Shown here: positions 1 to 64,000 of the stretch, piece by piece
Position numbering within the stretch: the stretch's first letter is position 1
Layout of the letters: every line of letters starts with the position of its first letter
Source: Rhodobium orientis
GTDB lineage: Bacteria > Pseudomonadota > Alphaproteobacteria > Rhizobiales > Rhodobiaceae
Assembly (NCBI RefSeq): GCF_003258835.1
Contig: NZ_NPEV01000006.1
Coordinates: forward strand, 51,250 to 115,249
Length of the DNA: 64,000 nucleotides
Reading direction: 5' to 3'
Notes under the pieces: model-generated
Told to the model about the DNA's origin: nothing
The model's input: the letters and a program-made list of their open reading frames with translations, nothing else
Databases searched by the model: none
Made by a program: the position numbers and the translations under genes

Positions 1-71
1 CGCCGGGCCTCCGGCGCGGACGAGGGTTGATGTCAGTCAGAAGGGTCGCCCTTTTATGAGGGCTTATGCGA

Positions 72-1112
72 TCAGTCGCAGACCTCGACGGTGCCCGTCT
101 TGACGCCCTGGCAGACGGTTTCCTTGCTCACCCAGCCGGCGTCGATGACGACGTCGAGATTGTCGCGGGTGATCGGAATCGGCGCCAGGAACGTGGAAAT
201 CATCTCCACGCCCTTCGGCCCGCCGGAGAATTTCTGCGCACCCTCGACATCGGCCATCTTGGTGCCCTTTGCCATTTCCACGGCGATCTTGGCGGCCGCC
301 TTGCCGAGTTCGCGGGAGTCCTTCCAGACCGACACGGTCTGGGTGCCGAGCGCGATGCGGTTGAGGGCCGCGTGGTCGCCGTCCTGGCCGGAGACCGGAA
401 CCGAGCCGGCCATGCCTTGCGCGGAGAGCGCGGCGATGGCGCCGCCGGCGGTGCCGTCATTGGAGGCGACGACCGCGTCGACGTCGTTGTTGTTGGCGGT
501 CAGGAACTGCTCCATGTTGCGCTGGGCGTTGGCCGGCAGCCAGCTATCGGTATAGGCCTCGCCGACGTTCTTGATCTTGCCGGAATCGAGCGCTTCCTTC
601 AGCACTTCCATCTGGCCGGAGAACAGGAAGTCCGCGTTCGGGTCGGCAGCATTGCCCTTAATGAAGACGTAATTGCCTTCCGGCTGCACCTTGAAGACCT
701 CGCGGGCCTGCATGCGGCCGACTTCCTTGTTATCGAAGGTGATGTAGAAGGCGTCGGGGTTCTCGATCAGGCGGTCGTAGCCGACCACCGGAATGCCCTC
801 GTTGACGGCCTTCTGGACGGCCGGGGCGATGGCGTCGGTGTCCTGGGCGAGAATGATCAGCGCGTCGGCGCCGTTGGCGATCAGGCTCTCCACGTCGGTG
901 AGCTGCTTGGCGGCGGACGACTGGGCATCGGCCGAGATGTACTTGGCACCGGCCTCGTCAAGGGCTTCCTTGATCGCTGCCTCGTCGGTCTTCCAGCGCT
1001 CTTCCTGGAAGTTCGACCAGGACACGCCGACCACGAGATCGTCAGCCAGGGCCACCGTCGCCATGGTCGTGGCGATCGCGGCCCCCGCAATGAGGGTAAC
1101 GAACTTTTTCAT
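72..1112 (-). CDS. xylF: D-xylose ABC transporter, periplasmic substrate-binding protein
   Basis: This is a periplasmic binding protein of the sugar (type 1) family that captures D-xylose for an ABC importer. The ATG at 1112 is chosen because a GGGAGGA ribosome site lies just upstream and because it begins a clean signal peptide ([10 protein letters not shown]..., cleavage likely after ATVALA). The 346-residue length is typical. The mature start [17 protein letters not shown] and the C-terminal [15 protein letters not shown] are characteristic of XylF. It is divergent from a ROK regulator, a common arrangement for xylose operons. The expected xylG and xylH genes would lie to the left, outside the window. 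The xylose specificity is inferred from family resemblance. Confidence 0.9.
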
Positions 1113-1378
1113 GAGATCCTCCCGGTGTTCCGGCGAACACCAATCCATTTTTGATCACGTCTCGCCGGAAGGCTGCGTGAATTTCTGTATGACGGGTCTT
1201 ATTTTTTTCGAGACCCGAGAAAAAGAGTGACGCAATTCCAAATTTGCGTCAACATCTAAACACCACTCCCCGGCAAAAAGACCGGAACGGAAACTCCGGG
1301 CCGGAACCGGGTGCACAAAAAGCCGGGAAACCAACGAAAACCCGGACCCTTCGGAAACGCTCGATCGACACGCCAGCC
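1113..1378. promoter_or_regulatory. Divergent xylF / ROK regulator control region
   Basis: This 266-bp intergenic stretch is AT-rich relative to its surroundings and must hold the promoters of both divergent genes. It contains two separate inverted repeats, at 1193-1217 (CGGGTCT / AGACCCG, 11-nt spacer) and 1228-1251 (listed separately). I could not assign -35/-10 boxes with confidence. Confidence 0.6.
1228..1251. promoter_or_regulatory. Palindromic operator candidate for the ROK regulator
   Basis: TGACGCAA and its exact reverse complement TTGCGTCA are separated by 8 nt, giving a 24-bp dyad with 8-bp perfect arms. It sits between xylF and the regulator gene, where a ROK repressor would be expected to bind. 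The link to the regulator is inference from position and symmetry. Confidence 0.5.
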
Positions 1379-2647
1379 ATGTCCTACCGCACCGTCAAGG
1401 CCGACAGCGAAACCGTCCGGCGCCAGAACCGCCACCTGATCCTCGACCGGGTCCGGCGGCACGGATCCGTCTCGCGCACCTGGCTCGCCGCCTCCACCCA
1501 GCTCTCCTCCGCGACCATTTCGGCGATCACCGGCGACCTCATCGCCGAGGGCGCCCTCATCGAGGCGCGCGGCAAGCGCCCGGCGGGAACGCCGCGCGGC
1601 CGGCCGCAGGTCCGCCTCAAGCTCAATCCCGATTTCGCCCGGGTCGTCGGCGTGCTGGCGTCCGTCGAAGAGATCGGCGTCGTCGTCGCCGACTATTCCG
1701 GCGCCACCGTTGCCAGCCGCAAGACCTCGATCGCCGGCGCCCGGCTCGGCGCGCGCGAGACCGTGGAGGCGATCGCCGGCGAGATCGAGGCGGCGCTGGC
1801 CACTGAGAACATTCCGCTCGATACGGTCCGCCGCCAGGTGGTCGCGGTGCAGGGCATCGTCGATGCCTCGCGCCAGCGGCTCCTGTGGACCCCCTTCTCC
1901 ACCGTCCGCGACATCAACCTTGCCGAACCGCTCGGCGCCCGGCTCGGCGTGCCGACAAGCGTCGTCAACGACTGCGCGACCATGGTCGAAGGTCTGCACT
2001 GGGCCGAGCCCGACCGCTACAGCGGCGATTTCGTCGTCGTGCTGGTCGGCTGCGGCGTCGGCATGGGGCTCTATCTCAACGGCCGCAATTTTTCCGGCTG
2101 GCGCTCGTCGGCGGCAGAACTCGGCCACACCATCCACCGGCCGGAAGGCGCGCTCTGCCGCTGCGGCCGGCACGGCTGCATCGAGGCCTATTCCGGCGAC
2201 TACGCCATCTGGAGGACGGCTAACGGGCTCGACCCGAAGACCAACCCAGCCTTCATCAATCCGAGTGCGGAGGAGATGGCGGACCTTGCCAGCAGGGCCC
2301 GCGCCGGCGACGACGCCGCGCTCCTTGCCTTTCGCGATGCCGGCACGGCGCTCGGCCACGGCCTTGCCAGGGTCTTTGCCCTCGTCGATCCGCGCAAGAT
2401 CGTCTTCACCGGCACCGGCATGCCCTATTTCGACCTCCTGGAGCCGCATATCCGCAAGGGATATGACGACGGGCTCGTCGAGGCGCTGTTTTATCCGCTG
2501 GAATTCGACCTTGTCGCCGACGAGACCGCGCTGGTCTTCAAAGGCACGGTGATGGACGCGCTCTCCGCCCTCGACCGGGACATTTCACGGGCGGCGCATG
2601 CGAGCGCGGTCCCGGCCGCGGACCGCAACGCATCGTCGCTTTCCTGA
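1379..2647 (+). CDS. ROK family transcriptional regulator (XylR-like)
   Basis: This protein has an N-terminal winged-helix DNA-binding region (about residues 15-75) and a C-terminal ROK sugar-kinase-like domain. The ROK zinc motif CRCGRHGCIEAYSG is intact near residue 260, preceded by AELGHT. Proteins of this type usually repress sugar uptake genes and respond to the sugar. The divergent xylF suggests xylose or a related pentose. The start at 1379 (MSYRTVKADS) fits the family; the frame stays open upstream to 1244, but that extension is low-complexity, basic and overlaps the operator-like dyad. Product length is 422 residues. Confidence 0.85.
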   Translation: MSYRTVKADSETVRRQNRHLILDRVRRHGSVSRTWLAASTQLSSATISAITGDLIAEGALIEARGKRPAGTPRGRPQVRLKLNPDFARVVGVLASVEEIGVVVADYSGATVASRKTSIAGARLGARETVEAIAGEIEAALATENIPLDTVRRQVVAVQGIVDASRQRLLWTPFSTVRDINLAEPLGARLGVPTSVVNDCATMVEGLHWAEPDRYSGDFVVVLVGCGVGMGLYLNGRNFSGWRSSAAELGHTIHRPEGALCRCGRHGCIEAYSGDYAIWRTANGLDPKTNPAFINPSAEEMADLASRARAGDDAALLAFRDAGTALGHGLARVFALVDPRKIVFTGTGMPYFDLLEPHIRKGYDDGLVEALFYPLEFDLVADETALVFKGTVMDALSALDRDISRAAHASAVPAADRNASSLS

Positions 2648-2954
2648 CCACGTCGTCCGGAGTAAGACCGCTCTTCACTGCTTACTGGAATACATCTAAC
2701 TAACTTTTTCAATTCATTGGGTTATACGATAGTGGCAGTTTTCGCCGACCGCGCTGCCACGGTGCGACAGGAAAGCGGCCGGACAGGCTTTTTAGATGTT
2801 GAATTCATCCCCGTATGCCGCCTATACGGAGACCTTCCCGCCGCGGCGACATCGTGACCGCTTCTGCTGCCGCCATCGTGACGACACGATGGACCGGCAT
2901 AGCAACGGTTGACGCTTTTCTTGCCGCGTCCGATCCGTCTTTTCGAGCCCGACA
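2648..2954. other. Intergenic region, no gene assigned
   Basis: This is about 307 bp after the ROK gene, with an AT-rich patch around 2685-2730 that could contain the promoter of the next gene. An overlapping frame from 2815 is open but is Arg/Ser/Pro-rich with no recognisable features, so I did not call it. Confidence 0.5.
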
Positions 2955-3329
2955 ATGCCCGACAACACCACCTACTACGACACCTCGACCGGCCGCAGCG
3001 ACGAGATCGACACGCTCATCGCCGTTGCCGCGACGGCTGTCGAGGGTCCCGTGGCAGCGTTTGTCAGGGATATGTCGGAGCGGCTGGCGACCATCGAGGC
3101 GGAGACCCCGTACAAGCTCGGCATCAACGAGACGCGAATCGCCAAGGAGATCGCCCGCGCGCTGGTGCTGGACATCGTCCATGGCGGCATCCGCTCGTTC
3201 GAGAACGGCAAGGCGCTGCGCAGCGACACGGTGCTGGAGGTCTACGAGCAGGCGTGCGTCGAGGCCGAACGCGCGGTCGAGCTGGCCCTCAGGCGCAGCG
3301 CCGGCGACGGGGACGACGAAGAAAACTAG
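2955..3329 (+). CDS. Hypothetical protein, acidic, 124 aa
   Basis: I do not recognise this protein. It is soluble-looking, with no signal peptide or membrane segment, predicted mostly helical, and ends in a strongly acidic tail (GDGDDEEN). ATG 2955 begins MPDNTTYYDTSTGRSDEID. Its stop codon overlaps the stop of the convergent gene: both use the CTAG at 3326-3329. Codon use resembles the neighbouring genes, which supports it being real. No function can be assigned. Confidence 0.6.
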   Translation: MPDNTTYYDTSTGRSDEIDTLIAVAATAVEGPVAAFVRDMSERLATIEAETPYKLGINETRIAKEIARALVLDIVHGGIRSFENGKALRSDTVLEVYEQACVEAERAVELALRRSAGDGDDEEN

Positions 3330-3571
3330 CCCTGCCGGCCCTCGGCCAGGCGCAGGCGCATTTCCTCGTTGATTCGCTTCAGCTTTTCCAGGCTCTCTTC
3401 ATAGGCAGCAAAGCGCGAGCTCAGCTCGCGCGCCGCAGACAGCGCACCGGGCTCCGGCGTCGCAGCGCGGGCCGGTTCTGCGCGCGCCGCTTCGGCGGCC
3501 GCCGTCGGCGGGTCCTGGCGAATGAGGCTCAGATTCGAGGTTCTTGACGGGAACTGAAAGGCATTGGCCAT
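3326..3571 (-). CDS. Hypothetical protein with C-terminal coiled coil, 81 aa
   Basis: A small protein with a probably disordered, Ala/Pro-rich N-terminal half (MANAFQFPSRTSNLSLIRQ...) and a C-terminal helix likely to form a coiled coil (SSRFAAYEESLEKLKRINEE). The ATG at 3571 is preferred over the longer frame to 3619 because a GGAG site precedes it. It is convergent with the 124-aa gene, sharing the CTAG stop. I do not recognise a family. Confidence 0.5.
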   Translation of the reverse strand: MANAFQFPSRTSNLSLIRQDPPTAAAEAARAEPARAATPEPGALSAARELSSRFAAYEESLEKLKRINEEMRLRLAEGRQG

Positions 3572-3626
3572 CGCGTCCGCTCCAGCAGGTCTCACGTTTC
3601 GGAAATGTCGGGGACGCAACCACAGA

Positions 3627-3641
3627 CCGAATCAGATTCGG
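3627..3641. promoter_or_regulatory. 15-bp perfect palindrome between divergent genes
   Basis: CCGAATC-A-GATTCGG is a perfect dyad in the 250-bp region separating the leftward 81-aa gene and the rightward DUF302 gene. Its position suggests an operator, but no local regulator gene is evident. Confidence 0.35.
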
Positions 3642-3821
3642 CTCATACTTTCCGTACCTTAGCGATCCAGGCGAAAATGTGCCAGCGCTAATGCACGCAA
3701 CCTTTCCGGGCCGCCGACGCATTGCAGCTCCGAAGCATTGGACATGGAGCACGAACCGGCGCAAACTCATGCATCTTTTTGAATATAACGGCTCGGCAAA
3801 CGGGCCGGACGGGAGGATGTC

Positions 3822-4304
3822 ATGCTATCCATTTCGCGCGGTTTCGCGATTGTACTCGGCCTTGTCATGCTGGCGGCACCGCTAGCGGCCTCGGCCGCTT
3901 CCGGGCTGTTCGTGCGTCAGGTTGAAAGCGACTTCGACAGCGTCGCCTTCGACGTCAACGATGCCATCGTCAATCGCGGCTATGTGGTCGACTATACCGG
4001 CCGGATCGGCGAGATGCTGAAGCGTACCGAGGCCGACGTCGGCGCCGACGCCTCGCCCTACGTCAACGCGCAGATGACCCAGTTCTGCTCGGCCGTGCTG
4101 TCGCGAAAGGCGATGGAGGCCGACCCGCAGAACATCGCCTTTTGCCCCTACACGATCTTCTATTTCGAGCGCAGCGATGCGCCCGGCACCGTCCATGTTG
4201 GGTTCCGCCGGCTGGCAGGCGCCGAAACGCCGGCCTCGGAAGCCGCCCTCGGCGAGATCAACGCACTTCTGGAAGAGATTGTCACGGAAGTGACGGGCGA
4301 GTAG
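3822..4304 (+). CDS. DUF302 family periplasmic protein
   Basis: This 160-residue protein starts with a signal peptide (MLSISRGFAIVLGLVMLAAP..., cleavage near ASAASG). The mature part matches the DUF302 pattern: an early VESDFDSVAFDVNDAI stretch and the later FCSAVLSRKAMEADPQNIAF and CPYTIFYFE segments. Members are small secreted or exported proteins of unknown role. It is followed 4 bp later by the convergent stop of the M20 peptidase, so it probably forms its own transcript. Confidence 0.75.
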   Translation: MLSISRGFAIVLGLVMLAAPLAASAASGLFVRQVESDFDSVAFDVNDAIVNRGYVVDYTGRIGEMLKRTEADVGADASPYVNAQMTQFCSAVLSRKAMEADPQNIAFCPYTIFYFERSDAPGTVHVGFRRLAGAETPASEAALGEINALLEEIVTEVTGE

Positions 4305-4308
4305 GGAC

Positions 4309-5550
4309 CTACGCCCCCTCGCCCGTCGAAAGCGTCCCGGAAAGGATGTCGGCAAGGGTGCGGGCCACCACGGCCGTTGCCGCATGCAGATCGTCGAGCG
4401 CGATGTGCTCGTCGGCGCTGTGGGCGCTCATCTCGCGGATGTCCTTGGGTCCCGCGCCGTAGAGCACGGTCGGGATGCCGGCCGCGGCATAATGGCGGGC
4501 ATCGGTGTAGAGCGGCACTCCGGTGATCGGCACGTCCGAGCCGAGCACCGCGCCGGCGTTTTCCTGCACCAGTTGGGCGAGCGGCAGGGTCTCCGGCGCC
4601 GGGCACAGCGGCTCGGCCAGCATCTTGCGCCGGCATTCCACGTCGAGACCCTCAAGCGCCGGCGTCGCTTCGGTGACGAGCTCGATGAGGCCGGCCTCGA
4701 CCGCCTCGCCGTCCTCTTCCGGGATCAGCCGCCGGTCGAGCTGCAGCACGACCCGGTCCGGCACCACGTTGAAGCTGATGCCGCCGGTGATCATGCCGAC
4801 CGTCAGCTTGGCCGTGCCGATGCCGGGCTCGGCGCTGCGGATGCCGGAAAGCCGGTCGCGTTCGGCATAGAGGGCGGTCAGGATCGGCGTTGCCGCGGCG
4901 AGCGCATCGACGCCCGTCTCCGGGATCGCGGCGTGGGCCTGGCGGCCGCGCACGACGATCTCCAGATGCAGGCAGCCATTGTGGGCCGTCGTCACCACGT
5001 GGGTGATGCCGGACGAAATGGCGAAGTCCGGCTTGCTGAGCCCCTGGCCGAGGATCCAGGACGGCCCGAGCGCGCCGCCGACCTCGCCGTCGAAGGTGAC
5101 GTGCAGTTCGACCGCGCCGTTAAGCCCCTCGGCGGCCGCGTCGATGAGGGCGAGCAGCGCGAAGGTGTAGGTGGCGATGTCGCATTTGGCGTCGGCCGCG
5201 CCCCGGCCGTAGATGGCGCCGCCGCGCTTGTGGCCGCCGAAGGGGTCCTCCGACCAGCCGTCGCCCGGCGGCACGGCGTCGCCATGGGCCTGCAGCACCA
5301 CGGTCGGCCCGGTGCCCTCGCCGAAGGTCTTGCGCACCAGGAGGTTGGCGGTGCTGCGCATGCCGTATTGGTGGACGAAAGGTTTCGGAACCGGCAGGCG
5401 GGCGACCTCAAAGCCCTGCTTTTCCAGGAGCTTTGCCACCGATTCGGAAACCTTGGCGCATTTGCCGGGCGGATTGCTGCTCGGGATGCGGATCAGGCTT
5501 TTCAGGAAACCGATCTGGTCGTCGAAGCGTGCGTCGATATCGGGGGTCAT
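4309..5550 (-). CDS. M20 family metallopeptidase (ArgE/DapE-like)
   Basis: A zinc-dependent amidohydrolase fold of about 413 residues. Metal-site motifs are visible: QAHGDAVPPGDGW (His and Asp of HxD), GRGAADAKCD (the bridging Asp region), and a C-terminal His segment (SAHSADEHIAL). The usual DEE motif, which supplies the catalytic Glu and a zinc-binding Glu, reads FDGEVGG, so the position of the general base appears to be Gly. Substrate is unknown; relatives deacylate or cleave N-acyl amino acids and small peptides. The start is uncertain: ATG 5550 is used, but an in-frame GTG at 5562 also works. Confidence 0.8.
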   Translation of the reverse strand: MTPDIDARFDDQIGFLKSLIRIPSSNPPGKCAKVSESVAKLLEKQGFEVARLPVPKPFVHQYGMRSTANLLVRKTFGEGTGPTVVLQAHGDAVPPGDGWSEDPFGGHKRGGAIYGRGAADAKCDIATYTFALLALIDAAAEGLNGAVELHVTFDGEVGGALGPSWILGQGLSKPDFAISSGITHVVTTAHNGCLHLEIVVRGRQAHAAIPETGVDALAAATPILTALYAERDRLSGIRSAEPGIGTAKLTVGMITGGISFNVVPDRVVLQLDRRLIPEEDGEAVEAGLIELVTEATPALEGLDVECRRKMLAEPLCPAPETLPLAQLVQENAGAVLGSDVPITGVPLYTDARHYAAAGIPTVLYGAGPKDIREMSAHSADEHIALDDLHAATAVVARTLADILSGTLSTGEGA

Positions 5551-5705
5551 GCCGCAACGCACCCCGCCGCTTGGCGCGCGCGGCCGCTTTGCGGCGGGCG
5601 TCTACTGTCCGGGTCGTCGGTCACGAAAGGGTTCCAGGGTCATTCAGGTGCCGGCGATCTTGCAACCATTCGCCGGCGCGGCCAAGGGATAATGGACCGC
5701 GATTT

Positions 5706-5736
5706 CAAAAAAACCGGCGCCACAAGGCGGCGCCGG
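5706..5736 (-). terminator. Rho-independent terminator of the BMP transporter operon
   Basis: An 8-bp perfect stem (CCGGCGCC / GGCGCCGG, 7-nt loop) is flanked on the plus strand by a run of seven A, so the leftward transcript ends in a U-tract. It lies just downstream of the BMP substrate-binding gene. Confidence 0.85.
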
Positions 5737-5784
5737 CTGTTTCCATCGATGGGGCCGCAGCTTTCGCGGCCCGTTTCGACCGGC

Positions 5785-6855
5785 CTACTTCGGAAGCTGG
5801 TCGTCGATGCCCTTGACGTACCAGTTCATGCCGAGGAGCGTGCCGTCGTCGAGCGCCTCACCCTCGCCGATGACCTGGGTGCCGTCCTGCTTGAAGATCG
5901 GCCCCTTGAAGGGATGCAGCTCGCCGGATTCGATCGCCGCCTGGGTGGCCTTGGCCTCCTCTGCGACTTCCGCCGGCATGTTGGTGTAGGGCGCCATAAC
6001 GACCAGGCCGTCCTTCAGGCCCTCCCAGCTCGCCTGGGACTTCCAGGTGCCGTCGATGACCGCCTGGATGCGCCTGACATAGTACGGGCCCCAATGGTCC
6101 TCGATGGCCGTCAACTGGGCCTTCGGCGCGAACTCGATCATGTCGTGGGCCTGGCCGAAGCCCTGCAGGCCGCGCTCCTGGGCGATCTGCAGCGGTGCCG
6201 GCGAGTCGGTGTGCTGGACGGAGACGTCGGCGCCCTGGTCGAACAGGGCCTTGGCGGCGTCGCCCTCCTTGCCCGGATCAAACCAGGTGTTGACCCAGAC
6301 GACCTTGATCTTGAAGTCCGGATTGACCGACTGGGCGCCGAGCATGAAGGCGTTGATGCCCATCACCACTTCCGGGATCGGGAAGGAGGCGATGTAGCCG
6401 GCGACGCCGTTCTTGGAGACCTTGGCCGCGATCTGGCCGATGATGTAGCGGCCCTCATAGAAGCGGGCGTTGTAGGAGGTGACGTTTTCCGCCGTCTTGA
6501 AGCCGGTGGCGTGCTCGAACTTGATGTCCGGGAACTTCTTGGCGACCTTGATGGTCGGATCCATGAAGCCGAAGGAGGTGGTGAAGATGATGTTGCAGCC
6601 GGAGCGGGCGAAGCGCTCGATGGCGCGTTCGGCGTCCGGACCTTCCGGAATGCTTTCCACATAGGCGGTCTCGACGGCGTCGCCGAGCTTCTCTTCGGCG
6701 TAGAGCCGGGCGGTGTCGTGGCCCTGGGACCAGCCGCCGTCATTGTGCGGCCCGACATAGACGAAGCAGGCCTTGACCTTGTCGGCGGCGTTGGCGCCTC
6801 CGGCCATCATGCCGAGGGCGAGGACCGCTCCGGCGAGGGCGAAGCTTTTGCGCAT
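5785..6855 (-). CDS. BMP family ABC transporter substrate-binding protein
   Basis: This is the substrate-binding lipoprotein-like (Med/PnrA, BMP) component of the importer encoded upstream in the same operon. The start at 6855 (MRKSFALAGAVLALGMMAGG) has an AGGGAGA site and begins a signal peptide cleaved near ANAADK. Family landmarks include KVKACFVYVGPHNDGGWSQ near the mature N-terminus and the ITTSFGFMD-type segment (IIFTTSFGFMDP). BMP proteins with this operon layout transport purine nucleosides or related compounds. It is the last gene of the operon, 123 bp after the second permease, and is followed by a terminator. Exact substrate is inference. Confidence 0.9.
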   Translation of the reverse strand: MRKSFALAGAVLALGMMAGGANAADKVKACFVYVGPHNDGGWSQGHDTARLYAEEKLGDAVETAYVESIPEGPDAERAIERFARSGCNIIFTTSFGFMDPTIKVAKKFPDIKFEHATGFKTAENVTSYNARFYEGRYIIGQIAAKVSKNGVAGYIASFPIPEVVMGINAFMLGAQSVNPDFKIKVVWVNTWFDPGKEGDAAKALFDQGADVSVQHTDSPAPLQIAQERGLQGFGQAHDMIEFAPKAQLTAIEDHWGPYYVRRIQAVIDGTWKSQASWEGLKDGLVVMAPYTNMPAEVAEEAKATQAAIESGELHPFKGPIFKQDGTQVIGEGEALDDGTLLGMNWYVKGIDDQLPK

Positions 6856-6978
6856 GGATAAATCTCCCTGTTCGCGGCGGGCGAGACAAAACGCCCGCCG
6901 GTTTGACGTCAGTGAACCCCTCATGAGCGTAAAACTTGCGCCATTAGACGGGTCCGTACAAGAGCGTGCCGGCCGCGC

Positions 6979-7899
6979 TCAGCGATCGGGCACGAAGGAC
7001 TGGCCGAGGCAGGCCGGCGTGTTGACCCTCAACAGCGTGCGGTCGCGCGAGATGATGACGAGCACGATGACGGTGGTGAGGTAGGGCAGCATCGACAGGA
7101 ACTGCGAGGGGATGCCGACGCCGATGGCCTGGGCGTGAAGCTGCAGGATGCTGACGGCGCCGAACAGCACCGCACCGATGACGATGCGCGACGGCAGCCA
7201 GGTGGCGAAGACGACGAGGGCGAGCGCGATCCAGCCACGCCCACCGGTCATGTTCTGGGTCCATTGCGGCGTGTAGACGAGCGAAAGGTAGCCGCCGCCG
7301 AGACCGGCGCAGGCGCCTCCGAACATCACCGCCAGGAAGCGCACCTTGATGACGTTGTAGCCGAGCGAATGGGCCGAGACGTGGTTGTCGCCGACGGCGC
7401 GCAGGATCAGCCCGGCGCGGGTGTGGAACAGGAACCACCAGACGCCGACGGCGAGCACGATGGCGAGATAGGTGAGCGGATCCTCGCCGAAGACGATCGG
7501 GCCGACCAGCGGAATGTCGCTCAGCACCGGGATATCGAGCTTCGGCAGGCCGATGCCGGGAATGCCCACATAGGCATTGCCGATCAGCGCCGAAAAGCCG
7601 AGGCCGAAGAGCGTCAGCGCCAGACCCGAGGCGACCTGGTTGCCGACGAAGATCAACGTGACGACGCCGAACAGCGCGGCCATCAGGGCGCCAGCGGCGG
7701 CGGCCGCGGCGATGGCGATCACCGGCTGGTCGGTGAGATGGGCGGCGGCAAAGCCGCAGACGGCGCCGACCGCCATCATGCCTTCGACACCCAGGTTGAG
7801 AACGCCGGAGCGCTCCGTCACCAGTTCGCCGATGGCCGCGAACAGGAGCGGTGTCGCCGCGGTGATGATGGTGAGTACGATGCCTTCGAACATCTCCAT
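6979..7899 (-). CDS. ABC transporter permease (nucleoside-type, second permease)
   Basis: A hydrophobic 306-residue inner-membrane protein with about eight to ten transmembrane segments and the conserved GELVTERSGVLNLGVEGMM stretch near residues 25-45, which is typical of branched-chain/BMP-type permeases (NupQ-like). It starts 4 bp after the stop of the first permease gene, with a GGAGGGAG site upstream. Together with the ATPase and the other permease it would form the transmembrane channel for the BMP-bound substrate. Confidence 0.88.
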   Translation of the reverse strand: MEMFEGIVLTIITAATPLLFAAIGELVTERSGVLNLGVEGMMAVGAVCGFAAAHLTDQPVIAIAAAAAAGALMAALFGVVTLIFVGNQVASGLALTLFGLGFSALIGNAYVGIPGIGLPKLDIPVLSDIPLVGPIVFGEDPLTYLAIVLAVGVWWFLFHTRAGLILRAVGDNHVSAHSLGYNVIKVRFLAVMFGGACAGLGGGYLSLVYTPQWTQNMTGGRGWIALALVVFATWLPSRIVIGAVLFGAVSILQLHAQAIGVGIPSQFLSMLPYLTTVIVLVIISRDRTLLRVNTPACLGQSFVPDR

Positions 7900-7903
7900 G
7901 ACG

Positions 7904-8992
7904 TCAGGCTCCCTCCGCCCGCGCGCCGGCGGCCGGCGTGCGCACGAGGCGGACCCGGTAGAAGATGAAGGTGTCGCAGGCGAGTACGAAAAACAGCAGC
8001 ATGCCCTGGAAGACGCGGGTGATCTGGTCGGACATGCCGAGTTCGATCTGCACCCCCTCGCCGCCCATATAGGAGAGCGCCAGTAAGAGGCCGGCGAAGA
8101 TGATGCCGATCGGATTGAGGCGGCCGAGGAAGGCGACGATGATGGCGGTGAAGCCGTAGCCCGGCGAGACCGACGTCCTCAGCATGCCGGTCGGGCCGGC
8201 GACCTCGCAGATGCCGGCGAGCCCGGCAAGGCCGCCGGAAATCAGGAACGCCAGCACCACCATCTTCTTGTGGCTGAAGCCGGCAAAGGCGCCGGCGCGC
8301 GGCGCCTGGCCGAGGACGGTGATCTGGAAGCCGGTGATCGTGCGGCGCAGCACGAACCAGGCGATGACGGCGATGACGATGGCAAAGACAGCGTTGAGCC
8401 GGACGCTGTCGCCGAAGACGACGGGCAGGATCTGGTCGCCGTCGAAGGGCCGGCTGTCGGGGAAATTGTGGCCCGCCGGATTGCGCCAGGGGCCGCGGGC
8501 GAGCCAGTCGACCATGAGCTGGGCGACATAGACCAGCATCAGGCTGGTCAGGATCTCGTTGGCCCCGAAGCGGGTCTTCAGGAGCGCCGGAATGGCACCG
8601 TAGGCCATGCCGCCGGCAATGCCGAGGATCAGCATCAGCGGCATCACCAGGGGGCCCTGGAAATCCGGAAACAGGATCGGCAGGGCCGAGCCGGCCATCG
8701 CGCCAGCGACGAGCTGGCCCTCGGCGCCGATGTTCCAGGTGTTGGAATAGAAGCAGAGCGACAGGCCGACGGCGATGATGACGATCGGCACCGCCTTGAC
8801 GATCAGCGCCTCCACCGACCACCACGCCGTCAGCGGCTCGATGAAATAGATGTAGAGCGCGCGGAACGGGTCGACGCCGACAGCGGAAAACACCAGAAAG
8901 CCAGCGACGACGGTGAGGAAGATCGCGACCAGCGGCGACAGCACCGCCATGGCGCGCGAGCGGTTCGGCCGGCGGACGAGCTCAATGCGCAT
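7904..8992 (-). CDS. ABC transporter permease (nucleoside-type, first permease)
   Basis: A 362-residue polytopic membrane protein. The [19 protein letters not shown] segment (about residues 83-102) is the conserved loop of the NupP-like permease family. The start overlaps the end of the ATPase gene by 11 bp, which suggests translational coupling. It is followed 4 bp later by the second permease. The C-terminus is short and polar ([12 protein letters not shown]). Confidence 0.88.
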
Positions 8993-10565
8993 CGGCGAGC
9001 TCCATGGCCATCGCCTGGCGTTCTCCGGCCCCGCCCATCAGCAGGCCGATTTCCTCGCGGGTGATGCCGCGGGCGTTCTGCGGCGCCGACAGGCGGCCTT
9101 TCGAGATCACCGCGATGCGGTCGGAGATCTCCAGGATCTCGTCGAGGTCCTGGCTGATGACGAGGACGGCCGAGCCCGAACGGGCAAGGTTGATCAACGC
9201 CTGGCGGATGATGCTCGCCGCGCCCGCATCGACGCCCCAGGTCGGCTGGCAAACGACCAGGACGCCGGGCTTGCGGTCGATCTCGCGGCCGACGACGAAT
9301 TTCTGCAGGTTTCCGCCGGACAGCGACATCGCCTCCGGGTCCGGATCGCCCTTGCGGACGTCGAACAGCTCGGTGACGCGGCCGACGACGCCCTTGGCGC
9401 CGCCTCGCGAGAGGACGCCGCGGCGCACCAGCCCCTCGCCGGTGCCGTGGCGGGTGAGGAGCACGTTTTCCGACAGCTTCAGACGCGGCACGGCGCCATG
9501 CCCCAGCCGTTCCTCCGGCACGAAGGCGGCGTGCAGGCGCCGGCGCGCGGTAACGCCGAGCCGGCCGCAGGGAATGCCGTCGATCTCGATCGCCGCGTTG
9601 TCGCGGGCCGGCGTTTCGCCGGAGAGCGCATCGAAGAATTCGTCCTGGCCGTTGCCGGCGACGCCGGCGATCGACACCACCTCGCCGCCATGCACTTCCA
9701 GCGAGACCCGGTCGATGGCGACGGCGAAGGGATGGGGTGGCGGCACGGAGAGTTCGTGGACGCGCAGGCGCACCGGCGCTTCGCGGTCGAGTTCCGCGCC
9801 GGTCTGAAGTTCCAGCACGTCGGCGCCGACCATCATGCGGGCAAGCTGTGCGGCCGAGGCCTGCTGCGGGTCGCAGGCGCCGACCACCTTGCCATGGCGC
9901 AGGATGGTGGCGTTGTGGCAGAGCCGCTGCACCTCTTCCAGGCGGTGGCTGATATAGAGCACCGCCCTGCCCTCGCCGGCGAGCCGCTCCAGCGTGACGA
10001 AGAGCTGGTCGGCCTCCTGGGGCGTCAGCACCGAGGTCGGCTCGTCCATGATGATGAGTTCGGGATCCTGCAACAGGCAGCGGATAATCTCGACCCGCTG
10101 GCGCACGCCGACGGACAGATCGGCAACGACGGAGCCCGGGTCGACGGCGAGGCCATATTCAGTGGAGACCTCGCGGATGCGGCCGGCGAGCCTGGCATCG
10201 GCGCTGGTGCCGGCGAGCGCAAGGGCGATGTTCTCGTTGACGGTCAGCGCGTCGAACAGGGAAAAATGCTGGAACACCATGCCGATGCCGATCCGGCGCG
10301 CGCGGGCCGGGTCGGTCAGGTGCACCGCCTCGCCCTTCCAGCGGATTTCGCCGGCGGTCGGCTGCAACGCACCGTAGAGGATCTTGACCAGCGTCGACTT
10401 GCCGGCGCCGTTCTCGCCGAGAAGGGCATGGATCTCGCCGCTCTGGATGGTGAGGTCGACGGCGTCGTTGGCGACCACCGCGCCGAAGCGCTTGACGATG
10501 CCACGCGCCTCAAGCAGCGGCACCGGTTGCGGCGCGGTGTCGATCTTCGCGGCTACGCCGTCCAA
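8982..10565 (-). CDS. ABC transporter ATP-binding protein with two nucleotide-binding domains
   Basis: A 527-residue cytoplasmic ATPase with two ABC domains in one chain, as in NupO/RbsA-type sugar and nucleoside importers. Domain 1 has Walker [11 protein letters not shown] and a signature region [11 protein letters not shown] with Walker [12 protein letters not shown]. Domain 2 has the atypical Walker [10 protein letters not shown] and the signature LSGGNLQKF. The start codon is TTG at 10565 with a GGGGG ribosome site upstream, so the first few residues are less certain. It is the first gene of the four-gene importer operon. Confidence 0.9.
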
Positions 10566-10771
10566 GGGCGGGCCCCCAATGCTGTCGCTGTTCCACCGGG
10601 CCCGCCGCGGAAGGGTCGGCGTTCAACGGCCTCGTCCTTCAAAGAGAAGACGGGCGCGGGGAAAAGGTCAAGAGCAACAGTGCCGTTGCATACAGTTTCC
10701 ACAGGGCGCATGTCGCAGCGGCAACGGTGGAGCGCGGATGGCTGACGGCGGCGGCAATGCACCGGCAAACG

Positions 10772-10802
10772 AAAAACCCGGCCGCTGGGGTGCGGCCGGG
10801 TT
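10772..10802 (-). terminator. Rho-independent terminator after the 401-aa secreted protein gene
   Basis: An 11-bp perfect stem (AACCCGGCCGC / GCGGCCGGGTT) with a 6-nt loop is followed, on the leftward strand, by a run of T. It lies 22 bp beyond the stop of the leftward gene. Confidence 0.88.
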
Positions 10803-10824
10803 CGCTCGTCGGATGTCGAAGACG

Positions 10825-12030
10825 TCAGCGGGCGGTCGAACCGTCGTCCTCGGGCTCCTCGCCGGCGTCGGGTTCCTCCCCTGCCGGCTCGTCGCCATAG
10901 GCGTTCTCGTCCCCGTAGCCGCTCTCGTCTTCGCCGTTATGGCTGGCGCCGAGGCCCTTGCCGCGTTCCTCGTCGTCGCCGGCCGTCAGGCAGTTGTAGT
11001 AGGCGGTGCGGTCGAGGTTCGGGTCGATGCAGCGGTAGAAGCTGTCAAGCTGGTTGAGCCGGTAGTAGTTGATATAGGGATTGACCAGGAAGCGGCCGTC
11101 CTGGCCGATGAAGACGCCGTGGTCGTCGATCTCATCCTTCAGCGAGGGATGCTTTTGAAGGATCGCGGCCTTGAACTCGCCGTGGCGCATGAAGTTGTCG
11201 GGCAACTGGTCGAACGGGCCGTCGAAATAGTTGTTGGCCTCGACATTGACGCGGTTGACGCCGATCAGGAGCTTGCGGTCCTGGCGGCGGTCGTCGAAGA
11301 AGACGAAGCCGGTGCGCATGCCGACGAGGATGACCGGCGTGTCCTCCGAATAGGGCACCAGGATGTCGGACGGCGTGCCCTCCTCGTTGAGGACGAAGCG
11401 GAACTGCTTCAGCTCGCGGTCGAAGAGGAAATAGAACTCCACGCCCGACTCATCAAAGACGGGGCCGAGATAGTCCTCCTGGGGCGCGACGCGGGCCGCC
11501 GGCGGCTCGACGCCGGTCAGGTCGTTGAGCTGGAACTCGACGGAGATGTCCTTGTAGGTGACGCGGTAGAGGAAGTCGTCGACCTTCTCCACCTTGACCC
11601 CGTCCTCGGCGTTCAAAGCCTTGTACTGGGAGAGGATCTCCATGTTCCAGGGCTCGGTCTTGGAGAAATAGGCGAAATGCAGCACGCCGTCGTCGCGGTC
11701 GCCGACGTCGAGGCGCATGTTGCCGGCATATTCCATGCCGCTGTGCTTGAAGGTGAAATAGAAATAATTCTCGGTCGGATAGACCTTCACCTTCGGCGGC
11801 AGGGCGCGCAGCAGGAACTCGAAGGTCTCCATGCGGTCTTCGACGTTGAAGGAGCGCGCGGCCCGGGCCCCGGCGACGAAATTCTGGTTGAGCGAGATGC
11901 CGGGCACGGTCACCACCGCCTTTTCTTCGGCGGACGCCGGCCAAGCCGCGAGCGCACCGAGCGCCGCGGCCACGGCCAGGTATCGCAACCGGCGGGCACC
12001 GCGGGTCGACTGGGGAATATGCTTTTGCAT
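10825..12030 (-). CDS. Secreted protein of unknown function with acidic tail, 401 aa
   Basis: I do not recognise this family. The start at 12030 has an AGAAGGAG ribosome site. The N-terminus is a signal peptide with a twin-Arg-rich n-region (TRGARRLRYLAVAAALGALA), cleavage expected after residue 34 (ASA|EE). Residues 35 to about 345 look like a compact, beta-rich domain with many aromatic residues (YFYFTFKHSGMEYAGN). From about residue 350 the chain becomes strongly acidic and Gly-rich (ESGYGDENAYGDEPAGEEPD), probably disordered. It lies downstream of, and on the same strand as, the giant basic repeat protein, but a hairpin separates them, so co-transcription is uncertain. The 308-bp gap upstream holds no other gene. 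Confidence 0.75.
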   Translation of the reverse strand: MQKHIPQSTRGARRLRYLAVAAALGALAAWPASAEEKAVVTVPGISLNQNFVAGARAARSFNVEDRMETFEFLLRALPPKVKVYPTENYFYFTFKHSGMEYAGNMRLDVGDRDDGVLHFAYFSKTEPWNMEILSQYKALNAEDGVKVEKVDDFLYRVTYKDISVEFQLNDLTGVEPPAARVAPQEDYLGPVFDESGVEFYFLFDRELKQFRFVLNEEGTPSDILVPYSEDTPVILVGMRTGFVFFDDRRQDRKLLIGVNRVNVEANNYFDGPFDQLPDNFMRHGEFKAAILQKHPSLKDEIDDHGVFIGQDGRFLVNPYINYYRLNQLDSFYRCIDPNLDRTAYYNCLTAGDDEERGKGLGASHNGEDESGYGDENAYGDEPAGEEPDAGEEPEDDGSTAR

Positions 12031-12284
12031 CTTTTTGGCTGCTCCTTCTGGACGGGTTTGGGCGGGGCGGACCGCGCCGGCGAGGCCGGCGGGCGCCGGA
12101 CCGCTTTCCGGGGGTTACGACCCCGATGTAGGACGCCTCGTTCCGCTCCGGTGTGATCCACGCCACACAAGCCGGCTTTGTCGATGCCGCGGGCGGCGAC
12201 GGGCGATGTTGGCGTTGGAAGGTGGCGATCACGCGGCGGCCGGAAAGCCATTGGCCGGGCCGTTCCGCATCGGCAGGTGCCGGG

Positions 12285-12318
12285 AAAAGCGCGGCGGACG
12301 AAATGCTCGCCCGCCGCG
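12285..12318 (-). terminator. Probable terminator downstream of the giant repeat protein
   Basis: CGCGGCGG / CCGCCGCG forms an 8-bp stem with a 13-nt loop; on the leftward strand it is followed by GC and then only four T. It lies 20 bp past the stop codon of the giant gene. The short U-tract makes partial read-through into the acidic-tail gene possible. Confidence 0.5.
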
Positions 12319-12338
12319 TTGTCTTTTCTGCAGCGTCA

Positions 12339-15300
12339 TCAGTTGCGCTGGCTGCGCCGTTGATTGTGCTGACGCCGCCGCTGTTGCTGCTGGCGTTGCC
12401 GCTGTTGGCGCGCCCGCTGCTGCTGCTGGCGTTGCCGTTGCTGCCGTGCCCGCTGCTGCTGCTGGCGCTGACGTTGCTGCCGTGCCCGCTGCTGCTGCTG
12501 GCGTTGCCGCTGTTGCCGTGCCCGCTGCTGCTGCTGGCGTTGCCGTTGCTGGCGTGCCCGCTGCTGCTGCTGGCGTTGCCGCTGCTGGCGCGCCCGCTGT
12601 TGCTGCTGACGTTGCCGTTGCTGGCGTGCCCGCTGCTGCTGCTGGCGTTGCCGCTGCTGCTGGCGCGTCCGCTGCTGCTGCTGACGTTGCCGCTGCTGCT
12701 GGCGGGTGCGCTGTTGCTGGCGCTGCCTTTGCTGCTGGCGGGCACGCTGCCTTTGCTGCTGACGTTGCCGTTGATTCACATTGGCATCGTCCCGGCGCCG
12801 CGACCGGTTCGCATTGTGCCGCTGGTTCTGTTGACGCGTCCCATCGCGGCGGCGCGAGCGGTTGACGTTGTGACGCTGGTTCTGCTGGCGCGCGCCGTCA
12901 CGGCGGCGCGAACGGTTGACGTTGTGGCGCTGGTTCTGCTGGCGCGCCCCGTCACGGCGACGCGAGCGGTTGGCGTTGTGCTGCCCTCCGTCCCGGCGCC
13001 GTGACCGGTTCACGTTGTGACGCTGGTTCTGCTGGCCGGCACCGTCGCGGCGGCGCGAGCGGTTGACGTTGTGCTGGCCGTCCCTGCGCCGGGAGCGGTT
13101 CACATTGTGCCCGTCGCGCCGGCGGGACCGATTGACGTTATGCCGCTGGTTCTGGCGACGGGAGCGGTTGGCGTTGTGCTGCCCACCGTCCCGGCGCCGT
13201 GACCGGTTCACATTGTGCTGGCCGTCGCGGCGACGCGACTGGTTCACGTTGTGCCGCTGGTTCTGGCGGCGCGAGCGGTTGGCGTTGTGCCGCTGGTCTT
13301 GGCGGCGCGAGCGGTTCACCGTGTGGCGTCCGTCGCGTCCCCGCGACCGCCGCACATTGTGCTGCTGGTTCTGCCGACGCGAGCGCCGCACATTGTGGCC
13401 CGGCCTGATGCCATTGCGGGAGACGCGCGGACGGTGCCCGCCACGCCAGACCGAGCGGCGCCTGTTATGGCCCTGGGACTGGAACCGGCGATGGAACCGC
13501 GAGCGACCGGCGCCGTGGATCGGCCGGCCGATGGAGCGGCCCCTCGCGTGGTAGATCGAGCGGTAGTTGCGGTGGAACCGCGACGGACCGCGCAGATGTC
13601 CCGGCCTGCCGGTGGAGGTGCGCCAGTTGTGCCAGTGCGACCGGCGTCCGCCATGGAAGGTGGAGACGCGCGGGCCGTGGCCCGGACGCACGACCGAGTT
13701 CCAGCGATTGTGCCAGCCGGATTCCCAGCGCCGGTGCAGGCGCGAGATACGGCGCCAGTGGCCCGGGCCAAGCCGTGTCAGGTTGCGGTCGTGGAGACCC
13801 GAGCGATAGGCGAAGTGGAAGGCGGAAATCCCCGGATTGTGGATGCCCACGGCGTCCGTGAAGATGCCGTCATGGCGCCTCGACCGGAAGTCCTCGTGGA
13901 ACCGCGACAGGGCGCGCCGGTGGATCGGCACCAGCCGGGTGACGATGCCGTCGTGGCGGTCGGAATCCCAGCGCCGGTGGAACCGCGAGAAGCCGCGATC
14001 GTGCTCGTCGACCGGATCGGTGGTGACGCGGTCATGCTGGACGGAGCGGAACTCCTCGTGGAACGAGGACAGCGCTTCGTCATGCACCGGAATGAATCGG
14101 GTGATGCGTCCGTCATGGGAAGCGGAGCGGAACCGGCGATGGAACCGCGACAGCCCCCGGCGATGCCACGGGATCGGCGCCGTCGTGGTGCCGTCGTGGC
14201 GGATCGAGCGGAAGCGGCGGTGGAAGTTCGACAGGGCCGGTTCGTGGGTGTCGATGAACTCCGTGTCGGCCTGGTCGTGGCGCTCGGAGACGAAGCGGCG
14301 ATGGAAGGCGGACAGGGCGCGCCAGTGATCGGTCGGCGTCTCGCCCGGAATGGTGACGCGGTGGCAATCGCGGTCGTTGACCGGATTCTCGTCGCCGTCG
14401 AAGCCGGAAACGGAGCCGAACAGGGCTTCGAGCAGCTCGTCGGTGATCTCGCTGTCGACCGGCAGCCCGAGTTCCTGCTTGACCGCCTCGATGGCGGCGT
14501 TGGTCTCCGGGCCGTAGATGCCGTCGATGGACGAGATGTCCTGGCCGCGGTCGCGCAGCGCGCGCTGCAGGAAGCGGATGCGGGTCCGGTATTCGCGGCC
14601 GAGCCAGCCGACCTCGATGCAGTTGAGCAGAGAGCGTGCCGGCGGTTCGGGCGGAAGGTCGATGGCGATTTCGAGGGTTATGCTCTCGCTGACCGCGAGG
14701 GTGATGTCCGGCGCGTCGCAGAAGATCATGCCGTCGATCTTCTCGCAGGTCCACGGCTCGCCGACGTCGCCGGCCAGGCTGACGGAGGACAGCGACAGCT
14801 CGTCATAGAGGAAGAGCGGGCCCTGGAACGGGCCGGAGCCGGAATTGGTGATGGTCACCTGGAAGCCGCAGCCCTCGCCGGGCAGGCATTCGACGGGACC
14901 GGTCTTGGAGATGGCGAGGTCGAATTCGGTCGACTCGTCGCCCTCCGGAATTTCCGGATCGCGCGGCAGGCTGTCGTCGTAGGCGATCTCCTCTTCCGTC
15001 TCGCCGCCGCCGACGACGACTTCGACGTCACCGGGATGGGAAACGCGGAAGGCGGCGCGCTGGGGCGGTTCGTCGGCAAGGTTGCCGGGCACGATATAGG
15101 CCGAGTCGACGCCGTCCGGCGGCGTCGCCGTCGCGCCCTCCGCCGGCGCGTTCAACGCCTCGGGGGCCAGGATTTCCGTGCCGCCGTCGACGGGCACGCC
15201 CTGCAGGCCGTCGACCTCGTCGCTCTCGTCGCCGGAGCACGGACCATCGGGCGAGCAGAGATTGTCGCCGGTCGCCCAGACGAAGGCATCGGGCGCTTCC

Positions 15301-16679
15301 GGGTCGAGCTCGCCGGCATCGGTGTAGCCGAAGCCGAAGGCAACGCCGCCATTGGCGTTGGCGCGGATGAAGGGAGGACCGTCGTCCTCACCGCGTTCTG
15401 TGTTGCCCACATTGTAGCGGGCGTCCGGCTGCCAGATGCCGTCGTCGTCGCGCAGGTAGCGCAGCACGCGGGACATCTTCGGCGCGGCATAGAGTCCGGC
15501 ACCGGCGCCGTCCGGAACGAGGCCACCGCGCTCGGCGACCAGCATGACGCCGTCGCGGGAAATCGCGATATCGGTCGGCGCGCCGTTCGGCTTCTGGGCC
15601 GCCGGATCCGGGTCGTTCCCGCCCTCCCCTGCGGTGTCGCCGTCTTCGCCGGCAGGACGGCGCTCGCTGGCGAAGAAGTTCGGCAACACGAATTCGCGGC
15701 GGATGTCCTCGACGTCGAAGTCGCCGGAGGCGGAAATGCCGATCGACCAGACCGTGTTCCTGGAATCCTCGCCGGCCTCGGCCCAGGTCTCGTCGCCGAG
15801 CGGGTCGGCGCCCCAGACCGTATAGAAGAGCCGCGAACGGCCGGAGCGCTCGTCGCGGTCGACGGCAAGGCCGTAGACCCGGCGCCGGTAGTCGGCAACG
15901 TTCCAGCAGGCCGGCGTGACGGCCGCATCGGCCCTGGCGCCGTCCGGCGTCTGGCAGTTGTCGAGCTGGGCCTGGGTCTCGGGATCGAATTCCACGACCG
16001 GCAGCACGTGGTAGTCGCCCGAGGCAACGTCGAGGAAATAGGAGCGGCCGTCGACGCCGTGGTCGAAGGTGCCTGCGATGTCGCCGCTCTCGGTCGAGAC
16101 GCGATGGATCAGGCCCGATTCCAGGTCGGTGACGAAAAGCTGCTTGTGGGCGGCGTCATAGGCGAGATTGCCGAGCGCGGCGCCGGTGTTGTAGCGGTCG
16201 TTCGGGGCGATTTCGGTAAAGGCTTCGGGGATATAGTCGTTTTCCGGCGAGATCCGGTAGATCGTGCCGGCCGCGCCCTGCGGGCCCCACTGGCCATCGA
16301 GCCAGGAGCCGTCGGATTTCAAATGCAGGCCGAAGGCGGAGGTGGCGCCGACATAGATGGTCGGCTGGGCGCCGTCGTCGATGGCGATGCCGAAAACCTG
16401 GCCGACATCGAGGGCCCGGGCAAGGATCGAGGTGGGGGCGTCGCGCCAGACCTGGCCGGTCGGCGGCTGGCCGGGCGAGCGCACGTTGATGAGTTCGACG
16501 GTGGTGCCGCCGGCGTCGATCGCCGGTCCCTCGCCGCCATTTTCCAGACCCGAGAACCGTGTCACCACGGCATCACCGGTGGACAGACGGGTTTCCTGCG
16601 CGGAGGCATTCGTCGACGCGAACGCAATCCACACCACTGCCGCAGCCGCGGCTGCCTTGACGGCATGCAACTTGGTCAT
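12339..16679 (-). CDS. Giant secreted repeat protein: propeller-like domain, DUF11-like and peptidoglycan-binding-like domains, His-rich repeats, Arg/Gln tail (1446 aa)
   Basis: The start at 16679 begins a clear signal peptide (MTKLHAVKAAAAAAVVWIAF, cleavage after residue 27, ASA|QE). Residues about 30-520 have the Gly/Asp-rich, WxxD-type pattern of a secreted beta-propeller-like domain. Residues about 580-690 resemble a DUF11-type beta domain (ISKTGPVECLPGEGCGFQVT). Residues about 690-760 match a peptidoglycan_binding_1 helix bundle (FLQRALRDRGQDISSIDGIY). Residues 785-1081 are eleven tandem repeats of exactly 27 residues with His at positions 1, usually 9, and 17. Then follow RSRRRDG/HNVN repeats (1082 to about 1300) and a Gln/Arg tail of 12-13-residue units (about 1303-1433). 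The mature protein is very basic at its C-terminus. Function unknown; a cell-envelope or matrix role is only inference. Confidence 0.8.
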   Translation of the reverse strand: MTKLHAVKAAAAAAVVWIAFASTNASAQETRLSTGDAVVTRFSGLENGGEGPAIDAGGTTVELINVRSPGQPPTGQVWRDAPTSILARALDVGQVFGIAIDDGAQPTIYVGATSAFGLHLKSDGSWLDGQWGPQGAAGTIYRISPENDYIPEAFTEIAPNDRYNTGAALGNLAYDAAHKQLFVTDLESGLIHRVSTESGDIAGTFDHGVDGRSYFLDVASGDYHVLPVVEFDPETQAQLDNCQTPDGARADAAVTPACWNVADYRRRVYGLAVDRDERSGRSRLFYTVWGADPLGDETWAEAGEDSRNTVWSIGISASGDFDVEDIRREFVLPNFFASERRPAGEDGDTAGEGGNDPDPAAQKPNGAPTDIAISRDGVMLVAERGGLVPDGAGAGLYAAPKMSRVLRYLRDDDGIWQPDARYNVGNTERGEDDGPPFIRANANGGVAFGFGYTDAGELDPEAPDAFVWATGDNLCSPDGPCSGDESDEVDGLQGVPVDGGTEILAPEALNAPAEGATATPPDGVDSAYIVPGNLADEPPQRAAFRVSHPGDVEVVVGGGETEEEIAYDDSLPRDPEIPEGDESTEFDLAISKTGPVECLPGEGCGFQVTITNSGSGPFQGPLFLYDELSLSSVSLAGDVGEPWTCEKIDGMIFCDAPDITLAVSESITLEIAIDLPPEPPARSLLNCIEVGWLGREYRTRIRFLQRALRDRGQDISSIDGIYGPETNAAIEAVKQELGLPVDSEITDELLEALFGSVSGFDGDENPVNDRDCHRVTIPGETPTDHWRALSAFHRRFVSERHDQADTEFIDTHEPALSNFHRRFRSIRHDGTTTAPIPWHRRGLSRFHRRFRSASHDGRITRFIPVHDEALSSFHEEFRSVQHDRVTTDPVDEHDRGFSRFHRRWDSDRHDGIVTRLVPIHRRALSRFHEDFRSRRHDGIFTDAVGIHNPGISAFHFAYRSGLHDRNLTRLGPGHWRRISRLHRRWESGWHNRWNSVVRPGHGPRVSTFHGGRRSHWHNWRTSTGRPGHLRGPSRFHRNYRSIYHARGRSIGRPIHGAGRSRFHRRFQSQGHNRRRSVWRGGHRPRVSRNGIRPGHNVRRSRRQNQQHNVRRSRGRDGRHTVNRSRRQDQRHNANRSRRQNQRHNVNQSRRRDGQHNVNRSRRRDGGQHNANRSRRQNQRHNVNRSRRRDGHNVNRSRRRDGQHNVNRSRRRDGAGQQNQRHNVNRSRRRDGGQHNANRSRRRDGARQQNQRHNVNRSRRRDGARQQNQRHNVNRSRRRDGTRQQNQRHNANRSRRRDDANVNQRQRQQQRQRARQQQRQRQQQRTRQQQRQRQQQQRTRQQQRQRQQQQRARQQRQRQQQQRARQQRQRQQQQRARQQRQRQQQQRARQQRQRQQQQRARQQRQRQQQQRARQQRQRQQQQRARQQRQRQQQQRRRQHNQRRSQRN
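12381..12617 (-). repeat. 36-bp tandem repeat array inside the giant gene
   Basis: About six and a half near-identical 36-bp units encode the 12-residue repeat RQRQQQQRARQQ. Slightly longer 39-bp variants (RQRQQQQRTRQQQ) continue up to about 12770. The array is in frame and contiguous with no spacers. Such arrays can change copy number by slippage without breaking the reading frame. Confidence 0.85.
13437..14327 (-). repeat. Eleven tandem 81-bp repeats encoding 27-residue His-rich units
   Basis: Eleven consecutive units, each exactly 27 codons, run from HWRALSAFHRRFVSERHD to HGAGRSRFHRRFQSQGHN. The consensus is H-x4-S-x-F-H-R-R-F-x-S-x-x-H-D/N. Positions 1, 9 and 17 carry His in nearly every unit, giving a H-x7-H-x7-H spacing. 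The units diverge in DNA sequence, so this is an old array that keeps its length strictly. Confidence 0.9.
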
Positions 16680-16886
16680 TTTTCGGACGCTTCTTTCCCG
16701 ACTGATTGTGATTGGGTCCGCGAAACGGGATCGATTTGGGGGATTGCGGCGGCGTGGCGATCCGCGGCGTGCAAACAAAGCCCGGAATCGGCTCGTGACG
16801 GCTACACGATGCACCGACATGCATGTTCCCCGTAGCGGCTTCCGTCCCTCAAGCGAGGTCGAAAGCAAGCTCCCCATCCGGCGGGC

Positions 16887-16915
16887 ACTATAGACAGCCG
16901 ACACCGTATTCACAA
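16887..16915 (-). promoter_or_regulatory. Sigma-70-like promoter of the giant repeat protein gene
   Basis: Read leftward, TTGTGA (16915-16910) and TATAGT (16892-16887) are separated by 17 bp, a good match to the housekeeping consensus. Transcription would start near 16880, leaving a leader of about 200 nt before the ATG at 16679. The whole 16680-17033 interval holds no other gene; it also contains a 10-bp palindrome ACATGCATGT at 16817-16826. Confidence 0.55.
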
Positions 16916-17033
16916 TATGAGACAGGCGTATGGCTTAATTTTTATAGGCTTTTCCGCACTGCAACACCCGCGAGCGCCAACCGGTCTCTTAAATCACGGG
17001 CGCGGCGGGTGCATTGCAGCAGGCGGGTGCCGC

Positions 17034-18011
17034 TCAGACCACGAAAACGGACGAGCCGGTGGTCTTGCGGCCTTCCAGGTCGCGGTGGGCGGCGACCGCG
17101 TCCGCGAGCTTGTATTCCTGGTTGACGCGGATCTTGACGGCGCCCGAGGTCACCACCTCGAACAGCTCGTCCGCCATGGCGACGAGGTCCTCGCGCGCCG
17201 CGGCATAGGTGAAGAGGTTCGGCCTGGTGCAGAACAGCGAGCCCTTCTGGTTCAGGAGGCCGATCGAAAACGGCGGCACCGGCCCGGAGGCGTTGCCGAA
17301 AGAGGCCCACAGGCCGAGCGGGCGAATGCAGTCGAGCGAGCCCGGGAAGGTGTCCTTGCCGACGCCGTCATAGACCACGTCGACGCCCTTGCCGCCGGTC
17401 AGCTCGCGGACCTTTTCGACGAAATCGTCCTCGCGGTAGTTGATGACGTGATCGTAGCCATGGGCGAGCGCCAGCTCGACCTTTTCCGGCGAGCCGGCTG
17501 TGCCGATGGCGGTGACGCCGAGGTGCCGCGCCCATTGCCCGGCAATCAGCCCGACGCCGCCGGCCGCGGCGTGGAACAGCATGGTGTCGCCCTGCTTCAG
17601 GGGATAGGTGCGGCGCAGCAGGTACTGGGCGGTCAGGCCCTTCAGCATCAGGGCGGCGGCGGTCCTGTCGTCGATGCCGTCCGGCAGCAGCACCAGCCGG
17701 TCGGCGGCAACGTTGCGCTCCTCGGCATAGGAGCCGAGCGGGCCGACATAGGCGACGCGATCGCCCGGCTTCACCTCGGTGACGTCCTCGCCGACGGAGA
17801 CGACCTCGCCGGCGCCTTCATTGCCGGGCACGAAGGGCAGGCCCGTCGGCGCCGGATAGAGGCCGGAGCGGAAATAGGTGTCGATGTAGTTGAGGCCGAC
17901 GGCGGTGTGGCGGATGCGCGCCTCGCCGGGCTTCGGGGCGCCCGGATCGAAGACATCCCACCGCATGACTTCCGGACCGCCGGCTTCGTGGACCTGGACC
18001 GCATGGATCAT
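17034..18011 (-). CDS. qor: NAD(P)H:quinone oxidoreductase (zeta-crystallin family)
   Basis: A zinc-independent medium-chain dehydrogenase/reductase of 325 residues that reduces quinones with NADPH in the cytoplasm. Landmarks: N-terminal GroES-like fold with LNYIDTYFRSGLYP, the PGNEGAGEVVSVGEDV segment, and the nucleotide-binding AAAGGVGLIAGQWAR near residue 150. The C-terminus AHRDLEGRKTTGSSVFVV is typical of Qor. The start has an AAGGAG site. It lies 47 bp downstream of the terC gene's end, on the same strand but without overlap. Confidence 0.92.
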   Translation of the reverse strand: MIHAVQVHEAGGPEVMRWDVFDPGAPKPGEARIRHTAVGLNYIDTYFRSGLYPAPTGLPFVPGNEGAGEVVSVGEDVTEVKPGDRVAYVGPLGSYAEERNVAADRLVLLPDGIDDRTAAALMLKGLTAQYLLRRTYPLKQGDTMLFHAAAGGVGLIAGQWARHLGVTAIGTAGSPEKVELALAHGYDHVINYREDDFVEKVRELTGGKGVDVVYDGVGKDTFPGSLDCIRPLGLWASFGNASGPVPPFSIGLLNQKGSLFCTRPNLFTYAAAREDLVAMADELFEVVTSGAVKIRVNQEYKLADAVAAHRDLEGRKTTGSSVFVV

Positions 18012-18058
18012 TTTGTTGCTCCTTTTGTCATATCGGCGTTCCCGCTGCCCGCCCCTTG

Positions 18059-18787
18059 TCAGGATTCGCCGGTGCGCTTGCGGGCGCGGCGGGCGGCCAG
18101 CACGTTGAAAATCTCCACCAGCGCGGAAAACAGCATGGCGAAGTAGATATAGCCGCGCGGGATGTGGAAGCCGATGCCATCGGCGATCAGCGCCACGCCG
18201 ATCAGGAACAGAAAGGCGAGGGCCAGCATCTTCGTCGTCGGATGACGCGTGATGAAGCGCGCGACGGCGCCGGAGGCGAAATACATGATCGCCATGGCGA
18301 TGACGACGGCGGCGATCATGACCTCCAGGTGCTCGGCCATGCCGATCGCGGTGATAATGGAATCGACGGAAAACACCATGTCGATGACGACGATCTGGGC
18401 GATGATCGCCGCGAAGGTGGCGGTAACCTTCGACGGTCCCTCCTCCCCCGCGCCCTCGATGGCGCCGTGAATCTCGTGGGTCGCCTTGAAAATCAGAAAC
18501 AGCCCGCCGGCCATGAGAATGAGGTCGCGCCAGGAAACGGGCTGGCCGAAGGCCTCAAAGAGCGGCGCCGACAGGCCGATCAGCCAGGTCAGCGCGGCAA
18601 GCAAGGCGATGCGGAAGACGAGCGCGAGCGCCAGGCCGATCTGGCGGGCGCGCTTGGCCGCCGCGTCCGGCAACCGGCCGACGATGACGGAAATGAAGAC
18701 GACGTTGTCGATGCCGAGGACGATCTCCATGACCGTCAGCGTCATCAGGCTGGCCCAGACCTGCGGATCGCTGAGGCTGGGGATCAT
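18059..18787 (-). CDS. TerC family integral membrane protein
   Basis: A 242-residue membrane protein with seven or so hydrophobic segments. Both TerC signature regions are present: VMEIVLGIDNVVFISVIVGR (residues about 18-37) and FSVDSIITAIGM, whose Asp residues are thought to bind metal. Members are linked to metal ion export, such as manganese. The ATG at 18787 overlaps the stop of the upstream pcs gene (ATGA), indicating translational coupling. Confidence 0.9.
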   Translation of the reverse strand: MIPSLSDPQVWASLMTLTVMEIVLGIDNVVFISVIVGRLPDAAAKRARQIGLALALVFRIALLAALTWLIGLSAPLFEAFGQPVSWRDLILMAGGLFLIFKATHEIHGAIEGAGEEGPSKVTATFAAIIAQIVVIDMVFSVDSIITAIGMAEHLEVMIAAVVIAMAIMYFASGAVARFITRHPTTKMLALAFLFLIGVALIADGIGFHIPRGYIYFAMLFSALVEIFNVLAARRARKRTGES

Positions 18788-19539
18788 AGTCCGAGGGGTC
18801 TCCCGCGGCGCGGTCCGGCGCGCCCGGCGTTGATCCACTGGTGGACGAAACCGATGCAGAAGAGATAGAGGCTGGTGACGGCGAGACCGAGGACGATCCA
18901 CAGCGGCGGCGCCAGGCCGGCGGCGAGCGCCAGGCCGGCAAAGACGCCCCAGCCGACGCACATGGCGAGCGTGACAAGGCGCCAGCGCTTGACGCGGACC
19001 GGGTGGACGAAGTCAAGCGGCGCAAAGGTCAGCACCGTCAAGACGACGACCACGCCGAGGGTCACGAATTGCGGTGGGTTCAGCACCATCAGCACCAGAA
19101 CGACCATGTTCCAGACCGCCGGAAAGCCCTTGAACGAGCCGTCCTCGTTCTTCATGCGCGTGTCGGCGAAATAGAGCGCGCCGCCGGTCACCACCAGCAC
19201 TGCGCCGATGAGGTCGAAGGGCGTGGAGGCAATGCCGGAGACGACCAGGATCATCGCCGGCAGGAAAACGTAGGTGGTGTAGTCGATGACGAAGTCGAGG
19301 GCCGCGCCGGACCAGCGCGGCATGCGGTCGCCGATCGACAGCCGCCGGGCCATCGGGCCGTCGAGGCCGTCGACGATGAGCGCAACGCCGAGCCAGACGA
19401 AGGCGCTGATGAGGTCCCCCCGAACGATCGCAATGCCGGCAAGCAGCGCGAAGGCCGCGCCGGAGGCGGTGAAGAGATGGATCAGGAAGGGAAGACGCGG
19501 CACGACGGTCGCCGTTTTACGCTGGAAATGGCCGCTCAC
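18784..19539 (-). CDS. pcs: Phosphatidylcholine synthase
   Basis: This CDP-alcohol phosphatidyltransferase condenses CDP-diacylglycerol with choline to make phosphatidylcholine in the inner membrane, a pathway typical of Rhizobiales. The active-site motif is visible as DGLDGPMARR...GAALDFVID, with Asp residues that bind metal and CDP. About eight hydrophobic segments follow. The frame is open to 19728 but the upstream part is unlike any Pcs; GTG at 19539 (VSGHFQRKTATVVPRLPFL) has a GGGGG site and gives the usual 251-residue length. It overlaps terC by 4 bp. Confidence 0.88.
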   Translation of the reverse strand: MSGHFQRKTATVVPRLPFLIHLFTASGAAFALLAGIAIVRGDLISAFVWLGVALIVDGLDGPMARRLSIGDRMPRWSGAALDFVIDYTTYVFLPAMILVVSGIASTPFDLIGAVLVVTGGALYFADTRMKNEDGSFKGFPAVWNMVVLVLMVLNPPQFVTLGVVVVLTVLTFAPLDFVHPVRVKRWRLVTLAMCVGWGVFAGLALAAGLAPPLWIVLGLAVTSLYLFCIGFVHQWINAGRAGPRRGRPLGL

Positions 19540-19752
19540 TTGTGCCCCCGGGAAAGGCGGCGGAGGCCGCGCGCGGAGCGGCCCTCGATTCGCTGATTTG
19601 ATGGACCCCGATGGTCGCCGCAGGCGTTGCGACCGCCACCGGAAACGGCGGCACACGGGCGGAAAACGGCGCGGTTGCGCGGCAGAACCGATATCCCCTT
19701 CATTCTCCCAGGCACCTCGCCAACGCACGCCCCCCTGATCGCACCCGCCGTA

Positions 19753-20706
19753 CTATAAACCGATCGCACGGCGAATGGGTTCCGACATCAACAATACCGC
19801 ACAACCCCAAAGGAAAAAAACGACGCCGAGGATGCGCGGGATCCAGATGCTGATGACGATCTTCTCAAGTGCCATAGCTGCACCGAGAATGGCAATCCAG
19901 ATTACGTTCATGACGCCGACGGCGAACATCACCGCCATCAGCGCCCAGCAGCAGCCGAAACAGAACAGCCCCTGCTCGACGCCTAGCCGGAAGACGCCGG
20001 CCGTGTCGCCGCGCCATTTGGCGTGGAAATAGGGCACCGGCGCCTGGCAGCGGGTCAGGCAGGCGTATTTCGCCGGCGTGAACTGGTAGATGCCGGCGGC
20101 GATCATCGTCGTGCCGGCAAGGACGAGGCTCGCCGGCGCCATCATCGGCGTCATCGCCTGTAGCGCGGTGAGGCCCCACTGGGCGAGCGAGGCAACGACG
20201 GCAAAGGCGACCCACACCGAGAGATAGCCTGCGGCAAGGACGACGACCGGGGCCGCGCGGTTGCCGGTCCGCCGGCCGCTGTCGGCGATGTCGGCATAGG
20301 TGGCGAGCATCGGACCTGCCGTCGGCAGCATCATCGCCATCACCATCATCACCCACATCACCAGCACCAGGAAGAAATCGGCGACGTCCCAGGGGCCGGC
20401 CGAGGGCATGCCGAAATAGCCGCCGGCGGTCGGCGCGCAGATCGCTGCCAGCGCCGCCCGCGCCGTCGCATCGAGGCCGGAGAAATTGTTGAAGACGTTG
20501 AAGGCGCCCATGCCGGGCCCGAGCGCGCCCATGTCCATGTCGGGAACCATGACTCCGACCATGATCAACAGATAGACCCAGCCGAGCCCGGCCAGCACGA
20601 CGACGGTCAGGATGACGGTCATGCGCGGCCGGCGGGCGAACCAGGCAACGCCCCGGTCGGCGGCACCGAGATAGCTGAGATCGTCTTTGTCCGGGGTCTT
20701 CGTCAC
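19753..20706 (-). CDS. DUF2182 family membrane protein
   Basis: A 317-residue membrane protein with about eight transmembrane segments. The Met-rich segment WVMMVMAMMLPTAGPMLATY, the KYACLTRCQAP stretch and the following GVFRLGVEQGLFCFGCCWAL are the hallmarks of DUF2182, sometimes labelled a metal-binding membrane protein because of the conserved Met and Cys. Role unknown. It is divergent from the YeeE/YedE pair; a 242-bp region (20707-20948) lies between them. Confidence 0.85.
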   Translation of the reverse strand: MTKTPDKDDLSYLGAADRGVAWFARRPRMTVILTVVVLAGLGWVYLLIMVGVMVPDMDMGALGPGMGAFNVFNNFSGLDATARAALAAICAPTAGGYFGMPSAGPWDVADFFLVLVMWVMMVMAMMLPTAGPMLATYADIADSGRRTGNRAAPVVVLAAGYLSVWVAFAVVASLAQWGLTALQAMTPMMAPASLVLAGTTMIAAGIYQFTPAKYACLTRCQAPVPYFHAKWRGDTAGVFRLGVEQGLFCFGCCWALMAVMFAVGVMNVIWIAILGAAMALEKIVISIWIPRILGVVFFLWGCAVLLMSEPIRRAIGL

Positions 20707-20948
20707 GCTGGTCTCGCTGGCGGGCGGCGCAGTCCCTCAAAGGCGCCGCAGGCGTCTTCTGCACCAAGGTGCAGCAGGCGCGGGCGCACCAAACCAAGCC
20801 GGCGCGGCAATGGCAAGCGGATTGGCGGTCGCGACGCCCAAAGGGACGCCGCTGCGACTATACGTCAAAGCAATGCGACCTTACGTCAAAGCGATGCACA
20901 TCGGGAATTGATCGAAAGATAGCCCATTGGGGACAGAAGAGGTTGCGC

Positions 20949-21383
20949 GTGTCACTGGATGCGAACGATTTCCTGATTCTCGCGGCCATCGGCGGATTGC
21001 TGATCGGACTGGGTGCAGCCCTTGCTTGGCTGTTTTCCGGCCGCCACTACAATCCGGCAGACTGTCTGCCACCGCTTACCGCGCGAACCTTTACCGGCGT
21101 GCCGCTACTGCTCCTGGTCGGGCTGGCGCTCGGCGGCGCGTTCGGCTGCCTTGCCGGCCCGCACGGGCTTTGCGCCGCGGCCGACGGCTTGCGACAGCGG
21201 CCGGGCCTTGCGCTTGCCGGCGGCGTCCTCGGCGGCGCCGGGCTCAGGCTGCTGCACGGCTGCCTGGTCGACCATTCGGTCTGCGGCCTGGCGCGCCAGT
21301 CGGGCCGTTCCACGGCAGTTGCCGCGGTCTTCTTTTCCGTTGCGTTCTTTGCCGGCGTGATCGCCCTGGAGATGGGACAATGA
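20949..21383 (+). CDS. YeeE/YedE family half-transporter, first subunit
   Basis: A 144-residue membrane protein equal to about half of a full YeeE/YedE (thiosulfate/sulfur uptake) protein. The conserved signature is present as HGCLVDHSVCGLARQSGRST (about residues 99-118). The start is GTG at 20949, preceded by GAAGAGG; the frame extends upstream to 20769 but without membrane-protein character. Its stop overlaps the start of the second half (ATGA). Pairs like this (PmpA/PmpB-type) are thought to assemble into one transporter for sulfur species. Confidence 0.82.
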   Translation: MSLDANDFLILAAIGGLLIGLGAALAWLFSGRHYNPADCLPPLTARTFTGVPLLLLVGLALGGAFGCLAGPHGLCAAADGLRQRPGLALAGGVLGGAGLRLLHGCLVDHSVCGLARQSGRSTAVAAVFFSVAFFAGVIALEMGQ

Positions 21384-21844
21384 CGCTTCGCGACGTCGGC
21401 GAGCAGGCGGCTATGCTGCTGACCGGCGTGCTCTACGGCGCCGGCTACGTCTTTGCCGGCCTTGCCGATCCGGCCCGCGTGCGCGCCATGCTGGGCTTTT
21501 CCGGGCTCGGCACCGACGGCTGGCACGCCTGGCCGGTGTTTTCGCTGTTCGTCGCGCTGATCGTCGCCATGTGGGGCATCCGCATGGGACAACGCCTGCG
21601 CCGGCCGGTTCTGGCGCGCTCGTTTTCCCGCATTATCTATGACGAGATGGACCTGCGGGCTCTCGTCGGCGCCGTACTCCTCGGTGCCGGTTGGGGGATT
21701 GCGGGTTTCGTCCCGTCGACGGCGCTTGCCGCGCTGACGTCCGTGCCGATCGATGCCGGGCTGTTTCTTTTCGGTGCGATCATCGGCATTGTCGGCGTCG
21801 ATCTGGTCGCCCGGCGGGGCAACGAGCCGCAGAAGCGCCTGTGA
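21380..21844 (+). CDS. YeeE/YedE family half-transporter, second subunit (DUF6691-like)
   Basis: A 154-residue membrane protein that completes the pair with the preceding gene. It shows the typical LTGVLYGAGYVFAGLADPAR start, the LGFSGLG segment, and the AVLLGAGWGIAGFVPS motif of the second half-subunit. ATG 21380 overlaps the first subunit's stop by 4 bp, so the two are made together. Substrate is likely a sulfur compound such as thiosulfate by family resemblance, not shown by the sequence. Confidence 0.82.
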   Translation: MTLRDVGEQAAMLLTGVLYGAGYVFAGLADPARVRAMLGFSGLGTDGWHAWPVFSLFVALIVAMWGIRMGQRLRRPVLARSFSRIIYDEMDLRALVGAVLLGAGWGIAGFVPSTALAALTSVPIDAGLFLFGAIIGIVGVDLVARRGNEPQKRL

Positions 21845-21890
21845 CGGCAGGGGCGGCCATCGCCGCCCGCCGAAACCAACGAGTACGACA

Positions 21891-23177
21891 ATGACGAGAA
21901 AACCGATCCGCAAGGAAACGCCCGACGATTCGAACGCCGCTCCGGCTGCGGGGCCGGCGACGAAGATGCTGAAGGCCGATGTGACGATCATTGGCGGCGG
22001 TCCGGCCGGTCTCGTCGCGGCCAACGTCTTTGCCCGCTCCGGCTTCCATACGGTGCTGATCGCGCTGAAGACCGTTCCGGGCGACCGGCGCACGACCGCG
22101 CTGCTTGCCGCCTCCGTTGAGATGCTGCGGGTCTCGGGACTGTGGCCGGCGATCGCGCCGCACACCGCGCCGCTCGCCACCATGCGCATCGTCGACGACA
22201 CGGGAAGGCTCTTCCGGGCGCCGGAAATCGCCTTCGAGGCCAACGAGATCGGCCTCGATGCCTTCGGCTACAATGTGGAGAACACGCCGCTGGTCACCTG
22301 CCTCGGCGCATCGGCGGAGAGCCGGCCAACCCTCACCTGGCTCGACGCGACGGCCGAGGACATCGCCATCGGCGAGGACGCGGCGCGGATCACCGCCTCG
22401 GACGGCACGGTGGTGGAGACGGCGCTGATTGCCGGCTCCGACGGGCGCAACTCGCCGAGCCGCGAGGCGGCGGGGATTTCCGTGCGCCGCTGGAAATACC
22501 GACAGGCGGCGTTCGTCGCCAATTTCGGCCACGACGCGCCGCACCACAACGCCTCGACCGAATTCCACACGCCGTCCGGTCCCTTCACGCTGGTGCCGCT
22601 GCCCGGCGACCGCTCCAGCCTCGTCTGCGTGGCGCGCCCCGATGCCGCGGAAGAGCTGGCGGCGATGGCGCCGGACGCACTGTCTGCGGAGGTCGAGCGG
22701 CGCGCCCATTCCATCCTCGGGCGCATGGACCTTGAAGGCGTCGGCCAGGTGTTCCCGCTGTCGAGCTTCGTTGCGAAGAAATTCGGCGCCAACCGGGTCG
22801 CCCTCATCGGCGAGGCCGGCCACGGCTTTCCGCCGATCGGCGCCCAGGGGCTGAACCTGTCGCTGCGCGATATCGCCTCGCTCGTGGAGATCGCCGAGGA
22901 CGTGCGCCGCGTCGGCGGCGACATCGGCGGGCCAAAGGCGCTGTCCCGATACGACCGGGCGCGCCAGCCGGACGTCTGGTCGCGCACGCTCGGCGTCGAC
23001 GCCCTCAACCGGGCGCTGCTCAGCGATTTCCTGCCGGTGCAGGCGCTGCGCGGCGCCGGGCTCTACCTTGCCAACCGGGTCGGGCCGCTCCGGCGCATCA
23101 TGATGCGCGAGGGCATCACGCCGCGCTTCCGGCTGCCGAAGCTGATGCGCGGGCACAAACCAGACCCGGCCGCCTGA
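21891..23177 (+). CDS. UbiH/UbiF-family FAD-dependent hydroxylase
   Basis: A class A flavoprotein monooxygenase of 428 residues, probably a ubiquinone-biosynthesis ring hydroxylase. Motifs: the dinucleotide fold VTIIGGGPAGLVAANVFARS near residues 30-48, a GDRRTTALL segment, and the FAD-ribityl motif IGEAGHGFPPIGAQGLNLSL near residue 305. The first 25 residues are low-complexity; an internal ATG at 21966 (MLKADVTIIGGG) is an alternative start. It follows the YeeE/YedE pair by 46 bp and may be co-transcribed with it. Which ring position it hydroxylates cannot be told. Confidence 0.88.
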   Translation: MTRKPIRKETPDDSNAAPAAGPATKMLKADVTIIGGGPAGLVAANVFARSGFHTVLIALKTVPGDRRTTALLAASVEMLRVSGLWPAIAPHTAPLATMRIVDDTGRLFRAPEIAFEANEIGLDAFGYNVENTPLVTCLGASAESRPTLTWLDATAEDIAIGEDAARITASDGTVVETALIAGSDGRNSPSREAAGISVRRWKYRQAAFVANFGHDAPHHNASTEFHTPSGPFTLVPLPGDRSSLVCVARPDAAEELAAMAPDALSAEVERRAHSILGRMDLEGVGQVFPLSSFVAKKFGANRVALIGEAGHGFPPIGAQGLNLSLRDIASLVEIAEDVRRVGGDIGGPKALSRYDRARQPDVWSRTLGVDALNRALLSDFLPVQALRGAGLYLANRVGPLRRIMMREGITPRFRLPKLMRGHKPDPAA

Positions 23178-23188
23178 CCGCGCCTGGG

Positions 23189-24154
23189 TTACAGCCCGAA
23201 ATCGATCACCGGAAGCATGTCGCCGCGGACGAGGAAGATCACCAGGGTCACGGTCGCCACCGAGACCACCGTGCCGACGAGGATCGCGCTGGAGGCCCGC
23301 TCCATATAGACCCGGTATTGGCGGGCGATGACGAAGACATTGGCGGCCGGCGGCAGGCAGGCCATGAGCACGGCCGTCGCCACCCAGACCGGATCGATGC
23401 CGCCGACCCAGTTGAGCAACAGGAACACGATCGCCGGGTGGATCACCAGCTTGGTGAACAGCAGGAACGGCAGTTCCAGCGGCACCCTGCCGAGCGGCCG
23501 CAGCGCCACAGTGACGCCGAGCGCAAACAACGCGCACGGTGCGGCGGCATTGCTCAGGTATGTGAGCAGCGTGTCGATCGCCTGGGGCGGGCGGAACTCG
23601 ACGGCCGCGGCCAGCACCCCGACGATGGTGGCGATGATGAAGGGATGGGTGAAGATCCGCTTCAGGACGAGCGTCACCGTCGCCCCCAACGAATGTTTTT
23701 CGGTGCCGGCAATGGCCATCATCATCGGCGCCAGCACGAACAGGAGCGTGTTGTCGAAGCAGAAGATCAGCGCGGTCGGCACGGTGGCGGCCGGGCCGAG
23801 GGCGGCGAGCGTCAGGCCCGGGCCCATATAGCCGATGTTGGAATAGGAGCCGGCAAGGCCCTGGATCGTCGCCTCGGCGATGTTGCCGCGGGTGAAGACG
23901 ACACCGATGCAAAAGGCGAGCGCAAAGGCGCAGTAGGTCGCGAATGTGGTGGTCGCCACATAGCTGAAATTGGCCAGTTCCTCGATCGGCGTCTGCGACA
24001 GGAGCCGGAAGAACAGCGCCGGCAGGGCAAGGTAGATGACGAAGAAATTGAGCCAGGCCAGCCCCTCGTCGGGCAGGTGCATCAGCTTTCCCGAGCCGTA
24101 GCCGAGGAAGATCAGGCCGAAAAAAGGCAGCGCGAGGGAGATGACGTCCTGCAT
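23189..24154 (-). CDS. AEC family transporter (auxin efflux carrier type)
   Basis: A 321-residue inner-membrane protein with ten hydrophobic segments in two inverted halves, the fold of AEC carriers that export organic acids such as malonate or malate in bacteria. The SYSNIGYMGPGLTLAALGP segment (about residues 105-123) and the NAAAPCALFALG stretch in the second half are characteristic. It is convergent with the hydroxylase gene, 11 bp away. Confidence 0.88.
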   Translation of the reverse strand: MQDVISLALPFFGLIFLGYGSGKLMHLPDEGLAWLNFFVIYLALPALFFRLLSQTPIEELANFSYVATTTFATYCAFALAFCIGVVFTRGNIAEATIQGLAGSYSNIGYMGPGLTLAALGPAATVPTALIFCFDNTLLFVLAPMMMAIAGTEKHSLGATVTLVLKRIFTHPFIIATIVGVLAAAVEFRPPQAIDTLLTYLSNAAAPCALFALGVTVALRPLGRVPLELPFLLFTKLVIHPAIVFLLLNWVGGIDPVWVATAVLMACLPPAANVFVIARQYRVYMERASSAILVGTVVSVATVTLVIFLVRGDMLPVIDFGL

Positions 24155-24414
24155 GGGGAAAGCTCAGACTCCGTTTCGCACCCTTGCAGATCCGTCTGGT
24201 GCCGGCGACGACAGCTTGATTTGTGACCTACCGGCTCACCCGCTGCGGGTCAATGAAGCGGACGCGGTAACCTTTGCTGCAGTGCAACCGGATACCGCCT
24301 CCCCGCGCCCAAAGGCCGGTTGCCCATTACGTCGAAGTGTGCAACGCAATATGGCAATGGCCGCCGCCTCGCGCGGCACCGAAAACGGAAGAAAACGGGC
24401 AGGAAATCACAGCA

Positions 24415-25461
24415 ATGAAGACACCCAAGGCGTTTTTCAAACCGCTCGCCATCGGCGCTCCGCAGCCCCTGATGGAGCCGCCGGTGCGGCTTGAGCGGAT
24501 GATCCATTTCGTACCGCCGCATGTGGAAAAGATGCGCGCCAAGGTGCCGGACATCGCCAGGAAGGTCGACGTCGTCCTCGGCAACCTTGAGGACGCCATC
24601 CCAGCCGACAAGAAGATCGAGGCGCGCCAGGGCTTCATCGAGATGGCGCGCGACACCGATTTCGGCGAGACGGGCCTTTGGACGCGGATCAACTGCCTCA
24701 ACAGCCCCTGGGTGCTCGACGACCTCCTGGAGATCGTCGCCGGGGTCGGCGACAAGCTCGACGTCGTCATGCTGCCGAAGGTCGAAGGGCCCTGGGACAT
24801 CCACTATCTCGACCAGTTGCTGGCCCAGCTCGAGGCGCGCAACGGGGTGACGAAGCCGATCCTCATCCACGCCATCCTGGAGACCGCCGAGGGCGTCAAG
24901 AACGTGGACGCGATCGCAACGGCGAGCCCGCGCATGCACGGCATGAGCCTCGGCCCGGCCGACCTTGCCGCCTCGCGCGGCATGAAGACGACGCGGGTCG
25001 GCGGCGGCCATCCGGACTATGTGGTGCTGGCCGATGCCGGCGCGGACGCCGATGCCCCTCGCCCCGCCTACCAGCAGGACCTCTGGCACTACACCGTCGC
25101 CAGGATGGTCGATGCCTGCGAATCCGCCGGCATCAAGGCGTTCTATGGCCCGTTCGGCGACTTCTCCGACGCCGCCGCCTGCGAGGCGCAGTTCCGCAAC
25201 GCCTTCCTGATGGGCTGCCACGGCGCCTGGTCGCTGCATCCGAACCAGATCGACATCGCCAAGAAGGTGTTCTCGCCGGATGTGGGCGAGGTCGCTTTCG
25301 CCAAAAAGATCCTCGATGCCATGCCCGACGGCACCGGCGCGGTGATGATCGACGGCAAGATGCAGGACGACGCGACCTGGAAACAGGCCAAGGTCATCGT
25401 CGACCTGGCCAGGTTGATCGCGGTCAAAGACCCGGACCTTGCAAAGGCCTATAATTTATGA
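24415..25461 (+). CDS. CoA ester lyase of the HpcH/HpaI/citrate lyase family (malyl-CoA lyase-like)
   Basis: A 348-residue TIM-barrel enzyme that likely cleaves or forms (methyl)malyl-CoA using Mg2+. Motifs: [15 protein letters not shown] with the metal-binding acidic residue, [12 protein letters not shown] with the CoA/phosphate-contacting Arg, [11 protein letters not shown], and the [16 protein letters not shown] segment near the end, all typical of L-malyl-CoA/beta-methylmalyl-CoA lyases. Such enzymes serve glyoxylate assimilation, the ethylmalonyl-CoA pathway or the serine cycle. The start ATG 24415 is preceded by AGGAAA. No pathway neighbours are present here. Confidence 0.85.
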
Positions 25462-25470
25462 TGGTTCAAA

Positions 25471-25495
25471 GGAGGCGGTCTCTCCCACCGCCTCC
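25471..25495 (+). terminator. Hairpin after the malyl-CoA lyase-like gene
   Basis: GGAGGCGG / CCGCCTCC forms a perfect 8-bp stem with a 9-nt loop 10 bp after the stop. There is no T-run, so it may be a weak or Rho-assisted terminator. Confidence 0.45.
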
Positions 25496-25575
25496 GGCCG
25501 GCGGCTCGACAGCCATTTAACGTCCGTTTAAACTGGGCCGTCGTATACTAATGTCGTCAAATGCTTAGTGGACCA

Positions 25576-25899
25576 ATGCGCAACGCGAAGTTCAACATCG
25601 GCCAGGTCGTACGGCACCGGCACTATCCGTTCCGGGGCGTGATCTTCGACGTCGATCCGACCTTCAGCAACACCGACGAATGGTGGGAAGCCATTCCGGA
25701 GGACGTGCGGCCGGAAAAGGACCAGCCGTTCTATCACCTCCTGGCCGAAAACGCCGAGACGGAATACATCGCCTATGTGTCGGAGCAGAACCTCGTTCCG
25801 GACACCTCCGGCGAGCCGATCCGCCATCCGCAGCTCAACGAGATCTTCGAGCCCGACGAGCACGGCCAGTACCGCACGCGGGAATCCATCCTGAACTGA
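25576..25899 (+). CDS. hspQ: HspQ / YccV-like heat-shock, hemimethylated-DNA-binding domain protein
   Basis: A 107-residue cytoplasmic protein. The core FNIGQVVRHRHYPFRGVIFD, the DQPFYHLLAENAETEYIAYV stretch and LVPDTSGEPIRHP are the conserved HspQ pattern. In E. coli, HspQ (YccV) acts as a heat-inducible specificity factor for Lon and binds hemimethylated DNA. ATG 25576 (MRNAKFNIGQ) matches family starts and has AGTGGA upstream; an earlier ATG at 25561 is possible. It is a single-gene unit followed by a strong bidirectional terminator. Confidence 0.9.
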   Translation: MRNAKFNIGQVVRHRHYPFRGVIFDVDPTFSNTDEWWEAIPEDVRPEKDQPFYHLLAENAETEYIAYVSEQNLVPDTSGEPIRHPQLNEIFEPDEHGQYRTRESILN

Positions 25900-25948
25900 C
25901 GCGGGCGACGGCGTCGCGGCCCCCGCCCATTCCGGTCCTCAAATGCAA

Positions 25949-25980
25949 AAACGGCGCGTATCCCCCGATACGCGCCGTTT
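25949..25980. terminator. Bidirectional terminator between hspQ and the IalB gene
   Basis: A 14-bp perfect stem with a CCCC loop (AAACGGCGCGTATC / GATACGCGCCGTTT) has A-runs on its left and T on its right, so it can end both the rightward hspQ transcript and the leftward ialB transcript. Confidence 0.88.
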
Positions 25981-26008
25981 GCATTCGTAGCAACGAAGGG
26001 GAGCGGCC

Positions 26009-26698
26009 TTACTCGGCCTTCTCCTTGGCTTCCTTCTGGGCCTCGATCAGCTTTTCGCGGGCAGCGGCGGCCTTTTCGAAGAGCTTTTCCTGAAGCGTCT
26101 TCTGGGCCTGCTGATACTGCTGCGGGTTCAGGCCCTCGCTGTCGTAGCTGGCGGTGAAGCCGTTCAGGGACAGGCGGAAATTGATCTGCTTGTTCTGCCG
26201 GTTGAGCGCGGTGATGATGAGGTCGGCGCCCTTCTTCATGGCGGCGACGAAGGCCTCGTCGATCGGCACCCGGCCGTAGCAGCCGGAGTTCAGGCAGACA
26301 TCGATCTTGCCGCGGGTCGGCTTGTTCTTGTCGACCTGAATGTTGACGCCCGGCTGGATCAGAAGACCGAGCGGGATCGAATAGGCCAGCACCTTGCGCT
26401 TTTCGCCGACCACTTCCTGGACCATGATCGAGCCGAGCACCTGACCGGTCTCGGTGGTGACCTCACGGTTGACGAAGCAGTGCTTCTTGTTGGTCTTGGG
26501 ATCGACGTTGCAGATCTTCAGCCATTCGGAGAGCAACTCCGGCGCCTCGGTGGCGCCGGCGTCCTGCGCCCGCGCCGGACCGCCGACGGCAATCGAGGCC
26601 GCCAGCATTGCGGTCGCGGCAAACGCCAGGGCAAGCGTGCGGCCGCGCACCCGACGAGCGACACCGGTCGTGTGGGAAAATGACTTGTTATCCGTCAT
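26009..26698 (-). CDS. Invasion-associated locus B (IalB) family protein
   Basis: A 229-residue exported protein. The start at 26698 has an AAGGAAA site; the hydrophobic signal region (TLALAFAATAMLAASIAVGG) is followed by a likely cleavage at ARA|QD. The core contains the conserved ICNVDPKTNKKHCFVNREV segment, two Cys pairs (KICN/KHC and VCLNSGCYG) and the LLIQPGVNIQVDKNK block typical of IalB. The C-terminus is a long charged helix rich in Gln, Glu and Lys. In Bartonella, IalB aids entry into host cells; in environmental alphaproteobacteria the role is unknown. Confidence 0.88.
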   Translation of the reverse strand: MTDNKSFSHTTGVARRVRGRTLALAFAATAMLAASIAVGGPARAQDAGATEAPELLSEWLKICNVDPKTNKKHCFVNREVTTETGQVLGSIMVQEVVGEKRKVLAYSIPLGLLIQPGVNIQVDKNKPTRGKIDVCLNSGCYGRVPIDEAFVAAMKKGADLIITALNRQNKQINFRLSLNGFTASYDSEGLNPQQYQQAQKTLQEKLFEKAAAAREKLIEAQKEAKEKAE

Positions 26699-27007
26699 GC
26701 GGGTTTCCTTGCGATGTCCTGTTGATTGGTGCGACGTGCACCTTCCCGGCAGCACGGTCGCAACGATGAATCATTCATTGCCGCATGTCCTGTGGGTGAA
26801 ATGCGGCGAATTATTGGCCCGGTCGTTGTCGGCGCCATCATTAGCGCGGTCGCGACCGGATTTCCAGTCATGCCGGCGCCGGCAGGCCGGTTTTTGGCGG
26901 CAGGCGGCCGGCGACCCGGCCGCGCGCGACGGCAACGCAACCGCGCCGTGCTTGCATGGGTCACAACGTGGTCAAACTCATCTAAAATTCAAGACAAGAG
27001 AATCAGC
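26699..27007. promoter_or_regulatory. Divergent control region between IalB and YejA-like genes
   Basis: This 309-bp region separates divergent genes and must hold both promoters. It contains a 13-bp perfect palindrome, ATGAAT-C-ATTCAT at 26766-26778, close to the ialB side. No convincing -35/-10 pair was found, and no ORF with coding character other than the flanking genes. Confidence 0.45.
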
Positions 27008-28909
27008 ATGCCGTTTCCGGCGTGCCGAACAGTCACGAGGATGCGTCCGATCCCTGCCCTTGACCCCACGACCGCCGAACGGTGTTCCGGCCGGCGGCCG
27101 ATACGGTTTCTCGCCGGCCTTGCCGTTGCCGCCGTGGCGTTGGCGCTCGCCGCGCCGCTCCGCGCTGCGGAACCGACGCACGGCATCGCCATGCATGGGG
27201 CGCCGGCGCTTGCCCCCGACTTCGCCCATCTGCCCTACGCAAATCCGGACGCGCCGAAGGGCGGCACGGTGACCTACGGGCTCGTCGGCACCTTCGACAA
27301 CCTCAACCCGCTGATCGTCAAGGGCACGGGAGCCGTCGGCATCCGCGATCCGCTGTTCGGCAACAACGTCATCGAGAGCCTGCTGGAACGCAATCGCGCC
27401 GAGCCGTTCTCGCTCTACGGCCTTTTGGCCGAGCGGGTCGAGATGCCGGACGACCGCAGCCATGTGACCTTCTACCTCAATCCGAAGGCGCGGTTTTCCG
27501 ACGGCGATCCGGTCGATGTGGACGATGTCCTGTTCTCCTTCGAGACGCTGAAGAAAAAGGGCCGTCCGAACCACCGAACGCCCTATTCCAAGGTGCTGTC
27601 GACGGAACGGGTCGGCGACACCGGCATCCGCTTCAACCTGAAGGGCGACGACCGGGAGCTGCCGCTGATCCTGGGGCTGATGCCGGTCATCCCGAAGCAC
27701 CGTTTCGACAACGGCCGGTTCGACAGGACGACGCTGACTCCGATCGTCGGCAGTGGGCCGTACCTCATCGCCGAGGTCGATGCCGGCACCCGCATGGTGC
27801 TGAAGCGCAATCCGGACTACTGGGGCCGCGACCTCCCCCTCAAGCGCGGCTTCGACAATTTTGACGAGATCCGCTTCGACTACTATCGCGACGAGAACAC
27901 CCGGTTCGAAGCCTTCAAGAAGGGGCTCGTCGACGTCCTCACCGAGCGCGATCCGACCCGCTGGGCGACCGGCTACGACTTTCCGGCCGTCAACGACGGC
28001 AAGGTGGTCAAGGACGGGTTCGAGACCGGCACGCCGAAGGGCATGTACGGTTTCGTCTTCAACACCCGCCGGCCGCCCTTCAACGATCCGAAGCTGCGCG
28101 AGGCGTTCGGCTATTTGTTCGATTTCAAATGGATCAACGAGAACCTCTATTTCGGGCTCTACCGGCGCACGACGAGCTATTTCGAGGGCTCCGAACTCGC
28201 CTCCACCGGGCGTCCGGCATCCGAGGGCGAGCGGGCGCTCCTGGCGCCCTTCCCCGGCGCGGTCCGCGCCGACATCCTTGAGGGCACCTGGGCGCCGCCG
28301 GAACCCGACGGCAGCGGCCGCGATCGCGCCGCCATCCGCAAGGCCCTGGCGCTCTTTGCCGAGGCCGGCTGGAAAATCGACGGGCGGACGCTGACCGGGC
28401 CGAACGGCGAGGCGCTGTCCTTCGAGATCACCACCGCGACGCCCGACCACGAGCGCCTGGCGCTGGCCTATGCGCGGACGCTGAAGCGGATCGGCATCGC
28501 CGTTACCGTGCGCACCGTCGATGCCGCGCAATACCAGCGCCGCTTGCAGGGCTACGACTTCGACGTCATCCTCAACACCTGGGCCTCGTCGCTGTCGCCC
28601 GGCAACGAGCAGGCGTTCAGGTGGAGCAGCCGGGCCGCCGACCTGGAAGGCACGTTCAACTTTGCCGGCGCCCGCGAACCGGCGCTCGACGCGATGATCG
28701 CGGCGATGCTGGCGGCACGCACGCGCCCGGCCTTCGTCGATGCGGTCCGCGCCTTCGACCGGGTGCTGCTTTCCGGCTTCTACGTGGTGCCCCTGTTCCA
28801 TGCGCCCGAGGTCTGGGTGGCGCGCTGGGAGCACGTCGCCCACCCTGACAAACCCGCACTCGACGGTCCACGCTTTGAGACGTGGTGGTCCAGAAAGGCC
28901 GCGAAATGA
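27008..28909 (+). CDS. Extracellular solute-binding protein, family 5 (YejA-like)
   Basis: A 633-residue periplasmic binding protein for peptides or similar solutes. A signal peptide follows a basic n-region (RFLAGLAVAAVALALAAPLRA). The mature start THGIAMHGAPALAPDFAHLP and the ANPDAPKGGTVTYGLVGTFD segment are the family hallmark of the YejA/microcin C group. The usual DWSxxF and PxxxPVLSPGN segments are represented by DVILNTWASSLSPGNEQAF. Start could also be ATG 27041. Unusually, no permease or ATPase genes follow; instead the next gene, overlapping by 4 bp, encodes an AMP-binding-like protein. Confidence 0.88.
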   Translation: MPFPACRTVTRMRPIPALDPTTAERCSGRRPIRFLAGLAVAAVALALAAPLRAAEPTHGIAMHGAPALAPDFAHLPYANPDAPKGGTVTYGLVGTFDNLNPLIVKGTGAVGIRDPLFGNNVIESLLERNRAEPFSLYGLLAERVEMPDDRSHVTFYLNPKARFSDGDPVDVDDVLFSFETLKKKGRPNHRTPYSKVLSTERVGDTGIRFNLKGDDRELPLILGLMPVIPKHRFDNGRFDRTTLTPIVGSGPYLIAEVDAGTRMVLKRNPDYWGRDLPLKRGFDNFDEIRFDYYRDENTRFEAFKKGLVDVLTERDPTRWATGYDFPAVNDGKVVKDGFETGTPKGMYGFVFNTRRPPFNDPKLREAFGYLFDFKWINENLYFGLYRRTTSYFEGSELASTGRPASEGERALLAPFPGAVRADILEGTWAPPEPDGSGRDRAAIRKALALFAEAGWKIDGRTLTGPNGEALSFEITTATPDHERLALAYARTLKRIGIAVTVRTVDAAQYQRRLQGYDFDVILNTWASSLSPGNEQAFRWSSRAADLEGTFNFAGAREPALDAMIAAMLAARTRPAFVDAVRAFDRVLLSGFYVVPLFHAPEVWVARWEHVAHPDKPALDGPRFETWWSRKAAK

Positions 28910-30555
28910 TGCTCATCGACCATGAGGCGACGAAGCCCTACCGTGCCTCCGGCGCCTGGGGGCGCGTGGCGCTGGACATGCTGGTCCACCGGGCCGCGCA
29001 GGGGCATCCGGAGCACGCCGCGATCGCCGATGCGGCGGACCGGCCCGAATGGACCGGCGGCACGCCGCGCAGCCTGACCTTTGCGGAACTCGACCGCGAG
29101 ATCGACGCCACCGCCGCGGCCTACCGCGCCCTCGGCCTTGAGGAAGGCTCGGTCGTCGGCCTCTTTTCCCCCAACACGGTCGATACCGTCGTCGCCCTCC
29201 TCGGTGGTCTTCGCGCCGGGCTCATCGTCGCGCCGATGCCGCTGACCTGGCGCGGCGCCGACATCCAGGCCGGGCTCGACCTCGTCGGCGCCAAGGCGGT
29301 GATCGCCGCCGACCGGCTGGAGGATGCCCCGCTCGCCGAGATCGTCCGCGATACCGCGGTCAACGTCTTCGGCGTGCGCTTCGTGCTCGGCCTCGGCGAC
29401 GACCTGCCGGACGGCGTCGCGCCGTTTGCCGAAGTCCGCGATCCGGACGGAAAGCTCGCCGAGCCGGCCGGCTTCACCGCCGATCACGTCGCCACCATCA
29501 CCTGGACGGAAGGGCGCAAGAACGCGCCACAACCGCTGCCGCGCAGCCACAACCAGTGGATCGCCACCGGCCTCATGCATCTCCTGGAAGGCCGCATCGA
29601 GCCGGCAACGGTCCTTGCCAGCGCTTTTGCGCCGACCGGGATCGTCGGCATCGGTGCCGTGCTGGTGCCGTGGCTCCTGACCGGCGGCACCCTCCACCTT
29701 TCCCACTTCCGCAGCCTCGACGGCCTGGCCGGTGACATCGCCAGGGCCGGCGCGCGGCATGCGATCCTGCCGGAACCGCTGGTCGATGCGGTCGCCGAAC
29801 GGCTGGACGCGGCAGGCGCGGAGCAACCGGCCTATACGGCGGTCTGGCGCAACGGCCACGGCGCCGCCGACGCAAGGATCGGCAGCACGCGTGCCGGCGT
29901 CGACATCTTCACGCTCGACGAATGGGCGCTGGTCGCATCGCTGAGGTCCGGCGACCGGCCCTCCCCGATCCCGATCGGCCCGGTCAATGCGCCGCGCGGC
30001 ACGGAACAGGCGCCGATCCTGGCCGAGACACGGCTCGTCGCCCGGCAACGGCGCAACGGCGAGTCCGAGGGAACCCTCGTTTCCGGCGAAATCGCGGTCG
30101 CCGGCGCGATGGTGCCGGAGATCGGCTGGCCGGGCGGGCGGGCCGAGCCGCCGCTGCGCGACGACGCCGGCTTCGTGCGCACCGGGCTTTTCGCAAGGCC
30201 CGTCTCGGAATTCCCGGTCACTGCGGAAATCACCGGACGCGGTCCGGGAACGGCGAGCCTCGGCGGGTTCTCGGTACCGCTCGACCAGGTGCAACGCCTC
30301 ATCGGCGAGCGGCCAGACGCCACGAAATCCGCCGCTTTCAGCGAGACCGACCGCATCGTCGGCGCGCGGCTTCGCGCCGCAGTCGTCGGCGAGGCCGAAC
30401 CCGGCTTCACGGCCGCCGAGCTGGAGGCCTATCTGGACGGACGCGGCGTCGCGCTGCACAAGCGCCCGCACGGGGCCGATGCGGTCAGGGGCCTTCCCGT
30501 CAGGATCGACGGCGGCATCGATCGCGAGGCCCTTGCGCGGCGTTTCGGCAAGTAG
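28906..30555 (+). CDS. Degenerate AMP-binding (acyl-CoA synthetase-like) protein
   Basis: A 549-residue protein with the overall layout of the ANL adenylate-forming superfamily: an N-terminal LTFAELDREIDATAAAYRAL region, VVGLFSPNTVDTVVALLGGL and a small C-terminal domain. The key motifs are damaged. The P-loop TSGTTGxPKG position reads ITWTEGRKNAPQPLPRSHNQ, and the C-terminal catalytic GK position reads DGGIDREAL with Gly for Lys. It may not adenylate substrates, or it may do so differently. ATG 28906 overlaps the stop of the YejA-like gene (ATGA), so the two are translationally coupled. Confidence 0.75.
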   Translation: MMLIDHEATKPYRASGAWGRVALDMLVHRAAQGHPEHAAIADAADRPEWTGGTPRSLTFAELDREIDATAAAYRALGLEEGSVVGLFSPNTVDTVVALLGGLRAGLIVAPMPLTWRGADIQAGLDLVGAKAVIAADRLEDAPLAEIVRDTAVNVFGVRFVLGLGDDLPDGVAPFAEVRDPDGKLAEPAGFTADHVATITWTEGRKNAPQPLPRSHNQWIATGLMHLLEGRIEPATVLASAFAPTGIVGIGAVLVPWLLTGGTLHLSHFRSLDGLAGDIARAGARHAILPEPLVDAVAERLDAAGAEQPAYTAVWRNGHGAADARIGSTRAGVDIFTLDEWALVASLRSGDRPSPIPIGPVNAPRGTEQAPILAETRLVARQRRNGESEGTLVSGEIAVAGAMVPEIGWPGGRAEPPLRDDAGFVRTGLFARPVSEFPVTAEITGRGPGTASLGGFSVPLDQVQRLIGERPDATKSAAFSETDRIVGARLRAAVVGEAEPGFTAAELEAYLDGRGVALHKRPHGADAVRGLPVRIDGGIDREALARRFGK

Positions 30556-30672
30556 CCCGCCCCCCGAAATCTGCTGGAAACCGGTCTTTTCGGCAGAACC
30601 CTTTACCGAACGTTTACGCTCCCGGGCGGAAAGTTGGTCGATTGATTTGACCTTGGTGTTCTGGGGGAAACC

Positions 30673-32007
30673 ATGTCGCCGTCCACGCGTCTTCTCATGG
30701 TCGGTCAGACCGACGTCGACGACCAGCAGCCGGAGCTGGAAAGCGAGCTCTCCCGGCGCGGCTTCGAAATCCACCACAGCGATGCCAAGGCCGCCTCAAA
30801 CCTCTGGGCCGCGACCCGCTCCGACGTGGTCATACTCGACCTGCTCGCCGCCACCGCGGCAGGCGAACGCGAGGTGTTTTCCTCGCTCGCCGAACGGCTT
30901 TCCCGGTCCGGCCTTTCCGACCACCGGCCGGTGATCGCGCTCGCCGACCCGTCCGCCGCCGACACCTTCAAGGAGACCGTCGCCAATGTGGACGATGTGC
31001 TCTATGCGCCGCTGACCGCGGCCGAACTCGTCTCGCGCATCGACGGGCTCCGGCGCCTCACCACCATGCAGACCGAGCTGGCGCGCCGCACCGCGACGGC
31101 GGCGAGCTTCGGCGTCGACCTGCCGGAGATCCTGCCGCCCGGCGAAATCGCCGACGCCAACGTGCTGGTGGTCGGCGAGGCGACCCATTTCCTGGCGCTT
31201 GAAACCGCGCTCAGCGCCCATGCCGTGCTGGTCGGCGCATTCACCACCGACACCGCCTTCGACTACCTGTCGCGGCGGGAGTTCGATGCGGTCATCGTCG
31301 CGCTCGGGGCCGACGACGCCTTCGATTTCGTCCAGGACGTGCGCCGCAATCCGCTCCACTTCAACCTGCCCCTCGTCGTCATCGGCGAACGCGGCAACGA
31401 GGCGGAGACGACGACCCTGTTCGATGCCGGCGCCTCGGAGGTCGCAGCCATCGCCGGTGCGCCCGGCGAGCTTGCCGCGCGGCTCACCGCCCATATCCGC
31501 GAATTCCGCTTCCGCCAGCGCCTCAATGCCGTCTACCGGCATAGCCGCCGGCACGTCATCTGCGACGGGCTGACCGGGCTCTATACCCGCGGCTTCCTCT
31601 TGACCCACCTCACCCGCATCATCGACGATGCGGAGCGCTGGGAGGAGCCTTTCACCGTCGCCGCCTTCGGCGTTCCGGCGATGGACGCCATCAACATCGA
31701 ATACGGCTATCCGGCCGGCGACCTGGCGCTGCGCCAGCTCGGCAACGTCATCGGCCAGGTGGTGCGCGGCGAGGATCTCGCCGCCCGCTTCGACGGGCCG
31801 CGCTTTGCCGTGGTCTTCACCGACACCAACATGGACGCGGCCGAGACGGCCGCGCGGCGCATCGCCGCCATTGCCGGCAACACCGCCTTTTCGCTCGACG
31901 GCGGCGAGGCCTTCTCTGTCGACCTGTGGACCGGGCTTGCCCAGTTCAAGCCAGGCGACACGCCGCAGTCGCTGATCGACCGGGCGCTCGCCCAGACGGG
32001 GTGTTGA
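30673..32007 (+). CDS. PleD-like protein with receiver-type domains and a degenerate GGDEF domain
   Basis: A 444-residue cytoplasmic protein. Residues 1 to about 125 and about 155-275 each show a response-regulator-like alternation (RLLMVGQTDVDD; ANVLVVGEATHFLALETALS) but without an obvious acidic pocket like a true receiver. Residues about 290-440 follow the GGDEF fold (CDGLTGLYTRGFLLTHL for the DxLTGLxNR start). The signature itself reads RFDGPRFAVVF instead of GGDEF, and no RxxD site is clear, so diguanylate cyclase activity is doubtful. It may be a c-di-GMP/GTP sensor or a scaffold. Confidence 0.78.
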   Translation: MSPSTRLLMVGQTDVDDQQPELESELSRRGFEIHHSDAKAASNLWAATRSDVVILDLLAATAAGEREVFSSLAERLSRSGLSDHRPVIALADPSAADTFKETVANVDDVLYAPLTAAELVSRIDGLRRLTTMQTELARRTATAASFGVDLPEILPPGEIADANVLVVGEATHFLALETALSAHAVLVGAFTTDTAFDYLSRREFDAVIVALGADDAFDFVQDVRRNPLHFNLPLVVIGERGNEAETTTLFDAGASEVAAIAGAPGELAARLTAHIREFRFRQRLNAVYRHSRRHVICDGLTGLYTRGFLLTHLTRIIDDAERWEEPFTVAAFGVPAMDAINIEYGYPAGDLALRQLGNVIGQVVRGEDLAARFDGPRFAVVFTDTNMDAAETAARRIAAIAGNTAFSLDGGEAFSVDLWTGLAQFKPGDTPQSLIDRALAQTGC

Positions 32008-32105
32008 GGACGAAACGCCCTCGCCCTTCCGGTCAAGGCCCTCGCATTTCCTGTGCCGCGCCCTACCCTGAAGGGGCAAGACGCGTTGCCCACCTGCGAG
32101 GGATC

Positions 32106-32801
32106 ATGACCGACGACGAGCTGAAAAAATCCGTCCTGCCGATCGATGTCGTCTCCGACGTCATGTGCCCGTGGTGCTTCATCGGCAAGCGCCGGCTGGC
32201 GAATGCCCTTGAAAAGGCCGCCGACGTGCCGGTGCTCGTCCGCTGGCGCCCGTTCCAGCTCGACGCCACCCTGCCGCCGGAGGGCAAGGACTACCGGCGT
32301 TACCACGAGGACAAGTTCGGTTCGGCCGAAAAGGTCGATGCGTTGCGCGCCCGCGTTACCGAGGCCGGCCGCGCCGAAGGCCTCGACTTCAAGCTCGACG
32401 CGATCCCGCGCGCGCCGAACACGCTCAACGCCCACCGGCTGATCCGCTGGGCCGGCCCGGTCGGTGCCCAGAACAAGCTCGTGGAACTGCTGTTCTCGCT
32501 GTACTTCCTGGAGGGTGCCGACCTTACCGACGATGCGGTGCTGGCCGAGGCGGCGGACGCCTGCGGCATGGCCAAAGACCGGGCGCTGGAACTGCTTGCC
32601 ACCGACCAGGACGTCGAGGCGGTCCAGACCGACATCGCCGTCGCCCAGCGCATGGGCATCAACTCCGTCCCGACCTTCGTAATCGCCGACCGCTACGCCG
32701 TCGTCGGCGCGCAGGAGGCCGATACCCTCGCCCGGGCGATCCGCGAGGCCTGGATCGAGCGGTCCGAGCAAGCGGAATTCACGGTGCCTTCCGGCACCTG
32801 A
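32106..32801 (+). CDS. DsbA family oxidoreductase (FrnE-like)
   Basis: A 231-residue thioredoxin-fold protein without a signal peptide, so probably cytoplasmic. The redox motif is CPWC in VVSDVMCPWCFIGKRRL (residues about 15-31), and the cis-Pro loop is INSVPTFVI near residue 190. The helical insertion of the 2-hydroxychromene-2-carboxylate isomerase/FrnE group lies between. ATG 32106 is preceded by GAGGGATC. It ends 114 bp before the convergent mfd stop; a 7-bp hairpin at 32867-32884 lies in that gap. Confidence 0.88.
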   Translation: MTDDELKKSVLPIDVVSDVMCPWCFIGKRRLANALEKAADVPVLVRWRPFQLDATLPPEGKDYRRYHEDKFGSAEKVDALRARVTEAGRAEGLDFKLDAIPRAPNTLNAHRLIRWAGPVGAQNKLVELLFSLYFLEGADLTDDAVLAEAADACGMAKDRALELLATDQDVEAVQTDIAVAQRMGINSVPTFVIADRYAVVGAQEADTLARAIREAWIERSEQAEFTVPSGT

Positions 32802-32915
32802 TTTTTTGACGTTCAAACGCCGCTAAGGCTTCACGGCGCAACGGCGCCGGCGCGCGCTTGCGCTTACGACGCTTTGCAGCGTCGAATTGATCATCCCGCA
32901 CAGCTTTGGACCTGA

Positions 32916-35900
32916 TTACGCCGCCTTGCGGGCGTCTTCGGCAAGGCGGGCGAGCTTGGTGAGGATGGTCGCCGCGCCCTTCAGGCGGTCGTCGGGTCCC
33001 GGCCAGTCGCGGCTGAAGAAGACCCGCTGGTCGGGCCGGATCTTGGCGAGCGCGCCCTGCTCGGTGATGTAGCGCACGAGGCCCGCCGCATTCTCGAACT
33101 CGCCCTTGCGGAAGGAAACGACGACGCCCTTGGGGCCCGCGTCGATCTTTTCCACATTCGCTTTCCGGCACAAGCCCTTGATGAACATGATCTTTAGCAG
33201 GTGCTCGACCTCGTCCGGCATGGGACCGAAGCGGTCGATCATCTCCGCGCCGAAGCCGTCGATCTCGCTCGCCTCGCCAAGGTCGCCGAGCCGGCGGTAT
33301 AGGTTCAGACGCAATTGCAGGTCGGGCACGTAGGACTCCGGGATCATCACCGGGGTGCCGACGGAGATCTGCGGCGACCAGTGGTCCTCCAGCTCTTCCT
33401 CGCCGCCGGCGCGCTGGCTGGCGACGGCCTCTTCCAGCATCTGCTGGTAAAGCTCGTAGCCGACCTCGCGGATGTGGCCGGACTGCTCCTCGCCGACGAG
33501 GTTGCCGGCGCCGCGGATGTCGAGGTCGTGGCTTGCGAGCTGAAAGCCGGCGCCGAGCGTGTCCAGCGATTCCAGCACCTTCAGCCGGCGCTCGGCAGCC
33601 GGCGTCAGCTTACGGTCGGCCGGCACGGTGAACAGCGAATAGGCGCGGACCTTGGACCGCCCGACCCGGCCGCGGAGCTGGTAGAGCTGGGCAAGGCCGA
33701 ACATGTCGGCGCGGTGAACGATCAGCGTGTTCGCCGTCGGGATGTCGAGGCCGGATTCCACGATGGTGGTGGACAACAACACGTCGTAGCGGCCCTCATA
33801 GAAGGCCGTCATGATGTCTTCCAGCATCCCCGGCGTCATCTGGCCGTGGGCGACGGCAACCTTCACCTCCGGCACGTTCTCATCGAGGAAGGTCTTGATC
33901 TCGGAAAGGTCGGAAATGCGCGGGCAGACATAGAACGACTGGCCGCCGCGGTAGCGCTCGCGCAGCAAGGCCTCGCGCACCACCAGCGGATCGAAGGGCG
34001 AAATGAATGTGCGCACGGCCAGCCGGTCGACCGGCGGTGTCGCGATGATCGACATCTCGCGCACGCCCGACAGCGCCAGTTGCAGGGTGCGCGGGATCGG
34101 CGTCGCCGTCAGCGTCAGCACATGGACGTCGGTCTTCAGCTCCTTCAGCCGCTCCTTGTGCTTGACGCCGAAATGCTGCTCCTCATCGACGATGAGGAGG
34201 CCGAGATTGCGGAATTTGATCGCCTTGCCGAGGAGCGCATGGGTGCCGACGACGATATCGATAGTGCCGTCGGTCAGCCCGGCCTTGACCCGCGACATCT
34301 CCTTGGTGCCGACGAGGCGCGAGGCCTGTGCGACCTCAAGCGGCAGCCCCCGGAACCGTTCCTGGAAGGTCTTGAAGTGCTGGCGCGACAAGAGCGTCGT
34401 CGGCACGATGACGGCGACCTGGCGCCCGGACATGGCGACCGCGAAGGCGGCCCTCAGCGCCACCTCGGTCTTGCCGAAGCCGACATCGCCGCAGACGAGC
34501 CGGTCGGCCGGCCGGCCGGAGCCGAGATCCTCCAGCACCGCTTCGATGGCGCCGAGCTGGTCTTCGGTCTCTTCGTAGGGGAACTTCGCAGCGAACTCGT
34601 CGGAGAGCCCTTCCGGCGCGTTGATGACCTCGGCCGTCTTCATGGCGCGGGCCGCGGCCGTCTTGATGAGGCCGTCGGCGATCTCGCGGATGCGCGCCTT
34701 CATGCGCGCCTTGCGGGCCTGCCAGGCGCCGCCGCCGAGGCGGTCGAGCTGGACTTCGGTCTCCTCCGAGCCGTAGCGCGTCAGGAGCTCGATGTTCTCC
34801 ACCGGAAGGTAGAGCTTGTCGTCGCCGTGGTAGCGGATGTCGAGGCAGTCATGCGGCGCGCCGGCGGCCTCGATGGTCTTCAGGCCGACGAAGCGGCCGA
34901 TACCGTGGTCGACATGGACGATGAGGTCGCCTTCCGCGAGGCTCGTCACGTCGGAGAGAAAATCCTGGGCCCGGCGCGACTTGCGGCGCGAGCGCACCAG
35001 TCGGTCGCCGAGAACGTCCTGCTCGCCGATGACGGAAAAATCGCCGGTCTCAAAGCCGGTCTCGACGCCGAGGACGACGAGGGCCACCACGTCCTTCGGC
35101 AGCGCCTCCACGGCCTGCCAGTCGCCGACGCGCTCCACACGCTCAAGGCCGTGGTCGGCAAGGACGTTTTGCAGGCGGTCGCGCGCGCCCTCCGACCAGG
35201 AGGCGATGACCACCCGCTTCGGCTTCTTCAGGAGCGCACGGACATGGGCGACGAGCGCATCGAAGACGTTGACGTCGCCGCTCGCGCGTTCCGCGGCAAA
35301 GGAGCGACCGACGTGGCCGCCGATATTGACGATCCCCGCCTTTTCCTCCGGCGCGCCGAAGGGCGTCATCTTCGCCGTGTTGCGGTCGGCGAGGAACAAT
35401 TTGTACGCTTCTTCGGTCAGATAGAGGGTGTCGGGGTGGAGCGGCTTGTAGGGCGCCGCGCCGTCGGCGCTTTTTTCCAGCGCCTCGCGGCGGGCCTGAT
35501 AGTGGTCCTCGATCTGCTCGTGACGTTCGTGGACAACGTCGTCGATGAGGGCGTCGAACAGCACCGGCGCGTCGCCGAGATAGGCATCGAGGGTGTCGAG
35601 CCGCTCGTAGAACAGCGGCAGCCAGTGCTCCATGCCCGGATAGCGCCGGCCCTCGCTGACGGCCTGGTAGAGCATGTCGTTCTGGGTGTTGCCGCCGAAC
35701 TCGGACCGGTAGGCCTGGCGGAAGCGGGCGACCGTCTCGTCATTGAGGACGATCTCATTGGTCGGCACCAGGTCGATGCGCCGGTTCTGGCCGGTCGACC
35801 TCTGGGTTTCCGGGTCGAACGGGCGGATCGATTCCAGCGTGTCGCCGAAGAAGTCGAGGCGGAGCGGCGCGTCGGTGCCGGCGGCGTAAAGATCGACGAT

Positions 35901-36422
35901 GCCGCCGCGGACCGCGTATTCGCCGGTCTCGCGCACGGTGGGCGATCTCTGGAAGCCGTTCGATTCCAGCCAGCCGGTGAGGTCCGACATGTCGACCCGG
36001 TTGCCGGGCGCGACCGTCAGGCTCTGGCCGGCGACCCAGTCGCGCGGCGGCAGGCGCTGCAGGAGCGCGTTCGCCGTCGTCAGCAGGATGACTGGCTTTT
36101 CGGTTCGCTCCATGTGGGCGAGCCGGGCGAGCGTTGCCATGCGCCGGGCCGAGACGCCGGCATTGGGCGAGACCCGGTCGTAAGGCAGGCAGTCCCAGGC
36201 CGGCAGGATGAGGGTCTCGACGCCGGGCGCGAAGAAGCCGATGGCATCGGCGATCGCGGCCATGCGGCCGCCGTCGCGGACGACGAAGGCAAGCGCCGGG
36301 CCTTTTCCCTTGCCGAACCCGGCCATGGTCAGCTTCGCGGCGACCATCGCCTCCAGGCCGTCGACGACGCCGGCAAGGGTCGCCGAAGATTGGCGCTCGA
36401 ACAGGGTAGTGAGGTCGGTCAC
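32916..36422 (-). CDS. mfd: Transcription-repair coupling factor
   Basis: Mfd removes RNA polymerase stalled at DNA lesions and recruits UvrA. The 1168-residue protein has the UvrB-like N-terminal region (WDCLPYDRVSPNAGV), the RNA-polymerase-interaction segment, the RecG-like motor with Walker A GDVGFGKTEVALRAAF (about residue 640) and box II DEEQHFGV (about 740), LTATPIPRTLQLALSGVR, and the C-terminal TRCF domain. The long open frame extends to 36587, but GTG at 36422 (MTDLTTLFERQSS in vivo) has a GAGGA site and the right length. It lies 52 bp downstream of sdhE in the same direction, a conserved alphaproteobacterial order. Confidence 0.95.
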   Translation of the reverse strand: MTDLTTLFERQSSATLAGVVDGLEAMVAAKLTMAGFGKGKGPALAFVVRDGGRMAAIADAIGFFAPGVETLILPAWDCLPYDRVSPNAGVSARRMATLARLAHMERTEKPVILLTTANALLQRLPPRDWVAGQSLTVAPGNRVDMSDLTGWLESNGFQRSPTVRETGEYAVRGGIVDLYAAGTDAPLRLDFFGDTLESIRPFDPETQRSTGQNRRIDLVPTNEIVLNDETVARFRQAYRSEFGGNTQNDMLYQAVSEGRRYPGMEHWLPLFYERLDTLDAYLGDAPVLFDALIDDVVHERHEQIEDHYQARREALEKSADGAAPYKPLHPDTLYLTEEAYKLFLADRNTAKMTPFGAPEEKAGIVNIGGHVGRSFAAERASGDVNVFDALVAHVRALLKKPKRVVIASWSEGARDRLQNVLADHGLERVERVGDWQAVEALPKDVVALVVLGVETGFETGDFSVIGEQDVLGDRLVRSRRKSRRAQDFLSDVTSLAEGDLIVHVDHGIGRFVGLKTIEAAGAPHDCLDIRYHGDDKLYLPVENIELLTRYGSEETEVQLDRLGGGAWQARKARMKARIREIADGLIKTAAARAMKTAEVINAPEGLSDEFAAKFPYEETEDQLGAIEAVLEDLGSGRPADRLVCGDVGFGKTEVALRAAFAVAMSGRQVAVIVPTTLLSRQHFKTFQERFRGLPLEVAQASRLVGTKEMSRVKAGLTDGTIDIVVGTHALLGKAIKFRNLGLLIVDEEQHFGVKHKERLKELKTDVHVLTLTATPIPRTLQLALSGVREMSIIATPPVDRLAVRTFISPFDPLVVREALLRERYRGGQSFYVCPRISDLSEIKTFLDENVPEVKVAVAHGQMTPGMLEDIMTAFYEGRYDVLLSTTIVESGLDIPTANTLIVHRADMFGLAQLYQLRGRVGRSKVRAYSLFTVPADRKLTPAAERRLKVLESLDTLGAGFQLASHDLDIRGAGNLVGEEQSGHIREVGYELYQQMLEEAVASQRAGGEEELEDHWSPQISVGTPVMIPESYVPDLQLRLNLYRRLGDLGEASEIDGFGAEMIDRFGPMPDEVEHLLKIMFIKGLCRKANVEKIDAGPKGVVVSFRKGEFENAAGLVRYITEQGALAKIRPDQRVFFSRDWPGPDDRLKGAATILTKLARLAEDARKAA

Positions 36423-36474
36423 CTTGCGGTCCTCGGCATCGGAACGGTCACGGAATCGGGTCGGCGTCGACGGA

Positions 36475-36759
36475 TCAGGATCCGGCGGCGTGGAAGGCGC
36501 AGATGCGCTTGAAGAGCGGCGTGTCGTAGCCCTCCGGCGTTTCCTTGGCCCCCGTGAACCAGGCATAGAGCTCCTGGTCCGGGGCATCCATCAGGTGCTC
36601 CAGCACGTCCAGTTGGTCGGCATCGAGCCCCTCCACCTCGGCCTCGACGAAGGGGCCGAGCAAAAGGTCCATCTCGCGGGTGCCGCGATGCCAGGAGCGG
36701 TAAAGGATGCGCCGCCGGCGCGGATCGAGCCCGTCGCTCGTTCGGGTCATGCCCGTCAT
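36475..36759 (-). CDS. sdhE: Succinate dehydrogenase flavinylation (FAD assembly) factor SdhE
   Basis: A 94-residue protein of the DUF339/YgfY/Sdh5 family that helps attach FAD covalently to the SdhA subunit. The diagnostic RGTREMDLLLGPFVE segment contains the RGxxE motif, preceded by RRRRILYRSWH. ATG 36759 is used; a TTG at 36768 and an ATG at 36750 are alternatives. It precedes mfd and is divergent from recG, matching the usual recG / sdhE-mfd arrangement of alphaproteobacteria. Confidence 0.88.
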   Translation of the reverse strand: MTGMTRTSDGLDPRRRRILYRSWHRGTREMDLLLGPFVEAEVEGLDADQLDVLEHLMDAPDQELYAWFTGAKETPEGYDTPLFKRICAFHAAGS

Positions 36760-36893
36760 ATTTCTCAAAATCCCTTGTGAATGACGTTTCTATATAGTCA
36801 GGATGCGCCGCTGTCAGCAGCATGTCCGCAACATCCCCCGGGGGAATCGCCGATAATCCGGCCCGAAACGCTTTTCGCCAACCGTCAGGTGCC

Positions 36894-38999
36894 ATGCGCC
36901 CCGATATTCTGAACCCGCTCTACCGTTCGCTGCAAAGCCTTGAGGGCATCGGCCCCAAGCTGGAAAAAACCCTCGGCAAGCTCCTCGTCGGTTCCGGGGC
37001 GGAGCGCGAGGCGCGCATTCTCGATCTCGTTTTCCACCTGCCGGCCGCCGCCATCGACCGCAGCCTGCAGCCGGGCATCGCCAAGGCGCCCGAGGGCGCC
37101 ATCGTCACCCTGAAGGCCTGGGTCGACCGACACCAGCCGACGCCGCGCCATTCCCGCGCCCCGTACAAGGTCTTCTGCCACGACGAGACGGGCGAGATCG
37201 CGCTCGTCTTCTTCCACGCCAAGGAGGACTGGCTGCAGAAGCAGCTTCCCGTCGGCGAGACCCGCTATGTGAGCGGCAAGGTCGAATGGTTCAACGGCCA
37301 GGCGCAGATCGTCCATCCGGACCATATCGTCGCCGAGGCCGATTTCGCCGAGCTGCCACTGATCGAGCCGGTCTATCCGATGACGGCGGGGCTGTCGCCG
37401 AAGACGCTGCGCCGCGTCATCGACGAGGCCGTCGGCCTCGTGCCCGACCTGCCGGAATGGCAGGACGCGGCGTGGCTGAAGCGGCAGAACTGGCCGGGCT
37501 TTACGGTCGCGCTTCATACCGTGCACCACCCGGAGGCGGCGGCGGACATCGACCCGGCAACGCCGGCCTGGTCGCGGCTTGCCTTCGACGAGATTCTGGC
37601 CGGCCAACTGGCCCTGGCGCTGGTCAGAAAACACATGCGCAAGACGGCCGGCTCGGCGCGCACCGGCGACGGCAGCATCCGGCAAAAGATCCTCGCCGCC
37701 CTGCCCTTTTCGCTGACCGACGGCCAGCGCCAGGCGGTGGCGGAAATCGAGGCCGACCTTGCCGAGCCGAAGCGCATGCTGCGGCTGCTCCAGGGCGACG
37801 TCGGCTCCGGCAAGACCGTCGTCGCGCTGATGGCCGCCGCCGCCGTTGCCGAGGCCGGCGGCCAGACAGCGATGATGGCGCCGACGGAACTGCTCGCCCG
37901 CCAGCACCTGAAGACGATCACGCCGCTGGCCGAGGCCGCGGGGCTGACCGTCGCCGTGCTGACCGGCCGGGACAAGGGCAAGGAGCGCAAGGCCGTGGAG
38001 GCCGCGCTGGCGGCCGGCGAGATCGACATCGTCGTCGGCACCCACGCCCTCTTCCAGTCGGCGACCGCGTTCAAGAACCTTGCGCTCGCCATCGTCGACG
38101 AGCAGCACCGCTTCGGCGTCCACCAGCGGCTGGCGCTGACGGCAAAAGGCTCCGGCACCGACGTTCTCGTGATGACGGCAACGCCGATCCCGCGCACGCT
38201 GGTGCTGACCTATTTCGGCGATATGGATGTCTCGCGGCTCCTGGAAAAGCCCGCCGGCCGCAAGCCGGTGAAGACCTCGAGCATCGCGCTCGACCGCATG
38301 GGGGAAGTGCTCGACGGCCTCAACCGGGCGCTTGCCGACGGCGCCAAGGTTTATTGGGTCTGCCCGTTGGTGGAGGAATCCGAAGCGCTCGACGCGGCGG
38401 CGGCCGAGGACAGATATGCGGCGCTCCGGGCCGAATTCGGCGACATCGTCGGCCTCGTCCACGGCCGCATGAAGGCGGCCGAGAAAGATACGGCGATGGC
38501 CGACTTCCTGGCCGGGCGCACGAAGATCCTCGTTTCGACCACCGTCATCGAGGTCGGCGTCGACGTTCCCGACGCCACCATCATGGTGATCGAACACGCC
38601 GAACGCTTCGGCCTCGCCCAGCTCCACCAGCTCCGCGGCCGCGTCGGGCGCGGCGACAAGCCCTCGACCTGCCTCCTCCTCTACAAGGGCCCCTTAAGCG
38701 AGACGGCCCATGCCCGGCTTGCCATCATGCGCGAGACCGAAGACGGGTTCCGCATCGCGGAAGAAGACCTGAAGCTGCGCGGCGAAGGCGAAGTCCTCGG
38801 CACCCGCCAGAGCGGCACCCCGGGGTTCAGGGTCGCCCGCATCGAGGCGCACGGCCACTTGTTGGAGGCCGCCCGCGACGACGCGCGGCTGATCCTTGAG
38901 AGAGATCCTGAGCTTGGGGGGACGCGCGGAGATGCGCTGCGGATTTTGCTGTATTTGTTCGGGCGGGATGAGGCGGTGCGGTTGCTGCGGGCCGGGTGA
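36894..38999 (+). CDS. recG: ATP-dependent DNA helicase RecG
   Basis: RecG remodels stalled replication forks and Holliday junctions. The 701-residue protein has the wedge domain (LKAWVDRHQPTPRHSRAPYK), Walker A GDVGSGKTVVALMAAA near residue 300, box II VDEQHRFGVHQR, TATPIPRTL, and the C-terminal motifs HAERFGLAQLHQLRGRVGR and ILVSTTVIEVGVDVP. ATG 36894 (MRPDILNPLYRSLQSLEGIG) matches RecG starts; the upstream in-frame ATG at 36822 adds an unrelated stretch. It is divergent from sdhE-mfd. Confidence 0.95.
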   Translation: MRPDILNPLYRSLQSLEGIGPKLEKTLGKLLVGSGAEREARILDLVFHLPAAAIDRSLQPGIAKAPEGAIVTLKAWVDRHQPTPRHSRAPYKVFCHDETGEIALVFFHAKEDWLQKQLPVGETRYVSGKVEWFNGQAQIVHPDHIVAEADFAELPLIEPVYPMTAGLSPKTLRRVIDEAVGLVPDLPEWQDAAWLKRQNWPGFTVALHTVHHPEAAADIDPATPAWSRLAFDEILAGQLALALVRKHMRKTAGSARTGDGSIRQKILAALPFSLTDGQRQAVAEIEADLAEPKRMLRLLQGDVGSGKTVVALMAAAAVAEAGGQTAMMAPTELLARQHLKTITPLAEAAGLTVAVLTGRDKGKERKAVEAALAAGEIDIVVGTHALFQSATAFKNLALAIVDEQHRFGVHQRLALTAKGSGTDVLVMTATPIPRTLVLTYFGDMDVSRLLEKPAGRKPVKTSSIALDRMGEVLDGLNRALADGAKVYWVCPLVEESEALDAAAAEDRYAALRAEFGDIVGLVHGRMKAAEKDTAMADFLAGRTKILVSTTVIEVGVDVPDATIMVIEHAERFGLAQLHQLRGRVGRGDKPSTCLLLYKGPLSETAHARLAIMRETEDGFRIAEEDLKLRGEGEVLGTRQSGTPGFRVARIEAHGHLLEAARDDARLILERDPELGGTRGDALRILLYLFGRDEAVRLLRAG

Positions 39000-39027
39000 G
39001 GAAGCCGAGGACATTCGGCTTTCCCGC

Positions 39028-39369
39028 TTATAAGTCTTCCCAACGACTCAGCTTGTGTTTTCTTGCCTTGTTTTTATTAATGAGCGTCATGAAAAAACCG
39101 AAGAATGCACCTTGAAAAACTAAAAAGAATATTTTTCCTTCAATCGTTCTCGGGTGAAGGCCGATCAGCCAACTCGAAAACGTCAACCCCACAGCCAAAA
39201 GCCCTCCATACAATAAAACACTTCGCCAAAACTCAAAATAATAGGGCGGCCGCAATCTGACGCCGAATGTTCGATAGATAAAATTCTTGTCCGGACTGTA
39301 TTCTTGTCTCACGAGTCCAGCATTTTTTAGTTCAGCTATCGCTTTTGCGTATTTCTGCTCGTAGCTCAT
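39028..39369 (-). CDS. Small membrane protein, possibly DUF6404-like, in an AT-rich island
   Basis: A 113-residue protein with a charged N-terminal helix (MSYEQKYAKAIAELKNAG) and two hydrophobic segments (LLYGGLLAVGLTFSSWLIGL and IFFLVFQGAFFGFFMTLI), ending in a basic tail. The middle RTFGVRLRPPYYFEFWRSV recalls DUF6404 proteins, but this is by eye. Base composition and codon use (many A/T-ending codons) differ sharply from the GC-rich neighbours, which suggests recent acquisition. ATG 39369 is chosen over the longer frame to 39408. Function unknown. Confidence 0.6.
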   Translation of the reverse strand: MSYEQKYAKAIAELKNAGLVRQEYSPDKNFIYRTFGVRLRPPYYFEFWRSVLLYGGLLAVGLTFSSWLIGLHPRTIEGKIFFLVFQGAFFGFFMTLINKNKARKHKLSRWEDL

Positions 39370-39587
39370 TATCGCACCCGAACAATTGCCTTGAGATAAA
39401 CCGGTCAATTCCGCTGCTGCGACCTGACGGCACGTGCGGTCCGGCCTGACGCCACCATTTCACGCTTCGGTTGAATTCTGAAACGGCACAGGCCTTTTGG
39501 CAAACACAAGCCCGCCGGAAAACAGCGCGATATCGACGCGCCGGCGCGTTTCGCCATCGCGGAGATCATCGCATGTCCTTCCCGATG

Positions 39588-39677
39588 CTGGATTGCCGCG
39601 TCGGCCTATCAGCCTCCTCGCAATGACATTGCAGACATTGAGATAACCGTCATTGCGAGCGCAGCGAAGCAATCCAG
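39588..39677. repeat. Palindromic dispersed repeat element
   Basis: Outer blocks CTGGATTGC (39588-39596) and GCAATCCAG (39669-39677), and inner blocks CTCGCAATGAC (39617-39627) and GTCATTGCGAG (39649-39659), form a large interrupted inverted repeat. The right arm (GTCATTGCGAGCGCAGCGAA...) resembles a repeat widely scattered in bacterial genomes. The surrounding 39370-39840 interval (471 bp) holds this element and the eno terminator but no convincing gene. Confidence 0.75.
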
Positions 39678-39737
39678 TGCGGCGGTGTCGCCGGTACGGC
39701 GCGAAAGCGAGTGAGTGGGTAGCCGCAAACGCACATG

Positions 39738-39771
39738 AAAAAGCCGCGCCCTTCTCAAGGAAAGACGCGGC
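39738..39771 (-). terminator. Rho-independent terminator of eno
   Basis: GCCGCG / CGCGGC with an inner CCTT / AAGG pairing forms a hairpin; on the leftward strand it runs into TTTTT. It lies 70 bp past the eno stop. Confidence 0.7.
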
Positions 39772-39840
39772 CGTTGTTGTCTCTATGTGCCGCTGGATAA
39801 GCTGCTTTGAGGGCTCAGCCCCCAACCGGCACGCGCCGCC

Positions 39841-41157
<1,317 letters not shown>

Positions 41158-41245
41158 CTAAAACGTTTCGCGGCGGTTGGGAACCGGATTGCGGCCGGGA
41201 ATGCCGCATTGCGATGCGTTTTTTTGCGCCGCAGCGGGCGTCGGG

Positions 41246-42664
41246 TCAGTCGGGTTTGGCGGCGAGTTGCAGGGCGGCGCCGACGGCCTCGAAATGCTTG
41301 TCCCAGCCATAGCGCTGGAAGCGGGCGACGCGCTCCATCTGGGTGGCGCGGCGGGGCGAGTCCGGATCGGCATAGTCGAGGATGACCTGGCGCCAGCCGA
41401 TGCCGTCGAGCGGGTCGAGGTGCTCGGGAATCCCCTGCCCGACCTCGACCAGCGCCGGAATGTCGGAGGCGATGACCGGCACGCCGAGGGTTAGCGCCTC
41501 GGCGATCGGCAGGCCGAAACCTTCGGCGAAGGACGGCATCAGGGCGGCGCGCGCGCCGTTCAGCAGCACCACCAACTCGTCGTCGGAGAGGTTTGAGGAT
41601 TCCAACACGTGCCCCTTGATGCTGCGGCACCGCTCCAGCATGTCGATTGCCGCCTCGGCCTCCCAGCCGCGCCGGCCGACGACGACGAGCTTGGGCGCCT
41701 TCTCGCCATGCTCCTCGACGATCTTGCGCCAGACCTTCAACAGGAACAGGTGGTTCTTGCGGGCCTCGATGGTCGAGACGATGACGAAATAGGGATCGGC
41801 GCCGATCAGCCGGCCGAGCGGCTTGCGGCGGCCGAACTGGGGCTCCAGTCCGAGATGGGCCGGCACGACGTTGATCGGCCGGCCGTCGATGTGGTCGCGC
41901 AGGCGCCGGCCGGTGTCGTGGGAGTTGACGATCACGGTGTCGGCGAAGTCGGCGACGGTGCGCACGCGCTTGCTGTGCTTTTCCGCGTCGCCGTCACGGC
42001 AATATTCGGGGAAATCGAGCGGGATGACGTCGTGGATCAGGAAGGTGATGTGGACGTTGCCGAGATGGCGCAAATGCGCAAAAAGGTGCCTCTTTTCAAG
42101 GTGATGGTGGGAGACGTTCATGTAGATAACGCGGGCGCCGCGCTGCTCGGCATTGAGCACGATGCGGCGCACCCGGCGCCGCGCCCAGAGCCTCACCGGA
42201 TTGGCGAGGCCGAAGCCTGACGGCCCGCGCGGGTCCTCGCCGTCCTCGCCTGGGGCAACGACCGGCTCCTCGCCGATAAAGACTACCGGCTTTTCCGGCA
42301 GTTGCCGCACCGGCCGCTCGACATTGGGCTGCCAGGTGGCATTGAGGAAGCGGGCGACGTCGAGGATCTCGCGGGCATTGACTGACGTGCCGGCGCCGGC
42401 CCAACTGCGGGAGATCCAGCGAATGAGGCGGCGGGCGAGGACGTCGGTGACGGCGCGGATCTCGCCGCCGGTGACGGCGACGAAGCGCACGTCGGCATCG
42501 ACGTCGCGCATGACCCAGTTGGCAAAGGCGAGTTCGACCCGGTCGATGCCGGTGGGCGCGGCGCGCTTGACGCGCGAGATCAGCCGCGAAATGTCGAACA
42601 GCACCAGCGGCCGGGTCGTATCGGTGCTCGGGGTCAGGTCGGTCGGTCCGATTTGTTCGTTCAT
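41246..42664 (-). CDS. Glycosyltransferase family 4-like (group 1)
   Basis: A 472-residue GT-B fold enzyme with the C-terminal signature of family 4: VIVSTIEARKNHLFLLKVWR (about residues 290-309), VVVGRRGWEAEAAIDM, and the nucleotide-sugar-binding motif ALMPSFAEGFGLPIAEALTL with the EGFGLPxxEA core. The N-terminal half includes FDISRLISRVKRAAPTGIDR, seen in mannosyl/rhamnosyltransferases of O-antigen or capsule clusters. Acceptor and donor are unknown. It sits alone between eno and kdsA, suggesting an insertion into a normally conserved order. The start has an AGGGAA site. Confidence 0.85.
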   Translation of the reverse strand: MNEQIGPTDLTPSTDTTRPLVLFDISRLISRVKRAAPTGIDRVELAFANWVMRDVDADVRFVAVTGGEIRAVTDVLARRLIRWISRSWAGAGTSVNAREILDVARFLNATWQPNVERPVRQLPEKPVVFIGEEPVVAPGEDGEDPRGPSGFGLANPVRLWARRRVRRIVLNAEQRGARVIYMNVSHHHLEKRHLFAHLRHLGNVHITFLIHDVIPLDFPEYCRDGDAEKHSKRVRTVADFADTVIVNSHDTGRRLRDHIDGRPINVVPAHLGLEPQFGRRKPLGRLIGADPYFVIVSTIEARKNHLFLLKVWRKIVEEHGEKAPKLVVVGRRGWEAEAAIDMLERCRSIKGHVLESSNLSDDELVVLLNGARAALMPSFAEGFGLPIAEALTLGVPVIASDIPALVEVGQGIPEHLDPLDGIGWRQVILDYADPDSPRRATQMERVARFQRYGWDKHFEAVGAALQLAAKPD

Positions 42665-42759
42665 GGAGTTCCCTGGGCCTCCCGGGGCACAAGGCCTGCG
42701 CCTTTTTTCGCCCGTCTGTCAAGTCCCGGCGCCGGTCGCGGCCGGACCGGAGACCGCGA

Positions 42760-43608
42760 TCAGGCGAGCGTCACCGGATTGGCCTTGGCAACCTCGTCGA
42801 AGCGCTTCAAGAGGGTTAGCAGCGCCTCCATCTCGCCGAGCGGCACCATGTTCGGGCCGTCGGAGGGGGCGTTGTCCGGATCGTCGTGGGTCTCGATGAA
42901 GACGCCGGCGACGCCGATGGCAACGGCGGCGCGGGCAAGCACCGGCACGAATTCGCGCTGGCCGCCGGAAGCGGTTCCCTTGCCGCCCGGCTGCTGCACG
43001 GAATGGGTGGCGTCGAAGATCACCGGTGCGCCGGTTGCGGCCATGATCGGCAGGCCGCGCATGTCGGTGACCAGGGTGTTGTAGCCGAAGCTGGCGCCGC
43101 GCTCGGTCAGGAGCACGTTCGGATTGCCGCTGTCCGTCACCTTGGTCAGAACGTTCGCCATGTCCCAGGGGGCGAGGAACTGGCCCTTCTTGACGTTGAC
43201 GACGGCGCCGGTCTTTGCCGCGGCGATCAGCAGGTCGGTCTGGCGGCAGAGAAAGGCCGGGATCTGCAGGACGTCGACGACTTCCGCAACGGGCGCGCAC
43301 TGGCCGGCCTCGTGGACGTCCGTCAGAACCGGAAGACCGAAGCGCTCGCGGATTTCCGCAAAGACCGGCATCGCGTCCTTGAGCCCGACGCCGCGCTTGC
43401 CGGAAATGCTCGTCCGGTTGGCCTTGTCGAAGGAGGTCTTGAAGACGAGGCCGATGCCGACCTTTTCGGCAATCTCCTTCAGCGCCGCGGCCATTTCCAG
43501 GGCGTGATCGCGGCTTTCCATCTGGCACGGCCCGGCGATGATGCCGAGCGGCAGCGCATTGGAAAAGCGGACTTTGCCGGCGGCAACGGTGCTGTTGGGA
43601 CTGCTCAT
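42760..43608 (-). CDS. kdsA: 3-deoxy-D-manno-octulosonate-8-phosphate synthase
   Basis: KDO8P synthase condenses phosphoenolpyruvate with arabinose-5-phosphate, supplying KDO for the LPS inner core. The 282-residue protein has the expected motifs: [60 protein letters not shown], and [20 protein letters not shown]. The Cys in AGPCQ suggests the metal-dependent class, but this is by inspection. Its ATG overlaps the stop of the VOC-protein gene (ATGA), so the two are coupled. Confidence 0.96.
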
Positions 43609-44489
43609 GAAGCGGAATTCTCCTGGAACGCAAGGACGGTGGCAAGGCCCGGCGCCGGGGCGACGACGATGCGGCTGCCGCGCTCCTCGAAGGCCACGCC
43701 GTTCTCAGTCAGCAAGGCCTTCACGCGGGTAAGGTCGACGACAGTGACGACGAAGGCTGAGAGCCGCGGGCCGCGGCCGGAAAGCTTGGCGTCGCGCCCG
43801 AAGATCATGCGGAACGCGGTCGGTGTGACGATGGAAAAGGCGCCCTTCGGCAGCTCGGCATGGATGCCGAGTGATGAGGCGTGGATACCGCGCTCGCCGG
43901 TGACGACCTCAAGGTCGTACTGGAAGTCGCTGGGGTTTTCCTCTGCGGCGAACACCTCGGCGATGCCGAGCGCGCCGTTGCCGTGCGTGGTGTTTTTCGG
44001 CGCCCAGAAGCCTTCGGTGCCGATGTGCTGGCAGCAGAACAGCGTCATGTCGGGCGAGCGCTCGTCGAGCGCGAAGGCGAGCCGGACGCCGATGGTGGTC
44101 TCCGACCCGTCGGCGGCGACGGCCTTCCGCTCGAACGGGAACACCGGACCGCCGCCATAGCCGGCCTCGTCGAGCCGGGCGCGGTCGGCATCGGCGTCTT
44201 CGGTCGTCAGCGCCAGCTTGGAAAAGCCTTCGGGACCGCAACGGAAGCGATAGGCATCGAAGCGCCGCAGGAAGACATAGCCCTTCCTGGCGTTCTCCTC
44301 CATCTGTATCCGGTTGGCGACGGCAAGCGGCTCGATATAGGTGCGGTTCTGGAAGAAGACGCAGGCGTTCTTGGTGCCGAAGGGATGCAGCGCGTCGGGC
44401 GCGACGGTGAAGCCGAGGGCGCTCAGGCGGGCCCGCGCGACGGCAAGGTCGCGGACCGGGAGAACCAGATGATCGATGCCGTGAACCAT
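43605..44489 (-). CDS. VOC (glyoxalase-like) superfamily protein
   Basis: A 294-residue protein with two vicinal-oxygen-chelate modules. The N-terminal [19 protein letters not shown] holds the first metal-type His, and the second half begins around [18 protein letters not shown]. Similar proteins are found beside kdsA and pyrG in several Rhizobiales, but their reaction is unknown; they resemble glyoxalase_3-type proteins. Overlaps kdsA by 4 bp. The upstream pyrG stop is 74 bp away, so all may form one transcript. Confidence 0.78.
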
Positions 44490-44563
44490 AGCTTACCGCC
44501 CCTTCAGGCGACGTTCCTTCGCGCGCGATTGTGGCACCCTCGCGACCGCCCGGGCAAAAGGCC

Positions 44564-46201
<1,638 letters not shown>

Positions 46202-46260
46202 TTATACCGTTCAGCTTGCCGATTCGAACAGCATCGAATCGCGCGATCCAGAGGTTTCCA

Positions 46261-46283
46261 CCGCGCCCTTTTTTCGGGCGCGG
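46261..46283. repeat. Hairpin between secG and pyrG
   Basis: CCGCGCCC / GGGCGCGG is a perfect 8-bp stem closing a T-rich 7-nt loop. There is no T-run after the stem in the leftward direction, so it is not a standard terminator of secG; it could be an RNA-processing or pausing element. Confidence 0.35.
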
Positions 46284-46306
46284 CGGGATGATCGGAAAAA
46301 GCCCGG

Positions 46307-46786
46307 CTATTGCGAGTTCGGAACCTGCGGACCGCTCGGCTGCGCGGGTGCCGGCTCCGGCGTCTGCAGACGGTCGAGCAGGCTCGGGCCGCTGTCGCCA
46401 CCGGACGGAGCAGACGGCGCGGCGGGCGGCGCGGTGCCCTCACCGGCCGGAGCGCCCGGCGTTGCCGGCGGTGCGGTCGGCTGGGTGTCCGTTGCCGGCT
46501 CTTCGGTGGTCTGCGTGCCGACCGCCGGGATCAGATCGAAGATCGACGTCGGCGCCTCGCCCATGCGCGCAATCACCGTCAGGATGATCGACGTGGCGAA
46601 GAAGGCCGCGGCCAGGATCGCGGTCGTGCGGGTCAGGAGATTGGCCGTGCCGCGGCTGGAAAACAGGCCGCCGCCGCCACCGCCGCCGCCGATCCCCAGC
46701 GCGCCCCCTTCGGAGCGCTGCAGCAGGATGACGGCCACGAGGGCGATCACGACCATCAGATGGATGACGATGATGACGGTTTGCAT
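46307..46786 (-). CDS. secG: Preprotein translocase subunit SecG
   Basis: SecG is the small inner-membrane subunit of the SecYEG translocon. The 159-residue protein starts with a transmembrane helix (TVIIVIHLMVVIALVAVILL), then the conserved QRSEGGALGIGGGGGGGG loop, and a second helix (ILAAAFFATSIILTVIAR). A Pro/Ala/Thr-rich C-terminal extension of about 80 residues follows, which is common in alphaproteobacterial SecG and probably disordered. It is located between tpiA and pyrG, a conserved order. Confidence 0.93.
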   Translation of the reverse strand: MQTVIIVIHLMVVIALVAVILLQRSEGGALGIGGGGGGGGLFSSRGTANLLTRTTAILAAAFFATSIILTVIARMGEAPTSIFDLIPAVGTQTTEEPATDTQPTAPPATPGAPAGEGTAPPAAPSAPSGGDSGPSLLDRLQTPEPAPAQPSGPQVPNSQ

Positions 46787-46986
46787 ACGTGTCCGGCTCG
46801 AAAATGTGCGGAAAGTTGAGCGCGTCTTACACCATCGCCGCGGTACGTACCACCCCGGCGATCGCCTCGACGCGTGCCCCTCATATAGTGTCCGTGCGGC
46901 GATCGCAACACGGCAAAGCCCCGGCGACGCGTGCCGCCGGGACGGTCATTGCTTCTGCCGGCTCCCGTCGGCCGGTCGGTGACGGC

Positions 46987-47748
46987 CTACTTGTAGGCGG
47001 CCAGGATACCGAGGAAGTCGGCCGCCTTGAGGCTGGCGCCGCCGACCAGCGCGCCGTCGACATTGGCAACCGCCATCAGCTCGGAGGCGTTCGACGGCTT
47101 CACCGAGCCGCCGTAGAGGATGCGCACCTTGCCGCCCTCGTCGCCATACATGGCAACGAGCTTTTCGCGGATGAAGGCGTGCACCTCCGCGACGTCGTCA
47201 GCGGTCGGGGTGAGGCCCGTTCCGATCGCCCAGACCGGCTCGTAGGCAACGATCAGGTCGGCGGCGGTGGCGCCTTCCGGCAGCGAGCCGGCGACCTGGG
47301 TGCCGACCACGTCGAGGGTCTTTCCGGCCTCGCGCTCGTCCTTGGTCTCGCCGACGCAGACGATGGCGACGAGCCCGGCGCGATGCACGGCAAGCGCCTT
47401 GTCCTTGACGACGGCATCGGTCTCGCCGTGGTCCGTGCGGCGCTCCGAATGGCCGACGATGACGGCGGCGGCGCCGGCATCGGCGAACATTTCCGCGGCG
47501 AGGTCGCCGGTATGGGCGCCCTTTTCGGCCGCATGGCAGTCCTGGCCGCCGACGGTGACCGGCGTGCCGGCCGTCTTTTCGGCGAAGGCCGTCACCAGCA
47601 ATGCCGGCGGGCAGACCATGGCATCGGCCTTTTCGGCCAGTGCGGCATCGAAGCCGTCGATCAGCGCGGCGAGTTCGCCGGCCGAGGCCTTGAGGCCGTT
47701 CATTTTCCAGTTACCCGCGACGAGCGGCTTGATTCCGGTTGTCGTCAT
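46987..47748 (-). CDS. tpiA: Triosephosphate isomerase
   Basis: Interconverts dihydroxyacetone phosphate and glyceraldehyde-3-phosphate. The 253-residue TIM barrel has the N-terminal [14 protein letters not shown] (catalytic Lys), [16 protein letters not shown] (catalytic His), [16 protein letters not shown] (catalytic Glu and flexible loop), and [12 protein letters not shown] (phosphate binding). It is divergent from ppiD, with 204 bp between, and upstream of secG. Confidence 0.96.
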
Positions 47749-47952
47749 AGCGCTTGGATCCCCATTTCATGGTGAGTCACCCGGTCCTGTCCGTCATCTA
47801 TCAGAAAGGGCCGCAAGCACAAAGGCCGATGCCTTGCGGCGCGCCGACACGGTCTCTATGATCCGCGCGCTTCGGTGCCAGTGGGCATAAGGCCTTGGGT
47901 CAAGACCCGATCGGGCGGGGCCGGCGCAGACAACGCACAACGGAAAGACAGA

Positions 47953-49839
47953 ATGCTCGAAACCTTGCGGAAAAGCGCGACGGGTTGGGTCGCCAAGATT
48001 TTCATCGGCCTCTTGGTCATCAGCTTTGCGGTCTGGGGCATCGCCGACATCTTCCGCGGCTACGGAACGACGACGGTGGCAACGGTCGGCGAGACCGAGG
48101 TGCCGGTCGAGATCTTCCGGACCACCTATAACCGCGAACTGCGGCAGCTCGGGCAGCGCCTGCGCCGCCCGGTGACGGCCCAGGAGGCCGCCGCCGTCGG
48201 CCTGCCGCAGCAGGTGCTGAGCCGTCTCGTCAACGAAGCGACCCTCAACGAGGAGGCGCGCCGGCTGAAGCTGGGCCTGTCCGACGAAAAGCTGGCCGAA
48301 ACCATTCGCTCCGACCCGAACCTTCAGGGCCTGAACGGCAAGTTCGACCGCAACCGGCTGCAGGATCTCCTGTTCTCGCTCGGTATGAACGAGGCCTACT
48401 ACCTCGCCGAACAGCGCCGGCTGTCCATGCGCCAGCAGCTTGCCGGCGGGATCGGCGGCGGGTTCCGGGCTCCGGACGCCTATCTGGAAGCGATCAACCA
48501 GTACGTCAACGAGGAGCGGACGATCTCCTACATCGCGCTGCCGGCATCGGCCGTCGGCGAGATCCCCGATCCCTCCGACGACGACCTGAAAACCTATTAC
48601 GAGGCCAATAAGGCCGACTTCCGCGCGCCGGAATACCGCAAGCTGACCGTCATCTCTGTCGATCCGGAGGCCGTCGCCGACCCCAAGAGCGTCAAGGAGG
48701 CCGACATCCAGCAGACCTACGAGACGTCGGAGGCCTATTTCACGCCCGAGAAGCGGTTCATCCGGCAGATCGTGTTCCAGGATGACGCCGCCGCCCAGGC
48801 CGCCGCCGACAGGCTGCAATCGGGCGCCAGCTTCGAGGACATCGCGGCGGAGCGGAACCTGACCGCCACCGACACCGATCTGGGTCTCCTCGGCAAGTCC
48901 GAAGTGCTCGACCCGGCGATCGCCGAGACGGCGTTCTCCATGGCGGAGCCCGGCACCAGCGGCGTCATCGACGGCCGGTTCGGCACCGTCATCGTCAACG
49001 TCAAGGACATCCAGCCGGAACAGCGTAAGCCGCTCGCAGAGGTGCGCGACCAGATCGCTCTCGACATCGCCGTCAAGCTCGCCGAGGGCGAGGTGCTGCA
49101 GATGCATGACGAGATCGAGGACGCGCGCGCCGGCGGCGCCACCCTTGCCGAAATCGCGGAGCGCTTCGGCCTCACGGCCCGGACCATCGACGCGGTCGAT
49201 GCTACCGGCAAGGACCCGGAGGGCAACGACGTCCAGTTGCCGATCGCCCAGGACCTCCTGCAGGCCGCGTTCGACAGCGACGTGGGGGTGGAGAACGACC
49301 CGCTGCAGCAGACCAAGGGCTTCGTCTGGTACGACATTCAGGGCGTCACCCCGGCCCGCGACCGCACCCTTGAGGAAGCCCGCGACAAGGTGGTCGCGGC
49401 CTGGCGCGCGGAAGAACTCAACCAGCGACTCAGCGCCAAGGTCACCGAACTCACCGATCGCCTGAAAGGCGGCACGGACCTTGCCGCGATCGCCGGGGAA
49501 GTCGGCACCGAGGTCAAGACTGCCGAGGGCCTGAAGCGCAATGCGCCCAAGGACGGCATCGACAGCGCCATCGTCGCCGCCGCGTTCCGCGGCCCCGAAG
49601 GGGACATCGAAAGCGTCAAGCTCGGCGACGGCAGCCGCGTCCTCCTCAAGGTCACCGCGGTCGCGCCGCCGGTGTTCTTTGCCGAGGCGGCCGACATGCA
49701 GCAGATCCGCGAGCAGCTCAATGCCCAGATCTTCGGCTCCGTTCTGGCACAATATGTCACCCAGATTCAGGAGCGGCTGGGCGTTACCATCAACCAGCAG
49801 GCGGTCGCCTCGACACTGGGCCTCAACGACCTGCGATAG
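47953..49839 (+). CDS. ppiD: Membrane-anchored peptidyl-prolyl cis-trans isomerase, PpiD/SurA-N type
   Basis: A 628-residue periplasmic folding factor anchored by an N-terminal helix (VAKIFIGLLVISFAVWGIAD, residues about 13-32). A SurA_N-like domain follows (EIFRTTYNRELRQLGQRLRR), then a parvulin-type PPIC domain around residues 240-365 containing FIRQIVFQDDAAAQAAADRL and DTDLGLLGKSEVLDPAIAET. The catalytic parvulin residues are poorly conserved, as in many PpiD proteins, so it may act mainly as a chaperone. It leads the trpD-trpC-moaC-moeA group and is divergent from tpiA, a typical alphaproteobacterial layout. Confidence 0.88.
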   Translation: MLETLRKSATGWVAKIFIGLLVISFAVWGIADIFRGYGTTTVATVGETEVPVEIFRTTYNRELRQLGQRLRRPVTAQEAAAVGLPQQVLSRLVNEATLNEEARRLKLGLSDEKLAETIRSDPNLQGLNGKFDRNRLQDLLFSLGMNEAYYLAEQRRLSMRQQLAGGIGGGFRAPDAYLEAINQYVNEERTISYIALPASAVGEIPDPSDDDLKTYYEANKADFRAPEYRKLTVISVDPEAVADPKSVKEADIQQTYETSEAYFTPEKRFIRQIVFQDDAAAQAAADRLQSGASFEDIAAERNLTATDTDLGLLGKSEVLDPAIAETAFSMAEPGTSGVIDGRFGTVIVNVKDIQPEQRKPLAEVRDQIALDIAVKLAEGEVLQMHDEIEDARAGGATLAEIAERFGLTARTIDAVDATGKDPEGNDVQLPIAQDLLQAAFDSDVGVENDPLQQTKGFVWYDIQGVTPARDRTLEEARDKVVAAWRAEELNQRLSAKVTELTDRLKGGTDLAAIAGEVGTEVKTAEGLKRNAPKDGIDSAIVAAAFRGPEGDIESVKLGDGSRVLLKVTAVAPPVFFAEAADMQQIREQLNAQIFGSVLAQYVTQIQERLGVTINQQAVASTLGLNDLR

Positions 49840-49906
49840 AGCCAACCGGATTTTTCGGGTGCGGCCCGGCGCCGCCGCCCGAACGTGAGTAAGGGATCTT
49901 TCGCCG

Positions 49907-50920
49907 ATGGCCGATTTCAAATCGCTGATCGCCAAGGTCGCCGACGGCAGGGCGCTCGATGCGGCGGAGGCTACCGACGCCTTCGAGGTGATCATGTCGG
50001 GCGACGCGACGCCCTCGCAGATCGGCGGCTTCCTGATGGCGCTGCGCGTCCGCGGCGAGACCGTCGACGAGATCACCGGCGCGGCCTCGACGATGCGGGC
50101 CAAGATGGTGCCGGTCGAGGCGCCGGAGAATGCCATCGACATCGTCGGCACCGGGGGCGATGCCTCCGGCTCCTACAACGTGTCGACCTGCGCGGCGTTC
50201 GTCGTTGCCGCTGCCGGCGTTCCCGTCGCCAAGCACGGCAACCGGGCGCTGTCGTCGAAATCGGGCGCCGCCGACGTGCTGATGGCGCTCGGCGTCAATA
50301 TCGAGCTTCAACCCGAAGCGATCTCGCGCTGCATTGCCGAGGCCGGCCTCGGCTTCATGTTCGCGCCCGCGCACCACCAGGCGATGCGCCATGTGGGTCC
50401 GACCCGCGTCGAACTCGGCACCCGCACGATCTTCAACCTGCTCGGCCCCCTCTCCAATCCGGCCGGCGTCAAGCGCCAGATGACCGGCGTCTTCTCGGAA
50501 GGCTGGGTCGAGCCCCTCGCCCATGTTCTCGCCAATCTCGGCAGCGAGCGGGCCTGGATCGTCCACGGCTCCGACGGCCTCGACGAGATCACCACAACGG
50601 GTCCGAGCAGCGTTGCCGAGCTGAAGGACGGCAAGGTGACGACCTTCACCATCGCGCCGGGCGATGTCGGGCTGTCGACGGCAAAGCCGGAAGAGCTGAA
50701 GGGCGGCGATGCGGCGACCAATGCCGCGGCGCTCACCGCGGTGCTTGCCGGGGCGCCCGGCGCCTATCGCGACATCGTGCTGATGAATGCCGGCGCCTCG
50801 CTCGTCGTCGCCGGCGTTGCCGACGACCTCGTTGCCGGTATCGAAAAAGCGGCCGCCGCCATCGACAGCGGATCGGCCAAGGCCACCCTTGACCGGCTGG
50901 TCGCCGTCTCCAATCAATAG
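49907..50920 (+). CDS. trpD: Anthranilate phosphoribosyltransferase
   Basis: Transfers phosphoribose from PRPP to anthranilate in tryptophan synthesis. The 337-residue protein contains the PRPP-binding [20 protein letters not shown] (about residues 80-99), the [18 protein letters not shown] region and [10 protein letters not shown]. The ATG is preceded by AAGGGAT. It sits 67 bp after ppiD and 6 bp before trpC; trpE/trpG are not in this window and are usually elsewhere in these bacteria. Confidence 0.96.
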
Positions 50921-50926
50921 GGCCTG

Positions 50927-51748
50927 ATGACCGATATCCTGACCAAGATCGAAGCCTACAAGCGCGAGGAAATCGCCGTCGCCAAGGCAAAGCTGCCGCC
51001 GGCGGACCTTGCCGCGCGGCTTGCCGAGACCGAAGACCGCCCGCGCGGTTTCCTTGCCGCACTGCGGGAGAAGGTCGCTGCCGACCGGACCGGGCTCATC
51101 GCGGAGATCAAGAAGGCGAGCCCGTCGAAGGGCCTGATCCGCGCCGATTTCGACCCCCCTTCCCTTGCCCGCGCCTATGACGAGGGCGGCGCGGCCTGCC
51201 TGTCCGTCCTCACCGATGCGCCCTCCTTCCAGGGCCATCCGGATTTTTTGGGCGCGGCGCGGAACGCCGTTGAGTTGCCGGTGCTGCGCAAGGATTTCCT
51301 CTACGACACCTATCAAGTCGATGAGGCGCGCCTTTGGGGCGCCGACTGCATCCTCATCATCATGGCCGCCGTCGACGACGCGACCGCCAAAGAGCTGGAA
51401 GACGCCGCCTTTGCCCGCGGCATGGACGTGCTCGTGGAGGTCCATGACGATGCCGAGTTGGAGCGCGCTCTGAAACTCTCCTCAAAGCTCCTCGGCATCA
51501 ACAACCGCAACCTTAAGACCTTCGAGACGACCCTTGAGACCAGCGAGCGGCTTGCGCGACAAGTGCCCGACGACCGGCTGCTGGTCGGCGAGAGCGGCAT
51601 TTTTTCGCCGGCCGACATCGCCCGGCTCAACACTGTGGGCATCCGCAGCTTCCTCGTCGGCGAGAGCCTGATGCGCCAGGACGACGTTGCCGCCGCGACC
51701 CGCGCGCTGCTTGAGCCCGTATCCGACGCCAGCCGCGCGGCGGAGTGA
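50927..51748 (+). CDS. trpC: Indole-3-glycerol phosphate synthase
   Basis: Closes the indole ring in tryptophan synthesis. This 273-residue monofunctional TIM-barrel enzyme shows [20 protein letters not shown] with the catalytic Lys, [45 protein letters not shown] and [15 protein letters not shown] with the phosphate-binding loop. It begins 6 bp after trpD and ends 4 bp before the moaC start, so it is part of the same transcript. Confidence 0.96.
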
Positions 51749-51752
51749 GCCC

Positions 51753-52265
51753 ATGGCCGACAGCGACCACCTCACCCATCTCGACGCATCCGGCAAGGCC
51801 GACATGGTCGACGTCTCGACCAAGGCGGTGACCGAGCGCGTCGCCGTCGCGACCGGCTCGGTGAAGATGCTGCCGGAAACGCTGGCGATGATCCTTGCGG
51901 GCGATGCCAAGAAGGGCGACGTCATCGGCACGGCGCGGATCGCCGGCATCATGGCGGCCAAGCGCACCCACGAGCTGATCCCGCTCTGCCATCCGCTGCT
52001 CCTCACCAAGATATCTGTCGACATCGAACCCGACGAGAGCCTGCCGGGCCTCGTCGTCACCGCGACCGCCAAGGTCGGCGGCCAGACCGGCGTCGAAATG
52101 GAAGCGCTGACCGCGGCGAGCGTTGCCTGCCTGACCGTCTACGACATGGCCAAGGCCGTCGACCGGTTCATGGAGATCGGCGGCGTCAGGCTGCTGGAGA
52201 AATCCGGCGGCCGCTCCGGCCATTGGCGCGCCCCCGGAAAGGGCGCTGGAAAGGATGGGGCATGA
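51753..52265 (+). CDS. moaC: Cyclic pyranopterin monophosphate synthase
   Basis: Works with MoaA to convert GTP to cyclic pyranopterin monophosphate, the first stage of molybdenum cofactor synthesis. The 170-residue protein has the conserved [20 protein letters not shown] and [20 protein letters not shown] blocks with active-site Lys and Asp in [16 protein letters not shown] 51753 is preferred to the longer frame from 51687, which overlaps trpC. The stop overlaps the moeA start (ATGA). Confidence 0.95.
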
Positions 52266-53473
52266 GCCTCCTTTCCGTCGAAGAGGCCTATAAGCGTTTG
52301 CTGGCGGGCATCCAGCCGGTCGGCACAGAGGTCGTTCCGCTTTCCGAAGCCAATGGCCGGTTCCTCGCTGAGGACGTCTATTCGCTGCGCACGCAGCCGC
52401 CGTTCGACGCATCGGCTATGGACGGCTATGCGGTGCGCGCGCACGATCTCTCCCGCGTGCCGACGACGCTGCAGGTGATCGGAACGGCGGCGGCAGGACA
52501 CGGGTTCGACGGCACGGTCAATCCGGGCGAGGCGGTGCGCATCTTCACCGGCGCGCCCCTGCCGGACGGGGCCGATGCGATCCTGATCCAGGAAAAGACG
52601 CGCGCCGGCGAGACCGGGGATACCGTCACCGCCCTCTCCTCGGTCCCGGTCGATGAATATATCCGCCCGGCCGGGCTCGACTTCGCCCTCGGCCAGAAGC
52701 TGCTGACCAAGGGCCGCCGCCTCGGCTACCGGGAGCTGGCACTCGCCGCGGCCATGAACCACGACACGCTGCGGGTCGCCAAGCGCCCGAAAGTCGCGTT
52801 CCTTGCCACCGGAGACGAGCTGGTGCCGCCGGGCGAGGAGCCGGGTCCGGACCAGATCGTTGCCTCCAACGGCTTTGCCCTCGGTGCGATGCTTGCCGAT
52901 CTCGGCGCCGAGCCGGTCGATCTCGGGATCGCGCCGGATGCGGCCGACGTCATCGCGGACAAGGCGCGGTCGGCCATCGACGGCGGCGCCCATGTGCTCG
53001 TCACCCTTGGCGGCGCCTCGGTCGGCGACCACGATCTGGTGCAGACGGCGCTCGGCGATATCGGCTTCGAGCTCGGCTTCTGGCGGATCGCCATGGTGCC
53101 CGGAAAGCCGCTGATTTCCGGGCATATCGGGCCGATGCGGGTGCTCGGCCTGCCGGGCAATCCGGTCTCCAGCATCGTCTGCGCGCTCCTCTTCCTGCAT
53201 CCGCTGGTGCGGGCCCTGCAGGGCGCCAGCGAGGTGCACCGGCCGGAAGAAACCGCCGTCCTCGGCGATCCGGTCGGCGGGAACGGCGAGCGCCAGGCCT
53301 ATTTGCGGGCGCGGCTCAGCTTCAGCCGTTCCGGCCATGTGGTGGCGACGCCCGTCTCGTTTCAGGATTCCTCGCTGCTGGCGACGCTGTCGGGCGCAGA
53401 CGCCCTCGTCATCCGGCCGCCCTTCGCGCCGCCGGCCGAGGTCGGCAGCCCCTGCAAGATCATCCGGCTATAG
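52262..53473 (+). CDS. moeA: Molybdopterin molybdenumtransferase
   Basis: Inserts molybdate into adenylated molybdopterin. The 403-residue protein shows [39 protein letters not shown], and the MoCF-binding domain with [13 protein letters not shown] and [13 protein letters not shown], ending in the short beta-barrel domain IV. It is coupled to moaC by a 4-bp overlap. In many Rhizobiales lexA follows moeA; here the next gene is convergent and unrelated, so the synteny ends at this point. Its stop overlaps that gene by 6 bp. Confidence 0.95.
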
Positions 53474-54334
53474 GGCCTTTACCGGGTTTTCCAGCGTCCC
53501 GATTCCGCCGATCTCGATCCTCACCCTGTCGCCGTCCTTCAGGTATTTCGGCGGATCGAAGCCCATGCCGACGCCGGCCGGCGTGCCCGTCGCAATGACG
53601 TCGCCGGGCTTCAAGGTGATGCCGTTGGAGAGCGCTGCGATCAGCGTCGGCACGTCGAAGATCATCAGCGCGGTGTTGGAGTCCTGGCGCAGCTCGTCGT
53701 TGACCCAGCATTTGACGGGCGTGTCAGAAAGGTCGACCTCGTCGGCGGTGACCGCCCACGGCCCCATCGGACAGAAGGTGTCCTGGGATTTGCCGACAAG
53801 CCACTGGGTGTGCTGAAGTTGCAGGTCGCGGGCCGAGACGTCGTTGACGATCGTGTAGCCCCAGACGTGGTCCATGGCGTTCTCAGGCGAAATGCAGCGG
53901 CCCTGCCTGCCGATGATGACGGCAAGCTCGGCCTCGTAGTCGATGGCGGTGGAGACGGCGGGGTCGATCTCGATCGCCGCACCCGGCGCGATCACGGTCT
54001 CCGGCACCTTGGAAAAGACGATCGGTGCTTTCGGGCCGTCGGCGCCGACGGGGGCGCTCCTGAATCCCTGATTGGCCATTTCCGCGACGTGTTCGCGGTA
54101 GTTCTTGCCGATGCAAAAGACGTTGCGGGCGGGGCGCGGGATCGGCGCGCGCAAGGTGACCAGCGACAGCGGCACGGTGTCGGTCATCGGCAGCTTCGCA
54201 CCGGAAAAGACGCAGCCGATGCCGGCGGCCTCGACCGTTGCGGCCGCAACGTCGAAGCGTTCGACGACGCCTTCCGCCTCCTTGACCCGCCCGACGTGAC
54301 ATCCGCCCTGCCAATCGAAAACCGCAAGTTTCAT
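53468..54334 (-). CDS. Fumarylacetoacetate hydrolase family protein
   Basis: A 288-residue FAH-fold hydrolase or decarboxylase of ring-cleavage type products. Metal-binding acidic residues lie in AIDYEAELAVIIGRQGR, and the family landmarks CIGKNYREHVAEM, YTIVNDVSARDLQ, and ATGTPAGVGMGF are intact. The start at 54334 (MKLAVFDWQGG) is clear; upstream in-frame sequence to 54433 is not coding-like. The substrate is unknown. Its last 6 bp overlap the end of moeA (convergent). Confidence 0.88.
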   Translation of the reverse strand: MKLAVFDWQGGCHVGRVKEAEGVVERFDVAAATVEAAGIGCVFSGAKLPMTDTVPLSLVTLRAPIPRPARNVFCIGKNYREHVAEMANQGFRSAPVGADGPKAPIVFSKVPETVIAPGAAIEIDPAVSTAIDYEAELAVIIGRQGRCISPENAMDHVWGYTIVNDVSARDLQLQHTQWLVGKSQDTFCPMGPWAVTADEVDLSDTPVKCWVNDELRQDSNTALMIFDVPTLIAALSNGITLKPGDVIATGTPAGVGMGFDPPKYLKDGDRVRIEIGGIGTLENPVKAL

Positions 54335-54489
54335 GGTCGCTGCCTTTCCGCCGTATGCGAGACCCGGCGGGCAACGCCCCGCCGACAGGTCCTTTCTGTT
54401 CGCTTCTAGCACGACGACGGGCCGTTGGCACACAGGGGGAACCGCTCGCCGCTTGCCGCCCTCGCCGGTTCGGCTATTGTCGCGGTCCC

Positions 54490-54972
54490 ATGATCAAGCT
54501 CGACCGATACGACCTGAAGATTCTCCAGATCCTCCAGACCCAGGGCCGGATTTCCAAGGTCAGGCTGGCGGAGGCGGTCGGGCTGTCGACCAGTCCGACA
54601 TGGGAGCGGCTGAAGCGGCTGGAAGAGGCCGGCATCATCACCGGCTACCACGCCGACATCGACGCCAAGAAGCTGGCGCCGGCAACGACCGTCGTCGTGG
54701 AGGTCACGCTGGCGCAGCACCAGGCCGGCGATTTCGAGCGCTTCGAGGCGGCTGTCGGCGCCATTCCGGAAATCGTGGAATGCCTCGCCACCGGCGGCGG
54801 CGTCGACTACGTCATGAAGGTGGTAAGCCCGAGCGTCGATGCCTATCAGCGGCTGATCGACCGCATGCTGGCCGAAGATCTGGGGATCGAGCGCTATTTC
54901 AGCTACGTCGTCACCAAGCCGGTCAAGGAAGCGGGCGGCGTCCCGCTCGACGTGCTGAACGGCGGGGCGTGA
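54490..54972 (+). CDS. Lrp/AsnC family transcriptional regulator
   Basis: A 160-residue regulator with an N-terminal helix-turn-helix (DLKILQILQTQGRISKVRLA and LSTSPTWERLKRLEEAGIIT) and a C-terminal RAM domain (TVVVEVTLAQHQAGDFERFE; GGGVDYVMKVV) that usually senses an amino acid. It is divergent from the FAH-family gene (155 bp between), which could be a target. It is followed closely by the convergent GntR gene. The effector is not evident. Confidence 0.9.
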   Translation: MIKLDRYDLKILQILQTQGRISKVRLAEAVGLSTSPTWERLKRLEEAGIITGYHADIDAKKLAPATTVVVEVTLAQHQAGDFERFEAAVGAIPEIVECLATGGGVDYVMKVVSPSVDAYQRLIDRMLAEDLGIERYFSYVVTKPVKEAGGVPLDVLNGGA

Positions 54973-54987
54973 CGGCGCCTCGCGGCG

Positions 54988-55749
54988 TCAGCGAAGGGCG
55001 ATTTCCAGGCGTACCGCATCGCCGCGATAGATGCCGTCGCTGGCAAACATCACCCGCTTCTGGCGGGACAGCACGCACCGATGCATCAGGGCGACCGGCG
55101 AGTTGACCTCGATATTCAGGAGCGCCGCGGTCTCCACGTCGGCGGTTCCGACGGTGAGCGTCTGGTGGGCGGCGCCGATGTCGTTGCCGGCGAAATCCTG
55201 GACGAGGCTCGACAGCGCCTTGTCGTCGAGCCTGTCGGCCGGAAGACGGCTGAAAACCTCTTCGCCGATAAAGCCGGTGCCGACCATATAAGGCTCGCCG
55301 TCGCGGATGTGCAGCCGGCGCAGGGCGTGGTAGCGCGGCAGGTGCGGGGCGTCGCAGGAAAGGGAATCCGGCAGCCGCGTGACGATCTCGGACGACAGGG
55401 TGCGGATCGTAGCGTCGTCATGGGCCGTGCAGCAGCTCGCCCAGTCCATTTCCAGCCGGTGGACCCGCGCCCGCGCCGGCGCGCGGCGCACGAAGGAGCC
55501 CTTGGCGCGGTGGCGCTCGACGAGACCTTCCGCTTCAAGCTTGTCGAAGGCCTGGCGGATCGTCCCGCGGGCGACGCCGAATTCCTCGGCGAGATCGTCG
55601 ATGTTCGGGGTCCGGCAGCCGACCCGCCACTGGCCGGAGGCAATGCGGTTGCGGAACAGGGTGGCGAGTTGCAGATAGATGGCGATGCGGCTTCGCTTCA
55701 GCGAACTTGCCGTGTCGTTTGCGTCAGATGACGCCGACTGGTCGACCAC
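54988..55749 (-). CDS. GntR family regulator with UTRA domain
   Basis: A 253-residue regulator of the HutC subfamily. The winged helix is at residues about 20-90 (IYLQLATLFRNRIASGQWRV and EFGVARGTIRQAFDKLEAEG), followed by a UTRA ligand domain. The start is GTG at 55749 with an AAAGGAT site. It lies downstream of the acyl-CoA dehydrogenase gene on the same strand and may control it. A 10-bp palindrome TCGAATTCGA (55763-55772) sits just upstream of the start and could be an autoregulatory site. Confidence 0.88.
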   Translation of the reverse strand: MVDQSASSDANDTASSLKRSRIAIYLQLATLFRNRIASGQWRVGCRTPNIDDLAEEFGVARGTIRQAFDKLEAEGLVERHRAKGSFVRRAPARARVHRLEMDWASCCTAHDDATIRTLSSEIVTRLPDSLSCDAPHLPRYHALRRLHIRDGEPYMVGTGFIGEEVFSRLPADRLDDKALSSLVQDFAGNDIGAAHQTLTVGTADVETAALLNIEVNSPVALMHRCVLSRQKRVMFASDGIYRGDAVRLEIALR

Positions 55750-56085
55750 AGCCGTGATCCTTTCGAATTCGACATCCAGGGCGTGTGCGGGAGAGAGGGC
55801 CGAAACCGGCTCGTCGCGTCTTGCGCTCTGGCCTGTCGGTGCGCTCTTTCTTGCGCGTCAGCCACGGGCTTTCGTCCGGCTGGCAGCGCGCCCAACAATA
55901 CCGAGGATACGACCCTGCCAGTCGTTCGGATCAGCCATTCATCAATAAATCGGACATCTGGACCAAATGCCGCATTCTTTTTTTGCAGACATTCGTTTTT
56001 GCACCCGTCTTCGCGTTCGGAGAAGGCCGGATATACAATCTAAGCGTGTTTTTCACACAAGCACGGATGTGGGCCTCTCGGCGGC
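55750..56085. other. Intergenic region between acyl-CoA dehydrogenase and gntR
   Basis: This is 336 bp with a modest AT-rich section at about 55930-56045. Frames that cross it are Arg/Cys/Ser-rich and not coding-like. It likely holds the gntR promoter and the 10-bp palindrome at 55763-55772. No terminator with a clear U-tract was found. Confidence 0.4.
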
Positions 56086-57243
56086 TCAGTAAGAGCGCGG
56101 CAGATCGAGTTCGTGGGTGGCGAGGAAGGACAGGATCAGATTGGTGGAGATCGGCGCGACCTGGTAGAGCCGTGTCTCGCGGAACTTCCGCTCGATGTCG
56201 AATTCCTCGGCAAAGCCGAAGCCGCCATGGGTCTGCAGGCAGACATTCGCCGCCTCCCAGGAGACGTCGGCCGCCAGCATCTTGGCCATGTTGGCCTCGG
56301 CCCCGCACGGTCGCTCCGCGTCGTAAAGGCTCACCGCCTCGCGGCACATCAATTCGGCAGCGCGCATGTTGGCGTAGGCCCGGGCGATCGGGAACTGGAC
56401 GCCCTGGTTCTGGCCGATCGGCCGGCCGAAGACGCTGCGTTCCCTGGCATAGGATGCCGCCTTGTCGAGGAACCACCTGGCGTCGCCGATGCACTCATGG
56501 GCGATCAGGATCCGCTCCGCATTCATGCCGGAGAGGATGTAGCGGAACCCCTCGCCTTCTGCCCCGATGAGGTTTTCCGCAGGCACCTGAACGTCGTCGA
56601 AGAAGACCTCGGTGGTGGCGTGGTTCATCATGGTGCGGATCGGGCGGATCGTCAGGCCGTTTCCGAGCGCCTCGCGCATGTCGAGGAGGAAGACGGACAT
56701 GCCGTCGGTGCGGCGCGGGCCGACCTCCTTCGGCGCGGTACGGGCAAGCAGCACCATGAGGTCGGAATGCTCGGCCCGGCTGGTCCATATCTTCTGGCCG
56801 TTGATGAGGTAATGATCGCCGTCGCGGCGCGCCGTCGTCTTGATCGAGGTGGTATCGGTGCCGCTTCCCGGCTCCGTCACGCCGAAGGCCTGGAGGCGCA
56901 AGGACCCGTCGGCGACCTTCGGCAGATATTTCTGCTTCTGGGCGTCGCTGCCGTGGCGGAGCACCGTTCCCATCACATACATCTGGGCATGGCAGGCAGC
57001 GCCGTTGCAGCCGGCGTGGTGGATTTCCTGGAGGATGGCAGCGGCCGCCGACAGCGGCAGGCCCGAGCCGCCGTATTCTTCCGGGATCAGCGCGGCGAGG
57101 TAGCCGGCCTGCGACAGCGCTGCAACGAAATCCTCCGGATAGGCGTTCTCCGCATCGAGGCGGCGCCAGTAGTCGCCCGGAAAACCAACGCTGAGCTGGC
57201 GCACGGCGTCGCGAATATCTGAATAAGGATCGTCGAAGACCAT
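56086..57243 (-). CDS. Acyl-CoA dehydrogenase
   Basis: A 385-residue flavoprotein that introduces a trans-2 double bond into an acyl-CoA and passes electrons to ETF. Typical stretches are IPEEYGGSGLPLSAAAAILQ, FGVTEPGSGTDTTSIKTTAR (FAD/substrate), INGQKIWTS, and the QTHGGFGFAEEFDIERKFRE region. The usual IYEGT catalytic Glu position of medium-chain enzymes reads LYQVAPISTN. However, the Glu in NAERILIAHE is at the place used by isovaleryl- and long-chain enzymes, so it may be active by that route. The start at 57243 (MVFDDPYSDIRDAV) is preceded by GGAGGAAC. Confidence 0.9.
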   Translation of the reverse strand: MVFDDPYSDIRDAVRQLSVGFPGDYWRRLDAENAYPEDFVAALSQAGYLAALIPEEYGGSGLPLSAAAAILQEIHHAGCNGAACHAQMYVMGTVLRHGSDAQKQKYLPKVADGSLRLQAFGVTEPGSGTDTTSIKTTARRDGDHYLINGQKIWTSRAEHSDLMVLLARTAPKEVGPRRTDGMSVFLLDMREALGNGLTIRPIRTMMNHATTEVFFDDVQVPAENLIGAEGEGFRYILSGMNAERILIAHECIGDARWFLDKAASYARERSVFGRPIGQNQGVQFPIARAYANMRAAELMCREAVSLYDAERPCGAEANMAKMLAADVSWEAANVCLQTHGGFGFAEEFDIERKFRETRLYQVAPISTNLILSFLATHELDLPRSY

Positions 57244-57394
57244 AGGCTGTTCCTCCGGGGGCAATCCGTTTTTTTCGGCCGCACCATCGGGCGAACACCG
57301 GCAATTGGCAAGGCGGCGAGGCGCAATGGCGCTATGATGGCGGCGACCGACGCGAGATACGGCGATGCGCCGGAGAGGAATGCGGACAGCAAAC

Positions 57395-58405
57395 ATGACC
57401 CTTGTCGACGAAAGCCCCGAGACCCCTCCCCGTTTCCTCGACGTCGTCTCCTTCGTCTTCGATGGAAAGGGCGGCGCGCGCGAGATCGCGGCCGACGATT
57501 TTGCGAAAACGTCCTTCGCGACAGGCGAAAGCGGCTTTGCCTGGCTGCACCTGAAGCGGGAGGCGAGCGCCACGCCGGCGCTTCTTGCCGCCCTCGACCT
57601 CGACGGCTACGTCACCGACGCCCTGACCGCCGAAGAGACCCGGCCGCGCTGCACCGTCCATGGCGACGGCGTCCTCATCAACCTGCGCGGCGTCAACCTG
57701 CACCCTTCGGCCGACCCGGAGGACATGATCTCCGTCCGGCTCTGGGCCACCGAGCGGCAGGTCATCGGCGTCTCCGTGCGCCCGCTGTTCGCCATCGGTG
57801 ACCTGCTTGCCGCCATTTCCCGCGGCCAGGCGCCGGTCTCGGCCGGCGATTTCGTCGCCAAGCTGGCGCTCCGGCTCGCCGACCGGGCCGAGCCGGCCGT
57901 TGCCGACCTGACCGACGCCATCGACGATCTGGAAGACCTGTCGCTCGATCCGGAAGCTTTCGTGTCGCGGCACGATCTCTCCGCAATCCGGCGCGCCGCG
58001 ATCCTCCTGAGGCGCTATCTGGTGCCCCAGCGCGACGCGCTCTCGACGCTTGAGATCGAGGACCTTCCCTTTCTCGGCGAACGCGACCGGGCGCATCTGC
58101 GGGAGGCCGCCGACCGGGTGCTGAGGCTCGGCGAGGAACTCGACGCGATCCGCGACCGGGCCCAGGTCGTGCACGACCAGATCCTCGACCAGCGCGCCGA
58201 GAGCCTCAACCGGCGCATGCTGCTGCTGTCCATCGTCGCGGCGATCTTCCTGCCGCTCGGCCTGGTCACCAGCCTGCTGGGCATCAATGTCGGCGGCATT
58301 CCGGGCGCAAACAACCCCGACGCCTTCGCCATCGTCTGCGCGCTCCTCGCCGCCCTCGGCGCCGGCTCCTACTGGTGGATCCGCAGGACGGGGATGTTCC
58401 GGTAA
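57395..58405 (+). CDS. zntB: Zinc transporter ZntB (CorA superfamily)
   Basis: A 336-residue CorA-type inner-membrane protein. The long cytoplasmic domain precedes two C-terminal helices; the pore signature is GINVGGIPGANNPDAF, the GIN-containing form with a GGIPG loop typical of ZntB rather than GMN-MPE of Mg2+ CorA. ZntB is a zinc/proton transporter. The start is uncertain among 57395, 57380 and 57365; MTLVDESPETPPRF is used. It is divergent from the acyl-CoA dehydrogenase gene and ends 4 bp from the SDR gene's stop. Confidence 0.88.
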   Translation: MTLVDESPETPPRFLDVVSFVFDGKGGAREIAADDFAKTSFATGESGFAWLHLKREASATPALLAALDLDGYVTDALTAEETRPRCTVHGDGVLINLRGVNLHPSADPEDMISVRLWATERQVIGVSVRPLFAIGDLLAAISRGQAPVSAGDFVAKLALRLADRAEPAVADLTDAIDDLEDLSLDPEAFVSRHDLSAIRRAAILLRRYLVPQRDALSTLEIEDLPFLGERDRAHLREAADRVLRLGEELDAIRDRAQVVHDQILDQRAESLNRRMLLLSIVAAIFLPLGLVTSLLGINVGGIPGANNPDAFAIVCALLAALGAGSYWWIRRTGMFR

Positions 58406-58409
58406 CGAA

Positions 58410-59900
58410 TTACGGCGCCCGTTTTTCCCGCCTCTCGGCCAATTCCGCCCGCCGGCAGATTTCCCTGGTGAGGCCGGAAAACAGCACCTCGTGGAACGGG
58501 GCCATGGCGTACCAGTAGGCAAGGCCGGCCGCGCCCGCCGGGTGCCAGTAGGCGGTTGCCGTCAGCACGGTTTCCCGCTCCGCCTTCTCGTCGATCTCGA
58601 ATTCCAGGACGCCGGCGCCGGGGGCGCGCATGCCGAACTCCAGGAGCAGACGGCGGCCCGGCTCGATGCCGATGACCTCCCAGGAATCGACCTTGTCGCC
58701 GAGGCGCAGATCCTCCGGGTGGCGCCGCCGGTGCTGCAGGCCGCGGCCGCCGACCACCCAGTCGAGCGCCTCGCGCGCGGTCCACAGCCCGTTCAGATAG
58801 TAATAGCGATTGTCGCCGCCGATCGCCGTCACCACCTTCCAGACCGAGGCGGCAGACGATTCTGACGTCGCCGTGCCGGAGGCGCGCTTGGCGTAATAGG
58901 CGTGGTCGCGCCGCCGGCCCCGCATCCTGAACGCTCCTTCCACCCAGCGCGCCTGAACGGTGCATTGCCGCTCGGCCGCGAACGCCGCTTCGACGCTCTC
59001 GCGAAAGCCGAGAAGCCGCTGCGGCACCAGGGCTTCGAGCGGCCCGGTATCGGCGACGAAATCATGCTTCAGGCCCTCGATCAACGCCCGGGCGACATTC
59101 GTCGGCACGGCCGTCACCAGCTTCAGCCAGTAGGACGAGAGCCGGGGCGAGAGCACCGAGACCGGGATGATGACGGGCCTCGACCGGCCGGCGACGTCGG
59201 CGAGCGTTGTCATCATGTCCTGGTATGTGAGGGTTTCCGGCCCTGCTGCATCAAACGTCTTTCCGGCAGCCCCCTCATGCTCCGGCAGGTGCAGGAGATA
59301 AAAAAGCAAATTATCGAGGGCGACGGGCGGGGATTTGGAGCGCACCCAGAGGGGCGTGACCATCGCCGGCAGGTGGAAGACCAGGTCGCGCATGACCTCG
59401 AAGGCGGCCGAGCCCGGCCCGACGATGATGCCGGCGCGCAGCTCCGTCACCGGGACGGTGCCGCGGCGCAGCTCGTCGCCGGTGTCCCGGCGCGAGGTGA
59501 TGTGCTCGGACTCCGCGTCGTCCGGCACCAGCCCGCCGAGATAGACGATACGTCTGACGCCGGCCCGTTCGGCCGCAACGGCGAAATTTCGTGCCGCCTC
59601 CAGGTCGAGCCGGCCGAAGTTCCGGCCCGCCGCCATGGAATGGACGAGGTAGTAGGCGGTGTCGACGCCTTCCAGCACCGGATCGAGGCATGCCGGGTCG
59701 AGCGCGTCGGCCGCCATGATGTCGACGCCCTGCCAGCCATGGGCCTCCAACACCTGCGGGCGGCGCGAGACGGCACGCACCGGGATACCGGCCGCCGTCA
59801 GATACGGCACGAGGTTGGAGCCGATATAGCCGCTGGCGCCGAACACCAGGCGGCGGTCTTTTCTGGGCAGCGCGCCGCGCGGGGCGATCGTCTCGGTCAT
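58410..59900 (-). CDS. SDR family oxidoreductase with C-terminal DUF2867 domain
   Basis: A 496-residue two-domain protein. Residues 1 to about 300 are an atypical NAD(P)-binding SDR (VFGASGYIGSNLVPYLTAAG with GxxGxxG, then AVSRRPQ, YYLVHSM, VYLGGL). The rest, from about residue 330, is a DUF2867 domain (GLWTAREALDWVVGGRGLQH and a START-like WYAMAPFHEVLFSGLTREIC). Such proteins are widespread and uncharacterised. It is convergent with zntB, with 4 bp between the stops. Confidence 0.88.
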   Translation of the reverse strand: MTETIAPRGALPRKDRRLVFGASGYIGSNLVPYLTAAGIPVRAVSRRPQVLEAHGWQGVDIMAADALDPACLDPVLEGVDTAYYLVHSMAAGRNFGRLDLEAARNFAVAAERAGVRRIVYLGGLVPDDAESEHITSRRDTGDELRRGTVPVTELRAGIIVGPGSAAFEVMRDLVFHLPAMVTPLWVRSKSPPVALDNLLFYLLHLPEHEGAAGKTFDAAGPETLTYQDMMTTLADVAGRSRPVIIPVSVLSPRLSSYWLKLVTAVPTNVARALIEGLKHDFVADTGPLEALVPQRLLGFRESVEAAFAAERQCTVQARWVEGAFRMRGRRRDHAYYAKRASGTATSESSAASVWKVVTAIGGDNRYYYLNGLWTAREALDWVVGGRGLQHRRRHPEDLRLGDKVDSWEVIGIEPGRRLLLEFGMRAPGAGVLEFEIDEKAERETVLTATAYWHPAGAAGLAYWYAMAPFHEVLFSGLTREICRRAELAERREKRAP

Positions 59901-60016
59901 GGCTTCGATCCGGGCAGTTCTCGATCCATCGTTAAACGGATCGGGAGCGGCTTTGGATCAACCGGGAGATGTGGGACCCAAGGCACACCGGCGCAGAGCG
60001 GGCAGTCCCGACGGCC

Positions 60017-60406
60017 TTACGCGCAGCCGTCCGTCTCGCGGCCGACGACGTCGACGTCGACCATCACCGATCCGGCCCGAATGAAGCCGAGCTCTTTTGC
60101 CGCCGCCCGTGTCACGTCGATGATCCGGCCGCGCACGAAGGGGCCGCGGTCGTTGATGCAGACGACGACCGAGCGGCCGTTGCGCTTGTTGGTCACCTTC
60201 ACGCGGGTGCCGAACTTCAGGCGGCGGTGGGCCGCTGTCATGGCGTTCGGGTTCGCCCGTTCGCCGCTCGCGGTGCGCGAGGTCATCGCATACCAGGAGG
60301 CCCGGCCCTTCTCGGTCTTGGCGATGGCAGCGGTCCCGCCCGCAGCCACCATGGTAACAATAGAAGCCGCGATGAGGCCTCGCCAAAGCGGGATCAACTG
60401 AATCAC
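60017..60406 (-). CDS. RlpA-like septal ring lytic transglycosylase family protein
   Basis: A short 129-residue member with an N-terminal signal-anchor region (LIPLWRGLIAASIVTMVAAG) and a double-psi beta-barrel domain (GRASWYAMTSRTASGE, AAHRRLKFGTRVKVTNKRNG, VCINDRGPFVRGRIIDVTRA). No SPOR domain is present. Members trim peptidoglycan strands. GTG 60406 is chosen because AAGGAC lies 8 bp upstream; the frame is open into the prophage as far as 60571. The inferred prophage end is only 74 bp upstream of this start, so the native promoter region may have been displaced. Confidence 0.82.
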   Translation of the reverse strand: MIQLIPLWRGLIAASIVTMVAAGGTAAIAKTEKGRASWYAMTSRTASGERANPNAMTAAHRRLKFGTRVKVTNKRNGRSVVVCINDRGPFVRGRIIDVTRAAAKELGFIRAGSVMVDVDVVGRETDGCA

Positions 60407-60485
60407 CGTCACGTCCTTCAAGTTTTGGAAAACGGCGGCGCTTTGACACAAGGTTTGCGGCGATTTTGCGGGCGGTAGGTTGTAA

Positions 60486-60504
60486 CGCGCAAGAACGGAT
60501 GGCA
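60486..60504 (+). repeat. Candidate transposase-binding site L1
   Basis: The motif CGCGCAAGnnCnnATGGCA begins 6 bp inside the inferred prophage end. The same motif recurs at 60623-60641. In Mu, the outermost MuA site also starts 6 bp from the end. Confidence 0.6.
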
Positions 60505-60520
60505 TTAGGGCAGAAACAGC

Positions 60521-60556
60521 GGGATTAGGCGGAATTATCCGGGATTGAACGGGATT
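60521..60556 (+). repeat. Four short repeats phased at exactly 10 bp
   Basis: GGGATT, GGAATT, GGGATT and GGGATT start at 60521, 60531, 60541 and 60551. The spacing equals about one DNA helical turn, so all copies face the same side of the helix. They lie between the two candidate transposase sites. Confidence 0.8.
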
Positions 60557-60622
60557 GCCTTGGAAGGACAAGGCGTTAGCGGTTAGCCGGGACCTGACGC
60601 CAGCATGACTGCTGTTTCCCGT

Positions 60623-60641
60623 CGCGCAAGTTCAAATGGCA
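60623..60641 (+). repeat. Candidate internal transposase-binding site (L2/L3-like)
   Basis: This is the second copy of CGCGCAAGnnCnnATGGCA, in the same orientation as the first, 137 bp further in and just beyond the 3' end of the repressor gene. The two copies agree at CGCGCAAG, the central C and ATGGCA. Confidence 0.6.
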
Positions 60642-60663
60642 AATGCGGCCGGCGGGCGCGGCG

Positions 60664-61326
60664 TCAGATCGAGCGGCCGAACCACATCACACGGCCGGCG
60701 ATGGTGAGCGACGGCGTCTCAGCGGCGGGAACGTCATCGGGCTCATAGAGCGCCTGGTTGTCCGAAATCAAGCGGACCCCGCCGTCGCGGCGGACATGGA
60801 TGCGCTTGACCAAAACGAACCCATTGAAGACGACCACATAAATGCCGTTGTCGCGGATGCTGTCGATAGACGTGTCGACGAGCAAGACATCACCGTCACG
60901 AATCGTCGGCTCCATGGAATCGCCCTTTGCCGAAAGAGCCCTTGCGGCGTCAGGATTGATGCCGCGACGGCGCAGCCAATCCGCGCGAAAGGCGATCAAT
61001 CCGACAGAATCCTCCTCGGCGACAACAGCGCCGCCGCCAGCGGAAACGCGGACATTGAGGCGCGGAATCATGCAGAAACCCGACGTCTCTGCTGGAATCT
61101 CGGTGGCCGTTCCAGCTAGTGCGTCGCCCGATTTTGATCCTTCTCCCGTTGCCAACCATTGGACGCTGACATTGGCGCTATTGGCGATCGACAGAAGGGT
61201 ATCGAGCGTAGGGCTGCCGCCACGGACAAGCGCCCTGTAAGCCCCTTCACTGATCCCAAGAGAGCGCGCAAAACTTCGCGCACTTTTTGACCCTTGGAGG
61301 CTTGCCAGCCTTTCCGAGAAGGTCAT
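60664..61326 (-). CDS. Prophage repressor, XRE helix-turn-helix plus S24 peptidase domain
   Basis: A 220-residue LexA/CI-type repressor. Residues about 1-65 form a helix-turn-helix (RLASLQGSKSARSFARSLGI, SEGAYRALVRGGSPTLDTLL). Residues about 125-215 are an S24 self-cleaving domain with the catalytic Ser in AKGDSMEPTIRDGD and Lys in FVLVKRIHVRR. It is expected to keep the prophage silent and to cleave itself after RecA activation, unlike the original Mu repressor. It reads toward the left end of the element and is divergent from the Ner-like gene. Confidence 0.88.
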   Translation of the reverse strand: MTFSERLASLQGSKSARSFARSLGISEGAYRALVRGGSPTLDTLLSIANSANVSVQWLATGEGSKSGDALAGTATEIPAETSGFCMIPRLNVRVSAGGGAVVAEEDSVGLIAFRADWLRRRGINPDAARALSAKGDSMEPTIRDGDVLLVDTSIDSIRDNGIYVVVFNGFVLVKRIHVRRDGGVRLISDNQALYEPDDVPAAETPSLTIAGRVMWFGRSI

Positions 61327-61568
61327 GGCCGCACCAACGCGCAACTTTGACCCGATGTCAGAGTTCGAATGGATCGAAAGAAACGCTCATAATGCGTTGT
61401 AATTAAATGATAATCATAAAAATGCGTCACGAAAAACGCATTTCGGAACTCTGACGCGTTTTTTTTAATTGATATTCCGTTTATTTTAACGCACATTTGT
61501 CCCACCAAACGTATTTCGGCGATTCGAAAAAACCCGGCCCTGCCCGGCCGGGCTTCGAAGGAGCAGAC
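61327..61568. promoter_or_regulatory. Repressor/Ner operator and divergent early promoter region
   Basis: This is an AT-rich 242-bp region between the divergent repressor and Ner-like genes. It contains a perfect dyad AAATGCGT-N8-ACGCATTT at 61420-61443, a related half-site AATGCGTT at 61391-61398, TGACGCGTTTT near 61452, and AACGCACATTT near 61488. The repeated ATGCGT/ACGCAT element suggests several operator sites for the repressor. I could not place -35/-10 boxes with confidence. Confidence 0.65.
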
Positions 61569-61865
61569 ATGACAGCCAGAGCCCCTGCATGGGACCTGCC
61601 GGGAATAAAAGCCGCTCTCGCGCGCCTCGGCTATTCGATGGCCAAGGTAGAGCGCGAATTCGGACTGCCCGAAGGGTCCGTGCGCAACGGCATCCGGGGA
61701 AACAATCGCGCAGGGGCCGAAGCAGTTGCCAAGTTGCTCAAGCGTCCCATGACCGAACTCTTCCCCGGTCTTTATGTCCGTCTACCCATGAAGACTACAC
61801 GGCAGAGCACAGGCGATGCGAGTCAAAAGCCCGCAACCGGCGCTGACAAGGCGCGCGTGGCATGA
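61569..61865 (+). CDS. Ner-like (Nlp family) helix-turn-helix regulator
   Basis: A 98-residue DNA-binding protein whose core (WDLPGIKAALARLGYSMAKV, EREFGLPEGSVRNGIRGNNR, KLLKRPMTELFPGLY) matches Mu Ner, including the WP-like ending (LFPGLY for IWPSRY). Ner represses early transcription of Mu and shuts down the repressor promoter. The start has a strong AAGGAG site. Its stop overlaps the next small ORF (ATGA). The C-terminal 25 residues beyond the Ner core are polar and unrelated. Confidence 0.82.
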   Translation: MTARAPAWDLPGIKAALARLGYSMAKVEREFGLPEGSVRNGIRGNNRAGAEAVAKLLKRPMTELFPGLYVRLPMKTTRQSTGDASQKPATGADKARVA

Positions 61866-61960
61866 GGTCGATCTTGTCCGCACCGGCGCGTCACCCGGAC
61901 ATGGCCATCGCGCTCACGCTCATCATCGCAACCCTCATTGTCGGCAGCCATCTCCTATGA
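61862..61960 (+). CDS. Tiny predicted membrane peptide, 32 aa
   Basis: ATG 61862 overlaps the Ner-like stop and TGA at 61958 overlaps the next ATG, so the ORF fits exactly into a chain of 4-bp overlaps. The product (MRSILSAPARHPDMAIALTL then IIATLIVGSHLL) has one hydrophobic segment of about 18 residues near its end, like a single-pass membrane peptide. No homologue is recognised. Its reality rests on the overlap arrangement. Confidence 0.45.
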   Translation: MRSILSAPARHPDMAIALTLIIATLIVGSHLL

Positions 61961-62100
61961 CCCGGAAGGCAGAAATCCGTCTCCCGGTCTTTTCAATGGT
62001 TCCTCCCAAGACTGGTCGGGTGGGCGAAGCGGCGGACCGCACTTCGGACCCAGGCGCCCACCCGGCCTTTTTTCAAGGACTTACAGAACATGAAGCGTGA
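61957..62100 (+). CDS. Small early ORF, 47 aa
   Basis: This ORF begins MTRKAEIRLPVFSMVPPKTG and ends in LTEHEA; it overlaps the tiny membrane ORF at its start (ATGA) and the ParB-like gene at its end by 11 bp. However, a strong terminator-like hairpin lies inside it (62014-62073), so the frame may simply be open over a regulatory element. No family recognised. Confidence 0.3.
   Translation: MTRKAEIRLPVFSMVPPKTGRVGEAADRTSDPGAHPAFFQGLTEHEA
62014..62073 (+). terminator. Terminator or attenuator ahead of the ParB-like gene
   Basis: GGTCGGGTGGGCG (62014-62026) pairs with CGCCCACCCGGCC (62055-62067) over 13 bp with one G-U, followed directly by six T. It lies 16 bp before the ParB-like ATG and inside the prophage early region. 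It would stop most early transcription after the Ner-like gene unless read through. Confidence 0.75.
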
Positions 62101-62920
62101 GCGTATTGCGATTTCGGCGATCGACGCTAGCGGTCGCCTCAGGCCGATCAATCCCGACTGGGTTGAGACCCTCGCCGAGCAAATCGCTACAGGCATAACC
62201 CTGCCTGCAATCGAGGTGGTCGAGCGCAAAGAAGGGTACCGCCTGATCGCTGGCGGACACCGCCTTAAGGCACATGAAAAGGCCGGTCTCGATGTCATCG
62301 AGGCCGATGTTTGCCCGGCCAACGAGTTCGCCGACGAGGCGGCCGTCCGACTCCGCGAAATCCAAGAGAACATGCTTCGATACGAGCTGACGGCGCTCGA
62401 CCGGGCGGTCCACCTGGCGACATGGAAGGAGCTTCACGAGAGCGTCGCCGGGCCGGCCAAACGGGGGCGGAAGAAGGCCACAGAGGAATTGCCGCAGAAT
62501 TCTGCGGCCATTTTCGCCGGGACGTTTTCGAAGGCGGCGGCCAAGGCTTTGAAGGTCTCCGAACGCGCCGTCCAAGCGGCGGTGCAGGTGGCAACCGGCA
62601 TTGCCCCGGACGTTCGGGAACGGATCGCGTTCCTGAAAATTGCCGACACCATGTCGGAGCTGATCGAGCTCTCCAAACAGGCGCGAGCCCGGCAGGATGC
62701 CATTGCTGGGTTGCTCACGTCCGAACCGCCCGCGGCTTCGACCGTTGCCGACGCGATCGCGATCATCGACCGGCGGCCGCCGCCGCGAACCTTGGAACAA
62801 TGGGAGGCTGCCTCCTCGCGCTTCGGCCGGCTTAGCGATGCCGAGCAGGACCGGTTCTTCGAGGCGAACGCTGCCGCCGTCGATCGCTGGCTCGCGCGCC
62901 GCAGGCAAAAGGCCGCCTGA
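62090..62920 (+). CDS. ParB N-terminal domain protein of the prophage
   Basis: A 276-residue protein with a ParB/Srx-type NTPase/nuclease domain at residues 1 to about 110: IAISAIDASGRLRPINPDWV, LAEQIATGITLPAIEVVERK, YRLIAGGHRLKAHEKAG (GxHR-type motif) and LREIQENMLRYELTALDRAV (ENxxR box). The rest is helical. Such proteins occur in early regions of several Mu-like phages of alphaproteobacteria; their role is unknown, perhaps gene control or host DNA targeting. AAGGAC right after the terminator's T-run serves as ribosome site. The stop is 2 bp before the next start. Confidence 0.82.
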   Translation: MKRERIAISAIDASGRLRPINPDWVETLAEQIATGITLPAIEVVERKEGYRLIAGGHRLKAHEKAGLDVIEADVCPANEFADEAAVRLREIQENMLRYELTALDRAVHLATWKELHESVAGPAKRGRKKATEELPQNSAAIFAGTFSKAAAKALKVSERAVQAAVQVATGIAPDVRERIAFLKIADTMSELIELSKQARARQDAIAGLLTSEPPAASTVADAIAIIDRRPPPRTLEQWEAASSRFGRLSDAEQDRFFEANAAAVDRWLARRRQKAA

Positions 62921-62922
62921 CC

Positions 62923-63381
62923 ATGGCGCGACGGCGCGACACCGGCACTCTCGACCTCTTCCGGGACGTCCTTCCAGCTCCCGTCGTGGAGCGGTTCGAC
63001 GAGGCCGATGTCCACGCCTGGAACATGGCGGGCCGGTTGTCGAAGGCGGTCGCGGCGACTCTCGACGCCGCCGGCATGGGACGCGTCGAAGTCGCCGCTG
63101 CGATGTCGGACATCCTGAAGGACAAGGTCACCGAGTCCACGCTCGATGCCTATGCCAGCCAGGCCAAGGAGAAGCACACAATCAGCGCCTTGCGGCTTGC
63201 CGCTCTTGTCATGGTGACCGGCGACGCACGCGCCCTAAACACCCTCCTTGTCGAAGCCGGTCTCATCGTCGTTCCAGCGAAATACGAGGCGCTCTTGCGG
63301 CGGGAGCGGGCGAAGGAACTGCGCGAGCGGGCCGAGCGCGAGGAAGCCGCGGCCGAGGCCGAATGGAAGGCCAACCGATGA
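62923..63381 (+). CDS. Prophage early protein of unknown function, 152 aa
   Basis: A mostly helical, charged protein. The middle (LKDKVTESTLDAYASQAKEK and ISALRLAALVMVTGDARALN) resembles phage CII-type regulatory proteins that bind DNA as helix-turn-helix tetramers, but this is a weak resemblance by eye. The C-terminus is a long Glu/Arg/Ala helix (RRERAKELRERAEREEAAAE), probably coiled coil. ATG 62923 follows the ParB-like stop by 2 bp; its own stop overlaps the transposase start (ATGA), so it belongs to the same early operon. Confidence 0.65.
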   Translation: MARRRDTGTLDLFRDVLPAPVVERFDEADVHAWNMAGRLSKAVAATLDAAGMGRVEVAAAMSDILKDKVTESTLDAYASQAKEKHTISALRLAALVMVTGDARALNTLLVEAGLIVVPAKYEALLRRERAKELRERAEREEAAAEAEWKANR

Positions 63382-64000
63382 CCGCACCGACGAACAAATC
63401 GACCAAAGACTGGCTGTCGGCGAAGGAGATCGCCGATCTGAAGCTCAGCAGCTTGGCGAAGACAGTGAGCGGGATAATTCGATACGCCTCGCGCGAAGGC
63501 TGGAACGACGATCCGGCGCGTTGCCGGGACCGCAAGGGGCGCGGCGGCGGGCTTGAGTATCATGTCAGCCTTTTGCCGACGTTGGCGCGGCTCGACTACG
63601 AAAAGCGCTTCATGGTCGTCGGCGAGGTCGAACCAACGAGATTGCAACCGGACTTACCGACGCCAGAGACCGACCGGGCGCGGCGTTCCCAAGAAGCGCG
63701 ACTTGCCATTCTCGTTGCCTACGACCGGTTCGGCGGCGGTTTGAACCTGCGGGAAACCGGCCGGACCTCCGTTTTCGTCGATAGCTACAATATGGGCCAC
63801 CTGAAGGTGGACGACTGGGTGCGTGCTGAAGTGCCAAAGCTGTCGCGCCGGACGCTGGCTCGCTGGCGGGCCGCGCGTGAGAAATGCGTCGGCCTCGGCA
63901 TCGATCATTCGCAGGCTCGCAAGGGCACCGGCCTTTTGGACGCCGCCAATGATGGCCGCGTGAAGACCTATGTGCTCGGCCTCATCGCCTATCAGCCGCA
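63378..64000 (+). CDS. MuA-type transposase, N-terminal part (cut by window end)
   Basis: The first 207 residues of a Mu-family DDE transposase. The N-terminus (KDWLSAKEIADLKLSSLAKT, VSGIIRYASREGWN, then GGGLEYHVSLLPTLARL) matches the MuA enhancer/end-binding winged-helix domain (WVSPKECANL...GVIYVAKKQGW...IEYNANSLP). The region PKLSRRTLARWRAAREKCVG corresponds to the second DNA-binding domain. The catalytic DDE core lies beyond 64000. ATG 63378 overlaps the stop of the preceding gene. Together with the Ner-like gene this fixes the identity of the element. Confidence 0.88.
   Translation, partial: MTAPTNKSTKDWLSAKEIADLKLSSLAKTVSGIIRYASREGWNDDPARCRDRKGRGGGLEYHVSLLPTLARLDYEKRFMVVGEVEPTRLQPDLPTPETDRARRSQEARLAILVAYDRFGGGLNLRETGRTSVFVDSYNMGHLKVDDWVRAEVPKLSRRTLARWRAAREKCVGLGIDHSQARKGTGLLDAANDGRVKTYVLGLIAYQP

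Follow-up and report, generated by a model that had tools for sequence, protein, structure and literature searches.

A repeated H-x4-[ST] motif in secreted proteins of Hyphomicrobiales (Rhizobiales), encoded beside a gene for a secreted partner

One gene in the window (the whole 64,000-nucleotide stretch of Rhodobium orientis DNA that was analysed) encodes a large protein ending in His-rich, basic repeats, which raises the question of what in these repeats is conserved and with what they act. The initial annotation described eleven units of exactly 27 residues, each normally with His at positions 1, 9 and 17, and took the strict length as selection on spacing. The gene, referred to here as the carrier gene, and its parts were as follows.

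16887 to 16915, minus strand: promoter-like site upstream of the carrier gene (9/12 positions match; consensus match only)
12339 to 16679, minus strand: carrier gene, 1446 aa, with signal peptide, propeller, DUF11-like domain, PG_binding_1, H-x4-[ST] array and Gln/Arg tail
16599 to 16679, minus strand: signal-peptide-like start, residues 1 to 27 (MTKLHAVKAAAAAAVVWIAFASTNASA), judged from composition
15000 to 16598, minus strand: predicted six-bladed beta-propeller head, residues 28 to 560 (AF2, mostly pLDDT 80 to 97)
14610 to 14921, minus strand: DUF11-like Ig domain, approximately residues 587 to 690 (confident beta domain in AF2)
14421 to 14582, minus strand: PG_binding_1 (PF01471) domain, residues 700 to 753 (Pfam, 38 bits; cut-off, 23)
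13437 to 14327, minus strand: eleven 27-residue units, residues 785 to 1081, with three H-x4-[ST] sites each and linkers of 2, 2 and 5
12780 to 13436, minus strand: Arg-rich segment, residues 1082 to 1300, with H-x4-[ST] in units of about 12 residues (HNVNRSRRRDGQ)
12342 to 12779, minus strand: Gln/Arg tail, residues 1301 to 1446, closing with one more site, HNQRRS at 1438

The minus-strand frame (12339 to 16679) is the coding frame, as shown by its codon-position GC (GC3 of 0.86 to 0.93 across residues 1 to 1300) and an array dN/dS of 0.08, measured between the carrier gene and that of one congener. Strong purifying selection on the array follows from this ratio; none of the 34 His and 33 Ser/Thr of the motif showed a nonsynonymous difference between the two species, and synonymous differences numbered 6 and 7, respectively. 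A plus-strand open reading frame (13215 to 16835, 1,206 aa) was rejected as a gene and regarded as an antisense shadow of the carrier's high GC3. The repeats clearly arise by tandem duplication, as they would if the motif were a functionless mutational by-product of one ancestral minigene, but such a relic is extremely improbable given this dN/dS, the unrelated carriers that share the motif and the pairing with a partner gene described below.

For the region ahead of the repeats, an AF2 model spanning residues 28 to 1090 gave a confident head, Ig-like domain and peptidoglycan-binding domain. The array, for which structure prediction had been proposed, came out at a pLDDT of about 30 to 40 with no confident fold, which, given the shallow alignment, is weak evidence of disorder. 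The modelled head has the fold of a six-bladed beta-propeller, with the predicted structure matching nidogen 1npe (VIA Z, 25.6; rmsd, 2.6; 261/263 residues of 1npe) and DFPase (VIA Z, ~21), and a profile search of the head against the PDB gave a weak DFPase match (E, 3e-4). Its fold is thus like that of YWTD/NHL/SMP-30-DFPase-like propellers (VIA Z, ~21 to 26), but a Pfam search for DFPase/SMP-30 membership gave no match to the window head, no enzyme family scored above its curated cut-off, and the tail system is unrelated to these proteins. The only Pfam family above cut-off in the whole carrier was PG_binding_1. DUF11 (PF01345) scored 12.8 bits against a gathering threshold of 24.6 (E, 0.15), below cut-off, and the modelled Ig-like domain resembled a fibrillar-adhesin domain, 9ifr (Foldseek E, 2.2e-7; target-normalised TM, 0.68); given the subthreshold score and the predicted Ig-like fold, the domain is termed DUF11-like only. 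The upstream architecture given in the initial annotation therefore held for the signal-peptide-like start, the propeller and PG_binding_1, with the DUF11-like domain weak by sequence and Ig-like by structure match. Fibrillar adhesins (DUF11/Ig-like stalks, peptidoglycan-binding anchor) share secretion, the Ig-like domain and PG_binding_1 with the carrier, which differs in its N-terminal propeller, C-terminal H-x4-S array and partner gene. With the head as query, propeller heads turned up in many Hyphomicrobiales (Rhizobiales) and also in some other Proteobacteria; a plasmid search matched the head once, in Ciceribacter thiooxidans, and the partner nowhere.

The eleven exact units were borne out, with 126 identities at lag 27 against 26.4 ± 4.6 (maximum, 44) in 2,000 composition shuffles, and His was found at unit positions 1, 9 and 17 in all 11. 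Across the entire tail, Ser or Thr stood exactly five residues after 50 of the 52 His (shuffles: mean, 5; maximum, 14), including Ser after 16/16 His in the Arg-rich segment. The Arg-rich and Gln/Arg regions, previously set apart from the array as basic repeats, are indeed basic (net charge of about +34, +58 and +49 in the three parts of the tail; array pI, 12) but not separate from it, since most of them is the same H-x4-[ST] motif. Searches of the array against Pfam, NCBIfam, PHROGs, PADLOC and PDB sequences found no family; matches to DUF5824, SNAP-25 and an E8 145-aa chain (E, 0.04) were set aside as chance effects of composition.

Motif statistics were drawn from 44 nonredundant His-type tails of propeller-head relatives. 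Ser or Thr occupied position +5 for 1,659 of 1,766 His (94%; other offsets, 5 to 33%), with a Ser:Thr ratio of 24:1 and K, R or P at position +2 in 72%. The commonest His-His distance differed between tails (6, 7, 8, 9, 11, 13 and more), and the linkers between sites were mostly 0, 1 or 2 residues but reached dozens, as in HLKTGSP-HNKLQS, HLPIGSNPG-HLFPNSI and SWHSRDRSW. Up to about 70 copies of the motif occurred in one protein. On these sequence comparisons, the feature conserved family-wide is H-x4-[ST], and not the 27-residue period or H-x7-H. The proposed selection on spacing was not upheld: spacing is constant in the nearest relatives only, and it appears as a local case of H-x4-[ST], because Ser/Thr at +5 is kept while the His-His distance is free. 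A +5 rule with free linkers leads one to expect independent sites rather than a fold of fixed period.

These statistics bear on two other readings of the tail. In one, the His bind Zn, Cu or Ni, so that the array buffers metal outside the cell or forms a matrix crosslinked by it, with the partner loading or sensing the metal; 50 His in about 650 residues with few Cys in the window tail, and 3 to 15% His in His-rich tails generally, would suit such a role, but the His-His spacing that sets metal geometry varies while Ser at +5, a poor ligand, is kept, and we regard metal binding as quite unlikely. In the other, the basic tail is an electrostatic anchor that binds acidic polysaccharide, LPS or DNA, the partner belonging to the same pathway and making no contact with the motif. 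The charge of all three tail parts agrees with an anchor; however, charge has no need of a +5 rule, and some tails that are hardly basic (K+R, 4 to 10%) still keep H-x4-S, and we regard the anchor as very unlikely.

Propeller heads carry two kinds of tail, His-rich with few Cys or Cys-rich. At about 36 loci (among them L020, L022:8247-12800, L066, L080 and L084), the same propeller head bears a long tail rich in Cys, with repeats like CPKGWRKVGGKCRP, and the partner gene is absent; this is a separate tail system, the second on this head.

When the flanks of about 90 loci were compared, one neighbour stood out, a homologue of the window gene at 10825 to 12030. (Neighbour cluster 10, with 19 loci, was assumed to consist of overlapping reading frames.) The corresponding features in the window were as follows.

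10825 to 12030, minus strand: partner gene, encoding a secreted, acidic (pI ~4.5) 401-aa protein, conserved beside H-x4-S genes
11191 to 11223, minus strand: partner block DGPFDQLPDNF, residues 270 to 280, nearly all invariant in 37 sequences and located in a loop of the predicted model
12280 to 12328, minus strand: terminator- or attenuator-like hairpin between carrier and partner (-28.6 kcal/mol; z, -4.4), followed by four U
10774 to 10803, minus strand: terminator-like hairpin 3' of the partner gene

The partner was adjacent and on the same strand at 38/38 testable H-x4-S propeller loci versus 0/30 testable Cys-tail loci (Fisher p 6e-20 for tail type versus partner, uncorrected for kinship); His-type loci without a partner stop at a contig end. 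It lay immediately downstream of the propeller gene, with the exception of one locus where it is just upstream (L013:4099-11186), a three-gene unit of a DUF11-PG-27-mer array gene, the partner and a propeller-27-mer array gene. On a quick tree of the heads, the His-tail and partner labels changed five times each, and changed together; on its starred branches, only one independent contrast supports co-variation, and kinship therefore explains part of the association. Within the order, 43 of 397 genomes had a partner gene, including all 16 with a 27-mer array; a phylum-wide draw turned up no partner in any other genome.

Partner loci free of a propeller adjoined unrelated small secreted H-x4-S proteins (L167, L169, L170, L171, L173, L176 and L177), with sequences such as HWRWGSRG..., HNKWKSQ... 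and HYRRRSRR.... At one of these (L177; G211:C104:44684-46764), five small secreted H-x4-S genes stand in a row beside a single partner, like a substrate array. Control flanks totalling 564 kb held one open reading frame with at least 4 sites at at least 60%. No obvious H-x4-S neighbour was seen at 5 of the 20 partner loci examined (L166, L172, L178, L181 and L182), two of which are second copies in genomes that also have a paired copy.

A structural fibre is another way to read the pairing, with H-x4-S as a local turn or cap, the array folding into a repetitive fibre or coat polymer and the partner as its chaperone or cap. A partner found exclusively next door, the strict 27-residue period within the nearest clade and the resemblance of the Ig-like domain to a fibrillar-adhesin domain all fit. 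Linkers that run from 0 to dozens of residues, compositions that differ greatly family-wide and the lack of a confidently predicted array fold do not, and a rigid fibre, like metal binding, leaves the invariant Ser, the free linkers and the dedicated neighbour gene unexplained; we consider it unlikely.

The reading that we prefer, at a probability of roughly 55%, takes the tail as a flexible series of linear sites for the partner, which would bind or modify them at the cell envelope. The sites behave as linear recognition or modification sites because they follow a two-residue rule with free linkers, occur in unrelated carriers and have one dedicated neighbour. The tail would present a single kind of linear site, H-x-[KRP]-x-x-[ST], about 50 times on a long and flexible chain outside the cytoplasm, probably tethered to the envelope by the propeller/DUF11-like/peptidoglycan-binding head. 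The neighbour-encoded secreted protein would have these sites as its cognate ligand or substrate; it may dock on each of them, probably via the invariant acidic DGPFDQLPDNF loop, and then either modify it, with Ser the likelier target and His serving for recognition, or join the strands into a coat on the envelope. The analysis shows the motif and its conservation, the strict gene pairing, the signal-peptide-like starts and the predicted folds; physical contact, modification and the envelope role are what we infer. That the partner modifies the sites rather than just binding them is a tentative suggestion. Equally tentative is a broader proposal, in which the partner family would be a new class of secreted enzyme that recognises H-x4-[ST] and modifies or cross-links proteins, and Hyphomicrobiales (Rhizobiales) would use it to build a protein coat, with repeat proteins as scaffolds and small secreted proteins as substrates.

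Members of the partner family bear a signal peptide, are about 350 to 400 residues long and have two invariant Cys and an invariant DGPFDQLPD block; the DGPFDQLPDNF loop is a candidate active or binding site. The partner is acidic (core median pI, 4.9), which complements the basic array. The structural model of the partner was confident (pLDDT, 86.5; pTM, 0.83), but its best Foldseek match in the PDB had an E of 0.013 and a probability of 0.11, the best VIA match, to NlpE, had a Z of 4.2 (rmsd, 4.4 over 72 residues), and fold searches returned only common beta arrangements. As the fold had no confident PDB match, no mechanism is named for the partner's chemistry. Its sequence matched no family, and no kinase family, in Pfam, NCBIfam, PHROGs, PADLOC or the PDB. 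An open-access literature search for the motif, the architecture and the pair found no description, and the earlier statement that no such family had been described agrees with these and the database searches. Points against the preferred reading are the five partner loci with no obvious H-x4-S neighbour, the single independent contrast on starred branches and the hairpin between the two genes, although this hairpin may set the carrier/partner ratio by partial read-through.

Two kinds of known system come closest. CotG, a spore-coat protein, is made in the mother cell, without a signal peptide, propeller or PG_binding_1 head. In Bacillus spore coats, CotG and CotB act with the kinase CotH, which phosphorylates CotG, and CotG has short tandem repeats of 6 to 7 residues whose lengths and sequences vary between species; like the carrier, it is a basic, disordered outer-layer repeat protein with a dedicated protein (PMC9765600, PMC7821199). 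Unlike the kinase CotH, the partner matches no kinase family, and its own secretion takes it to where there is little ATP. The second kind comprises motif/processing-enzyme pairs (LPXTG-sortase, PEP-CTERM-exosortase and GlyGly-CTERM-rhombosortase), in which the processor is often encoded beside its target when there is a single target (PMC3237569, PMC1569441). As there, a short motif in unrelated carriers co-occurs with one dedicated protein (38/38 versus 0/30 loci; 16/16 array genomes). Sortase-type motifs are single and C-terminal, with a membrane helix and basic residues after them, whereas the H-x4-S motif is repeated and internal, with no C-terminal hydrophobic helix, and its partner is a soluble secreted protein. 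By analogy, the system would work most like CotG/CotH and the motif/processor pairs while belonging to neither, having no kinase match and no C-terminal helix signal.

If the preferred reading is true, about one-tenth of the sampled genomes of one order (43/397) encode an undescribed two-component envelope system, consisting of a hexapeptide code with up to about 70 copies per protein and a dedicated family of secreted partners. The pairing would then be added to a class whose other known examples come from sortases and spore-coat kinases, many repeat-rich "hypothetical" tails would become annotatable, and peptide and protein would form a directly testable pair. Elsewhere in the genome, a short HDHSHDHS run (L195; G000:C166:720-770) was seen, which is probably an ordinary His-Asp loop.
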